A stretch of DNA of 39,502 bases from Candidatus Methylacidiphilales bacterium (lineage in GTDB: Bacteria; Verrucomicrobiota; Verrucomicrobiia; Methylacidiphilales; CAZTYG01): contig JANRJG010000013.1 of NCBI GenBank assembly GCA_033875315.1, positions 1-39,502 on the forward strand. The letters are read 5' to 3'. The notes below the pieces were generated by a model. That model was not told where the DNA came from. It searched no databases and worked only from the letters and a program-made list of their open reading frames with translations. Made by a program: the position numbers and the translations under genes. Below are positions 1-39,502 of the stretch, piece by piece. The number at the start of each line of letters is the position of its first letter. Position 1 is the stretch's first letter.

Positions 1-124
1 ATGTAAGCAGTATGCCATCCTGAATATGCGGTGAAACTTTCATGACTGATGTCAGGATCAATGCGAACGGAAAGTAAAGCGAAATGGTTTCAAGCCCAAC
101 AAAAACAAGATTTCTTATTCTCAT
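1..124 (-). CDS. Partial integron cassette gene, hypothetical
   Basis: The minus strand is open from an ATG at 122-124 to the window edge, giving 41 residues that begin MRIRNLVFVG and contain a hydrophobic stretch (about residues 6-27) compatible with a membrane segment. The ATG lies a few bases after the GTTCGG core that ends the neighbouring attC, exactly as in the other cassettes, which is why I call it although it is short and cut by the window. No family is recognised. The 3' end and its attC lie outside the window. Confidence 0.5.
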   Translation of the reverse strand, partial: MRIRNLVFVGLETISLYFPFALILTSVMKVSPHIQDGILLT

Positions 125-128
125 TTTT

Positions 129-241
129 TTCCGAACGTCCCCGCATCAACCAGACACGGCCGTGGCGCGGCTCATGGCTACGAGCGTAGCGAGAGCAGGA
201 GACGTGACGCGGGAGGGTCTTGGGTGCATGCGCTGGTTCGG
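129..241 (-). repeat. attC recombination site (long class, about 113 bp)
   Basis: The plus strand starts with a CCGAAC core and ends with GGTTCGG, which are inverse complements. Between them is an imperfect palindrome with an extended central part containing GTAGCGAGAGCAGGAG and GTGACGCGGG. It follows the stop of the 246-506 gene on the minus strand and precedes the start of the next cassette gene. It resembles the long site at 3252-3361. Confidence 0.75.
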
Positions 242-245
242 ATTT

Positions 246-506
246 TTACTGCGGTGATATTCTCAAGATCTTGGTTACGATATAGTTTGATTTTAGGATA
301 CACCAAACCCCTGCCAGAAAATGAAAGAAATGTGATATAATGCCACTTAGCGCGTAGCGATTAACTGTCCACACTTTGCCCTCCATATAGGAAGCAAGGG
401 GATCGATATAGCTATAAAGTCCTCCTGCAACCCAGACCAGTCCGGTGACACTTAGAAGTAACCCGATTATCTTCACGAGGACAGTAGCTAGATCGTATGG
501 TTTCAT
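246..506 (-). CDS. Cassette-encoded small membrane protein
   Basis: This 86-residue protein starts MKPYDLATVLVKIIG. It has two hydrophobic segments, at about residues 8-32 and 52-72, so it is probably a two-pass inner-membrane protein. The start ATG lies about 10 bp after a GTTCGG core, and the stop is just before the next attC, so one gene fills the cassette. It is AT-richer than the chromosomal backbone genes. No family is recognised, and a function cannot be inferred beyond membrane location. Expression would depend on read-through from the integron promoter or on a promoter in the cassette; none is obvious. Confidence 0.7.
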   Translation of the reverse strand: MKPYDLATVLVKIIGLLLSVTGLVWVAGGLYSYIDPLASYMEGKVWTVNRYALSGIISHFFHFLAGVWCILKSNYIVTKILRISPQ

Positions 507-511
507 ATGTA

Positions 512-572
512 TTCCGAACGTCGCGCATCAGCCGCCCGCGTTTCGCGGGTTGGCTGGATGCGATGGTTAGCT
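512..572 (-). repeat. attC recombination site (short class, about 61 bp)
   Basis: The site begins TTCCGAACG and ends GGTTAGCT on the plus strand, with a palindromic core (GCCCGCG TTT CGCGGGT) flanked by pairing arms (GCATCAGCC and GGCTGGATGC). The cores match the RYYYAAC/GTTRRRY logic of attC sites with C or A at the variable positions. Confidence 0.8.
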
Positions 573-576
573 GTTT

Positions 577-951
577 TTAATTGTCTTTGAAACCCGGGAA
601 ATCTTGAAGCCATTTCAATCGTGCTTTCTCACATAATTTGCATCTAAAAATAATTGTCGTCTTTGCGGTATCTACCGCACATCCGCCGCCTACCCATTGT
701 CTTGCGTGCGGGAATTTGGTCATGCTCGCCACTTCCCATATTGGGTCGATATCAAATAATCCATACCTTATTTCCACTGGTTTTTTATACATCTTACTCT
801 GATGCAATGTACAAGTGCCGGACTCCTGATCTTTCAAGCATTGACCTATGTGGGGATCCAGCCACTTCAAATCAGGTTCTGGCAACGGCAAAGCGATAGC
901 CGTGCATGCAAACAGCGCCGAAAGGAAGTAGAACTTGATTAGATAATTCAT
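577..951 (-). CDS. Cassette-encoded exported protein, unknown
   Basis: The 124-residue product begins MNYLIKFYFLSALFACTAIA, a typical signal peptide with likely cleavage near residue 20. The mature part has six cysteines, including a C-x2-C pair near the C terminus (CKLCEKAR), so it probably sits outside the cytoplasm with disulphides or a metal site. The frame stays open upstream to 1059, but those extra residues are encoded by the attC; I chose the ATG at 949-951 because it starts right after the GTTAGC core and gives a clean signal peptide. No family is recognised. Confidence 0.7.
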   Translation of the reverse strand: MNYLIKFYFLSALFACTAIALPLPEPDLKWLDPHIGQCLKDQESGTCTLHQSKMYKKPVEIRYGLFDIDPIWEVASMTKFPHARQWVGGGCAVDTAKTTIIFRCKLCEKARLKWLQDFPGFKDN

Positions 952-956
952 GTGTT

Positions 957-1016
957 TGCTAACGTCAACCATCAGCCGACGCGCGCAGCGCGTTGGCTGG
1001 ATGGTCTGGTTCGGCT
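957..1016 (-). repeat. attC recombination site (short class, 60 bp)
   Basis: It runs from GCTAACGTC to GGTTCGGCT on the plus strand. The inner arms GACGCGCG and CGCGTTGGC, with outer arms ACCATCAGCC and GGCTGGATGGT, can form a nearly complete hairpin. It separates the cassette genes at 577-951 and 1022-1378. Confidence 0.82.
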
Positions 1017-1021
1017 CTTTT

Positions 1022-1378
1022 TCAAAGAAGGCGAAGGCATAGTGAAATGGCAAAGCCAAGTAGCAAGCAAATGACAGAATGAATCCAAAATCTATTTATG
1101 TAGGGCTGCCTTATCCAGTGGTTCGGTGAGGATGAATCGCGACTCATGGAATACAGCGTCAGAGAAATTAGCCCATAAACCACGAGGGCACTAGTTAGCA
1201 GAAGTATCAGGGTGGAAAAGGCACCCGCTAATCCCATATTCATTTCGTTTCTGTGTTCGGTAGCAACAAAAGACGTGAACACTCCATAAACTACGTTCCA
1301 TGAAATGATCGCAAAGACAGGGCCAAGCAGGACTGACAATGTCCAAAGCATCGGATCGAATATGCGATGGTTTTTCAT
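1022..1378 (-). CDS. Cassette-encoded membrane protein
   Basis: The 118-residue product from the ATG at 1376-1378 starts MKNHRIFDPMLWTLSVLLGP. It has three predicted membrane spans, at about residues 11-33, 50-74 and 97-116. The open frame extends upstream through the attC to 1429, but the internal ATG after the GTTCGG core matches the cassette pattern and is preferred. No family is recognised. It may be a small multi-pass membrane protein of the kind often seen in cassette arrays. Confidence 0.68.
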   Translation of the reverse strand: MKNHRIFDPMLWTLSVLLGPVFAIISWNVVYGVFTSFVATEHRNEMNMGLAGAFSTLILLLTSALVVYGLISLTLYSMSRDSSSPNHWIRQPYINRFWIHSVICLLLGFAISLCLRLL

Positions 1379-1384
1379 TTGTAT

Positions 1385-1443
1385 GCCGAACGTCCGCCAT
1401 GTGCCAGGCGCGTTAGCGCCTTGGCTCAATGGCGTGGTTCGGC
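1385..1443 (-). repeat. attC recombination site (short class, about 59 bp)
   Basis: The plus strand begins GCCGAACGTC and ends GTGGTTCGGC. The palindromic centre is CAGGCGCG TTA GCGCCTTGGC. The stop codon of the 1426-1893 gene lies inside this site, so its last few residues are encoded by the attC. Confidence 0.8.
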
Positions 1444-1893
1444 TTCTTGAATCTGTTTGCTTTTTTTAAAATTTTCTCCAAAGGGAAAAGCCTCATTTCT
1501 GTGTTTTAGAGAGTATGCCATAGCGTTCGCGTAATCACGCCAAATAAAAATCTGAGGCCTCTCCGTATAATTCTGAAGCAGCCATAATACCTGCTCTTCA
1601 ATTTCACTATTCGGAAAAACGACGATAGGATTCTTATCATTGTAATCCCGTCTGACTTCGAACACTAAATCGCCATTTGTTCTGTCCCGGTCAGGTAAAA
1701 CGAAAATATGCAAAATCTGGCCGTATGGAGAAATAAATGACAGGCAGTAGGATCCTCCATCCAAAAATGAATCGGCACCCGCCAACTTCCAATATCCCTT
1801 TTTCTGCGCGAGCTCGGTGAGTGCATCTTCTTTTGACGTTTGGGAGCAGCCTCCGAAAAATAAGAGAAGTAGGATTGCCGCTATACTTTTCAT
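1426..1893 (-). CDS. Cassette-encoded predicted lipoprotein
   Basis: The 155-residue product starts MKSIAAILLLLFFGGCSQ, a short lipoprotein-type signal with the invariant Cys at residue 16. The lipobox FGGC is slightly non-standard, having F at -3. The mature protein looks globular and soluble, with no other membrane span, and would be anchored to a membrane face. The start chosen is the ATG at 1891-1893, about 10 bp after the core; a longer frame to 1923 would run through the attC. The C-terminal EAEPRH is encoded by attC sequence. No family is recognised. Confidence 0.72.
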   Translation of the reverse strand: MKSIAAILLLLFFGGCSQTSKEDALTELAQKKGYWKLAGADSFLDGGSYCLSFISPYGQILHIFVLPDRDRTNGDLVFEVRRDYNDKNPIVVFPNSEIEEQVLWLLQNYTERPQIFIWRDYANAMAYSLKHRNEAFPFGENFKKSKQIQEAEPRH

Positions 1894-1898
1894 TTCTG

Positions 1899-2003
1899 TA
1901 CCGAACGTCCCTGCGTCAGCCACCCCCGGAGCCGGGCACCCGAGGCTGCTCCGCAGCCGAAGTGTCGGGCGGAGTGGGGTTGGCTGGACGCGATGGTTCG
2001 GCT
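1899..2003 (-). repeat. attC recombination site (long class, about 105 bp)
   Basis: It begins TACCGAACGTCC and ends CGATGGTTCGGCT on the plus strand. Outer arms GCGTCAGCCACCCC and GGGGTTGGCTGGACGC pair; the centre carries further hairpins, such as GGCTGCTCCGCAGCC. The sequence of the central insert differs from those of the other two long sites. Confidence 0.75.
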
Positions 2004-2353
2004 TATTTTGTCCACTTGTATGTTCTCATTTTTCCGTCTTCATTCCAACTGGCTGTGCGGGTAGCGCCATCGTAGGTAAAGCCCTTCCGTCTTGCGAGCC
2101 ACCAAGAAAATGAAAATAGAAGTTCTCCGAGAATGCCGACTGCAAAGGGCATGAGGAAAATCCAATATGTGGGCCGCGGTAAGGAGGTAATCAAATAAGT
2201 GGCTGGGAAATAGACCATCAGCCCAACCAACAAAAGAAGTCCTGCAAAACCGATCAGATCGGCAGTAACATGGATCGCGTATCCCGCTGGTGAGCATTGC
2301 TGCTTTCCAAGGCGCTCACTCTCTGAGTCCCACATTGGATAGATAAAAAGCAT
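2003..2353 (-). CDS. Cassette-encoded membrane protein
   Basis: The 116-residue product starts MLFIYPMWDSESERLG. Two to three hydrophobic segments are visible (about residues 29-55 and 61-86), followed by a basic, polar C-terminal tail (ARRKGFTYDGATRTASW) that probably faces the cytoplasm. The start is 9-10 bp after the GTTCGG core and the stop touches the next attC, so the gene fills its cassette. No family is recognised. Confidence 0.68.
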   Translation of the reverse strand: MLFIYPMWDSESERLGKQQCSPAGYAIHVTADLIGFAGLLLLVGLMVYFPATYLITSLPRPTYWIFLMPFAVGILGELLFSFSWWLARRKGFTYDGATRTASWNEDGKMRTYKWTK

Positions 2354-2360
2354 TTTCTTA

Positions 2361-2419
2361 TGCCGAACGTCCTTCAGCAGCCGCGCGCGTAGCTCGTTGG
2401 CTGACTGAACTGGTTAGCC
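2361..2419 (-). repeat. attC recombination site (short class, 59 bp)
   Basis: It begins TGCCGAACGTCC and ends CTGGTTAGCC on the plus strand, with arms TTCAGCAGCCGCGCGC and CGTTGGCTGACTGAA around a short loop. The stop codon of the HEPN-type gene (2414-2416) is inside the terminal core. Confidence 0.8.
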
Positions 2420-2896
2420 ATTTTGTTTTTCGAATAGTCTTTTCTCAAAGAGTGGCGCAAAAACTTGAACGTGGTGATTCCAGAAACCCATGACGGTTTC
2501 TGCGCATAGTAAGCTCAAATGCTTGGGGTCATCCAAACGAGTTTTACGATCAGAGGCCGTATAACCTCTAAACTCGGAAAGATCTTCCTTCGTTATTTTG
2601 AAATCTACCTCGTGTGCGGCATCATTTCTCTTACGTCTAAACCAATGCAAAAACTTTGCATCCTCGTCAGATATTATTCCGGCCTCATTTAGCATCGTCA
2701 CTTTTATAGATTGGGTAAACTCTCTGGCTCCTTCCGCGATTCTTTTTGAGTTCTTGCAACGCTGTAAGGCAAGCTGATGAACCAGTAATTCCAAATAACA
2801 ATGTGTAACTATAATTTGAACTCTCGGGTGCTGCGGAAGCGCCGCCAATTCATCAATTAGCCGCTTTATAACATTTTGAGGTAAAGGTTTTTTCAT
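2414..2896 (-). CDS. Cassette-encoded HEPN-like protein (putative RNase/DUF4145-like)
   Basis: This 160-residue all-helical, soluble protein starts MKKPLPQNVIKRLIDELAAL. At about residues 86-98 it carries WFRRKRNDAAHEV, matching the R-x4-6-H motif (RNDAAH) that defines the active centre of HEPN ribonucleases, with the usual preceding helix. Members of this superfamily act as toxins, abortive-infection effectors or RNA-processing enzymes, often with an adjacent nucleotidyltransferase antitoxin. Here the cassette holds this gene alone, so a partner is not visible. The overall layout resembles the DUF4145/HEPN group; the motif is seen, the RNase function is inferred. The start is a few bases after the GTTAGC core and the stop lies within the attC. 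Confidence 0.65.
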   Translation of the reverse strand: MKKPLPQNVIKRLIDELAALPQHPRVQIIVTHCYLELLVHQLALQRCKNSKRIAEGAREFTQSIKVTMLNEAGIISDEDAKFLHWFRRKRNDAAHEVDFKITKEDLSEFRGYTASDRKTRLDDPKHLSLLCAETVMGFWNHHVQVFAPLFEKRLFEKQNG

Positions 2897-2900
2897 AACA

Positions 2901-2960
2901 GGCTAACGTCAACCGTGTGCCACGCGCGTTTCGCGCGTTGGCTCGACGGTCTGGTTCGGA
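2901..2960 (-). repeat. attC recombination site (short class, 60 bp)
   Basis: It runs GGCTAACGTC to CTGGTTCGGA on the plus strand. The arms CGCGCG TTT CGCGCG form a perfect hairpin, extended by ACCGTGTGCCA and TTGGCTCGACGGT. It is the clearest attC in the window. Confidence 0.85.
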
Positions 2961-3230
2961 TTATCCTTTTGATTTCATGCTGTAATAAGTGGCCACGGAA
3001 AAAACTAATCCTGTAAGTAGACAAGCACCGATAATAGTAAATTCTGAAACGTCTATTGAAGATGTCTCAATTCCTGAATTGGTTACAGTTTGCTTTGTTT
3101 CTACATATGCAATAGGCCAACCGTATTTAGTATCGAACGAACTGAATGAAAACATGCCGGCCCAGATGGTAATAAGCGCACTCCATATAATCATGATACT
3201 TATAGAAATTGTATGGCGTTTACTGATCAT
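2961..3230 (-). CDS. Cassette-encoded small membrane protein
   Basis: The 89-residue product starts MISKRHTISISIMIIWSALI and has two hydrophobic spans (about residues 8-29 and 65-84) separated by a polar, probably periplasmic loop of about 35 residues. An upstream ATG closer to the core (near 3247) stops after six codons, so the ATG at 3228-3230 is the usable start. No family is recognised. Confidence 0.65.
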   Translation of the reverse strand: MISKRHTISISIMIIWSALITIWAGMFSFSSFDTKYGWPIAYVETKQTVTNSGIETSSIDVSEFTIIGACLLTGLVFSVATYYSMKSKG

Positions 3231-3251
3231 GATGAGAAGAAATTCATGCTT

Positions 3252-3361
3252 TCCGAACGTCCGCCGTCAGCCGCCCGTGGCTGCGGCGCGACTCCTGCCG
3301 TAGCGAAGCGGAAGCAGGAGGCGTGACGCGGGCGCGGGTTGGCTGGACGGCCCTGTTCGGA
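3252..3361 (-). repeat. attC recombination site (long class, about 110 bp)
   Basis: It begins TTCCGAACGTCC and ends CTGTTCGGA on the plus strand. Arms CCGTCAGCCGCCCG and CGCGGGTTGGCTGGACGG pair, and the centre has an extra hairpin with arms CTCCTGC and GCAGGAG. The central insert resembles that of the site at 129-241 (shared blocks around GCAGGAG and CGTGACGCGGG). Confidence 0.78.
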
Positions 3362-3421
3362 GTTCTTTATGGCAGGGTGAAATCATTTTGGCATGTCGGC
3401 AATGTCGCCTCCGGCGTACCC

Positions 3422-3568
3422 CTATTCCTTGTCTTTTAATATGTTCTTAATGCCTTCAAGCGTCCGGGCCATAGACTCAGTGGCTTTCATAACTCGCCAG
3501 GCGATCCAAAGGCTGAGCAGGGTGACACTGGATGAGATCAAATAAACGAGGATGACTGATGTGTTCAT
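3422..3568 (-). CDS. First cassette gene: 48-residue single-span membrane protein
   Basis: An ATG at 3566-3568 opens a 48-codon frame ending TAG at 3422-3424. The product begins MNTSVILVYLISSSVTLLSL, has one membrane span (residues about 4-24) and a basic amphipathic tail ending NILKDKE. It begins 8-10 bp after the GTTCGG core at 3576-3582, as do the other cassette genes, and is the only frame that fills this cassette. No family is recognised. A small regulatory or toxin-like membrane peptide is possible but not shown. Confidence 0.6.
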   Translation of the reverse strand: MNTSVILVYLISSSVTLLSLWIAWRVMKATESMARTLEGIKNILKDKE

Positions 3569-3575
3569 ATGTATT

Positions 3576-3662
3576 CCGAACGTATATTAGATGGCAGGTT
3601 GGGAATTTTGCAATAGACAACTGGTTGTCTATTGCCATAATGTCAACTTGCCGGAGGTTTTG
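3576..3662. other. Putative attI/intI promoter region of the integron
   Basis: The last cassette core (CCGAACG on plus) ends at 3582 and no further attC follows. In known integrons this point is the attI site, next to the integrase promoter. The stretch carries the 24-bp palindrome at 3611-3634 and a good ribosome-binding site (GGAGG at 3652-3656) for the divergent frame beginning at 3663. The attI identity is inferred from position; I see no confident attI-specific motif. Confidence 0.4.
3611..3634. promoter_or_regulatory. Operator-like palindrome
   Basis: CAATAGACAAC and GTTGTCTATTG form perfect 11-bp inverted arms around the two bases TG. It sits 29 bp upstream of the start of the truncated plus-strand ORF and about 45 bp upstream of the first cassette start on the minus strand, so a protein bound there could affect both directions. 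It lacks following T residues, so a regulator site or recombinase site is likelier than a terminator. Confidence 0.5.
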
Positions 3663-3851
3663 ATGGATTCAGATTTAAAAAGGACGGGTGAACCCTTTGC
3701 GGAGCGGCTGGGACGCATGTGGGAATCTCTCGGCGTGGAGCCGGCGAAGTGGGGCTTTGGGTCGGCCTGGGTCATGAAGTTTGGGAAGTTCATCGCTCCC
3801 AGGAAGTATTACCAACCGACCCTAGCCGATGTCGAGGGGAATGGGTGGTGA
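3663..3851 (+). pseudogene. Possible truncated integron integrase (N-terminal stump)
   Basis: A 62-residue frame begins at an ATG with a strong GGAGG six bases upstream; an upstream ATG at 3591 is disfavoured because its codons cover the palindrome. The text FAERLGRMWESLGVEPAK, then AWVMKFGKF, then LADVEG, is the kind of sequence found in the SAM-like N-terminal core-binding domain of tyrosine recombinases, just before the usual FLxxLA block. Homology then stops: the frame ends in GNGW and the DNA runs into the AGCGAATAGCCAA repeat. It lies beside the first cassette and is divergent from it, where an intI gene belongs. The catalytic R-H-R-Y part is absent. The identity is an inference from position plus weak sequence likeness; it could instead be an unrelated small gene. 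Confidence 0.42.
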
Positions 3852-3988
3852 TAGCGAATAGCCAAAAGCTTAAATTTGAAACCTCCCCGTGAGGGCGTTG
3901 CCCAACGGGGCCTTCGGGAAACTTGAATGGGGATGGAGAGAACGAGAGGGAACGGGGGGCAGTGGACGGACGACAGATGACGGATGAC

Positions 3989-4041
3989 GTCCGCCTTCGT
4001 CCGGCTGCCGGACTACAGCGCGACCTTCGCTGCGCTACGGG
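3989..4041. repeat. Dispersed intergenic repeat, copy 1
   Basis: GTCCGCCTTCGTCCGGCTGCC, then a short variable part, then GCGCGACCTTCGCTGCGCTACGGG recurs at 5289-5345 with small changes. Both copies lie in intergenic DNA around pfkA. Confidence 0.7.
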
Positions 4042-4055
4042 TGGACGGTGGACGA

Positions 4056-4090
4056 CGACTGACGACTGACGACTGACGACTGACGACTGA
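4056..4090. repeat. Tandem heptamer CGACTGA x5
   Basis: Five exact tandem copies of CGACTGA lie in the intergenic region downstream of pfkA. Such arrays commonly vary in copy number by slippage; no function is evident. Confidence 0.9.
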
Positions 4091-4220
4091 GAGCTGACCC
4101 GGCTATGCTAGAAGCTATGGCGCGGCCTACGCATTGCTACGGGGGGCGTCATTAACGATTTTAGAGGTAGACTTGAGCTAACAGCCAAGAGCTAATAGCG
4201 AATAGCCAACACCGATCTTC

Positions 4221-5219
4221 TTACGATTCCACGACGTCGCCGATTTCGATGCCGAGGTTCCGGGCCAGGCGGACGGCGTCGGCAGGGAGGGCTTTTTTCT
4301 TGCCGAGGATCTGGTCGAGGTCGCGCAGTTGCATCTTGCCCTGCGAGAGGGCGACCATGGTGCCAGCATCGCCCTGTTCGAGGGCGAGGATGGCGTATTC
4401 GCCCATGCGGCTGGCCAGGAGGCGGTCGAAGTGGGTGGGGGCGCCGCCGCGCTGGACGTGGCCGAGGACGGTGAGGCGCACTTCCTGGTTCAGGCGGCCC
4501 TGGGTCTCGTTGTTCAGGCGGTTCATGAATTCCTGGCCGGTGCAGACGCCCTCGGCGACGATGACGACGGAGTTGTTGTGTTTGCGCTCCATGCGCCGGG
4601 TGAGGGCCGTGATGATGGATTCCATGTTGACCCGGTATTCGGGGATGACGGCAACTTGGGAACCGGTGGAGATGGTGCTCATGAGGGCGAGGTAACCGCA
4701 ATGGCGTCCCATGACCTCGATGACGAAGCAACGGCGGTGGGAGGCGGCGGTGGCTTTGACCATGTCGACCAGGTGGATGATGGTGTTGAGGGCGGTGTCG
4801 ACGCCGATGCCCATGTCGGTGCCGTAAAGGTCGTTGTCGATGGTGCCGGGCAGGCCGATGACGGGGTAACCGAGGGCATGCAGTTTCTGCGCGCCGGTGA
4901 GGGAGCCATCGCCCCCGATGACGACGAGGGCGTCCAGTTTTTCCTCGCGCAGGATCTTGACCGCTTCCTGCTGGCCTTCCTCGGTGTAGAACCGTTTGCA
5001 GCGGGTGCTGGCGAGGAAGGTGCCGGATTCGCGGCTTTTGCCGCTGACGTCGAGGGAGGAGAGTTTGATGAACTGGCGGTCGAAGATGCCCTGGTAGCCG
5101 TTCTCGATGCCGATGATTTCCATGTCCCGGGTGAGGCCGGCACGGGTGACGGCCCGGATGGCGGGGTTCATGCCGGGGGAGTCACCCCCTGAGGTAAGGA
5201 CGCCGACGCGCTTCAACAT
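4221..5219 (-). CDS. pfkA: ATP-dependent 6-phosphofructokinase
   Basis: The enzyme phosphorylates fructose 6-phosphate to fructose 1,6-bisphosphate in cytosolic glycolysis. The 332-residue length is close to bacterial PfkA (about 320). Visible motifs are GGDSPGMN (11-18) and GGDGS (102-106) for the nucleotide, where glycine at 105 is the ATP-type residue (PPi enzymes have Asp); TIDND (126-130) with catalytic Asp128; MGRHCG (170-175) and LGHVQRGG (252-259) for the sugar phosphate. The start is an ATG with no in-frame alternative upstream that fits the family. It stands alone, flanked on both sides by repeat-rich spacers, so it is probably monocistronic. Confidence 0.95.
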   Translation of the reverse strand: MLKRVGVLTSGGDSPGMNPAIRAVTRAGLTRDMEIIGIENGYQGIFDRQFIKLSSLDVSGKSRESGTFLASTRCKRFYTEEGQQEAVKILREEKLDALVVIGGDGSLTGAQKLHALGYPVIGLPGTIDNDLYGTDMGIGVDTALNTIIHLVDMVKATAASHRRCFVIEVMGRHCGYLALMSTISTGSQVAVIPEYRVNMESIITALTRRMERKHNNSVVIVAEGVCTGQEFMNRLNNETQGRLNQEVRLTVLGHVQRGGAPTHFDRLLASRMGEYAILALEQGDAGTMVALSQGKMQLRDLDQILGKKKALPADAVRLARNLGIEIGDVVES

Positions 5220-5288
5220 GAGTCTTGTCTAGAGATTGGACAGAAGAGGGGAAGGGGAAAATCTGATGGCGGATGGCGGATGAAGGGC

Positions 5289-5345
5289 GTCCGCCTTCGT
5301 CCGGCTGCCCCAGGGCTACGGCGTGACCTTCGCTTTGCTACGGGG
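5289..5345. repeat. Dispersed intergenic repeat, copy 2
   Basis: It shares GTCCGCCTTCGTCCGGCTGCC and, further on, GACCTTCGCT and GCTACGGG with the copy at 3989-4041, in the same orientation. Confidence 0.7.
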
Positions 5346-5433
5346 GGGAAGGGGAAATTGGGGAGGGCCGGGGAGGCCCGGTTTAAGGGGAAAGTTTAAG
5401 CTTAAGCTTAAGCCGGAACAATGCAGTTGACTT

Positions 5434-5595
5434 ACCACGAAGAACGCGAGGTCCGCAAAGACATACGGGTTTTGGCTGTAACAAACTACAATCACCCACT
5501 GGTGAGTCTGAATCCAGGGGCCATGCGGTTCAATGGTTCTGTATTTTAATCATGGCCAACTGTTTCGACTTCGCGGCCTTCGCGAGCTTCGCGGT
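5434..5595. repeat. Inverted-repeat element with CACGAAG-type ends
   Basis: The left end (ACCACGAAGAACGCGAGG onward) and the reverse complement of the right end match at about 21 of 27 positions. The 162-bp element has no coding capacity and looks like a small non-autonomous repeat. A similar but distinct pair bounds 34500-34635. Confidence 0.5.
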
Positions 5596-5761
5596 GAACT
5601 GCATGGATCCAGTTAAGGATGCCCCGGCAGGTGCTCTGCATTCAAAGGCAGACGGATGCGCAGACAATTGATTCGATTTTCAGGTGTCCCATGGCTTGGA
5701 TTGATGCCAGTGAGAGGAACAAACCCGCCGGCATTCGGGTGTTCTGCATCTCCTCGGGTGC

Positions 5762-6658
5762 TCACCGGACAGTGTTCGGGTCCGGTTCTTTTTTACAGAG
5801 AATGAGATCCTGATAGAAATTGATGCCACGCCGGATAAATGCCTCCACCGTGAAGTGCTCCTTCCATTGATCCCTGATGTAGCCCTCGGTATGGAAAGAG
5901 TCCTGGTAGAAATCCGGGAGGCCATCAGTTCCAGCTCCGGCCTGATAAAAGAAACCCGTGCGCAGGAATTCAGCATAGGTTTCCGGGGAGACCGATGATT
6001 CGAGCATCTCCTTGGGGTGTGTGGTCAGAAGAACATGGCCGCCAGGCTTGGTGACACGACGCAGTTCTGAAAGCCAGAGGTGTTCCATTTCTTCGGGCAG
6101 ATGTGTGAAGATTGAAATGCAAAAAATGGTGTCGAAGAAGTTGTCCTCGTAAGGCAGGGGCGGATGGATGGGGTTGGTGTTGAACTGTGCGAGGTGACCC
6201 AAGTGAGCTCGGCACCAATCAATGGCTTCTGGATCGATGTCGCAGCCATAAAAATGGTGGGTGCTGGTTAGTTTGTGCAACTGGCGTAAAACGCGGCCGC
6301 AACCGCAGCCAAAATCAAGAACGCACTGCGGTTTTCCTCCATGACCCAGCGTGGGAACTGCTGTGGCGATGTCGAATGCTACGATTTTTCCTACCTGCTC
6401 GAATGAAATGATGTCGGCGTTTCCATGGACCCGCTTTCTGAGTCTAGGAGGCGGCAGGACATCCCCCAAGAGCTGGTCCCAGAAGGGATCAACGCCCGAT
6501 GGGCCAGGGGCTTGAACCCCAGGACGATTTTCGGCCGATCCAAAACAAACATAATGTTGCCAGCCGGATTGAAATTGTCCCGAATGGACTGCCTCGGAAA
6601 CATCGGGATTGAGCTTTAGGTAGAGCGCCTCATCAAAGTCTGGGGGTGGTTCAGTCAT
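5762..6658 (-). CDS. SAM-dependent methyltransferase with N-terminal YLxxNPDV/HYxxFG module
   Basis: This 298-residue protein (ATG at 6656-6658; a longer TTG start at 6682 is possible) has two parts. Residues about 5-48 hold a module with YLKLNPDV, SGWQHYVCFG and ENRPG. Residues about 85-230 form a class I methyltransferase: motif I VLDFGCGCGR, acidic motif II (YGCDIDPEAI), and IFCISIFTHLPE followed by LRRVTKPGGHVLL. The substrate is unknown; the gene lies 48 bp downstream of the glycosyltransferase gene, in the same direction, and shares its N-terminal module, so it probably modifies a sugar chain or carrier made by that protein. The methyltransferase fold is clear, the substrate is inferred. 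Confidence 0.85.
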   Translation of the reverse strand: MTEPPPDFDEALYLKLNPDVSEAVHSGQFQSGWQHYVCFGSAENRPGVQAPGPSGVDPFWDQLLGDVLPPPRLRKRVHGNADIISFEQVGKIVAFDIATAVPTLGHGGKPQCVLDFGCGCGRVLRQLHKLTSTHHFYGCDIDPEAIDWCRAHLGHLAQFNTNPIHPPLPYEDNFFDTIFCISIFTHLPEEMEHLWLSELRRVTKPGGHVLLTTHPKEMLESSVSPETYAEFLRTGFFYQAGAGTDGLPDFYQDSFHTEGYIRDQWKEHFTVEAFIRRGINFYQDLILCKKEPDPNTVR

Positions 6659-6706
6659 GTTGATCATTCCGCATCCAACCAATGATAGCCTGTGGATTGT
6701 TCCATT

Positions 6707-9193
6707 TTATGCGCACTGCATGATTCCCGGGACGGTAGTGGTGCGGTGATGATATCCGGTTGCCCGTACAATGAAAGGAGTGAGTCGTTCCAGCAAATGA
6801 AGCATTGTGCCGTCCGCGGAAAGAGGTTCCACGGGGAGATTTTCCCATTGCCAGTGAAAATCCAAAAGCGGTGCCAAGGCCTTGGTGCGTGCCCAAAACA
6901 TATTGCCCACCGGAAATTCAAATCCACGGGGGTTTTCCATGGGGATTTTCAATTGCTCCGCGAGTTGGGCCGCGCGGGGCCAGTCGCCCGCCCAGCGATC
7001 CAATAACGGATCGTCAGGAAAGACAAGCCCCAGGGCCGGCTCACGGTCGAAGAAGGCAAGAATTTGGTCGATCGCGGCGGTTTGGCCACCGAGCGTGTTT
7101 TCGATCAAAACCCGGTTCCATTGTTCAATCGATCTCCGGTTAGAATAATGGTTCGATTCTTTGCCGTGGAAATGCCCGATGATCGCGTATGATTTGAGCG
7201 CTTCGCGGAAATGAACGATCATCGGTCCGATGTCCCGGCCCAGGTTGGGCACACGATCCACCGCCTGCAGTCCTGAAATGCCGAGCCTGTCGGCCGTTTC
7301 GCGCACCATCGATTCCGTCACGTCGCCGCCGATGGAGATCCACCAATCGAGTGTCGTTTCATTGCGGCATGCCGCCTTGAAGATGGGTTCAATGGTCTGT
7401 GGAAAGTAGAAGTGACAATGCGCCGCAACGTCGTTTCGATACCGCCGCTTGCCAGGCGTCTGTTTGCCGTCGAGGACGATGGAGCCTGCATTTCCGCTGG
7501 AAGTGATCTCCACCTCCTCCTTTTCCCGGAATGGGTTCAGGATACTGACGGGCAATACGCCCGGTTGTATCCGGCGCATCAGGGCGCCCGCGGCGATTGA
7601 GCGCACAGCGATTCGAGCGGACCAATCAACTTCATCGTTATTTTTGGGAGGGCGTCCAAGAAAGTAACGGGCGTCGCAGCTGCATTCCTTGGTGATTTGT
7701 TCAACGAACGATAACTCGCGGGCGTTGAGTTCAGCGGCTTCATTGCCCCAGGCATCGATACAGGCCTCAAATTTCCCGGGCAGGTATCCAGCGGAAAAAC
7801 GGCGGGATGCGGCAACATTCGACGCGTAAGTTTCCGGGTTCGACAACAAATACAGGATTCTTTCCGCAGCTGCGCGGGTGGCCATGAAAGGAACCACGTT
7901 GGATTGTAACGCCGGGTTTTTTTTCATTTCATCCGCAACACCACTGCTCTCATCAAAGGCAATCACCGGGGTTCCAACCGACATCGCTTCCAAGGCGACA
8001 CAGGAAACAACGTCGACCAGTGAGGACAGAAAGAAGAGGTCGGCCCGTTCGTAAAAGGCTCCGATGGCTTCGGTTTCATCCACAAAGCAGATGCGATCAT
8101 CCAAATTGGTGGCCTGGATGATTCTCTTCAAAACGGACTGATAACCTGGGGGTATAGCGGGGGGCGTTCTTTTTCCCACCCAGACAAAGCGAAAGTCGAA
8201 AGAAGGATTCAGTTGCACGAGGGATGCCGCACATTCCAAGAAACGATCCACGCCTTTGCGGGGTTCAACTGTTCCAACGCCGAGGATTATCTTTATGGGC
8301 TTTCCCCAAGATTGGATGGAATCCGGAAGTGGGCCACACGGTATTTGGCGAACAGATTGGGGCAGGCAGTGAATGGTGCGCTTGGTCCATTGGTGATTGG
8401 TCGCCAGCCAGCGCTCGGCAGTTTTTTTGCCGGTGCAAATGATGCGCGCTGGCTGCGTCAGCATCTCGTGCATGTTCACAAAGGAGAGATATTCATCGGG
8501 TTCCTCGTGAACCAGCAGCAGCACGGGCAGACCCGCGGCGACGATGGGATTCATCCAATTGCTGCACGCAATCGAATTCACAATGGCATAGCGTAAGGGA
8601 ATCCTTTTTTGTAACGCGAAAAGAAGCTCGCCTAGTGATTCATTCCCGGCCTTGGAAACTTGTGAAAGCAGGATGATCCGATCAGAAGCGGCTTCAAATT
8701 CATGATGAAGCGCTCCACCAGTTATCGAAAAAACGATGACGCGGTATTTTGTGCTCAGCCAGCGGACCAAGCCGAGAGCGATCATGGGAGCTCCGGTGCG
8801 GGAAAGTTCATGGGTGAACACGACCACGCCGGGCAATCCGGCACGGGGACCGGATGCACTTTCATCACACCATTGCAAAAGCACATCGCTATCGCTCATG
8901 TGTCGGTGGTTGGCTGTGTTGCTGCCAATCCACGCGGTAAGTTTCCTTTTCAGGAAATCCCACACACGCGAGGCCCGTGGAATGGGCTCTTCATTTGTCC
9001 GCCCATTGCAGGAAATTTGGAGGAGGGCTTTTCCCGTCAGTCCACCAGGCCGGTTTTCAAAAATTCCATATTCGAAGTAGTGATGCCAGCCGGAAGAAAA
9101 AAACCCTTTGCTGACGGCTGCGAGCACATCGTGATTCTCGCTCAGATAGGTGGATTCGTCGAACTCTTCGGGAGGCGAGGGAAGTTTACGCAT
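6707..9193 (-). CDS. Two-domain glycosyltransferase with RgpF-like C-terminal domain
   Basis: Three blocks are visible. The N terminus (about 1-50) has the YLSENHDV/SGWHHYFEYG/ENRPGG module shared with the next gene. Residues about 120-480 resemble a GT4-type (GT-B) glycosyltransferase: VVVFTHELSRTGAP, then ILGVGTVEPRKGVDRF, then the donor-binding SSLVDVVSCVALEAMSVGTPVIAF. The C-terminal 250 residues match rhamnan-synthesis protein F (RgpF) style, with VDRVPNLGRDIGPM, IGHFHGKES and FPVGNMFWARTKAL. It probably assembles a rhamnose-type surface polysaccharide in the cytoplasm or at the inner membrane. I chose the ATG at 9191-9193; a TTG at 9223 would add ten residues. It forms an operon with the methyltransferase. 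Confidence 0.85.
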   Translation of the reverse strand: MRKLPSPPEEFDESTYLSENHDVLAAVSKGFFSSGWHHYFEYGIFENRPGGLTGKALLQISCNGRTNEEPIPRASRVWDFLKRKLTAWIGSNTANHRHMSDSDVLLQWCDESASGPRAGLPGVVVFTHELSRTGAPMIALGLVRWLSTKYRVIVFSITGGALHHEFEAASDRIILLSQVSKAGNESLGELLFALQKRIPLRYAIVNSIACSNWMNPIVAAGLPVLLLVHEEPDEYLSFVNMHEMLTQPARIICTGKKTAERWLATNHQWTKRTIHCLPQSVRQIPCGPLPDSIQSWGKPIKIILGVGTVEPRKGVDRFLECAASLVQLNPSFDFRFVWVGKRTPPAIPPGYQSVLKRIIQATNLDDRICFVDETEAIGAFYERADLFFLSSLVDVVSCVALEAMSVGTPVIAFDESSGVADEMKKNPALQSNVVPFMATRAAAERILYLLSNPETYASNVAASRRFSAGYLPGKFEACIDAWGNEAAELNARELSFVEQITKECSCDARYFLGRPPKNNDEVDWSARIAVRSIAAGALMRRIQPGVLPVSILNPFREKEEVEITSSGNAGSIVLDGKQTPGKRRYRNDVAAHCHFYFPQTIEPIFKAACRNETTLDWWISIGGDVTESMVRETADRLGISGLQAVDRVPNLGRDIGPMIVHFREALKSYAIIGHFHGKESNHYSNRRSIEQWNRVLIENTLGGQTAAIDQILAFFDREPALGLVFPDDPLLDRWAGDWPRAAQLAEQLKIPMENPRGFEFPVGNMFWARTKALAPLLDFHWQWENLPVEPLSADGTMLHLLERLTPFIVRATGYHHRTTTVPGIMQCA

Positions 9194-9223
9194 GAGATCA
9201 ATCTTTATGGAAAATTGCGCCAA

Positions 9224-9496
9224 GCTTAGGAAGGCTCAGGGCCGGTAGTCGATGAGAATTTCCCCCCCTAAATCGTGGGGCTTTATGCGGAAGAATACGC
9301 AGGAAGGAAGCGCGGAAAATAAAACCTGAAAATTGAAACCTGAGGAATAAAAGGATTCTGGATTTTGGATTTTGGATTCAGGGGGAGCGGGCAAGAAAGA
9401 CAGGACCGGGCAGGATGCCGCGCTCGGGGAGGGTGGACTACTGGCTACGGATGACGGATGGCCGATAGCTGAAAGCTGATAACCAAGAGCCAAGAC
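9224..9496. other. Intergenic region with repeat fragments
   Basis: This spacer between uvrA and the glycosyltransferase gene holds GAAACCTGA-like and GATTTTGGATTTTGGATT runs (about 9330-9380) and an AGCTGAAAGCTGATAACCAAGAGCCAA run just after the uvrA stop. A minus-strand frame here (9236-9493) is made of these repeats and is not called as a gene. Confidence 0.55.
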
Positions 9497-12400
9497 CTAT
9501 TTCAACACCGGAGCGAGGTAGCGGGCGGTGTGGCTGGCTTTGACTTGGGCCACTTCTTCTGGGGTGCCTTGGGCGACAATGGTGCCGCCCCCGCCTCCGC
9601 CCTCTGGGCCGAGGTCGATGAGGTGGTCGGCTTCGGCCAGGACGTCGAGGTGGTGTTCGATGACGACCACGGTGTGGCCCGCTTCGACAAGTCGGTGGAG
9701 GACTTCGAGGAGTCGGCGGACGTCGGCCAGGTGTAGGCCGACCGTGGGTTCTTCCAGGAGGTAGAGGGAGGGTTTGCGTGAGGCGGAGCGGGCGGAGAGG
9801 CGGGTGCGCTGGTCGATGAGGACGGATTCGGAGAGTTCGGACACGAGCTTGAGGCGCTGGGCCTCGCCGCCGGAGAGGGTGGGGCTGGTCTGGCCGAGTT
9901 TCAGGTAGCCGAGGCCGGTTTCGCGCAGGAGTTGGAGCGGGGTGCGGATGTTGGGGTGGCCGTCGAAGAATTCCACCGCTTCGTCGATGCCGAGGTTGAG
10001 GACGTCGAAGATGCTTTTGTGTTTGTAGGCGGTCTCAAGGACGGCGTCGGTCCAGCGGTGCCCGCGGCAGGTTTCGCAGGGGACCTCGGCGGCGGGGAGG
10101 AAGTTCATTTCGACCTTGATGAAGCCCTGGCCCTGGCAGGCGGGGCAGCGACCGGGGCCGCTGTTGTAGGAAAAGTGACCGGCGGTGAAGCCGCGCACTC
10201 GGGCCATGGGGAGCTGGGCAAAGAGTTTGCGCAGGTGGTCCATGATGCCGAGGTAGGTGCAGACGGTGGAGCGGGAGGTCTTGCCGATGGGGGATTGGTC
10301 GACTTCCACGACCTTGGCGAAGGCGTCGGCGCCGGTGACGTTGTCGTAGGGCCGGTCGATCCTGGATTTGCGTTTGGGATGGGCGAGGGTGTCCTGGACG
10401 GCGGGAAGGAGGATGCGGCGGAGCGAAGTGCTTTTACCGGCGCCGCTGACGCCGCAGAGCACGGTCAACCGTCCCTGGGGGATGGCGAGGTCGATGCCGC
10501 GGAGGTTGTGGGCACGGGCGCCGGAGACGCGGAGCCATTGGTCGGCGGGCGGGGCCGGGCGGCGTTTTCCGTGCAGCGGGTGCTTCATCCGCTCGCCCAG
10601 GAGCTTGCCGGTGAGGGAGGCTTTGTTGCGGGTGATCTCGGCCCAGGTGCCCTGGGCCATGATTTCGCCGCCGTGGATGCCGGCGCCGGGACCGAGGTCG
10701 ATGATGTGGTCGGCGGCGCGCATGGTGTCCTCGTCGTGCTCGACGATGAGGAGGGAATTCCCGCGCTGCTGGAGGGCGCGGAGCATGCCGATGAGTTCCT
10801 CGTTGTCCCGGGGGTGGAGGCCGATGGTGGGTTCGTCGAGGACGTAGAGCACGCCCTGGAGGTTGGAGCCGAGCTGGGCGGCGAGGCGGATGCGTTGGGA
10901 CTCGCCACCGGAAAGTGAGGGGGCGGGTCGGTCGAGGTTGAGGTAATCGAGGCCGACCTGCTGGAGGAAGGCCAGGCGTTGTTCGATCTCAGGGAGGACG
11001 TCGCGGGCGATGGCTTTTTCGCGGGCCGTCCATTTGATCGATTGGAAGAAGCGCTGGAATTCGATGACGGTGAGGCGGTTGATTTCGGGGACGGGCCGGC
11101 CGTGGAAGCGGACGGCGCGGGCCACGGGGTTGAGGCGGCTGCCCTGGCAATCGGGGCAGGTTTGCTGGTCGGCCGGGTCGATCCACTCGCGGGCTTTTTC
11201 CATTTCCTGTTCCTTCTCGGACTCGGAAAGAGAGGGGTCGAGATGGACACGCGCGACGGTGCCGAAGCCATGGCAGGCGGGACACCAGCCGTGCGGGCTG
11301 TTGTAGGAAAAGAGGCGCGGGTCGAGATCGTCGAAGGAGCGTCCGCTTTCCGGGCAGTAGCGGGCGGTGCTGAAGAGGGTTTCTTTCCCGGAGTTGTCGA
11401 GGACGGTGAAGGCGCCTTTGCCGAGGTCGAGGGCCTCGTTGATGCGGGCTTCCAGATTGGTTTGATCGGCGGCGATGTTGCCGAGAATGACGTCGAGGTT
11501 GTGTTCGCGGTAGCGGTCAAGGGCCTTGAACTTGGCGGGTTCGACCCACTGGCCGTCAGCGCGGAGGTAGGGATAGCCCTTCTTGACCGCCCATTCGGCG
11601 ACCTCGGTGTAGATCCCCTTGCGACCGCGGACGAGGGGGGCGACGAGCGAGAGTTCGCCTTTTTTCAAGAGGGCGCGGAGGCGGGTGGTGATTTCGGCCG
11701 GGGTTTGCTGGATGGCGGCCTCGCCGCTCTCGGGGTCGTGCTGGACGCCGAGCTTGGCGTAGAGGAGGCGGAGGAAGTGGTACATCTCCGTCACGGTGGC
11801 TACGGTGCTTTTGGCCCCGCCGCGGGTGGTGCGTTGTTCGATGGCCACGGCGGGCGGGATGCCGGTGATGGAATCGACGTCGGGCTTTTCCATCTGTTCG
11901 ACGAACTGCCGCGCATAGGCGTTGAGGCAGTCGAGGTATCGGCGCTGGCCCTCGGCGAAGAGCAGGTCGAAGGCGAGGGAACTTTTGCCGGAGCCGGAGA
12001 GACCGGTGACGACAACCATCTGGTCGCGGGGGATGTCGAGGCTGATGTTCTTGAGGTTGTGGTGGCGGGCACCCCGCACGCGGATCGCGGGCGGGATTTT
12101 TGATTTATGAATTTTGATTTCTGATTGGGAAATGCCGATTTTCGAGGAAGTCGCCCGGGCCTTGCGCAATCCATTTTTTGTATTCCCCAGCAAGGGGGCG
12201 AGGAGGGCGCCGGTGTGGGAGCCTTTGGTGCGGGCGATTTGTTCGGGTGTGCCGGCGGCGACGAGACGCCCCCCGGCTTCACCGGCTTCCGGGCCCAGGT
12301 CGAGGACGTAGTCGGCGCATTTGATGACGTCGAGGTGGTGTTCGATGACGAGCAGCGTGTGGCCCTGTTCGACCAGGTTTTGTAACACGACGAGGAGCAT

Positions 12401-15100
12401 GCGGATGTCGTCGAAGTGCAGGCCGGTGGTGGGTTCGTCGAGGATGATGACTTTGGATTTGGGGAGGGGGCTGTTGGCTGCTGGCCGTTGGCTTTTGGCC
12501 GTGGAAGAGCGACTGTCAGGGGAATCGAGGAGGTGGGAAACGAGCTTGAGGCGTTGGGATTCACCGCCGGAGAGTTTGTTGAGGGGGTGGCCGAGGGTGA
12601 GGTAGCCGAGGCCGACCTGGCGGAGGAGGTCGAGGGCGGCGTGGATGCGGGTGTGGAGGGTGACGGCCTTGCCCTCGATGCCTTCGGCCATGGGGTCGAA
12701 AAAGGCCAGGGCGTCCTGCACGGTCAGATCCAGGATGTCGGCGATGGATTTTCCGCGGTAGCGGACAGCGAGGACATGGCTCTGGAATCGTTTCCCCTCA
12801 CAAGATGGACAGAGGACGAAGACGTCGGAAAGGAACTGCATGGAGATTTGTTCATAGCCGGTGCCATGGCAACGGGGGCAGCGGCCGGTGCCGGCGTTGA
12901 AGGAGAAGGCGGAGGCGTTGAGTCCGGCCAGCCGGGCGTCGGGACTCATGGAGAACAATTCCCGCACGGCGTCGTAGCAGCCGGTGTAAAGAAGGGGGGT
13001 GGAGCGTGGGGTGGAAGTGAGGGGGCTTTGGTCCACGATGAGGACGTCGGCCAAGGCTTTCGCGCCCTCCAGTCTTTCCAACTGTCCGGGTTCGCTAACC
13101 GGACGGTTGAGGGCGAGGGCCAGGTGTTTGTGGATGATTTCGTGGACGAGGGTGCTCTTGCCCGAGCCGCTGACGCCGGTGATGGCGGTGAAGGTGCGGA
13201 GGGGGACCTTGAAATCGACCTTCTGAAGGTTGTGCTTGGAGGCGCCGGTGAAGGCCAGCCAGTCGCAGGTGTCGAGCGGGCGACGACTAGCCGGCAGCTC
13301 GATGCATTTGGCCCCGGAGAGGTAGGCGCCTGTCAGGCTGCCCTTTGCCCCGGTGATTTGGGCGCCGGGTCCCTGGTAAACCAGCGCGCCGCCCCCTCGG
13401 CCACGACCGGGGCCGAGTTCGAGGATCCAGTCGGCGGCGCGCATGACGGACTCGTCGTGTTCGACGACCAGCACGGTATTGCCGAGGTCGCGCAGGCCCT
13501 GGAGGACGCGGATGAGGCGGTCGGTGTCACGCGGGTGGAGGCCGATGCTGGGTTCGTCGAGGACGAAGAGCGTGCCGTGGAGGGAGGTGCCGAGGCAGGT
13601 GGTGAGGTTGACGCGCTGGGTTTCACCCCCGGAGAGGGTGCGGGTGGAGCGGTTGAGGCTGATGTAGTCGAGCCCGACATCGACGAGGTAATTCACCCGC
13701 GAGCGGATCTGCTGCAGGACTTGGCGGGCGGATTCGTCGCGGACGGTGACGGTGGCGAGGAAGGCGGCAAGCTTGTCCGCGGGGAGGGCGTTGAGTTCGG
13801 GGAGGGTTTTGCCCTGGACCTTCCAGAGGAGGGTTTCCGGTTGGAAACGACCGCCCAGACAAGCGGGACAAGTTTGATAGGCACGGTAGCGGGCCAGGAG
13901 GACACGGACGTGCATTTTGTAGGTGCGGCTTTCCAGCCATTGGAAAAAGCCTTTGACGCCGTACCACTTGCCGTTTTCCCAAGCATCGGCGGCGGACTTG
14001 CCCGGACGGGATTCGCCGTGGATGACAAAGTCCTGCTGTGCGCGGGTCAGTTTGCAGAAGGGGACGTCGGTGGGGATTTTTTGCTTCCGGCAGGCCTTGA
14101 TGAGGTCCTTCTGGCAGGGGGCGTTGCTTTCTGTTTGGAAGGGCTTGACCACGCCTTCGCCGATGGAGAGGTTGCGGTCGGGGAGGGCAAGATGGTAGTC
14201 GATCTCGATGGTGCGCCCGAAGCCGCGGCAAACGGGACAGGCGCCGACGGGATTGTTGAAGGTGAAGAGGGCCGGGGTGGGTTCGGTGAAGGTGCGACCG
14301 GTTTGGTGCGAGACATGGTGGCGGGCAAACTTCAGTGGGGCTTTGCTTTTCTCCGGGTGGAGGGAGACGATGCCCTTGCCGAATTCGAAGGCGGCGGTGA
14401 CGGCCTCGGCGAGCCGGTTTCTCTGGGCTTTTTCCGCCCGGATGCGATCCACCAGGACGTGCAGGGTCAACCGGGAGGATTTGCCCTTGCCGGAAAGACC
14501 GGTTTTGAGGTCCGGGGTTCCGGGATCATCGAGGCGGATGAGGGCCCCGCCGAGGAGGATGCGGGTGAAGCCCTGGGCGGCGATGAAGCGGGCCACTTCC
14601 TTCCACGGCGTTTTTCCCGGGAATCCGAGTTCGAAGAGGACATCGATTTGCAGGCCGGGGTGGAGACGGATGATTTCGTCGGCGACCTGTTCCGGGGACC
14701 AGGGGCGGATGATCTCGCCGGTGTCGGGATCGTGGAGTTGCGCGATGGCCGGGAAGAGGAGTTTGAGGTAGTCGGCGATCTCGGTCATGGTGCCGACGGT
14801 GCTGCGGGACGTGCGGACGGCATTGGCCTGGGCGATGGCGATGGCGGGGGGGATGCCGCGGATTTCGCGCACAAGGGGTTTGTCCATGCGTTCGAGGAAC
14901 TGGCGGGTGTAGGGGCTGAAGGTTTCGGCGTAGCGGCGCTGGCCTTCGGCATAAAGGGTGTCGAAGGCAAGGGAGGACTTGCCGGAGCCGCTGACACCGG
15001 TGACGACGATGAAGCGGTTGAGGGGTAGGTCGAGGTCGAGTTGGCGGAGGTTGTTTTGTTCCGCACCGCGGACTTGGATGAAACCGGCTTCCGACATCAT
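9497..15100 (-). CDS. uvrA: Excinuclease ABC subunit A, double-length with four ATPase domains
   Basis: UvrA recognises bulky DNA lesions and loads UvrB in nucleotide excision repair. The usual protein is about 940 residues with two ATPase domains; this one is 1867 residues and contains two UvrA-like halves joined near residue 1000. Walker A motifs (GVSGSGKS type) lie near 35, 645, 1035 and 1550; LSGGE-QR signatures near 490, 843, 1395 and 1737. Zinc-finger CxxC pairs (CPVC/CPAC, CPRC/CPSC, CPAC/CPDC, CPAC/CETC) occur in both halves. The first three Walker B motifs are LDEP, the last is LEEP. Loops near 855-875 and 985-1005 carry repeat-like low-complexity residues. Tandem UvrA is known from Chlamydiae and relatives. 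Monocistronic by spacing. Confidence 0.95.
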
Positions 15101-15229
15101 ATTGTTCTACCGCGCTTTGGCGTCGGCGCAATGGCCCAGAATCATCCGGGGCCGGGAAACCGGGGCTGAACGGTTGGGATGCCCTGCAAAGGGGTTGTCC
15201 TTTTGCTAGTACACAAGTAGAGTGGTTTT

Positions 15230-15856
15230 ATGCAGTGGAATTGGCAGTGGCCAGGGCCGGTGATTCTGCTGCCCAAGGCCAGCGCAAGGGCCGTATGCGG
15301 AATCTCCTTGGCTTATTGTGCGGCCGTTTTTTTTGCTTCTTTCGCCATGGCCTCGACCCCCACACCTCCAACCACCATCCTTCAAACGGAGGGCAAGTTT
15401 GAAATCCGCCAATATGGGGCGTTGACCCTGGTCCGTGCACCGATGAGCGCCCGGAAGGACGATGCCGGTTTTGGCAAGTTGTTTGGGTTCATCAGCGGCA
15501 GAAACAAGGACTCGAAGAAAATCGCCATGACGGCCCCGGTGTTGATCGAGAACGACGGGGAATCTGGAAGCATGAGCTTCATCATGCCGCACGACATGGA
15601 TTCCCGTTCCGTTCCCGCTCCCGGTGATCCCACCCTGAGCCTCGCGACCATGCCGGCGGGCAAGTTCGCCGTTTATCGGTACTCCGGGGGGCGCAGCGCG
15701 AAGAATGAAGCCAAGGCGGGGGCTTTGTTGCAGGATTGGATGATCCAAAAGAAACTTGTGGCACAGTCCGGCCCCCTTTTCGCCTACTACGACCCGCCCT
15801 GGATTCCGGTTTGGTTCCGGCGCAACGAAGTCTGGATCCGGCTGGCCTCCGACTGA
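15230..15856 (+). CDS. SOUL family haem-binding-type protein, exported
   Basis: The 208-residue product has a hydrophobic segment at about 24-42 ending in FAMAS that fits a signal peptide or anchor. The mature part carries family landmarks: FEIRQYG near 57, GFGKLFGFISGRN with KKIAMTAPV shortly after, MSFIMP, and the C-terminal YYDPPWIPVWFRRNEVW. SOUL proteins bind haem or related hydrophobic ligands; bacterial ones are mostly of unknown role. It is probably periplasmic. The start is taken as the first ATG, 130 bp from the divergent uvrA, so their promoters face each other's upstream region. Confidence 0.88.
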   Translation: MQWNWQWPGPVILLPKASARAVCGISLAYCAAVFFASFAMASTPTPPTTILQTEGKFEIRQYGALTLVRAPMSARKDDAGFGKLFGFISGRNKDSKKIAMTAPVLIENDGESGSMSFIMPHDMDSRSVPAPGDPTLSLATMPAGKFAVYRYSGGRSAKNEAKAGALLQDWMIQKKLVAQSGPLFAYYDPPWIPVWFRRNEVWIRLASD

Positions 15857-15858
15857 CC

Positions 15859-15880
15859 GGGGTTATCCGGATAGGCTCTT
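15859..15880. repeat. 22-bp repeat, inverted copy at 39364-39385
   Basis: The segment containing GTTATCCGGATAGGCTC is identical over 22 bases to the reverse complement of 39364-39385. Its centre, TATCCGGATA, is itself palindromic. It lies between the SOUL stop and the MazG-like gene. Confidence 0.8.
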
Positions 15881-15918
15881 GGGTAGACAATTCACCCGGG
15901 GTCGGGCACGTTGGCGGT

Positions 15919-16269
15919 ATGAACGATTCCATCGACGCCCTGACCCGGGAGATCGTCTCCTTCCGTGATGCCCGGGACTGGAAGCAGTTCCACAATCCGA
16001 AGGAAATGGCGGTGGCCCTCACGGCCGAGGCGGGAGAATTGCTCCAGCATTTTGTCTGGCAGGATCACGAACAATCGCACCGTCGGGTGGCCGACCGCCG
16101 GCCGGAACTGGCCTCGGAAATGGCCGACATCGCCATCCTGCTTTTCGAGATGGCGCGGGACTGCGAGATCAACCTGGCCGAGGCGATGCGCGCGAAACTC
16201 GCACGGAATGAAGAACGCTACCCGGTGGCCAAGGCCCGGGGATCGAACAAGAAATACAATGAACTTTGA
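15919..16269 (+). CDS. MazG-like nucleotide pyrophosphohydrolase (dCTPase-type)
   Basis: The 116-residue protein belongs to the all-alpha NTP pyrophosphatase family that hydrolyses nucleoside triphosphates to the monophosphate and pyrophosphate, cleaning non-canonical or surplus nucleotides. The magnesium-binding set is present: EAGE at 37-40 and E67-x2-D70 (SEMADIAILLFEMA), with FHNPKEMAVALTAEA before it, typical of the RS21-C6/dCTP pyrophosphatase 1 subgroup. The ATG at 15919 is preferred over the longer frame from 15736, which overlaps the SOUL gene and encodes non-family sequence. Co-directional with rsmH, 48 bp downstream. Confidence 0.88.
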   Translation: MNDSIDALTREIVSFRDARDWKQFHNPKEMAVALTAEAGELLQHFVWQDHEQSHRRVADRRPELASEMADIAILLFEMARDCEINLAEAMRAKLARNEERYPVAKARGSNKKYNEL

Positions 16270-16317
16270 AGGACGGGGCGTCCGCTTCCAGCGCGGCCCT
16301 TCACGTTACTTTTTTCC

Positions 16318-17355
16318 ATGAGTGATCCGGCAAACGCCCCCATCCCGCACAAGCGACGGGTTCGCTATTCCGGAACGCATCCGCGCAAATTTGCCGAAAA
16401 GTACAAGGAACTGAATCCGGAGAAATACCCGGAAACGGTGGCCAAGGTGGTGGCCTCGGGCAAGACCCCGGCGGGTTCGCATCTCCCCATCCTGGTGGAT
16501 GAAGTCCTGCTACGGCTCGATCCGAAGCCGGGTGAAATCATGCTGGATGCCACCCTGGGTTACGGAGGCCACGCCGCGCGCATCCTTCCCCGGTTGGTCC
16601 CCGGTGGATGCCTGATCGGAGTGGACGTCGATCCGATCGAGCAACCCCGCACCGAGGCGAGGCTGCGTGAGGCTGGTTTCGGTGCCGATGTCTTCCAGGT
16701 CGAGCGCGCGAATTACGCCGGGATCAGCCGTGTGCTGGCCGACCGTGGCCTGGTTGGCGTCGATGGAATCCTGGCGGACTTGGGCGTTTCCTCCATGCAG
16801 CTCGACACCCCGGAGCGGGTTTTTTCCGTCAAGCACCACGGCCCGCTCGACATGCGCATGAACCCACAAAAGGGAATCCCCGCTTCCGAGGTATTGGAGC
16901 GAATGGGTCCAGACGAGCTGGCGGCCATCCTGCGTGAAGATGCGGATGAGCCCCGGGCCACGGATCTGGCACTCCGACTGGCCGGCCGCAAGTATGAGAC
17001 CACCACGGCCCTGGCCGCGGCCATCCGCATCACTTTGGGCAGGGTGGGGGAGGAGGAACAAAATCTGACCGTGCGCCGTTTTTTCCAGGCCCTGCGCATC
17101 CGGGTGAACGAAGAATTGACCGCACTGGATGCGTTTCTCCACCAACTGCCGACCTGTCTGAAGCCCGGCGGACGCGTGGTCATCCTGTCCTTCCACTCCG
17201 GCGAGGACCGCCGGGTCAAAAAAGCCCTGGCCGAGGGTCTGGAGCGGGGGATCTACCGCGAGATCGCGGCGAATGTCATCCGGCCGATGCCCGGTGAATG
17301 CCACCTGAATCCACGCGCCAAGCCGGCCAAGCTCCGCTGGGCTGTGAAGGGGTGA
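16318..17355 (+). CDS. rsmH: 16S rRNA (cytosine(1402)-N(4))-methyltransferase
   Basis: RsmH methylates N4 of C1402 in the ribosomal P site using SAM. The 345-residue protein shows the family blocks: LDATLGYGGHAARIL (SAM motif I), IGVDVDPIE, ILADLGVSSMQLDTPER, GPLDMRMN, RRFFQALRIRVNEEL, GGRVVILSFHSGEDR, and the C-terminal NPRAKPAKLRWA. The first 55 residues are a basic extension (RRVRYSGTHPRKFAEKYKEL) before the usual HxPIL-DEVL start; such extensions occur in Verrucomicrobiota. It is not followed by ftsL or mur genes as in many bacteria, but by a terminator. Confidence 0.95.
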   Translation: MSDPANAPIPHKRRVRYSGTHPRKFAEKYKELNPEKYPETVAKVVASGKTPAGSHLPILVDEVLLRLDPKPGEIMLDATLGYGGHAARILPRLVPGGCLIGVDVDPIEQPRTEARLREAGFGADVFQVERANYAGISRVLADRGLVGVDGILADLGVSSMQLDTPERVFSVKHHGPLDMRMNPQKGIPASEVLERMGPDELAAILREDADEPRATDLALRLAGRKYETTTALAAAIRITLGRVGEEEQNLTVRRFFQALRIRVNEELTALDAFLHQLPTCLKPGGRVVILSFHSGEDRRVKKALAEGLERGIYREIAANVIRPMPGECHLNPRAKPAKLRWAVKG

Positions 17356-17368
17356 TTCCCTCCCGCAA

Positions 17369-17400
17369 AAAAAAGGGGAGCCTGGTGGGCTCCCCTTTTA
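17369..17400. terminator. Bidirectional intrinsic terminator
   Basis: AAAAGGGGAGCC and GGCTCCCCTTTT form a strong GC-rich stem with a five-base loop; A-runs precede and T-runs follow, so it can work in both directions. It sits between the convergent rsmH and ppdK genes. Confidence 0.9.
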
Positions 17401-17426
17401 AGGAATGAATCAATCGAGTCGACCGA

Positions 17427-20237
17427 TCAGGCCAATGCGGCCTGTGCGGCGGCCAGTCTTGCGACGGGCACACGGAACGGGCTGCAGCTGACGTAGGTCA
17501 GGCCGAGCTTGTGGCAGAACTTGACGGAGTCGGGATCGCCGCCGTGTTCGCCGCAGATGCCGAGCTTGATGCCGGGACGGGTGGTCCGGCCCTTGGCGGC
17601 TGCGATTTCCATCAGGGCACCAACACCGCTCTGGTCGATCGTGGCGAAGGGGTTCTTCTTCACGATTTCCTCTTCCGCGTAGGCGGGGAGGAAGCTGCCG
17701 GAGTCGTCGCGGCTCATGCCGAGGGTGGTCTGGGTGAGGTCGTTGGTGCCGAAGCTGAAGAATTCGGCGGTCTGGGCGATCTGGTCGGCCGTGACGGCCC
17801 CGCGGGGGACTTCGATCATGGTGCCGACGAGGTAGCTGAGTTTGACGCCTTTTTCCTTCTGCACGGCGGCGGCGACTTCATGAACGATGGCGACCTGGAG
17901 GTCGAGTTCCTTCTTGAAGCCGACGAGCGGGATCATGACTTCGGGCTTGGCCTTGATGCCGGCCTTCTGGGCATCGGCAGCGGCTTCGAAGACGGCGCGG
18001 GCCTGCATGCGGGTGATTTCCGGATACTTGATGCCGAGGCGGCAGCCGCGGAAACCGAGCATGGGGTTGAACTCGTGGAGTTCATGGACGCGGGCCATGA
18101 TCTTCTCGACGGAAATGCCCAACTTGCGGGCCAGGTCCATCTGTTGTTCCTTCGAGTGGGGAAGGAATTCATGCAGCGGCGGGTCGAGGAAGCGGATGGT
18201 GGCGGGATAGCCTTTGAGTTCCTTGAAGATGCCGAAGAAGTCATCCCGTTGATAGGGGAGGAGCTTGGCCAGGGCGGCTTCGCGGGCCGGGAGGCTGTCG
18301 GCCAGGATCATTTCGCGCATGGCGTCGATGCGGTCACCCTCGAAGAACATGTGTTCGGTGCGGGTGAGGCCGATGCCGGTGGCGCCGAAGGCGAGGGCGT
18401 TGCGGACCTGCTCGGGGGAGTCGGCGTTGGTGCGGACTTCGAGTTTGGAGACCTTGGCGCACCAATCCATGAGCTGCTTGAAGCTCTTGAATTTCTCGGT
18501 GGCCTGGGCTTCCTTGTCGCCATCGATGAGGCCGGCGATGATTTCCGAGGGGGCGGTTTTGATTTCGCCGCCGTAGACCGTGCCGGAAGTGCCGTCAATC
18601 GAGAGGAAGTCGCCTTCCTTGAAGACCTGGCCTCCGACGGAGACCGTCTTGGCGTCGTAGTTGATTTCCAGGGCGGCGGCACCGCAGATGCAGACCTTGC
18701 CCATCTGGCGGGCGACGAGGGCGGCGTGGGAGGAGACCCCGCCGCGGGCGGTGAGGATGCCTTCGGCGGCGATCATCCCGCGGAGGTCTTCCGGGGAGGT
18801 TTCGACGCGGACGAGGAGGACTTTTTCGCCTTTTTCAGCGGCGACGACGGCGCGGTCCGCGTTGAGGTAGATCTTGCCGGAGGCGGCACCGGGGCCGGCG
18901 GGAAGGCCGGTGGCGATGGCGTTGGCTTTCTTGATCTCGTTCAGGTCGAAGACCGGGGCGAGGAGCTGGTCGAGCTGGTCGGCCGGATTGCGGTGGATGG
19001 CGGTCTTCCAGTCGATGAGCTTCTCTTTGACCATGTCCATGGAGAACTTGAGCGCGGCCATGGCGGTGCGCTTGCCGTTGCGGGTCTGGAGCATGAAGAG
19101 TTTGCCGTCCTGGATGGTGAACTCAACGTCCTGGACGTCCTTGAAATGCTTCTCCAGTGTCTTGCGGACCTTGAGGAGTTCCTCGTAGGACTTGGGCATG
19201 ACTTCCTTGAGTTTGGCCACCGGCTCGGGGGTGCGGACACCGGCCACGACGTCTTCGCCCTGGGCGTTGACGAGGAATTCGCCGTAGAATTCGTTGATGC
19301 CATTGGCCGGGTTGCGGGTGAAGGCGACGCCGGATCCGGAGGCTTCACCGGTGTTGCCGTAGACCATGGCCTGGACGTTGACGGCGGTGCCCCATTCGCT
19401 GGGGATATTGTATTTGCGGCGGTAGACGATGGCGCGGTCGTTCATCCAGGAGCCGAAGACGGCACCGGCGGCACCGCGGAGCTGGTCCCAGGGACTGACG
19501 GGGAAGTTTTTGCCCGTGCGGTCCTTGACGAGGGCCTTGAAGCGTTTGACCAGTTCCTGCTGGTCGGCGGCGGTCAGGTCGGAGTCGACGAGGTCGCGGT
19601 GGTACACTTCGTGTTTGTATTCGTGGATGATGGTTTCGAAGGGCTCGTGATCTTCGCCTTCGCGCTTTTGCACGCCGAGGACGACGTCGCCGTACATCTG
19701 GACGAAGCGGCGGTAACAATCCCAGGCAAAACGTTCGTTCCGGGTCGCTTTGGCGAGGGAGAGGACGGTCTGGTCATTGAGGCCGAGGTTGAGGATGGTG
19801 TCCATCATGCCCGGCATGGAGTCGCGCGCGCCGGAGCGGACGGCGACCAGGAGGGGCATGCCGTTGGAGTCGCCGAACTTGCAACCCATGATTTTTTCCA
19901 TGTTGGCCACGCCGGCTTCCATCTGGGCCTGGAGAACCTTGGGGTAGGTGCGCTTGTTAGCGTAAAAGTAGGTGCAGACTTCGGTGGTGATGGTGAAGCC
20001 GGGAGGAACAGGAAGGCCGATGCGGGTCATTTCCGCGAGGTTCGCGCCCTTGCCGCCGAGGAGGGGCTTCATGGTGCCGTTGCCGTCGGCTTTGCCGTTG
20101 CCCCAGGTGTAAACGTATTTGTCCTTGGGGAACTTGGACGCTGGGGCGGATTTCTTGGCGGTGGGTTTCGGGGTTTTTTTCGCCAGGGGCTTTTTGGAGA
20201 CTTTGGCGACTTTTTTGGAGGGTTTGTTTTTGGCCAT
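17427..20237 (-). CDS. ppdK: Pyruvate, phosphate dikinase
   Basis: The enzyme interconverts pyruvate + ATP + Pi and PEP + AMP + PPi. From the ATG at 20235-20237 it is 936 residues. The N-terminal ATP-grasp domain includes [12 protein letters not shown]; the swivelling domain has [15 protein letters not shown], with the phosphorylated His near residue 500; the C-terminal PEP-binding barrel has [30 protein letters not shown] and [10 protein letters not shown] with the catalytic Cys near 895. An N-terminal tail of about 35 residues is rich in Lys, Pro and Ala ([22 protein letters not shown]) and is not part of the standard enzyme. A longer frame to 20297 runs into repeat-like DNA and is not preferred. 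With PfkA, it suggests a reversible, PPi-linked lower glycolysis. Confidence 0.95.
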
Positions 20238-20363
20238 AAAGGGAATGGGTAAAGAGTGGTAAATAGTAAAGGGATGATGGTGATTAATGGCAAGCAATTC
20301 CGGGGGCGGAGTGGGGGAGTAGACCCCGGTTGAAGCGGGAAAATCCGGGGCAGAGCCCGAAGT

Positions 20364-20828
20364 TCAGGCGCTGAAGCCGGTTTTGGCGTCCACCAGCCGG
20401 GAACTGGCTTCGCGGAGACGGCGACTGAGGATCTCGCAGAGGCCCAGCAGAATGGTGTTTCCCGCGACAGGGCTGTCCTGGATGAAGCTGAAAAGCGAAT
20501 CGCGGTCGATTTTCCAGACTTGGGAGAATTCGAGGGCTCGGACGCTGGCACTGGCCGGGGAGGGGTCGAAGATGGCCAATTCTCCGATGGATTCGTCCGC
20601 TCCGATGACGCCGACAATGATGTCGTCCTGAAGTCCCTGTTTGCGCACTTCCAACTTGCCGGAAATGACGAAAAAGACGTGGTTCTGGTTGTCGCCCTGC
20701 CGGATCATGTCGTGATCGGGGTGGACGCCGATGAACTCGCCGTAACTGGCAAGAAGGTCGCGGTCCTCAGGCTTGAGGAGGCTGACCCAGCCGGTGGCAG
20801 GGAGGGCGGGACGATCGAATCCGGACAT
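20364..20828 (-). CDS. Cyclic-nucleotide-binding-fold protein without DNA-binding domain
   Basis: The 154-residue protein starts at the ATG 20826-20828, eight bases after a good GGAGGA site; the frame extends further up but without support. It is a single Crp/Fnr-type beta-roll: DHDMIRQGDNQNHVFFVISGKLEV, then GADESIGELAIFDPSPASASVRA. The GELA turn is present, but the Arg that contacts the cyclic phosphate in classical CAP domains is replaced by Ser/Ala (PSPASAS), so nucleotide binding is doubtful. The C-terminal helices (LCEILSRRLREASS) resemble the dimer helix, and there is no helix-turn-helix. Probably a regulatory or scaffold protein. It is upstream of ppdK in the same direction. Confidence 0.82.
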   Translation of the reverse strand: MSGFDRPALPATGWVSLLKPEDRDLLASYGEFIGVHPDHDMIRQGDNQNHVFFVISGKLEVRKQGLQDDIIVGVIGADESIGELAIFDPSPASASVRALEFSQVWKIDRDSLFSFIQDSPVAGNTILLGLCEILSRRLREASSRLVDAKTGFSA

Positions 20829-20933
20829 GGTTCCTCCTGTATGGCGATGACCGGGGAAACCGTCAATGGTAACCAACGGGACAACAAACAGAAGGTAACA
20901 AAGTTAACGGAGCAAGGCAGGGGGGTGGATTCG

Positions 20934-20963
20934 AAACCTGAAACCTGAAACGGGAAACCTGAA
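20934..20963. repeat. Short tandem GAAACCT repeat
   Basis: GAAACCTGAAACCTGAAACG followed by GGAAACCTGAAA is a run of imperfect repeats in the 230-bp rph to cNMP-protein spacer. Similar GAAACCTGA runs occur near 9330-9350. Confidence 0.7.
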
Positions 20964-21055
20964 ATGAGGAAGTGGCTTAAAATCCCAAGGGCCAATCCGC
21001 CTGAGACGGACCATATCACCATTCAGAACGGGTAAACTGGAAACTGGAAACAAAA

Positions 21056-21802
21056 CTAATCTTTGGGCCGTTTGCGCCAGGCGGCTTCTTGGAAGGCGAG
21101 GAGTTCGCGCACACCTTTGGCGGCGACTTTCAACATTTTGCCGAATTCAGCCGGGCTGAAGGTGGCTTCTTCGCCCGAAGCCTGGACTTCGACCAACTGG
21201 CCGGAAGCGGTCATGACGACATTCATGTCGGCTTCGGCGTCGCGGTCTTCCAAATAGCACAAATCGAGGATGACCCGCTTACGGTAGAGGCCGATGCTGG
21301 TGGCGGCGACCGGTTCCTTGAGCGGGCTCTTTTTGATCAGTCCTTTTTTCTGGAGGCGATGGATGGCCAGTTTGGCGGCCAGGAAAGCGCCCGTGATGGC
21401 GGTGGTGCGGGTGCCTCCATCGGCGGCGAGCACATCGCAATCGATCCAGAGGGTGCGCTCACCGAGGAGGTCTAGGTCGACGGCGGCGCGCATGGAGCGG
21501 CCGATGAGGCGCTGGATTTCCTGGCTGCGTCCGTCGATTTTACCCTTGGAGATGTCGCGGGGTTTCCGATCCGGGGTGGAGTAGGGGAGCATGGAATACT
21601 CCGCGGTGAGCCAACCGCCGGGAACCTTCTGGGCTTTTTTCCAGCGGGGCACATCCTCTTCCAGGCTGGCGGCGCAGATGACCTGGGTTTTGCCGCAGGA
21701 GACGAGGATGGAGCCGGAGCAATTGGGGGCGACGTCCCACTGATAAGTCCAAGGGCGGAGTTGGTCGGGGCGGCGGCCATCGGGGCGGAAGGGTTTGGGC
21801 AT
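21056..21802 (-). CDS. rph: Ribonuclease PH
   Basis: RNase PH is a phosphorolytic 3'-exoribonuclease that trims tRNA precursors. The 248-residue protein has the family layout: RPDGRRPDQLRPW at the N terminus, GGWLTAEYSMLPYST (about 62-76), RSQEIQRLIGRSMRAAVDL, the phosphate-site DCDVLAADGGTRTTAITGA, and EADMNVVMTASGQLVEVQ near the C terminus. Length matches the usual 240-255. Upstream is a 200-bp spacer with no visible gene (21803-22001), so it is probably transcribed from its own promoter. Confidence 0.95.
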   Translation of the reverse strand: MPKPFRPDGRRPDQLRPWTYQWDVAPNCSGSILVSCGKTQVICAASLEEDVPRWKKAQKVPGGWLTAEYSMLPYSTPDRKPRDISKGKIDGRSQEIQRLIGRSMRAAVDLDLLGERTLWIDCDVLAADGGTRTTAITGAFLAAKLAIHRLQKKGLIKKSPLKEPVAATSIGLYRKRVILDLCYLEDRDAEADMNVVMTASGQLVEVQASGEEATFSPAEFGKMLKVAAKGVRELLAFQEAAWRKRPKD

Positions 21803-22001
21803 GCGACACTATTCCTTCGCGGGATCAGCTTGTCGAAAGGAAAGATAACCCGGTGCAGGCATGGCCGGCGAAACACACGACATTAGGCAAAAAGAGGGAA
21901 AGGAAGGACGATTGATAAACCCGCGAAGCATACCCTTGTTTGGCATTCACCCTTACGCGTTTTTAGCCTCTTTCGCGGGTGGGAAGAAGGGTCATCGCAT
22001 G

Positions 22002-22910
22002 TTACAAGGAAGGCCGGGTGAAAACGAAGAGCGTGGAGCGGCGGTCCTTCGAATCGGCGGCGCGACCGCTGCGGTTGTTGTCGATGACGAGGTAGATCCT
22101 GCTCGCATCCATGGTGAGACCTTCGGCCTGCCCGAACTTCGAAGCCAGGTAGGCGTGGCGGGGATCCCGGACGGCGCGGGCGAATGACCAGCCCTTTCCC
22201 TCTTTCCAGACGCCCTTTTTGCGGATCAGCTCGACGATCATTTCCGCATTGCGGGAGAGGGCGAACACCCTCCCGGATTCCTGATGAAGATCGGCAAAGT
22301 CCGCCTGTCGCTCCGGAGGCAGGGGATACTGGGTCGAGGTGAGGGGAATCCATTTGAAAGACTCCGGTGTATCCTTGGCGGGAGTGCAGAGCACCAGCCC
22401 GCGCGGTTCGCGCTCCTTGGCCAACAAGAGTTTATGGTCCTCCAACAAGGCCAGTCCTTCGACCCCCGCGGACGGATCGGAGATGCCGCCGACGTTGGTG
22501 GATGGAGTCGACCAGACAGCTTGGCGGGCTTTGGGGGCCAAGGTGGCGACCCGGCCGAACTTCTCACTGGCCAGATAGATTGATCCGTCCGGGCCGGACT
22601 GGATGGCCTCCCAATCCAACTTCCCGCCGGACGGCACTGGGGGCTTGAAACGGCGGTGGACTTTGAGCCAGGCCTTTTGCCCGTCGTGGGCCACCTCGTA
22701 GACCACATCGTCGACCTTGTCGGATACGGTCAGGAGTTTGCCGTTGCGGAGGTGGAGGCCGGAAAGGTCCAATTCGTCCGATCCAGCTATGACCAGAGCT
22801 TGTTCCAGGTCCAACTCCCGTGCGCGGGGGGAAGCCCATCCCTTGTTTGCCCCGGGAAGCAGAAGCAACAGGACTACCGTCAACATCATTGTTCTTGATC
22901 GAAAGGGCAT
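22002..22910 (-). CDS. Secreted SdiA-regulated / esterase-like phytase-fold protein
   Basis: From the ATG at 22908-22910 the product is 302 residues, with a signal peptide (RSRTMMLTVVLLLLLPGANKGWAS). The mature part is a beta-propeller-like chain: SDELDLSGLHLRNGKLLTVSD, then DWEAIQSGPDGSIYLASE, then GVEGLALLEDHKLLLAKERE, and FGQAEGLTMDASRIYLVIDN. The spacing of these D-G-S-IYLxSE units is like the SdiA-regulated (YjiK) and esterase-like phytase families (PF06977/PF13449). The family placement is by pattern; substrate is unknown. It is probably periplasmic or outer-membrane facing. It is divergent from the tRNA-Arg gene. Confidence 0.75.
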   Translation of the reverse strand: MPFRSRTMMLTVVLLLLLPGANKGWASPRARELDLEQALVIAGSDELDLSGLHLRNGKLLTVSDKVDDVVYEVAHDGQKAWLKVHRRFKPPVPSGGKLDWEAIQSGPDGSIYLASEKFGRVATLAPKARQAVWSTPSTNVGGISDPSAGVEGLALLEDHKLLLAKEREPRGLVLCTPAKDTPESFKWIPLTSTQYPLPPERQADFADLHQESGRVFALSRNAEMIVELIRKKGVWKEGKGWSFARAVRDPRHAYLASKFGQAEGLTMDASRIYLVIDNNRSGRAADSKDRRSTLFVFTRPSL

Positions 22911-22937
22911 GGTGGCGGCATCCTTTCCCTCCACCAA

Positions 22938-23011
22938 GCGCCCGTAGCTCAACTGGATAGAGCGCTGCCCTCCGAAGGCAGAGGTTGTGGGTTCGACTCC
23001 CGCCGGGCGCA
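22938..23011 (+). tRNA. tRNA-Arg (CCG)
   Basis: The acceptor arms GCGCCCG and CGGGCGC pair fully. The D-arm GCTC/GAGC, anticodon stem CTGCC/GGCAG with loop CTCCGAA (anticodon CCG at 22972-22974), and T-loop TTCGACT are all present. No CCA is encoded. Confidence 0.95.
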
Positions 23012-23049
23012 GATGTCGGTTTTAGGGGATTTTTCTTGCCGGGACACTA

Positions 23050-23823
23050 TCAGGCCACAGGCACCCGGTCCACAAATTCTTTCGCCAGTTGCCTGTAAGA
23101 CTGGGCCCCCGCACCTGTCGGATCGTAGTCCAAAACCGGCTTGCCGAAACTGGGGGCCTCCCCGAGCCGGATCGATCGCGGGACGATGGTGCGGAAGAGT
23201 TTGTCGCCGAAATGCGACTGGAGTTCGGTCACAACCTGCTGGCTGAGACGGGTGCGGGCGTCGAACATGGTCATGACCACCCCGGTGATTTCCAAGCGGG
23301 GGTTTACACCGCCGGTGCGTAGGCGTTCGACCAGGCCCGAGATCTTGCTGATGCCGTCGAGGGCGAAGAATTCGCACTGCACCGGAATGAGGAGTCCGTC
23401 GGCGGCGGCGAGGGCGCTGGTCATCAGGATGCCGAGCGAAGGCGGGCAATCGAGGATGATGTGGTCGAAGAGGTGTCCGCTTTTGAGCGGTTCCAGGACT
23501 TCCGCCATGCGGGAAAGCGGGTTCTCCAAGCGGGCGATTTCCACTTCGCATCCGGCGAGGTCGAGTTCGGCGGGAATCAGGCTCAGGTTGGCGTAGGGAG
23601 TCGCAACGACTTTTTCCGGGGCCTGGCCCTGACCGATGAGGGGCAGATAGAGACTGCCGCCCGGAACCGCTTCCATGCCGACGCCGCTGGTGGCATTGGC
23701 CTGCGGGTCCAAGTCGACCAGGAGGGTTTTCCGTCCCATTTCCGCGAGTGCGGCCGAGAGGTTGACTGCGGTGGTCGTTTTGCCGACTCCGCCCTTCTGG
23801 TTGGCCACCGCGATGATTTTCAT
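23050..23823 (-). CDS. ParA/Soj family ATPase
   Basis: The 257-residue protein begins [20 protein letters not shown], with the deviant Walker A KGGVGKTT at 10-17. Further ParA landmarks are [39 protein letters not shown] and [19 protein letters not shown]; the DNA-binding arginine pair region lies at the C-terminal side ([16 protein letters not shown]). It is the chromosomal Soj type, which drives origin segregation. The frame extends upstream to 23913 but the residues there are not ParA-like. No parB lies next to it, so a partner, if any, is elsewhere. Confidence 0.93.
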
Positions 23824-23952
23824 TCCAAGGCGGCGAGCAAACCGGAGGAATGGGATGCTGTCGAGCCGATTTACTGGTGCGTCGTGGATGATTCCGGCCG
23901 GACCCCTTGACAATATCCCTTAAATCCATAAATTTTCACGCATTCGAGGGCT

Positions 23953-24879
23953 ATGATAGAAGTTAAAGATTTGCGCAAACGCTACGCCGGTGTGGAGGCC
24001 GTCAAAGGCATCAGCTTCCACGTGAAACGGGGGGAAATTGTCGGGTTCCTCGGGCCCAACGGGGCCGGGAAAAGCACCACCATGAGGATCCTGACGGGCT
24101 ACCTGCCCGCCACTTCGGGTGACGTGCGCATCGCCGGCCACGACCTTCTGAATGAATCGCTCCAAGTGCGGCGCAAGACCGGCTACATGCCGGAAAACGT
24201 ACCCCTTTACCCGGAAATGCGTGTGCGTGAATTCCTGGAATACCGGGCCGCCCTCAAGGGTCTGGACCGGCGCAAAACACGCAGCCGGGTGCCCCTGGTC
24301 ATGGAAAAGTGCGGTGTCGACAGCGTGTCCGCCAAGATGATCGGTAATCTCTCGCGCGGTTACCGCCAGAGGGTGGGACTGGCCGACGCGCTGGTCCATG
24401 ATCCCGAGTTGCTCATCCTCGACGAGCCCACCGCGGGTCTGGACCCCAATCAGATCCGCAGCGTGCGCGACTTGATCAAGTCGCTGGGCAAAGAACACAC
24501 CATCCTGCTCTCAACCCATATCCTTCCCGAGGTTGAAATGATCTGCGACCGCGCGGTCATCATCAACCGGGGGCGCATCGAGGCTTCGGATACCCTGGAA
24601 AACCTGGCCAAAATGGTCCACACCGCCTCGCTCTTCCTGGAAGTCCGGGCCGAACGCGAGATCGCCGTCAAAAAAATCAAGGAACTGGCCCCGGTATCCG
24701 ATGTGCAGGTGCACGCCGAAGCCGATGGCTGGCTCACCCTGGAGTGCCTGGCCCGGCCCGGGGAAGACGCCCGCGAGGCAGCGGACCAATTGGTCAAAAA
24801 TGAAAAATGGCCCCTGCGGGAATTCCGCCGTGGCAAGGCGACACTGGAAGACGTGTTCGTCGAGCTGACCCAACAATGA
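23953..24879 (+). CDS. ABC transporter ATP-binding protein, GldA-like
   Basis: The 308-residue protein is a stand-alone ABC ATPase: Walker A GPNGAGKST at 34-42, signature LSRGYRQRVGLADAL, Walker B LLILDEPTAGLDP, and the switch STHIL. The C-terminal 80 residues (EVRAEREIAVKKIKEL onward) form the extra domain seen in gliding-type (GldA) and Cu/Na ABC-2 exporters. It couples ATP hydrolysis to the permease encoded 32 bp downstream. Together with the next three genes it forms the ABC/GldG/DUF4340 set found in Bacteroidota, Proteobacteria and the PVC group, whose cargo is not established outside gliding. Confidence 0.92.
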   Translation: MIEVKDLRKRYAGVEAVKGISFHVKRGEIVGFLGPNGAGKSTTMRILTGYLPATSGDVRIAGHDLLNESLQVRRKTGYMPENVPLYPEMRVREFLEYRAALKGLDRRKTRSRVPLVMEKCGVDSVSAKMIGNLSRGYRQRVGLADALVHDPELLILDEPTAGLDPNQIRSVRDLIKSLGKEHTILLSTHILPEVEMICDRAVIINRGRIEASDTLENLAKMVHTASLFLEVRAEREIAVKKIKELAPVSDVQVHAEADGWLTLECLARPGEDAREAADQLVKNEKWPLREFRRGKATLEDVFVELTQQ

Positions 24880-24910
24880 CTCCAACTTCCATACCGACCG
24901 GGACCAAACC

Positions 24911-25663
24911 ATGACACGCGCATTCTGGGTTTTATTGCAACGGGAATTCGGGGCCTTCCTGCTCTCGCCACTGGCCTATGTGGTCTTTTTCTGCCTCACC
25001 TTCATCAATGCCGGCTTGTTCTACTTCTGCGTCAGCTTCATCGAACGGGGTGTGCCCAACTACACCATCATCCAGATCTTCTTCCTCATCCCGTTTTTCT
25101 GGTTCTGTGTCATCCCGCTGGCCCCGATCCTGACCATGCGTCTGTTTTCCGAGGAATACCGTGCCGGCACGATCGAGCTCCTGATGACGGCTCCGGTGAC
25201 CGACTGGGATGTCATTCTTTCCAAATTTTTCGGCGCGCTTGGCTTCTTTGCCGTTCTCTGGACCCCGACGGCCCTCTTCCTCGGCATCTTCCAGAGCATC
25301 ACCCACCACGCCGTGCCGATTTCCTGGGGTTCCACCCTGCTCTGCTACCTGATGGTGGTTTTCCTGGGCATGCTTTACACCGCAATCGGTCTCTATGCGT
25401 CCTCCCTCAGCCGCAGCCAGGCGGTCGCGGCCTTCCTGTCCTTCGCCATCATCATCGGACTGTTCATCGCCAGCTTCGTCGTCTTCTTCAACAACTCGAC
25501 CGAGGTGGCCGATCTGGTCAACATCTTCTCCGCCCGCCGCCACATGGAAACCTTCGCCGACGGTATTTTTGATTCGCGGGTGGCCGTCTGGTATCTCTCG
25601 TCCACAGCCCTGTTCCTGGCGCTGACCCAGCGGGTCCTGGCCGCCAAACGGATCAAAGCCTAA
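24911..25663 (+). CDS. ABC-2 type permease, GldF-like
   Basis: The 250-residue integral membrane protein has about six spans. The characteristic MRLFSEEYRAGTIELLMTAPV (about 78-98) is the cytoplasmic EExxG-TIExL motif of ABC-2 permeases that contacts the ATPase. It starts 32 bp after the ATPase gene and is followed at 23 bp by the GldG-like gene. Confidence 0.92.
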   Translation: MTRAFWVLLQREFGAFLLSPLAYVVFFCLTFINAGLFYFCVSFIERGVPNYTIIQIFFLIPFFWFCVIPLAPILTMRLFSEEYRAGTIELLMTAPVTDWDVILSKFFGALGFFAVLWTPTALFLGIFQSITHHAVPISWGSTLLCYLMVVFLGMLYTAIGLYASSLSRSQAVAAFLSFAIIIGLFIASFVVFFNNSTEVADLVNIFSARRHMETFADGIFDSRVAVWYLSSTALFLALTQRVLAAKRIKA

Positions 25664-25685
25664 CCTTCAAAAGATTCCGACCGCA

Positions 25686-27203
25686 ATGGCCCCATCCTCC
25701 ACCCCGACCCCACCCCCGGTTTTCACCCACACCTCCAGCAGGCGGATTCTGCGGCTGAATCACTACATCGGCCTCATCCTGATCCTCTTCATTTTTCTCG
25801 CCGTCAACGGGATCTCCTACAAGCACTTCTACCGAAAGAATCTCTCCAACAACCCCTACACCCAGCTCGGCAGCCAGACCCTGGGGATCATCGGCTCGCT
25901 CCCGGCCCCGGTCACCATCACCAATTTTGTCTCCGGCCAGGGCGGTGACGGTTCCGAGATGATCGCCAGCGATGTCGACAAGGTTCTGGACGAGTACCGT
26001 TTCCGCTCCAACGGCAAGGTCGAGGTCCGCCGGGTCAATCCCTACACCAACTTCAGCGAGGCCCGCGCCATCGCCACCGAGCAGAAGATCACCACTGATG
26101 AGAACGTGCTCATCATCCAATACAAGGACCAGACCAAGGTGCTCAACTACCGCGAGCTGGCGGAAATCGACAATTCGGGTGCGTTCATGGGCGGGGCTCC
26201 GCGCTTGATCGCCTTCAAAGCGGAAGAGGCCGTGACCTCGGCCATCCAGGCACTGGTCGCCGGGGCCAAGTCGAATGTCTACTTCCTCACCGGCCACGGC
26301 GAATACAACACAGATTCGGCCGACAACGAACCGGCGGGTTATTCCCGTCTGGCCGCGCAGGTCCGCCGGCAGAATGCCGAACTTCGCAAGCTCAACCTGG
26401 CCCAAACGCCGGAGATCCCGGCCGATGCCGAGTTGCTGGTGATCGCCGGTCCCCGTCAGCCCTACACAGCCGTGGAGGTCGAAATCCTCAAAGCCTACCT
26501 CGCCCGGGCGGAGAAGCCCGGACGCTTGCTGCTCCTTCTCGATCCCTTGGTCGTTACCGGCCTGGAAAACCTGCTTGCCGGATATGGGGTCGTTTTCAAC
26601 CCGGACATTGCCACCACCCGCATTTCCGTCCTGGGCCAGGCCCGTCTCCTCATGGAGGGGATCGCGACGACGTTCTCGGACCACCCGGTGACCAATTGGC
26701 TGGTCAAAAGCCAGAACAACATCACCTTGGGCCCCACCCGTTCGCTCACAGTCAAGAAGCCCGACAACCTGGCCGAGGGTCAGGTCGTGGCCCTGGCCAT
26801 GACGCCGGAAGCTTACTGGGGGGAAAGCCAGCCCCAGACCAAGCCGGTCCAATTTGATGCCAATGCCGACCGCCCGGGACCGCTCACCCTGGCCGCGGCG
26901 ATCGATTTGGGACGGGTCACTGGAGGCGACATGAAAGTCAAGGGCGCCAAGGTTTTCGCCGTCGGCGGGGGTGAATTCCTCACCAACCAGATGATCTCCG
27001 GCAACCAACTGGATTTCTTCCTCAACGGTTTCAACTGGCTCCTCGACAAGGAAAACAGTCTGGGCATCAGTCCGAAGGCGCCCAAGGAATTCCGTGTGGC
27101 CCTGGATGAGAACCAGCGCAAGCAGTTCCTTCTCATCACGCTGGTCGCCGTGCCTTTGGCCGCCGCCTTCCTCGGGTTCCTTGTTTGGTACCGCCGCCGC
27201 TGA
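25686..27203 (+). CDS. GldG-like ABC auxiliary protein
   Basis: The 505-residue protein has an N-terminal span (about 26-44), a large extracytoplasmic region, and a C-terminal span (LLITLVAVPLAAAFLGFLVW) ending in a basic RRR tail. This matches the ABC_transp_aux/GldG family (PF09822). Inside, NVYFLTGHGEYNT (about 197-209), ELLVIAGPRQPY and LLLLLDPLV are family features. In gliding bacteria GldG joins GldA and GldF; other bacteria use the same set for unknown transport or envelope tasks. Confidence 0.88.
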   Translation: MAPSSTPTPPPVFTHTSSRRILRLNHYIGLILILFIFLAVNGISYKHFYRKNLSNNPYTQLGSQTLGIIGSLPAPVTITNFVSGQGGDGSEMIASDVDKVLDEYRFRSNGKVEVRRVNPYTNFSEARAIATEQKITTDENVLIIQYKDQTKVLNYRELAEIDNSGAFMGGAPRLIAFKAEEAVTSAIQALVAGAKSNVYFLTGHGEYNTDSADNEPAGYSRLAAQVRRQNAELRKLNLAQTPEIPADAELLVIAGPRQPYTAVEVEILKAYLARAEKPGRLLLLLDPLVVTGLENLLAGYGVVFNPDIATTRISVLGQARLLMEGIATTFSDHPVTNWLVKSQNNITLGPTRSLTVKKPDNLAEGQVVALAMTPEAYWGESQPQTKPVQFDANADRPGPLTLAAAIDLGRVTGGDMKVKGAKVFAVGGGEFLTNQMISGNQLDFFLNGFNWLLDKENSLGISPKAPKEFRVALDENQRKQFLLITLVAVPLAAAFLGFLVWYRRR

Positions 27204-27234
27204 CCGCGTCCCACGGGTCCGGTGACCTCCCTTT

Positions 27235-29061
27235 ATGAAAAGCTGGTCCACATTCATCCTCGCCCTGGTCTCGCTTGTCCTGCTGGCCTATCTCTACTGG
27301 GGAGGGCTGGAGTCGCCCGGCACCAAGGAAATCCAATCCCGACAATCCCTCGTTTTCCAGATTAAGGCGGACGAGGTCGATCGCTTGGAGCTGGCCGCCG
27401 GGGAGTCCACCGTCGTGGTCAAGCGCCTGGCCTCCGGCATGTGGGAAATCGAAAAACCGATCTCCTATCCGGCCGATCTCTCCAATGTGCGGCAGTTGCT
27501 CGGGGACCTCGAATTCGCCAGACGCCGCGACACCCTGAAACGGCGTGATTTCCAGGATTACGACAAAGCACTGGAGACCATGGGCCTGAAAAAGCCCAAG
27601 GTGCGGGTGGAGCTTCGCCAGGGCCGTGAAAAAACCACTCTGGCCATCGGCAACGAGACGGCCCGGGCGGGACAGTTCTACGCTTTGGTCAGTGATGGCA
27701 GCAAGGAAGAGATCGTCATCGTGGAGCGCTCCCTTGAGGAGTCCGCCCTGCGCGAATTGTCCTGGTTCCGCAAGCGTGAGATCTTTGAATTCCAGACGCC
27801 GCTCGTCACGGGGGTGGTTCTGCACAAAGGGGAGCAGGATGTCGAGTTGGTGCGCCAGGGCGACCAGTGGACGATCACCAAACCGCAGGCCGGACCGGCC
27901 GACGAAACCCAGGTGATTTCCTATCTGGCCGATCTGCTGGCGGGCAAGGTGGATGCCTTCGTGGCCGACGGGCCGGGGGACATCGTCGGTTACGGGCTTT
28001 CGACGCCATCCATGGTTATCGAGATCAAATCCGGGGAGAAAACACAACAACTGCGCATCGGCCAACCGGTGCCCGACAAACCTCAAGTTTATGCCCAGGT
28101 CGATGGACGCCCGCATGTTCTTGCTTTGCCCAAAATTTACGCCGACAAAATCGCTGACCTGCTGGCCCGGACCCAGGACCGGCGTCTGCTCGTTTTCCAG
28201 GATGCCTTCGAATTGCAGTCCTTCAAAGTTTCAGGCAAGGCCGTGGCCTCCCCATTGGCGCTGCGCCAGAGCGACGGACGCAAATGGAATCTGGATTCCG
28301 AATCCGGTCGCAAAGCGGAAAACCAGCTGGTGATCAACTTCCTCAACTCGCTCCGCGACGCCCGCGCGTCCCAGTTGCTGCCCAAATCGGACGCCGAATT
28401 GGCCAAATACGGGTTGTCTCCAGCGGCCACGGTTTTCAGCTGTACCCGCAAGTCCGATTCCGGAAAGAAGGATGTTCCGGCCGAGGAATACTTCTTCAGC
28501 GCCCCGCGCAAAGGCAAGGTTTACGCGCACAGTTCGCGCATGCCCTTCATCCTCGAATTGCCGGAAAACATCTTCACGTTGCTGCCGGTGGTTTTAAGCG
28601 ATTGGTTTGAAAAGCGGGCCTCCTTTGTCTCCGCGCCCGAGCAACTGCGCAGCGTCACCTGGCAGCGCCCCGCTGGTCAGGTCATGTTGGAGCGCGCCGG
28701 GGAAGACTGGCCGGAAACACTCGGGGGTCGTCCCTTGGACAAGTCCCTCTGGTATCAGATGCAAACACTCCTTTCCGGCCTGCGGGTCGACGCATGGGTG
28801 CCGGTCAAGGAAGCGGACTTCACCCGTCCCCGCTTCAGCCTGGTCGTGCAACCCAAGGAGGGACCGGCCCAGACGGTGGATTTCATTCTCATGGGCGGTG
28901 ACTCCCAGGAATACCGGGGCCGTATCCGTGGCACCCGCGAGATGTTCGTCGTGCGCGGTGCCGAGCCACAGGTGCTGGAAAATCCCCCCTATGCGGCGGA
29001 AACCCCGGCGGCCAAGGGGACACCCGCCCCGTCCCCCGCCCCGCCTCCGGCCCGACCGTAG
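27235..29061 (+). CDS. DUF4340-type multidomain envelope protein
   Basis: The 608-residue protein starts with a signal/anchor (FILALVSLVLLAYLYWGG). The rest shows four related units, each beginning with a strand such as LVFQIKADEVDRLEL, IFEFQTPLVTGVVLH, LLVFQDAFELQSFKV or the more distant SAPEQLRSVTWQ, then a WxIxKP-like turn and a segment ending in LxxLxxxxxDA. That is the DUF4340 arrangement. It follows the GldG-like gene at 31 bp and probably works on the outer face of the same complex. The C terminus is Pro/Ala rich (TPAPSPAPPPARP). The function is unknown. Confidence 0.82.
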   Translation: MKSWSTFILALVSLVLLAYLYWGGLESPGTKEIQSRQSLVFQIKADEVDRLELAAGESTVVVKRLASGMWEIEKPISYPADLSNVRQLLGDLEFARRRDTLKRRDFQDYDKALETMGLKKPKVRVELRQGREKTTLAIGNETARAGQFYALVSDGSKEEIVIVERSLEESALRELSWFRKREIFEFQTPLVTGVVLHKGEQDVELVRQGDQWTITKPQAGPADETQVISYLADLLAGKVDAFVADGPGDIVGYGLSTPSMVIEIKSGEKTQQLRIGQPVPDKPQVYAQVDGRPHVLALPKIYADKIADLLARTQDRRLLVFQDAFELQSFKVSGKAVASPLALRQSDGRKWNLDSESGRKAENQLVINFLNSLRDARASQLLPKSDAELAKYGLSPAATVFSCTRKSDSGKKDVPAEEYFFSAPRKGKVYAHSSRMPFILELPENIFTLLPVVLSDWFEKRASFVSAPEQLRSVTWQRPAGQVMLERAGEDWPETLGGRPLDKSLWYQMQTLLSGLRVDAWVPVKEADFTRPRFSLVVQPKEGPAQTVDFILMGGDSQEYRGRIRGTREMFVVRGAEPQVLENPPYAAETPAAKGTPAPSPAPPPARP

Positions 29062-29123
29062 TATTGTCGCTGCCGCGGGTTTTCCGGTGACGCCCGGCGC
29101 GGCCTTTGCTACGTTTTTCCTTC

Positions 29124-30098
29124 ATGGCTCAAACGACTGATTCTCTCGACCGGAAGAAGCGGTTGCGGCCCAAGGTTTATGCCATCGGTATTTACGTGGT
29201 GGCTTTGTTCATCGTGGTTGAGATCCTGGTCCTGGGTTCGGCCTTTTGGATGCGCCAACGGGTGATATTGGAAACCGAGGGGCCAACGCTGGTTGAAACC
29301 GAACGGCCCGAGAAAAAGCCGGAACCCACCTCCGTTGAAGCCCTGAAGATGCCCGACCTTCCCCCGGCCCGTCTTCCGGTCGATTCCCCCCGCTCGGTTG
29401 ATTCCGAGATTGTGCGTTTGAACGATGAGGCCCGGAATTTCCGTCGCAATGGCGACTTTGCCATGGCCGAGGCCGCACTCAAAAAGGCCCAGGCCCTCCA
29501 GCCCATCCACCCGCTCACCCTGACCAATCTGGCCATGTTGGAGGAAGCCCAGGGGCGCAACACCCGGGCGCTGGAATACTGGAAAGAAGTCATCGCCCTC
29601 GGAGACCGGGCCAAGGACACCATCCAACTGGCCCGCGAGCGCAGCGTAGTCATCGAAGAACGCCTCCGTCTGGAGGAGGAAAGCCGGCGTGCCGCCCTGG
29701 CCCAACAGGAGGGCCGCCATCTGGCCTTGGAAAGCGTCACCACCCAGCCCGACCCGCTCCCGGTCAAACCGGTGGAAATCCAGCGTGACTTCGTGCTCCG
29801 CGCAGTCCCCGGCAGCGACCCCATCCAGGCCAGCAAGGTGCGGGTGCAGGTTTATTTCTATGAGCGCATCGGTACGGACCGTCTGGTCTCCGTTCCCATC
29901 GAGGCCCGCTTCCTCAACCCATCGCCCGACTGGAACGCCCAGACGGCGGAAACGTTGCGTGTCCGCTACACTGCGGTCCGGGAAACGGGTGAGCCCCGCA
30001 TTTACTACGGATACATCTTCCGTCTCTACTACGATGGGGAGTTGCAGGAAGAACGGGCCGAACCTTCCACCCTGTTGCGATTGAACCCCTCCCGGTGA
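29124..30098 (+). CDS. Membrane-anchored TPR protein
   Basis: The 324-residue protein has one N-terminal span (VYAIGIYVVALFIVVEILVL, about 18-37) and a Pro/Glu-rich linker. Two TPR-like units follow: NDEARNFRRNGDFAMAEAAL and TLTNLAMLEEAQGRNTRALE (about 99-160). A C-terminal beta-rich part follows. TPR units hold other proteins; the partner is unknown. The ATG at 29124 is preferred to the one at 29106 because it gives a normal cytoplasmic N terminus. It continues the direction of the ABC/DUF4340 genes with a 60-bp gap, so it may belong to that operon. Confidence 0.8.
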   Translation: MAQTTDSLDRKKRLRPKVYAIGIYVVALFIVVEILVLGSAFWMRQRVILETEGPTLVETERPEKKPEPTSVEALKMPDLPPARLPVDSPRSVDSEIVRLNDEARNFRRNGDFAMAEAALKKAQALQPIHPLTLTNLAMLEEAQGRNTRALEYWKEVIALGDRAKDTIQLARERSVVIEERLRLEEESRRAALAQQEGRHLALESVTTQPDPLPVKPVEIQRDFVLRAVPGSDPIQASKVRVQVYFYERIGTDRLVSVPIEARFLNPSPDWNAQTAETLRVRYTAVRETGEPRIYYGYIFRLYYDGELQEERAEPSTLLRLNPSR

Positions 30099-30207
30099 AC
30101 GAAGCCCCTGTGATACCGCGGCATGTTCACATAGACGAACCCGTGTCCTCACCTGCGTTGGAAGCGGCCAGGCTTGCAAGCTTCTCGCCAAGGGCTAATT
30201 CATAGAA

Positions 30208-31458
30208 ATGACCGCATTTGACTTGGCCCGGGAAACCTACGCAGCCCAAGGCGTGGATGTGGAAAAAGCGCTCCAGATCCTTCCGACGGTTCCGATTTCT
30301 CTTCACTGCTGGCAGGGTGATGATGTGGGTGGATTTGAAAAAGAAACCACTAGCAAGGCCGGTGGGGGCACCCTGGTCACAGGTAATTACCTTGGCCGCG
30401 CCCGCACTCTTGAGGAACTCCAGCAGGATCTGGATTTCACCTTCACTCTGATCCCCGGCAGTCACCGGCTCAACCTCCATGCCTGTTATGGGGATTTCCG
30501 TGGGCGGAAAGCCGACCGCAACACCATCGACATCGGGCATTTCCAAGGTTGGGTGGATTGGTGCAAGTCGCGAGGACTAGGCGTCGATTTCAATCCAACC
30601 TTCTTTGCCCACCCCAAGGCCGACGAGGGCTTCACCCTATCGCATGCCGATGCGGGCATTCGGCAGTTTTGGATCGATCACGGCATCGCCTGCCGTAAAG
30701 TGGCGGAGCAGATTGGACGGGAACTTGGCAAGACGGTCATCACCAACTTTTGGATTCCCGACGGTTACAAGGACACTCCCTACGACCGCAAAGGACCGCG
30801 TGATCGCCTGGAAGCGAGCTTGGATGCGGTTTTCAAACCTGCCATCGACCCTGCCTTCAACCGCGACGCCATTGAATGCAAACTTTTCGGCATCGGGTCT
30901 GAGTCCTATGTGGTGGGTTCCCATGAGTTCTACCTGGGTTATGCGGTCAAGAACCAGAAGATCGTCTGCTTGGACGCGGGACATTTCCATCCCACGGAAT
31001 CCCTGGCCGACAAGATATCGTCGGTGCTTCAGTTTGTTCCGGAGTTGCTCCTGCATGTTAGTCGCGGGGTGCGCTGGGACAGCGACCATGTCGTACTGAT
31101 GGATGATCCCACCAAGGCCATTGCCGAGGAAATCGTGCGCGGAGGCTTTCTCGCCCGTACCCATATCGGATTGGATTTTTTCGACGCCAGCATCAACCGC
31201 ACCGCCGCATGGGCCATTGGCACTCGCAACGCGATGAAATGCCTCCTCTTGGCCTTATTGGAACCCTCGGCCGAGCTCCGCCGGATTGAGGCCGAAGGAG
31301 ATTGGACCTCAAGATTGGCCCTCCTCGAAGAAATTAAAACGCTGCCTTTCGGGGAAGTATGGGATGAATATTGCCGACGTCAGAACGCACCAGTCGGTCG
31401 GCAATGGCTCAAGGAAGTCAAGGCCTACGAAGATAACGTGTTGTCGCGGAGGAACTAG
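30208..31458 (+). CDS. rhaA: L-rhamnose isomerase
   Basis: RhaA converts L-rhamnose to L-rhamnulose. The 416-residue length is normal (about 415-420). Family blocks in order: ISLHCWQGDDVGGFE (about 31-45), NLHACYGDF, VDFNPTFFAHPK, HGIACRKVAEQIG, TNFWIPDGYKDTPYDR, KLFGIGSESYVVGSHEFYLG, CLDAGHFHPTES and LLHVSRGVRWDSDHVV; these contain the metal-binding His, Asp and Glu. No other rhamnose catabolic gene (rhaB, rhaD) or regulator lies next to it in the window. The 110-bp upstream spacer shows no clear operator. Confidence 0.95.
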   Translation: MTAFDLARETYAAQGVDVEKALQILPTVPISLHCWQGDDVGGFEKETTSKAGGGTLVTGNYLGRARTLEELQQDLDFTFTLIPGSHRLNLHACYGDFRGRKADRNTIDIGHFQGWVDWCKSRGLGVDFNPTFFAHPKADEGFTLSHADAGIRQFWIDHGIACRKVAEQIGRELGKTVITNFWIPDGYKDTPYDRKGPRDRLEASLDAVFKPAIDPAFNRDAIECKLFGIGSESYVVGSHEFYLGYAVKNQKIVCLDAGHFHPTESLADKISSVLQFVPELLLHVSRGVRWDSDHVVLMDDPTKAIAEEIVRGGFLARTHIGLDFFDASINRTAAWAIGTRNAMKCLLLALLEPSAELRRIEAEGDWTSRLALLEEIKTLPFGEVWDEYCRRQNAPVGRQWLKEVKAYEDNVLSRRN

Positions 31459-31522
31459 AAGAAGTCACTGAGTGAGTCGTCCACGAAGGATCGCGGAACT
31501 TGTATCCCATGATACGCTGATG

Positions 31523-31596
31523 CGGAGTCGACGGGGCTCGAACCCGCAACCCCCGCCGTGACAGGGCGGTGCTCTGACCAATTGAGCTACGACTCC
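31523..31596 (-). tRNA. tRNA-Asp (GTC)
   Basis: The acceptor arms GGAGTCG and CGACTCC pair fully. The anticodon stem CCGCC/GGCGG holds loop CTGTCAC (anticodon GTC), and the T-loop TTCGAGC is standard. The discriminator is G. Confidence 0.95.
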
Positions 31597-31629
31597 TTAA
31601 GTAGGAAGTGAAAAAATACGCATCGTCCG

Positions 31630-31974
31630 ATGGAGCCGCAAGTCTTTTATCAATGCCAACGTTGTGGCAATTGCTGTCGTTGGCCGGGCTTTGTCCGCCT
31701 CACCGGGGAGGACACCATCCGTTTGGCCGGGCGGCTTGGGCTGGATCCCGGGGTATTCACGGCCGAATACACCGAATTGCACCCCAACCGACAGGGTCTG
31801 GTCTTGAAAAACCAACCCGACGGCGCCTGCATCTTCCTGGACGGACGCAACGTCTGCCGCGTGCAGGACGTCAAGCCCTGGCAGTGCCGGGGCTTCCCCA
31901 ATGATTGGAACTTTCCCGGTTGGCAAAAAGTGTGCGAGGCCGTCCCGGTGGCCCACTCCGGACTCCCATCATGA
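31630..31974 (+). CDS. YkgJ family cysteine cluster protein
   Basis: This 114-residue protein has the N-terminal C9-x2-C12-x2-C15-C16 cluster (CQRCGNCC) and further Cys at about 67, 75, 86 and 102, as in the Fe-S or zinc-binding CxxCxxCC family (PF03692). The PWQCRGFPNDW block is typical. The biochemical role of the family is not firmly known. Its stop codon overlaps the nadB start (ATGA), so the two are translationally coupled. Confidence 0.9.
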   Translation: MEPQVFYQCQRCGNCCRWPGFVRLTGEDTIRLAGRLGLDPGVFTAEYTELHPNRQGLVLKNQPDGACIFLDGRNVCRVQDVKPWQCRGFPNDWNFPGWQKVCEAVPVAHSGLPS

Positions 31975-33578
31975 ATGCACGGTCCTTTGAAACCATTGTC
32001 CTCGGAAGCGGCATCGCCGGGCTGACTTTCGCCCTGAAGGCCGCGCGGCGGGGGCCGGTGGCCATCATCACCAAGAAAAGCCGCGCCGAATCCAACACCA
32101 ATTACGCCCAGGGCGGCATCGCCTGCGTGACTTCGCAGGAGGACACCTTTGAGATGCATGTCCGCGATACCCTCGAAGCGGGGGCCGGGCTGTGCCACGA
32201 GGAGGTGGTCCGGCGTATTGTTTCCGAGGGGCCGGAACGCATCCAGGAGTTGATCGGTTACGGCGTCCGTTTCTCCGAACGTGAAAACGCCCGCAGCGGG
32301 GAACTCGATCTGGGCAAGGAGGGCGGACACAGCAAGCGTCGAGTTCTCCATGCCGCCGACATGACCGGGCGCGAGATCGAACGCGCCCTGCTCCAAGCCA
32401 TCGACCTCGACCCCAACATCCAGATTTTTGAAAACCTGGTTGCGGTCGACCTTGTCACTTCGGGTAAAGCCGGGCTCCCGGGGCCGCAGCGCTGCCTCGG
32501 GGTCTACGCCCTCGACCGTGCCGCGCAACAGGTGGTGGTGCTCTCGGCGCGGGTGGTGGTACTGGCCACCGGAGGATGCGGGAAATCCTACCTCTACACC
32601 ACCAACCCCGACATCGCCACCGGTGACGGGGTGGCGATGGCTTTCCGGGCCGGGGTGCCGGTGGCCAACATGGAGATGATCCAGTTCCACCCGACCTGTC
32701 TCTACCACCCCTTTGCCAAGTCCTTCCTGATCTCCGAGGCCCTGCGCGGGGAGGGGGCGGTGCTGGTCGATGCCGAGGGCCGTGGATTCATGCAGCACTA
32801 CGACAACCGGGGTTCCCTGGCCCCGCGCGACATTGTCGCCCGTGCCATCGACGCCGAGATGAAAAAAACCGGGGCCGCCTGCATGTATTTGGATATCACC
32901 GGAAAACCCGCTTCCTTCATCCGCCAGCGTTTCCCCAACATCCATGAGTTCTGCCTCAAGCTGGGCATTGATATGACCACCCAGCCGGTGCCGGTCGTGC
33001 CGGCGGCACACTATCAATGCGGTGGCGTAATGACCGACGTCGACGGGGCCACCGCCCTGCCCGGCTTGTTCGCGGTGGGGGAAGTGGCCTGCACCGGGCT
33101 GCACGGGGCCAACCGGCTGGCCAGCAATTCCCTGCTCGAAGCGGTGGTGGTCTCGCACCGCGCCTCGGTCCGGGCCGATCGGGAAGCCGGGGCCATGCCA
33201 CCACCCGGGGATTTGCCGGCCTGGAGCGAGGGGGAGGCGGGGCATCCCGATGAGTTGGTGGTGGTGACGCACAACTGGAAGGAGATCCGGCAGTTGATGT
33301 GGGATTACGTCGGCATTGTCCGCACCGACAAGCGCCTGCGCCGGGCGGAAGCACGTCTGGCCTTCCTCCAACGCGAAATCACCGACTATTACTGGGATTT
33401 CCGGCTCACGCCGGATTTGATCGAACTGCGCAACCTGGCCCTGGTGGCCTCGATCATTGTCGCTTCGGCCCTGCGTCGCCGTGAAAGCCGCGGTCTGCAC
33501 TACACCCTGGATTACCCACAGCTTCTGCCGGAAGCCCGCGACACCGTGCTCAGCCGCCAGGGCGATCTGCCATCCTGA
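31971..33578 (+). CDS. nadB: L-aspartate oxidase
   Basis: NadB oxidises L-aspartate to iminoaspartate, the first step of de novo NAD synthesis. The 535-residue protein has an FAD dinucleotide fold GSGIAG (12-17), SNTNYAQGGIACV, HSKRRVLHAADMTGREIERAL, MEMIQFHPTCLYHP, LISEALRGEGAVL, LAPRDIVARAID, and the C-terminal GLHGANRLASNSLLEAVV flavin contact. The start is the ATG that overlaps the ykgJ-like stop; an ORF start 22 codons upstream is not supported. nadA and nadC are not in the window. Confidence 0.95.
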   Translation: MNARSFETIVLGSGIAGLTFALKAARRGPVAIITKKSRAESNTNYAQGGIACVTSQEDTFEMHVRDTLEAGAGLCHEEVVRRIVSEGPERIQELIGYGVRFSERENARSGELDLGKEGGHSKRRVLHAADMTGREIERALLQAIDLDPNIQIFENLVAVDLVTSGKAGLPGPQRCLGVYALDRAAQQVVVLSARVVVLATGGCGKSYLYTTNPDIATGDGVAMAFRAGVPVANMEMIQFHPTCLYHPFAKSFLISEALRGEGAVLVDAEGRGFMQHYDNRGSLAPRDIVARAIDAEMKKTGAACMYLDITGKPASFIRQRFPNIHEFCLKLGIDMTTQPVPVVPAAHYQCGGVMTDVDGATALPGLFAVGEVACTGLHGANRLASNSLLEAVVVSHRASVRADREAGAMPPPGDLPAWSEGEAGHPDELVVVTHNWKEIRQLMWDYVGIVRTDKRLRRAEARLAFLQREITDYYWDFRLTPDLIELRNLALVASIIVASALRRRESRGLHYTLDYPQLLPEARDTVLSRQGDLPS

Positions 33579-33605
33579 GCGTGAGCAAGTGCCTGGCGGC
33601 TCCCA

Positions 33606-34283
33606 TCACCGCAGCCGGTTGGTGATGCGTGGGATGCGCGTGTCCCGCTGCCGTTCCACCGCGTTGACGTGTCCCTCTTTGAACTCGACCTCGAGCGAGC
33701 CGACGGGGATTTTCACCCGCACCGACTGGTAGAATACCTGCCCGGTGAGGGGGTCGCGGTATGGGCGCTGCTCGATGACTGTTTCGTAGTCGACGAAGGA
33801 CCATACATCGATGCGTCCGGAGTCATCGACGCGGAAGGTGCGGGTATCGGGTTTGCCCAGGGCTTTTTGGACATGGTCGAAGGTCATGCCGGGCAGGACT
33901 TCCTTTTTCTTGATCGAGGCCTGGAAGACGGACTCCTGTTCGACGATGGCACGGGCCTGTTCGATCATCTCGGAAGGCGGGGGTTGGATGAACTTGGGAT
34001 CCACCCAACCTTCCATTTTGCCTTTTTGCAGGCGGACGAAGAAGGACTCAGGATGGTGGGCGACCAAGCGGACTTCGTCACCTTCGACCAGATTGCCGAC
34101 GTGGGCGGAAAGCGACCGGGTGGCGTAAACCGGGGTGGGACCGAGCACTTTGAGGATGATGGGACTCAACCCCGGGACACCCTCCAAGTAAAGGGCCTCG
34201 GGATCGCGCATGGACTGGCCTTGGGCAGGGAAGGCGGAAAGGATCAGGGTGACCAGGCCCAGGTAGACCGAGAAATTCGGCAT
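33606..34283 (-). CDS. Secreted SH3-like / BamE-like domain protein
   Basis: The 225-residue product begins MPNFSVYLGLVTLILSAFPA, a signal peptide likely cut near AQGQS. Then comes an SH3-type stretch (HVGNLVEGDEVRLVAHHPE with EGWVDPKFIQPP), a helical linker and a part like the SmpA/OmlA (BamE) fold: EVLPGMTFDHVQKALGKPDT with WSFVDYETVIEQ. This suggests an envelope-associated protein. A longer start at 34295 is possible. It is convergent with nadB. The domains are by pattern, not by alignment. Confidence 0.72.
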   Translation of the reverse strand: MPNFSVYLGLVTLILSAFPAQGQSMRDPEALYLEGVPGLSPIILKVLGPTPVYATRSLSAHVGNLVEGDEVRLVAHHPESFFVRLQKGKMEGWVDPKFIQPPPSEMIEQARAIVEQESVFQASIKKKEVLPGMTFDHVQKALGKPDTRTFRVDDSGRIDVWSFVDYETVIEQRPYRDPLTGQVFYQSVRVKIPVGSLEVEFKEGHVNAVERQRDTRIPRITNRLR

Positions 34284-34346
34284 GGAGGTACCCATAGCAG
34301 AAAAAGGGCCCCAAGGCTAATGATTACGATGATGGGAGGGGAGGGG

Positions 34347-34430
34347 TGCCGGCGGAGGGGGTCGAACCCACACACAGTTGCCTGTACAAGATTTTGAGTC
34401 TAGCGCGTCTGCCAATTCCGCCACGCCGGC
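34347..34430 (-). tRNA. tRNA-Leu (CAA)
   Basis: The acceptor arms GCCGGCG and CGCCGGC pair fully. The D-arm region GCGGAATTGGCAGACGC is typical of tRNA-Leu, the anticodon loop CTCAAAA gives CAA, and the variable arm ACAG-GCAA-CTGT marks the class II type. The anticodon stem and T-stem each seem to contain one U-U mismatch. Confidence 0.9.
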
Positions 34431-34499
34431 GCAAGATGAGAACTTACCACAAATCAGGCCTGTCTGGGCAAGCAGAAATCCTGGGGCGGATAATTTCAG

Positions 34500-34635
34500 A
34501 TGAACCACCAAGACGCAGGACACCAAGATTTGGAAAAGACAGAGAAAGGTTCTTTAGACACCCGAAAGGGGATCCAATTGTTTAATTCAAAAACCAAGGT
34601 GATCTCCCTGGAGACTTGGCGTCTTCGTGGTTGAT
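34500..34635. repeat. Inverted-repeat element with CACCAAG/CACGAAG ends
   Basis: The left end ATGAACCACCAAGACGC and the reverse complement of the right end (ATCAACCACGAAGACGC) match at 15 of 17 positions. The 136-bp element has no gene and lies downstream of the DUF6941-like gene and upstream of tRNA-Leu. It has the same style of ends as 5434-5595. Confidence 0.55.
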
Positions 34636-34665
34636 CAACAGCATCATTCTGGCGACCTCACGACC

Positions 34666-35121
34666 TCACGACATCGGATGTCCTTGGCCATGCCCGGAGA
34701 CGGGAAGGACCTTCAGGCTGAAGCGGAGAACCAAGTCGCCATTCAACAGGATCTCGACCGGGTGGTCCCCGGCAGTGCGGAATTCCACCCCGCCGAAGAC
34801 GGCCACGTTGGTGGCGTGGTTGTCCTCATTGGCCAGTTGGAAGGGGGTTTCGGTCCGGGTCATTTCCTGGTCGTCCTCAGCCGCCAGGATCCGGGTGGTC
34901 TGGTTGTACTGGCCGATGCCGTTGATCCACCGGGTGTAGACGCAGAATTTGATCAGTCGGATGGGGAGGGTGGGCGCGGGGATGACGTTCATCACGCCGA
35001 CCAGGGTGTTCGAACCCGATGCTTCCAGGCGAACATCCTCGCAGATCAACGCACATTGCAGGTCGGGCCGCATCTCGGAGATAACATGGCGAATCGTCGC
35101 GGTTGCGACAAGACAATCCAT
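34666..35121 (-). CDS. Conserved hypothetical protein (possible DUF6941)
   Basis: The 151-residue, soluble protein (ATG at 35119-35121) begins MDCLVATATIRHVISEMRPD. It is beta-rich: CALICEDVRLE, VGVMNVIPAP, RLIKFCVYTRW, then EDNHATNVAVFGGVEF and EILLNGDLVLRFSLKVLPV. The order of strands resembles the small DUF6941 family, of unknown function; I hold this assignment weakly. It has no signal peptide and stands alone. A TTG start further upstream falls in the adjoining inverted-repeat element and is unlikely. Confidence 0.6.
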   Translation of the reverse strand: MDCLVATATIRHVISEMRPDLQCALICEDVRLEASGSNTLVGVMNVIPAPTLPIRLIKFCVYTRWINGIGQYNQTTRILAAEDDQEMTRTETPFQLANEDNHATNVAVFGGVEFRTAGDHPVEILLNGDLVLRFSLKVLPVSGHGQGHPMS

Positions 35122-35139
35122 GGGGGAGGTAGATGGGTT

Positions 35140-35280
35140 TAATACCAAATTAAAATGACTGAGCGACAGAATAACCGGGAGGGCGAGGCTCCTGGCTCAG
35201 CCCCGAAGGCTTACGGGGGAGCCAGGAGCTTCGCCCTCCCATAAGGCACTTTTACGCCCACTCAATTCAATTTGGTATAA
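35140..35280. mobile_element. MITE-like element with TAATACCAAATT ends
   Basis: The ends TAATACCAAATT... and ...AATTTGGTATAA are inverted repeats, matching at about 21 of 26 positions. Inside is a GC-rich hairpin with 22-bp arms (GGGAGGGCGAGGCTCCTGG at 35177 and its partner ending at 35240). The element has no gene, so any movement would need a transposase supplied elsewhere. The 47-bp right half of the hairpin recurs, inverted, at 39093-39139. Confidence 0.7.
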
Positions 35281-35349
35281 GGGAGGAATGGTTGAAGGGA
35301 AAGGAGCCAAGCGGCTCTACTCAACCATTCAACCCTTGTTCCTCTAAAC

Positions 35350-35958
35350 CTATCTCAGTGCCAGCGGGGGCTGGAGGATTTCCTGGAGGACAATCGCGCG
35401 GCGGAGTTGGCCGGGTTCGCGCAGGAAACGGGCGAAGCGCGTCGAGGTGCGGCCGGTGACTTCGGTGGCCGGGGCGGATTGCTGCAAGGACTCCATGTTG
35501 GCGTGCTCGATGGGGGAGAGGCTGGTGCGGGGCCGGTCCATGGCAGCGAGCAGGGTCTTGAGGTGGTCGCTGAGCCCGTCTGCCGGCTCCGGCGTGGGCT
35601 CCATGTTCCGGAAGGGTGTCGAGAGCGGGGCCCGGACCTCCTCTTGGGCCGCAGGGATGACCGGAGGACGCAGCGGCGGAGGGACCGGGGCGGCAGGCTG
35701 GGCGGGCGCTTCAGGGAGGGGCTGATTGGGCGCGCGACCCAAGGCATCCATCAGGTCGTCCCAGTTGACCTCGGCCGGCTCGTCCGGTTCCGTGGCCGGG
35801 CGCTGACGCGGCCCGCCGAAGGGATCGGGGGCCGGTTCGGCGGGTTTCTTTGACTTGTTCAACAACCCCATCAGCCACTGGATGAAGCCGACCACGAGGA
35901 TGATCGCGGGGATGATCAACTCGCCGATATCGGCCGCCAGTGGCAGTTGGGGAATCAT
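35350..35958 (-). CDS. Membrane-anchored proline-rich protein in the floA operon
   Basis: The 202-residue protein starts MIPQLPLAADIGELIIPAII and has one membrane span (about 12-34). It is followed by a long Pro/Ala-rich tether (to about 115) and a charged C-terminal region (SLSPIEHANMESLQ and FARFLREPGQLRRAIVLQEI) that looks helical and basic. It follows floA by 24 bp and is the last gene of the nfeD-nfeD-floA run, so it is probably part of the same membrane-domain system. No family is recognised. Confidence 0.78.
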   Translation of the reverse strand: MIPQLPLAADIGELIIPAIILVVGFIQWLMGLLNKSKKPAEPAPDPFGGPRQRPATEPDEPAEVNWDDLMDALGRAPNQPLPEAPAQPAAPVPPPLRPPVIPAAQEEVRAPLSTPFRNMEPTPEPADGLSDHLKTLLAAMDRPRTSLSPIEHANMESLQQSAPATEVTGRTSTRFARFLREPGQLRRAIVLQEILQPPLALR

Positions 35959-35982
35959 GATGGGACGGAGGTCAAGAATCAG

Positions 35983-36996
35983 TTAGGACTTGGCCGGTCC
36001 GCTGCCTTCCTTGGCGATGCTGGAGCGCATGTCGGTGTCGGCGCCGACATTGCGGATCTTCATGTAGTCCATGATGCCGAGGTTGCCGTTGCGGAAGGCT
36101 TCGGCCATGGCCTGGGGCACCTGGGCTTCGGCTTCGACGACCTTGGCGCGCATTTCCGCGACGCGTGCGGTCATTTCCTGTTCGACGGCCACAGCGGCGG
36201 CGCGGCGGACTTCCGCGCGGGCCTGGGCCACACGCTTGTCGGCCTCGGCCTGGTCGGCCTGGAGGCGGGCCCCGATGTTGTCGCCGATATCGACGTCGGC
36301 GATGTCGATGGAGAGGATTTCGAAGGCGGTGCCGGCGTCGAGGCCGCGGGCCAGGACGTTCTTGGAAATGCGGTCGGGATTCTCCAGGACGTCCTTGTAG
36401 CTTTCCGAGGAGCCGATGGTGGTGACGATGCCTTCACCGACACGGGCGACGATGGTTTCCTCCGTGGCGCCGCCGACGAAGCGGGCGAGGTTGGTGCGGA
36501 CCGTGACGCGGGCTTTGACACGGACCCCGATGCCGTCCTTGGCCACGGCGTCGATAGTCTGCTTGCCGGAGGCGGGGTTGGGGCAGTCGATGACCCGGGG
36601 ATTGACACTGGTGCGGACGGCTTCGAAGACCGACTTGCCGCTGCCGGTGGTGGCCAGGTCGATGGCGCAGGCGCGGTTGAAATCGAGGCTGAGGCCGGCC
36701 TTGTCGGCGGCGATAAGCGCGCGGACCACTTCATTGACATTGCCACCGGCAAGGTAGTGGGTTTCGAGTTGCTGGGTGTCGAGGTTGATCCCGGCCCGGA
36801 CCGCGGTGATGCGCGCATTGACGATGAGCGAGGAGGGGATGCCGCGGAAGCGCATGGCGACCAGGGTCATGATGGCGACCGGGGCGCCGGAGGTCCAGGC
36901 ACGCAGCCAGAGGCCGATGTAGTTGAAGATGAGCACAAGCACGACCAGGGCGATGACGCCGAGGATGATGCCGCCGAAGATGAGGATGGGTCCCAT
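35983..36996 (-). CDS. floA: Flotillin-like protein FloA
   Basis: FloA organises membrane microdomains. The 337-residue protein has an N-terminal hairpin-like membrane segment ([21 protein letters not shown], 4-24), then the SPFH-related part: [63 protein letters not shown], and the EA-rich helical tail [21 protein letters not shown] with [13 protein letters not shown]. Length and order match FloA (YqfA, PF12127). It lies downstream of two NfeD genes, its usual genetic partners. Confidence 0.95.
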
Positions 36997-37028
36997 AGTG
37001 TTTGGATGATGATTGGGTTGTGGTTGGT

Positions 37029-37499
37029 TTAGTTGATTAGCGTGGGTCTGACAAAAATAGCGGCACCTTCGATTTTGACAATGGTCACAGTTTTCCCGGC
37101 TTCGACGTGGAGACCCTCGGTCAGGACGTCGAGGCGGCGGTCGCGGATTTTGGCGGTGCCGGAGGGGCGGAGGGCGGTCAGGGCAACGCCCTCGGCGCCG
37201 ATCCAGTCAGCCGGGAGGGAGTCGCCGGATTTCTGCGATTCTGTCGTATCGAGGCGGAATTTGCTGCCGAAGCGGGATTGGGGGAAGTAGCGCATCCAGA
37301 GGAAGAAGATCAAGGTGCCCACAGCCAGTTCGATGCCCAGCGTCCAGCCCAGACCGACGGGGCCGAATTGGAATCCGGCGACAACGACGGCGGCCAGGAG
37401 CAGGGCGACACCGACCAGTCCGACGAGGATGCCGGGGAGGAAGATTTCTGCGACGGCCAGGGCGAAGCCACCAAGCATGAGGGCGGCGATCCAGATCAT
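37029..37499 (-). CDS. Short NfeD-type membrane protein
   Basis: The 156-residue protein has three to four membrane spans (about 4-25, 26-45 and 48-70) and a C-terminal OB-like domain ([29 protein letters not shown]), the NfeDb/DUF107 type. It overlaps the long NfeD gene by four bases (ATGA) and is followed by floA at 32 bp. It probably ties FloA to the membrane protease or tunes its assemblies. Confidence 0.9.
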
Positions 37500-38917
37500 A
37501 CGGCCTCCACCACGATGCGGTTGCCCTCGACCCGGACGATGCGGAGGGTTTTCCCTTGTTCAATGAATTCGCCCTCGGTCGTGACCTCGATGGGCCCCTG
37601 GCCGAAGTCGGCGGTGCCAACCGGACGGAGGTAGCTGAGGCTGGTGCCGGTGGCGGCTTGGCCGGGCCTCGCAGTAGGTGCGTTGAGAGGCACCGGGAGT
37701 TCGGTCGCATTGACCGCATCGAGCACGAGGGCGTGGCCGATGGGGCTGCGGGGGAGAATGCGGGCCAGGAAGAGGATGGCGGCCAGACTGAAGCCGAGGC
37801 CCATCAGGAGGTTGGTCACCGGGAGTTGCAGTTGGGGGAGCGTGGGCAGGAAGGGGTCGGTGGGGTAGCGGTCGACCATGGCCTTGAGGAGGGCGAGCAG
37901 GACGAGCGCAGCGCCGAGCAGCCCAGGAACGATGGTGCCCGGGAGGAGGAAGAGTTCGGCCGCAATGAGGGCGACGCCGAGGAGGAAGAGCAGCACGAAT
38001 TCATAACCGGAGAGACCGGCAACGTAATGACCGAAGAAGAAGACCAGGGCGCAAACGATGCCCGTGATGCCAAATATTCCGAATCCGGGGGTTTTGAATT
38101 CGAGGTAGGCGCAGAGCAGGGCGGCGGAGAGGAGGAGGGGGGAGATGGCGACAATCCACGAGGAGATCTTTTCCCAGCCGGTGGGTTCCATGACCACAAC
38201 AGGGGCTCCCGGGAGACCGACCCGCACCAGCAAGGTTTCGAGGGAATCGATTGTCCCGGCGGAGAGCAGCGGTTTGGGCGGGTTGCCGTAGGGGGTGGAG
38301 GCTTCTTTGTCGGTCAACGTCAGGATGTCGCCCTTGCCCACGAGTTGTTTGCCATCCTTGACCAGGCCGACCTGCTTGTTGACCATGGCATCGAAGACGG
38401 CGGTGTCATGTCCGTTGCGTTCCGCGGCCGTGCGGACCTTGGCGGCAATGGCGCTGACGATTTTGGGCGGGAGTTCGTTCACCCCGTCCTGGCCCATGGT
38501 GACCGGGGTGGCGGCACCGATGACGCTGCCGGGCTGCATGTAGATGTGGCGTGTGCCGGCGGCGATGAAGGCCCCGGCGGAATACGCGTCCTTGACCACG
38601 AAGGTGTAGGTGCGGTCGGCCGGTTCGAAGCGGGCGAGGATGTCCATGATTTCCTCGGTCGCGGCAACTTCGCCGCCCGGGGTGTCCATGCGGATGACCA
38701 GGGCGGAGGCCTTGCGGGCCAGGGCTTCCTTGACCCCGCGGCGGATCGGATAAATGGTGGCGCGGCTGATCGGGCCCTCGATGGGGAGAACATAGACCGG
38801 GCCGGAGGCTGGGGCTGAGGCCGATGAAGGGGAAGGGACATCCGCCGCGCCAGCACTAGTCAGGGAAGCGAGTCCGGCGAAAGCGAGGATGATGGCACGG
38901 AGGCAACGGGCAGTCAT
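37496..38917 (-). CDS. Long NfeD: membrane-bound ClpP-class serine protease
   Basis: The 473-residue protein has a signal peptide (1-24) and a periplasmic serine protease domain (about 40-235): VYVLPIEGPI, ALVIRMDTPGG (75-82), catalytic Ser113 in DAYSAGAFIAAG, and the expected Lys152 in PPKIVSAIAAKVR. Four or more membrane spans follow (about 250-390), then a C-terminal OB-type domain (SYLRPVGTADFGQGPIEV). This is the NfeD1a/SppA-like class that cuts hydrophobic C termini of membrane proteins such as stomatins. It is first in an operon with the short nfeD, floA and a proline-rich protein gene. Confidence 0.93.
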   Translation of the reverse strand: MTARCLRAIILAFAGLASLTSAGAADVPSPSSASAPASGPVYVLPIEGPISRATIYPIRRGVKEALARKASALVIRMDTPGGEVAATEEIMDILARFEPADRTYTFVVKDAYSAGAFIAAGTRHIYMQPGSVIGAATPVTMGQDGVNELPPKIVSAIAAKVRTAAERNGHDTAVFDAMVNKQVGLVKDGKQLVGKGDILTLTDKEASTPYGNPPKPLLSAGTIDSLETLLVRVGLPGAPVVVMEPTGWEKISSWIVAISPLLLSAALLCAYLEFKTPGFGIFGITGIVCALVFFFGHYVAGLSGYEFVLLFLLGVALIAAELFLLPGTIVPGLLGAALVLLALLKAMVDRYPTDPFLPTLPQLQLPVTNLLMGLGFSLAAILFLARILPRSPIGHALVLDAVNATELPVPLNAPTARPGQAATGTSLSYLRPVGTADFGQGPIEVTTEGEFIEQGKTLRIVRVEGNRIVVEAV

Positions 38918-38929
38918 GATGGGTGGGTG

Positions 38930-39001
38930 TGCGCGCTGAGGGGATCGAACCCCCGACCCTTTCGGTGTAAACGAAACGCTCTACCGCTGAGCTAAGCGCG
39001 C
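38930..39001 (-). tRNA. tRNA-Val (TAC)
   Basis: The acceptor arms GCGCGCT and AGCGCGC pair. The anticodon stem TTTCG/CGAAA encloses TTTACAC (anticodon TAC), and the T-arm GGGGG-TTCGATC-CCCTC is present. Only about 12 bp separate it from the start of the long nfeD gene, which is downstream in the same direction. Confidence 0.95.
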
Positions 39002-39092
39002 GACTCCGACAAGATTAGAATAACCCGGAGGGAAGGCAAGTGCGGTGTCAGCAGGTGATTCACTCAGATGATCAAGCGCCTTACCGCACTAC

Positions 39093-39213
39093 GGGAGGGC
39101 GAAGCTCCTGGCTCCCCCGTAAGCCTTCGGGGCTGAGCCGCCCTTGGAAAAGCATGACCTCAAACCGGCTCGGCCCCGAACGCCTACGGGAGAGCCGGGA
39201 GCCTCGCCCTCCC
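39093..39213. repeat. GGGAGGGCGA hairpin repeat, diverged copy
   Basis: The first 47 bases (39093-39139) are identical to the reverse complement of 35194-35240. The right arm (GAGCCGGGAGCCTCGCCC..., ending 39213) pairs with the left arm with a few mismatches, across about 75 bp. The outer TAATACCAAATT ends of the element at 35140-35280 are not seen here. Confidence 0.7.
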
Positions 39214-39363
39214 GCTAATCTCTGCGCTCAGTGGTATGATGTGCTGTCGCACGGGCGGCTGATTCTTTTGATCACCTTTCGGTGCATCCCATTCTCCTCA
39301 ATCCGCAGCCTTTCTTCTCTGTGTCCTTTGTGCACTCTGTGGTGCAACTGCCTTTTTCCGGCT

Positions 39364-39385
39364 AAGAGCCTATCCGGATAACCCC
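39364..39385. repeat. 22-bp repeat, inverted relative to 15859-15880
   Basis: It contains GAGCCTATCCGGATAAC and is identical over 22 bases, in reverse complement, to the copy at 15859-15880. Confidence 0.8.
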
Positions 39386-39502
39386 CGTGGCCCGCGTGAT
39401 GAGTGCCACCTGCCCGGGCCCGAGGAGGAGCGACCGCGCATATCGGGACGAGATACGCAAGGAAGAGACGACGAAGGGGGTGGGCAGGTGCCGCCATCAC
39501 CC

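Follow-up and report, generated by a model that had tools for sequence, protein, structure and literature searches.

Passages of the 2013 survey by Anantharaman et al. (PMC3710099) place both the DUF4145 and the MtlR proteins in the HEPN superfamily, which is defined there by an R-x4-6-H motif with a polar residue after the Arg. The same passages suggest that the members of a separate "integron cassette HEPN" family (3jrt) are dormancy-inducing RNases. In excerpts from later reports, PD-T7-3 is a validated defence system (PMC9519451) and is listed with HEPN (PMC10952713), while the BREX-associated BxaP, whose N terminus is DUF4145-like, was tested on phage T4 and called a phage-defence protein (PMC10799925). 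Parts of the DefensePredictor report count four HEPN systems among 31 that were validated and describe DS-11 as a single-protein CBS-HEPN system (PMC13092281). Integron cassettes are known to carry phage-defence genes, and approximately 10% of V. cholerae integron cassettes conferred phage protection, according to sections of a review (PMC12409362). Among the titles surveyed, none concerned a DUF4145/MtlR-type HEPN cassette in Verrucomicrobiota.

The window analysed here is the entire 39,502-nt contig C13 of a Candidatus Methylacidiphilales bacterium, in which an earlier note had reported a HEPN-type protein at 2414-2896, carried as a lone integron cassette. These coordinates were found to be correct, and the strand, on which the note was silent, is minus. 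The gene is a single open frame from ATG to TAA encoding 160 aa (P0001), of which residues 85 to 97 are spanned by WFRRKRNDAAHEV. Cassette recombination cut points are placed by the usual G/TT rule. The frame occupies about 90% of the resulting 539-bp cassette. Its ATG is preceded by a leader of just 10 nt and its stop codon falls within attC, so that there is no space for a promoter, a second gene on the P0001 strand or a co-encoded partner; the gene is thus "lone" as described. The surrounding array consists of small minus-strand genes arranged head to tail, each followed by an attC-like site, and P0001 with its downstream attC, oriented as in the rest of the array, has the form of an integron gene cassette. 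Five matches to the attC-like consensus were obtained, every one within the first 3 kb of the window, where shuffles predict 0.02; the total of eight sites in Table 1 includes those found by looser scans and by reading.

Table 1. Features of the P0001 cassette and its array (positions in the window)
Feature	Position	Strand	Basis or remark
P0001 CDS, DUF4145/MtlR-type HEPN protein	2414..2896	-	open frame, Pfam DUF4145, HEPN fold
R90-N91-D92-A93-A94-H95 codons, RN-x3-H active-site motif	2612..2629	-	kept in two nearest relatives
E36 codon, helix-2 acidic residue	2789..2791	-	E in 24/33 aligned
539-bp P0001 cassette, as delimited by its cut points	2368..2906	-	sequence reading and G/TT rule
attC-like site of P0001 cassette, downstream of gene	2363..2418	-	overlaps stop codon
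attC-like site of preceding cassette	2902..2959	-	hairpin z -3.1 this strand, -2.7 other
Eight attC-like sites, one orientation	131..3360	-	repeats, consensus, looser scans, reading
Individual attC-like sites	131-241, 514-571, 958-1014, 1386-1442, 1901-2005, 2363-2418, 2902-2959, 3253-3360	-	
Last CCGAACGT core, partnerless; array boundary, possibly attI or remnant	3575..3582	-	sequence
Adjacent cassette ORF (116 aa), apparently a membrane protein	2003..2353	-	no family match above cut-off
Adjacent cassette ORF (89 aa), apparently a membrane protein	2961..3230	-	no family match above cut-off

The array continues past the left end of the contig. Sites of the same type, in opposite orientation, were observed at the start of contig C1, and two unusually long sites, one at 1901-2005 in the window and the other on C1 (L012:113-215), have 2 differences over 83 bases. 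Given the shared site type, the opposite orientation and this near-identical long pair, C13 and C1 may be opposite ends of a single array that has been broken apart. At the other boundary, directly past the last attC core, an inverted repeat of 29 nt around a 2-nt loop (window 3593-3652) may represent an attI remnant or a regulatory element; a promoter-like match on the plus strand (10/12) lies inside this repeat region at 3614-3641. The promoter scan gave weak consensus matches only.

The term "integron" in the earlier note was borne out with respect to the cassettes and their attC array but not with respect to an intI gene beside it. Across the whole genome the integrase model TIGR02249 scored at best 81.9 bits against a cut-off of 265, and none of the matches was beside the array. 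These sub-cut-off matches sit on other contigs and resemble Xer recombinases, and the model also gave below-cut-off matches in 14 of 14 control genomes. One of them, at the edge of contig C12, reads by eye as an Xer-type recombinase beside an rRNA methyltransferase gene. That GC-rich contig edge (L006:1-2091, G000:C12), in which the recombinase gene is partial, could be foreign to the MAG. An intact integron was considered, but no integrase above the cut-off was found in the genome, and the array is best termed a cassette cluster without a detected integrase. Parts of the array are missing at contig ends, so an intI gene may have escaped assembly.

P0001 matched Pfam DUF4145 (PF13643) at 24.7 bits, above the gathering cut-off of 23.1 (E 2.5e-5). 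No match to MtlR (PF05068) was obtained at E values up to 5, nor was one found elsewhere in the genome, and the PADLOC models, PD-T7-3 included, gave none up to E 10. An apparent second DUF4145 copy in the genome (C38, 16.4 bits) was discarded because its frame reads by eye like ribosomal protein S1. The nearest relatives were L060, 64% identical to P0001 (102/159) and from genome G468 of the same class, and L002/L010, 35% identical and from a Verrucomicrobia MAG of the same order; their DUF4145 scores, 14.3 and 17.3 bits, respectively, were under the cut-off. The protein is rare, being present in 2 of 98 relatives and 1 of 387 phylum genomes (own genome counted in each), and the phylum searches returned the window as the sole match. 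A profile search of the class matched 7 of 384 genomes, weak matches and the own genome included. The DUF4145 family as a whole is more widespread (35 of 238 genomes, own included). Single-sequence searches of the genome contigs and viral contigs with P0001 gave nothing useful, and the same was true of phages and plasmids at E 0.01. At E 10 there were four weak plasmid matches, and the one examined scored just 12.5 bits against DUF4145. The A1 profile had no matches in viral contigs and the L010 protein none in plasmids, and PDB sequence searches gave chance-level matches only.

The predicted structures were then considered. The P0001 model was of middling confidence (mean pLDDT 61.7, pTM 0.60), with block means of 71 to 88 over residues 31 to 100, and the L010 model was better (pLDDT 81.4, pTM 0.77). 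In Foldseek neither model had a match with E below 0.001 (best 3.2e-2 and 2.9e-2), and the top places went mostly to HEPN structures, including MtlR, HepS and HepT. The best solved match of the P0001 model was MtlR 6kcr (Z 10.0, rmsd 3.7, 116 aligned), followed by 3brj (Z 8.3), 3c8g (7.7), HepS 9oij (7.4) and HepT 7bxo (7.0). The L010 model matched (VIA-align) MtlR 3brj (Z 12.3, rmsd 2.6, 132 aligned), YggD 3c8g (12.2), MtlR-HPr 6kcr (11.4), HepS (9.6) and HepT (8.1). Rows 1 to 22 of its match list are, judged by their titles, HEPN-type or nucleotidyltransferase-linked helical domains, with clearly unrelated rows from Z 4.9 on. Helical bundles may reach such Z scores through a common arrangement, but since the fold matches agree with an independent sequence family, chance is unlikely, and a four-helix HEPN-type fold is well supported as a prediction for P0001. 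A HEPN-type fold, as the reading in the earlier note requires, was recovered in both models, and the note's account of a HEPN protein in a single-gene cassette agrees with the sequence family, the fold comparison and the relatives.

The R-x4-H motif on which that account was based appears genuine, because P0001 passes the DUF4145 cut-off and because P0001, L010 and L060 share RN-x3-H together with the helix-2 Glu (E36); a chance match was rejected, as family, fold and relatives speak against it. In P0001 the motif takes the form R90-N91-x3-H95 at the end of helix 3 (residues 77 to 95 in the model), with the polar Asn directly after the Arg, as in the HEPN definition R-x4-6-H. To assess conservation more widely, 30 of the 46 DUF4145 matches were aligned with P0001, L002 and L011; L018, which has a stop in its match, was left out of the motif columns, giving 32 sequences there and 33 in the E36 column. 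The H95 position was His in 32/32 alignable sequences, the N91 position Asn in 30/32 and the E36 position Glu in 24/33. The R90 position was Arg in only 6/32 and Gly in 24/32, indicating that the canonical Arg is not a rule of the DUF4145 family; an Arg three residues N-terminal of this position was present in 16/32. Conservation of the Arg/His pair thus held fully for the His, and for the Arg among close relatives but not in the wider family. RN-x3-H was found in matches from five of the seven genomes of the class search (own, G051, G468, G470 and G523), those of G470 and G523 being more distant and MtlR-like. In G513 the match is interrupted by a stop and its frame is doubtful, and no R[NDH]x3H was present in the long frames of G633 (L059).

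The solved structures nearest to P0001 are MtlR regulators, and we therefore considered that it might be an MtlR-like HEPN protein with no catalytic role. It would then act as a small dimer, regulating or adapting, and would control expression by binding a protein or RNA and leave the RNA uncut. MtlR structures top the matches of both models, the A1-profile matches L061 (G523, over the cut-off) and L062 (G470, below it) both match Pfam MtlR, and passages of the 2013 survey suggest that many MtlR members are non-catalytic (PMC3710099). However, P0001 itself does not match Pfam MtlR, no mannitol or PTS gene was seen among the cassette ORFs scanned, and RN-x3-H with E36, the catalytic signature in those passages of the survey, is kept in P0001, L010 and L060. 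We regard this explanation as unlikely.

Between P0001 and L060 pN was 0.24 with synonymous sites (pS) saturated, indicating purifying selection on the protein. This bears on whether P0001 could be a neutral passenger whose cassette is not expressed and currently does nothing for the genome. The 10-nt leader, which means that the cassette has no promoter of its own, and the failure to find an integrase in the genome are consistent with such a passenger; the intact frame and active site are not, and neither is the purifying selection, although this covers all history since the common ancestor. A passenger is, in our view, very improbable.

A defence role was examined through the neighbourhoods of the relatives. 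In G468, a TIR-domain gene lies 59 bp downstream of the L060 relative on the same strand, and the two may form a two-gene system. Its product (L060:3223-4131) is a CAP12/Pycsar TIR protein (PF10137, 6e-25) that matches the PADLOC models PDC-S35 (8.5e-17) and PycTIR (2.3e-9); its N-terminal half, of about 150 aa, had no Pfam match. Upstream of the relative are an uncharacterised small gene and radC, and the strict pattern found no attC-like site at this locus. By ORF reading L010 has no obvious defence neighbour. On a viral contig (L047), a DUF4145 protein with RN-x3-H matches the PADLOC model of PD-T7-3 at 7.9e-17. After its gene (L047:1329-2678) comes a second one that weakly matches a model of type II restriction enzymes, and the genes on either side of the two look like those for tail and lysis functions in a P2-like phage.

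The TIR neighbour of L060, the resemblance of the phage-borne L047 protein to PD-T7-3 and the precedent of defence genes in cassettes all point to defence, with none being decisive. The suggestion in the earlier note that P0001 is a toxin or phage-defence effector is therefore plausible, though only by analogy with one relative's neighbourhood and with that phage-borne family member. Within this suggestion, P0001 could instead be a toxin-antitoxin or stress-dormancy toxin whose antitoxin is encoded elsewhere and which is kept for cassette stability or dormancy and not for phage defence. HepT-type HEPN toxins fold alike (Z 7.0 with the P0001 model, 8.1 with that of L010), and dormancy caused by RNA cleavage was proposed for integron HEPN proteins in passages of the 2013 survey (PMC3710099), but no nucleotidyltransferase or other partner gene was present in its own or neighbouring cassettes and neither L010 nor L060 has an adjacent MNT gene by ORF reading. 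We consider such a toxin quite improbable. A HepT/MNT pair was rejected, as no adjacent nucleotidyltransferase was found among the window cassette ORFs scanned.

Contig C1 carries a further cassette ORF of 196 aa (L012:550-1140, G000:C1) with an R-x5-H motif, LRNKFVAHS. Its product had no Pfam, NCBIfam or PADLOC match and nothing in plasmids. Four distant matches were found outside the own genome, of which two keep R-x5-H at the corresponding place, as MRDKMVAH (L050) and LRNELFAH (L052); the remaining two either match a different part of the protein or are interrupted by stops. Judged from the motif, this may be a candidate second HEPN protein of the same array.

The explanation that we favour, at roughly even chances, is that P0001 is a stand-alone HEPN endoRNase that belongs to the DUF4145/MtlR branch, has a cassette to itself and acts in phage defence. 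It builds on what was shown, namely, the anatomy of gene and cassette, the HEPN-type predicted fold, the active-site conservation in two relatives, the purifying selection and a cassette too small for a partner gene as well. Catalysis is likely; the defence role we infer, together with dimerisation, RNase activity, an RNA target and a trigger. P0001 would work as a homodimeric, metal-independent endoribonuclease, in which RNA would be cut where the RN-x3-H motifs of two copies (R90 and H95, aided by E36) meet at the dimer interface. The protein would be silent or tolerated during normal growth until a phage or stress signal switched it on, whereupon it would halt translation and so block phage spread. 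Several observations count against this explanation: the Gly at the R90 position in most aligned DUF4145 sequences; the top fold match to MtlR, some members of which are thought to be non-catalytic in passages of the survey (PMC3710099); the absence of a PADLOC match, the sub-cut-off DUF4145 scores of the nearest relatives and the middling P0001 model; the absence of a convincing defence match for any other cassette scanned; and a defence neighbourhood limited to one locus, that of L060, with no obvious defence neighbour at L010.

A more far-reaching version, which we put forward only tentatively and think doubtful, is that P0001 is a phage-sensing, partnerless HEPN RNase of the DUF4145/MtlR branch, reduced to a 160-aa single-gene defence unit in a Verrucomicrobiota cassette, with a second, unrelated HEPN-like cassette in the same array family. 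If this were true, Proteobacteria would not be alone in having such a small defence store, and genuine antiviral ribonucleases would exist in the MtlR branch. P0001 bears on the question of antiviral ribonucleases among the MtlR-like HEPN proteins, which are commonly classed as sugar regulators. Promoterless single-gene cassettes require compact defence proteins, and P0001, partnerless, 160 aa long and intact in its active site, provides a test case for how such a HEPN protein stays quiet and gets triggered. Verrucomicrobiota cassette arrays are, in addition, a place to seek defence genes.

Compared with known systems, P0001 is like DUF4145 (PF13643) in passing the family cut-off and in having the invariant His, the nearly invariant Asn and the usual helix-2 Glu. 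It differs in having Arg before the Asn where 24/32 have Gly and in being a free-standing protein, fusions to restriction or helicase modules being frequent in the family (passages of PMC3710099; long frames). MtlR/YggD (PF05068; 6kcr, 3brj, 3c8g) provides the closest fold to both models, but P0001 lacks a Pfam MtlR match and no mannitol genes were found among the scanned cassettes. PD-T7-3 is linked through the phage-borne DUF4145 protein of L047, which has RN-x3-H and matches its PADLOC model; P0001 does not match that model and is far shorter than its 432 positions. HepS of the Gifsy-1 prophage (9oij, 9oik) shares the HEPN fold (Z 7.4 with P0001, 9.6 with L010) and, bound in 9oik, by the entry title, to the lambda J tail tip, offers a phage-sensing precedent, but it is prophage-borne and has no sequence match to P0001. 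The "integron cassette HEPN" family (3jrt) is likewise a conserved-motif HEPN protein in an integron cassette, but in the passages cited it is kept apart from DUF4145 and assigned to gammaproteobacteria (PMC3710099); 3jrt was absent from our PDB sequence and fold match lists, an absence that excludes no relation to P0001. Since HEPN integron cassettes have been known since 2013, the novelty of P0001 is modest and lies in its branch, its host and its partnerless one-cassette form.

Follow-up and report, generated by a model that had tools for sequence, protein, structure and literature searches.

A 62-codon frame beside an integron cassette array in a Methylacidiphilales genome as a probable remnant of the integrase gene

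The 62-codon frame that lies beside a cassette array in a Candidatus Methylacidiphilales genome is best explained, with a probability of about nine in ten, as the 5' remnant of the integrase gene (intI) of a chromosomal integron, the truncated platform of which was copied and the arrays of which are fixed or served in trans. The window, namely the whole stretch of 39,502 nucleotides that we analyzed, is one entire contig (JANRJG010000013.1, here C13) of a metagenome-assembled genome (MAG; GCA_033875315.1) that comprises 3.15 Mb in 42 contigs. A search for links joined its left end, which is unique, to no other contig. The observation behind the original prediction was confirmed as real, and its interpretation of the frame as an integrase remnant beside the array is supported.

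The 62 codons extend from ATG 3663 to TGA 3849-3851 on the plus strand (intI pseudogene, 3663-3851), nested in an ATG frame of 86 codons with its start at 3591. The ribosome-binding site GGAGG of the former intI (3653-3657, plus strand) was read directly five bases before the ATG, and the motif GGAGG-TTTT-(G/A)ATG also precedes the homologous start in a related genome (G029:C111). In addition, a consensus scan revealed a promoter-like site for the former intI, TAGACA-16-CATAAT (3614-3641, plus strand), which is a sequence match at 10 of 12 positions. The eight attC matches of the array all lie on the other strand, which makes the frame and the cassettes divergent. Together with the GGAGG and the homology to IntI, this bears out the claim that a divergent frame with a strong ribosome-binding site occupies the position of intI.

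Taken alone, the 62 residues matched no Pfam or NCBIfam model. A search of 60 related genomes revealed a match to residues 6-58 (E 1.4e-20, 62% identity) in an integron from the same order as the window (G029:C120), where the frame, once a single frameshift at a T-run is allowed for, extends to a complete integrase. With a profile made from a five-row alignment, a search over 384 genomes of the class found an intact frame of 470 codons (G215:C38) at E 7.5e-19. In this search, the stump region opens long frames in G215 (470 codons), G253 (459), G261 (459) and G273 (441, truncated at the end of its contig). Against the integron-integrase model TIGR02249, for which the NCBIfam cut-off is 265 bits, the G215 and G261 frames score 429 and 430 bits, respectively, and the G215:C38 protein matches IntI4 of PDB 2a3v at 1.7e-82. 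By homology the frame accordingly belongs to IntI, via the start of intact relatives that pass TIGR02249; as the strong matches of the 62 residues are to integron integrases, its reading as the start of intI holds. The N-terminal region is present in 38 of 388 genomes of the phylum, mostly within frames of 400-580 codons. A scan of the GTDB species genomes with the stump alignment found two loci only, both in one MAG labelled Blastochloris sp. SM1_596_0, the matches of which correspond to G029, and the viral contigs searched contained no relative.

The TIGR02249 alignment begins only at residue 142 of the G215 protein and residue 134 of the G261 protein, and the stump therefore corresponds to an extra N-terminal region that precedes the canonical core-binding domain. 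The original prediction had compared the 62 residues to the core-binding domain itself. AWVMKFGKF and DVE do form the conserved part, but the assignment to the canonical domain does not stand, given the position of the region ahead of it. PF02899 matches the extra region in G261 at 20.4 bits, which is below its cut-off, and a profile comparison of the extra region against the canonical domain gave a weak alignment that is in register. At the sequence level, the extra region may itself resemble a core-binding domain.

An attI-like core, CGAACGTATATTAGA, is located at the junction with the first cassette (3577-3591) and was recognized by sequence conservation. The site beside the stump, AACGTATATTAG, is conserved next to both intact and broken relatives, and the core is common to 12 loci with intact or broken intI, distributed over G029, G215, G253, G261, G273, G163 and G219. 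Judged by conservation and position only, the locus has the attI beside intI at the proximal array end that belongs to an integron platform. Between the core and the intI start, direct reading and a repeat search revealed a perfect inverted repeat, GCAATAGACAAC-TG-GTTGTCTATTGC (3610-3635). We considered this repeat as a genome-wide operator and rejected the idea: GACAACNNGTTGTC has only one exact site in the assembled genome, and matches with up to two mismatches are fewer than those of the reversed control, so that there is no sign of a regulon.

The array contains eight attC sites within bases 127-3363, all on the minus strand. Nearest to the attI-like core is the first cassette (3364-3576, minus strand), which is bounded by the core and attC site 1 and reads as a short membrane-protein-like frame with its ATG at 3568. 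Counted from the attI side, the attC sites are located at 3249-3363 (48.4 bits against the attC model R1), 2898-2962 (76.5 bits), 2359-2421 (69.3 bits), 1897-2004 (51.9 bits), 1382-1445 (81.1 bits), 954-1017 (68.3 bits), 510-574 (79.4 bits) and 127-244 (47.7 bits). The model was built from five of these sites (the second, third, fifth, sixth and seventh) and three from a relative; the three window sites outside its training still score 48-52 bits. Its consensus fold has 20 pairs, 11 of which are changed on both sides in at least one sequence. The eight sites with this covariation constitute an attC array with the folded-strand structure of an integron platform. The array may continue past site 8, since the contig ends 127 bases further on. 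A search of Rfam over 1-5300 gave only sub-threshold chance matches. With more than the two attC sites that define a CALIN, and with the 62-codon remnant as the only trace of an integrase within the contig, the array is also a CALIN, that is, one with no complete integrase nearby.

Outside the window, the genome has further attC arrays: those of C1 and C12 are at contig edges, that of C20 is close to the contig end, and only the distal side of each is visible. Array comparison showed that attC site 4 of the window shares 93-94% identity with attC sites on C1 and C12. Moreover, a cassette end of 145 bases is common to C1 (L121 74-218) and C12 (end of L122) with 98.6% identity, and cassettes were therefore copied between arrays at some time. 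Another C12 cassette (L122 4596-5115) carries what looks like a BrnT/BrnA toxin-antitoxin pair. One end of C12 (G000:C12, L006 1-1833) has genes of high GC content, one for a XerC-like recombinase and one resembling an RNA methyltransferase gene, that read as gammaproteobacterial, and the opposite end (L122 4577-6135) has attC sites of the window's integron type; this contig may be chimeric. In the window itself, a single frame of 1867 codons (9497-15100, minus strand) reads like two tandem UvrA proteins.

Only the first seventh or so of the integrase gene adjoins the array. Homology to the intact genes stops near codon 58-60, after GATGTCGAG, and is followed by GGGAATGGGTGGTGATAGCG and then by repeat-rich filler. 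The frame had been described as breaking off into a repeat, which we also see, as ATAGCGAATAGCCAA occurs at 3851-3865 and again at 4195-4209. A genome search with 3575-3990 and pairwise comparison delimited a dispersed intergenic repeat at 3865-3990, which follows the stump in C13, C27, C6 and C4. The intergenic filler at 3945-4100 and 5245-5347 consists of short tandem and dispersed repeats (GACGACT units and CGTCCGCCTTCGTCCGGCTGCC) that are found again near the stump copies and at other places in the genome.

The catalytic domain (R..HxxR..Y) and the IntI-specific additional domain are both absent from the stump. The assembled genome of this MAG yielded no intact IntI; its recombinase matches are of the Xer type only, and a 391-residue integrase query likewise recovered no further intI piece beyond the stumps, only Xer-type frames. 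With the catalytic parts absent and no further intI piece in the genome, the frame is a pseudogene and not an enzyme; the proposal of an array that lost its integrase agrees with these results. The arrays are probably frozen or reliant on an enzyme from elsewhere. One form of the latter, to which we give somewhat better than one chance in three, is a working intact intI on unassembled sequence that serves the truncated attI platforms in trans. Such a gene may be missing from the assembly, because the draft genome has an estimated completeness of 95.65%, leaving out about 4%, and its contigs break at these arrays. In favor of it, G029 (frameshifted), G215, G261 and G273 each have a long intI frame together with extra broken copies beside attI, and the cassette end shared by C1 and C12 records copying between arrays at some time; on the other side stands the assembled genome, without any intI piece other than the stumps.

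Related genomes also contain independently broken intI copies beside the same attI core, including G029:C111 (insertion), G215:C93, G215:C24 (stop), G163, G219 (stops), G273:C42 and G261:C76. In G163 (C32), the intI start is joined to the last 24 codons of the gene, and G215:C24, which has weak further matches, may have decayed and not been cut. With the window counted as a single locus, homology is lost near codons 60-76 of a gene of ~450 codons in six of the eight loci (the window, G029:C111, G215:C93, G215:C24, G163:C32 and G219:C1), in a search that began with the 62-residue query and thereby favors copies keeping that stretch, but should not hide longer ones; G273:C42 and G261:C76 retain ~145 and ~158 codons, respectively. 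One of these genomes, G029, has at least 74 attC matches on many contigs (C5, C10, C95, C120, C197, C206, C210 and C227), far above the other genomes searched, and represents a large cassette reservoir.

The cassette promoter of class 1 integrons is located within intI1. By analogy, the clustered breaks might reflect selection for a promoter within the retained codons. The attI and the first ~60 codons of intI would then have spread to several sites, each heading an array that is trans-served or fixed, with the kept codons functional, for example as a cassette promoter; we regard this version as doubtful, at about one chance in four. That several copies which broke independently kept their first ~60 codons would suggest a role for this stretch. 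A consensus scan for a minus-strand, array-facing cassette promoter in or near the stump found none.

In the genome of the window, the truncated start also opens contigs C6 and C27, as copies that are 96% identical and have the same break point as the window. The copy on C4 consists only of the break and the sequence after it, preceded by a stretch that reads like a transposase end and has no Pfam match; C14 has a degraded relic at 73%, and C23 only the repeat after the break. It is improbable that this repetition is a binning or assembly artefact in which one locus, or strain variants of it, is split over contigs. The assembly does derive from a metagenome, and both C6 and C27 start inside the repeat and share exactly their first 141 bases, as two branches from one assembly node would, which leaves their left sides unresolved. 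However, each copy continues into unique sequence of its own, and the divergence among copies across the part in common is 3-10%, apart from the more divergent C14. Three stumps show no array and three array ends show no attI; the two sets would match up, by joins that were not seen.

Still more improbable is a real small gene, in which the N-terminal region of the integrase would be kept as a stand-alone DNA-binding peptide that might, for instance, bind attI and modulate an IntI acting in trans. In its favor, the window has an undamaged start codon, ribosome-binding site and reading frame, and ~57 codons are open in three copies. On the other side, C27 has lost its stop codon and reads ~25 codons further; the W and A of C6 and C27 are replaced by G and P in C13 (one of the replaced residues, A52, being common to relatives), which has no silent change relative to C6 in the compared codons, the changes being too few for a rate; and the broken relatives end at differing places, with stops or insertions. 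The loss of the stop codon in one copy thus argues against a maintained small gene. In line with the original prediction, the 62 residues aligned to no unrelated family, and nothing in C27, C13 or the differently cut relatives suggests that copies of this length are kept up.

We therefore return to the remnant of a chromosomal-integron intI as the preferred reading. The intact ancestor would have been a chromosomal integron integrase in which about 130-140 additional N-terminal residues preceded the canonical core-binding domain. This gene would have been cut near codon 58, most simply once and then copied, since the same cut is common to several loci of the genome. The truncated platform would have been copied to several chromosomal sites, where each copy most likely heads its own cassette array, although attI and arrays at C6, C27 and C4 were not seen. 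The 62-residue peptide would be incapable of recombinase action, and the arrays would be either fixed or open to an integrase that acts in trans on attI and attC. These findings settle what the 62-codon frame is, and the conserved core would supply the attI sequence of an integron lineage whose attI has been little described. They also offer a natural case for the fate of cassette arrays after integrase loss and for the sharing of one enzyme among arrays in one cell.

An intI pseudogene beside an integrase-less array is of a known kind (pseudo-integron, CALIN), whereas the multi-copy truncated platform and the clustering of break points near codon 60 in related genomes are unusual; no description of such repetition within one genome was found in the literature searched. 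About one third of surveyed intI genes are inactive, and some resulted from a duplication inside a genome (Nemergut et al. 2008, PMC2426708). Similar to the window, pseudo-integrons have an inactive intI beside its array; they were counted mainly by stop codons or frameshifts, whereas here one short remnant with a shared break occurs at several loci, and the searches revealed no functional copy. Similar to CALINs, which are proposed to be degraded integrons, the window has attC sites in an array but no complete integrase close by. Unlike in CALINs, the array retains its attI-like site and the initial 62 codons of intI, and its origin can therefore be read. A group of long IntI proteins, termed clade 15, is ~120 residues longer than usual, judged probably functional and mainly deltaproteobacterial (Nemergut et al. 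2008, PMC2426708). With 133-141 residues before the region of the IntI model, the intact relatives found here resemble clade 15 in length, and we infer that its extra part is the same N-terminal region. Chromosomal integrons of Xanthomonas have also repeatedly lost intI, with the arrays left behind and further CALINs elsewhere (PMC12444791). Compared to Xanthomonas, where intI occupies one conserved locus (ilvD), the truncated start is dispersed in the genome described here (PMC12444791).
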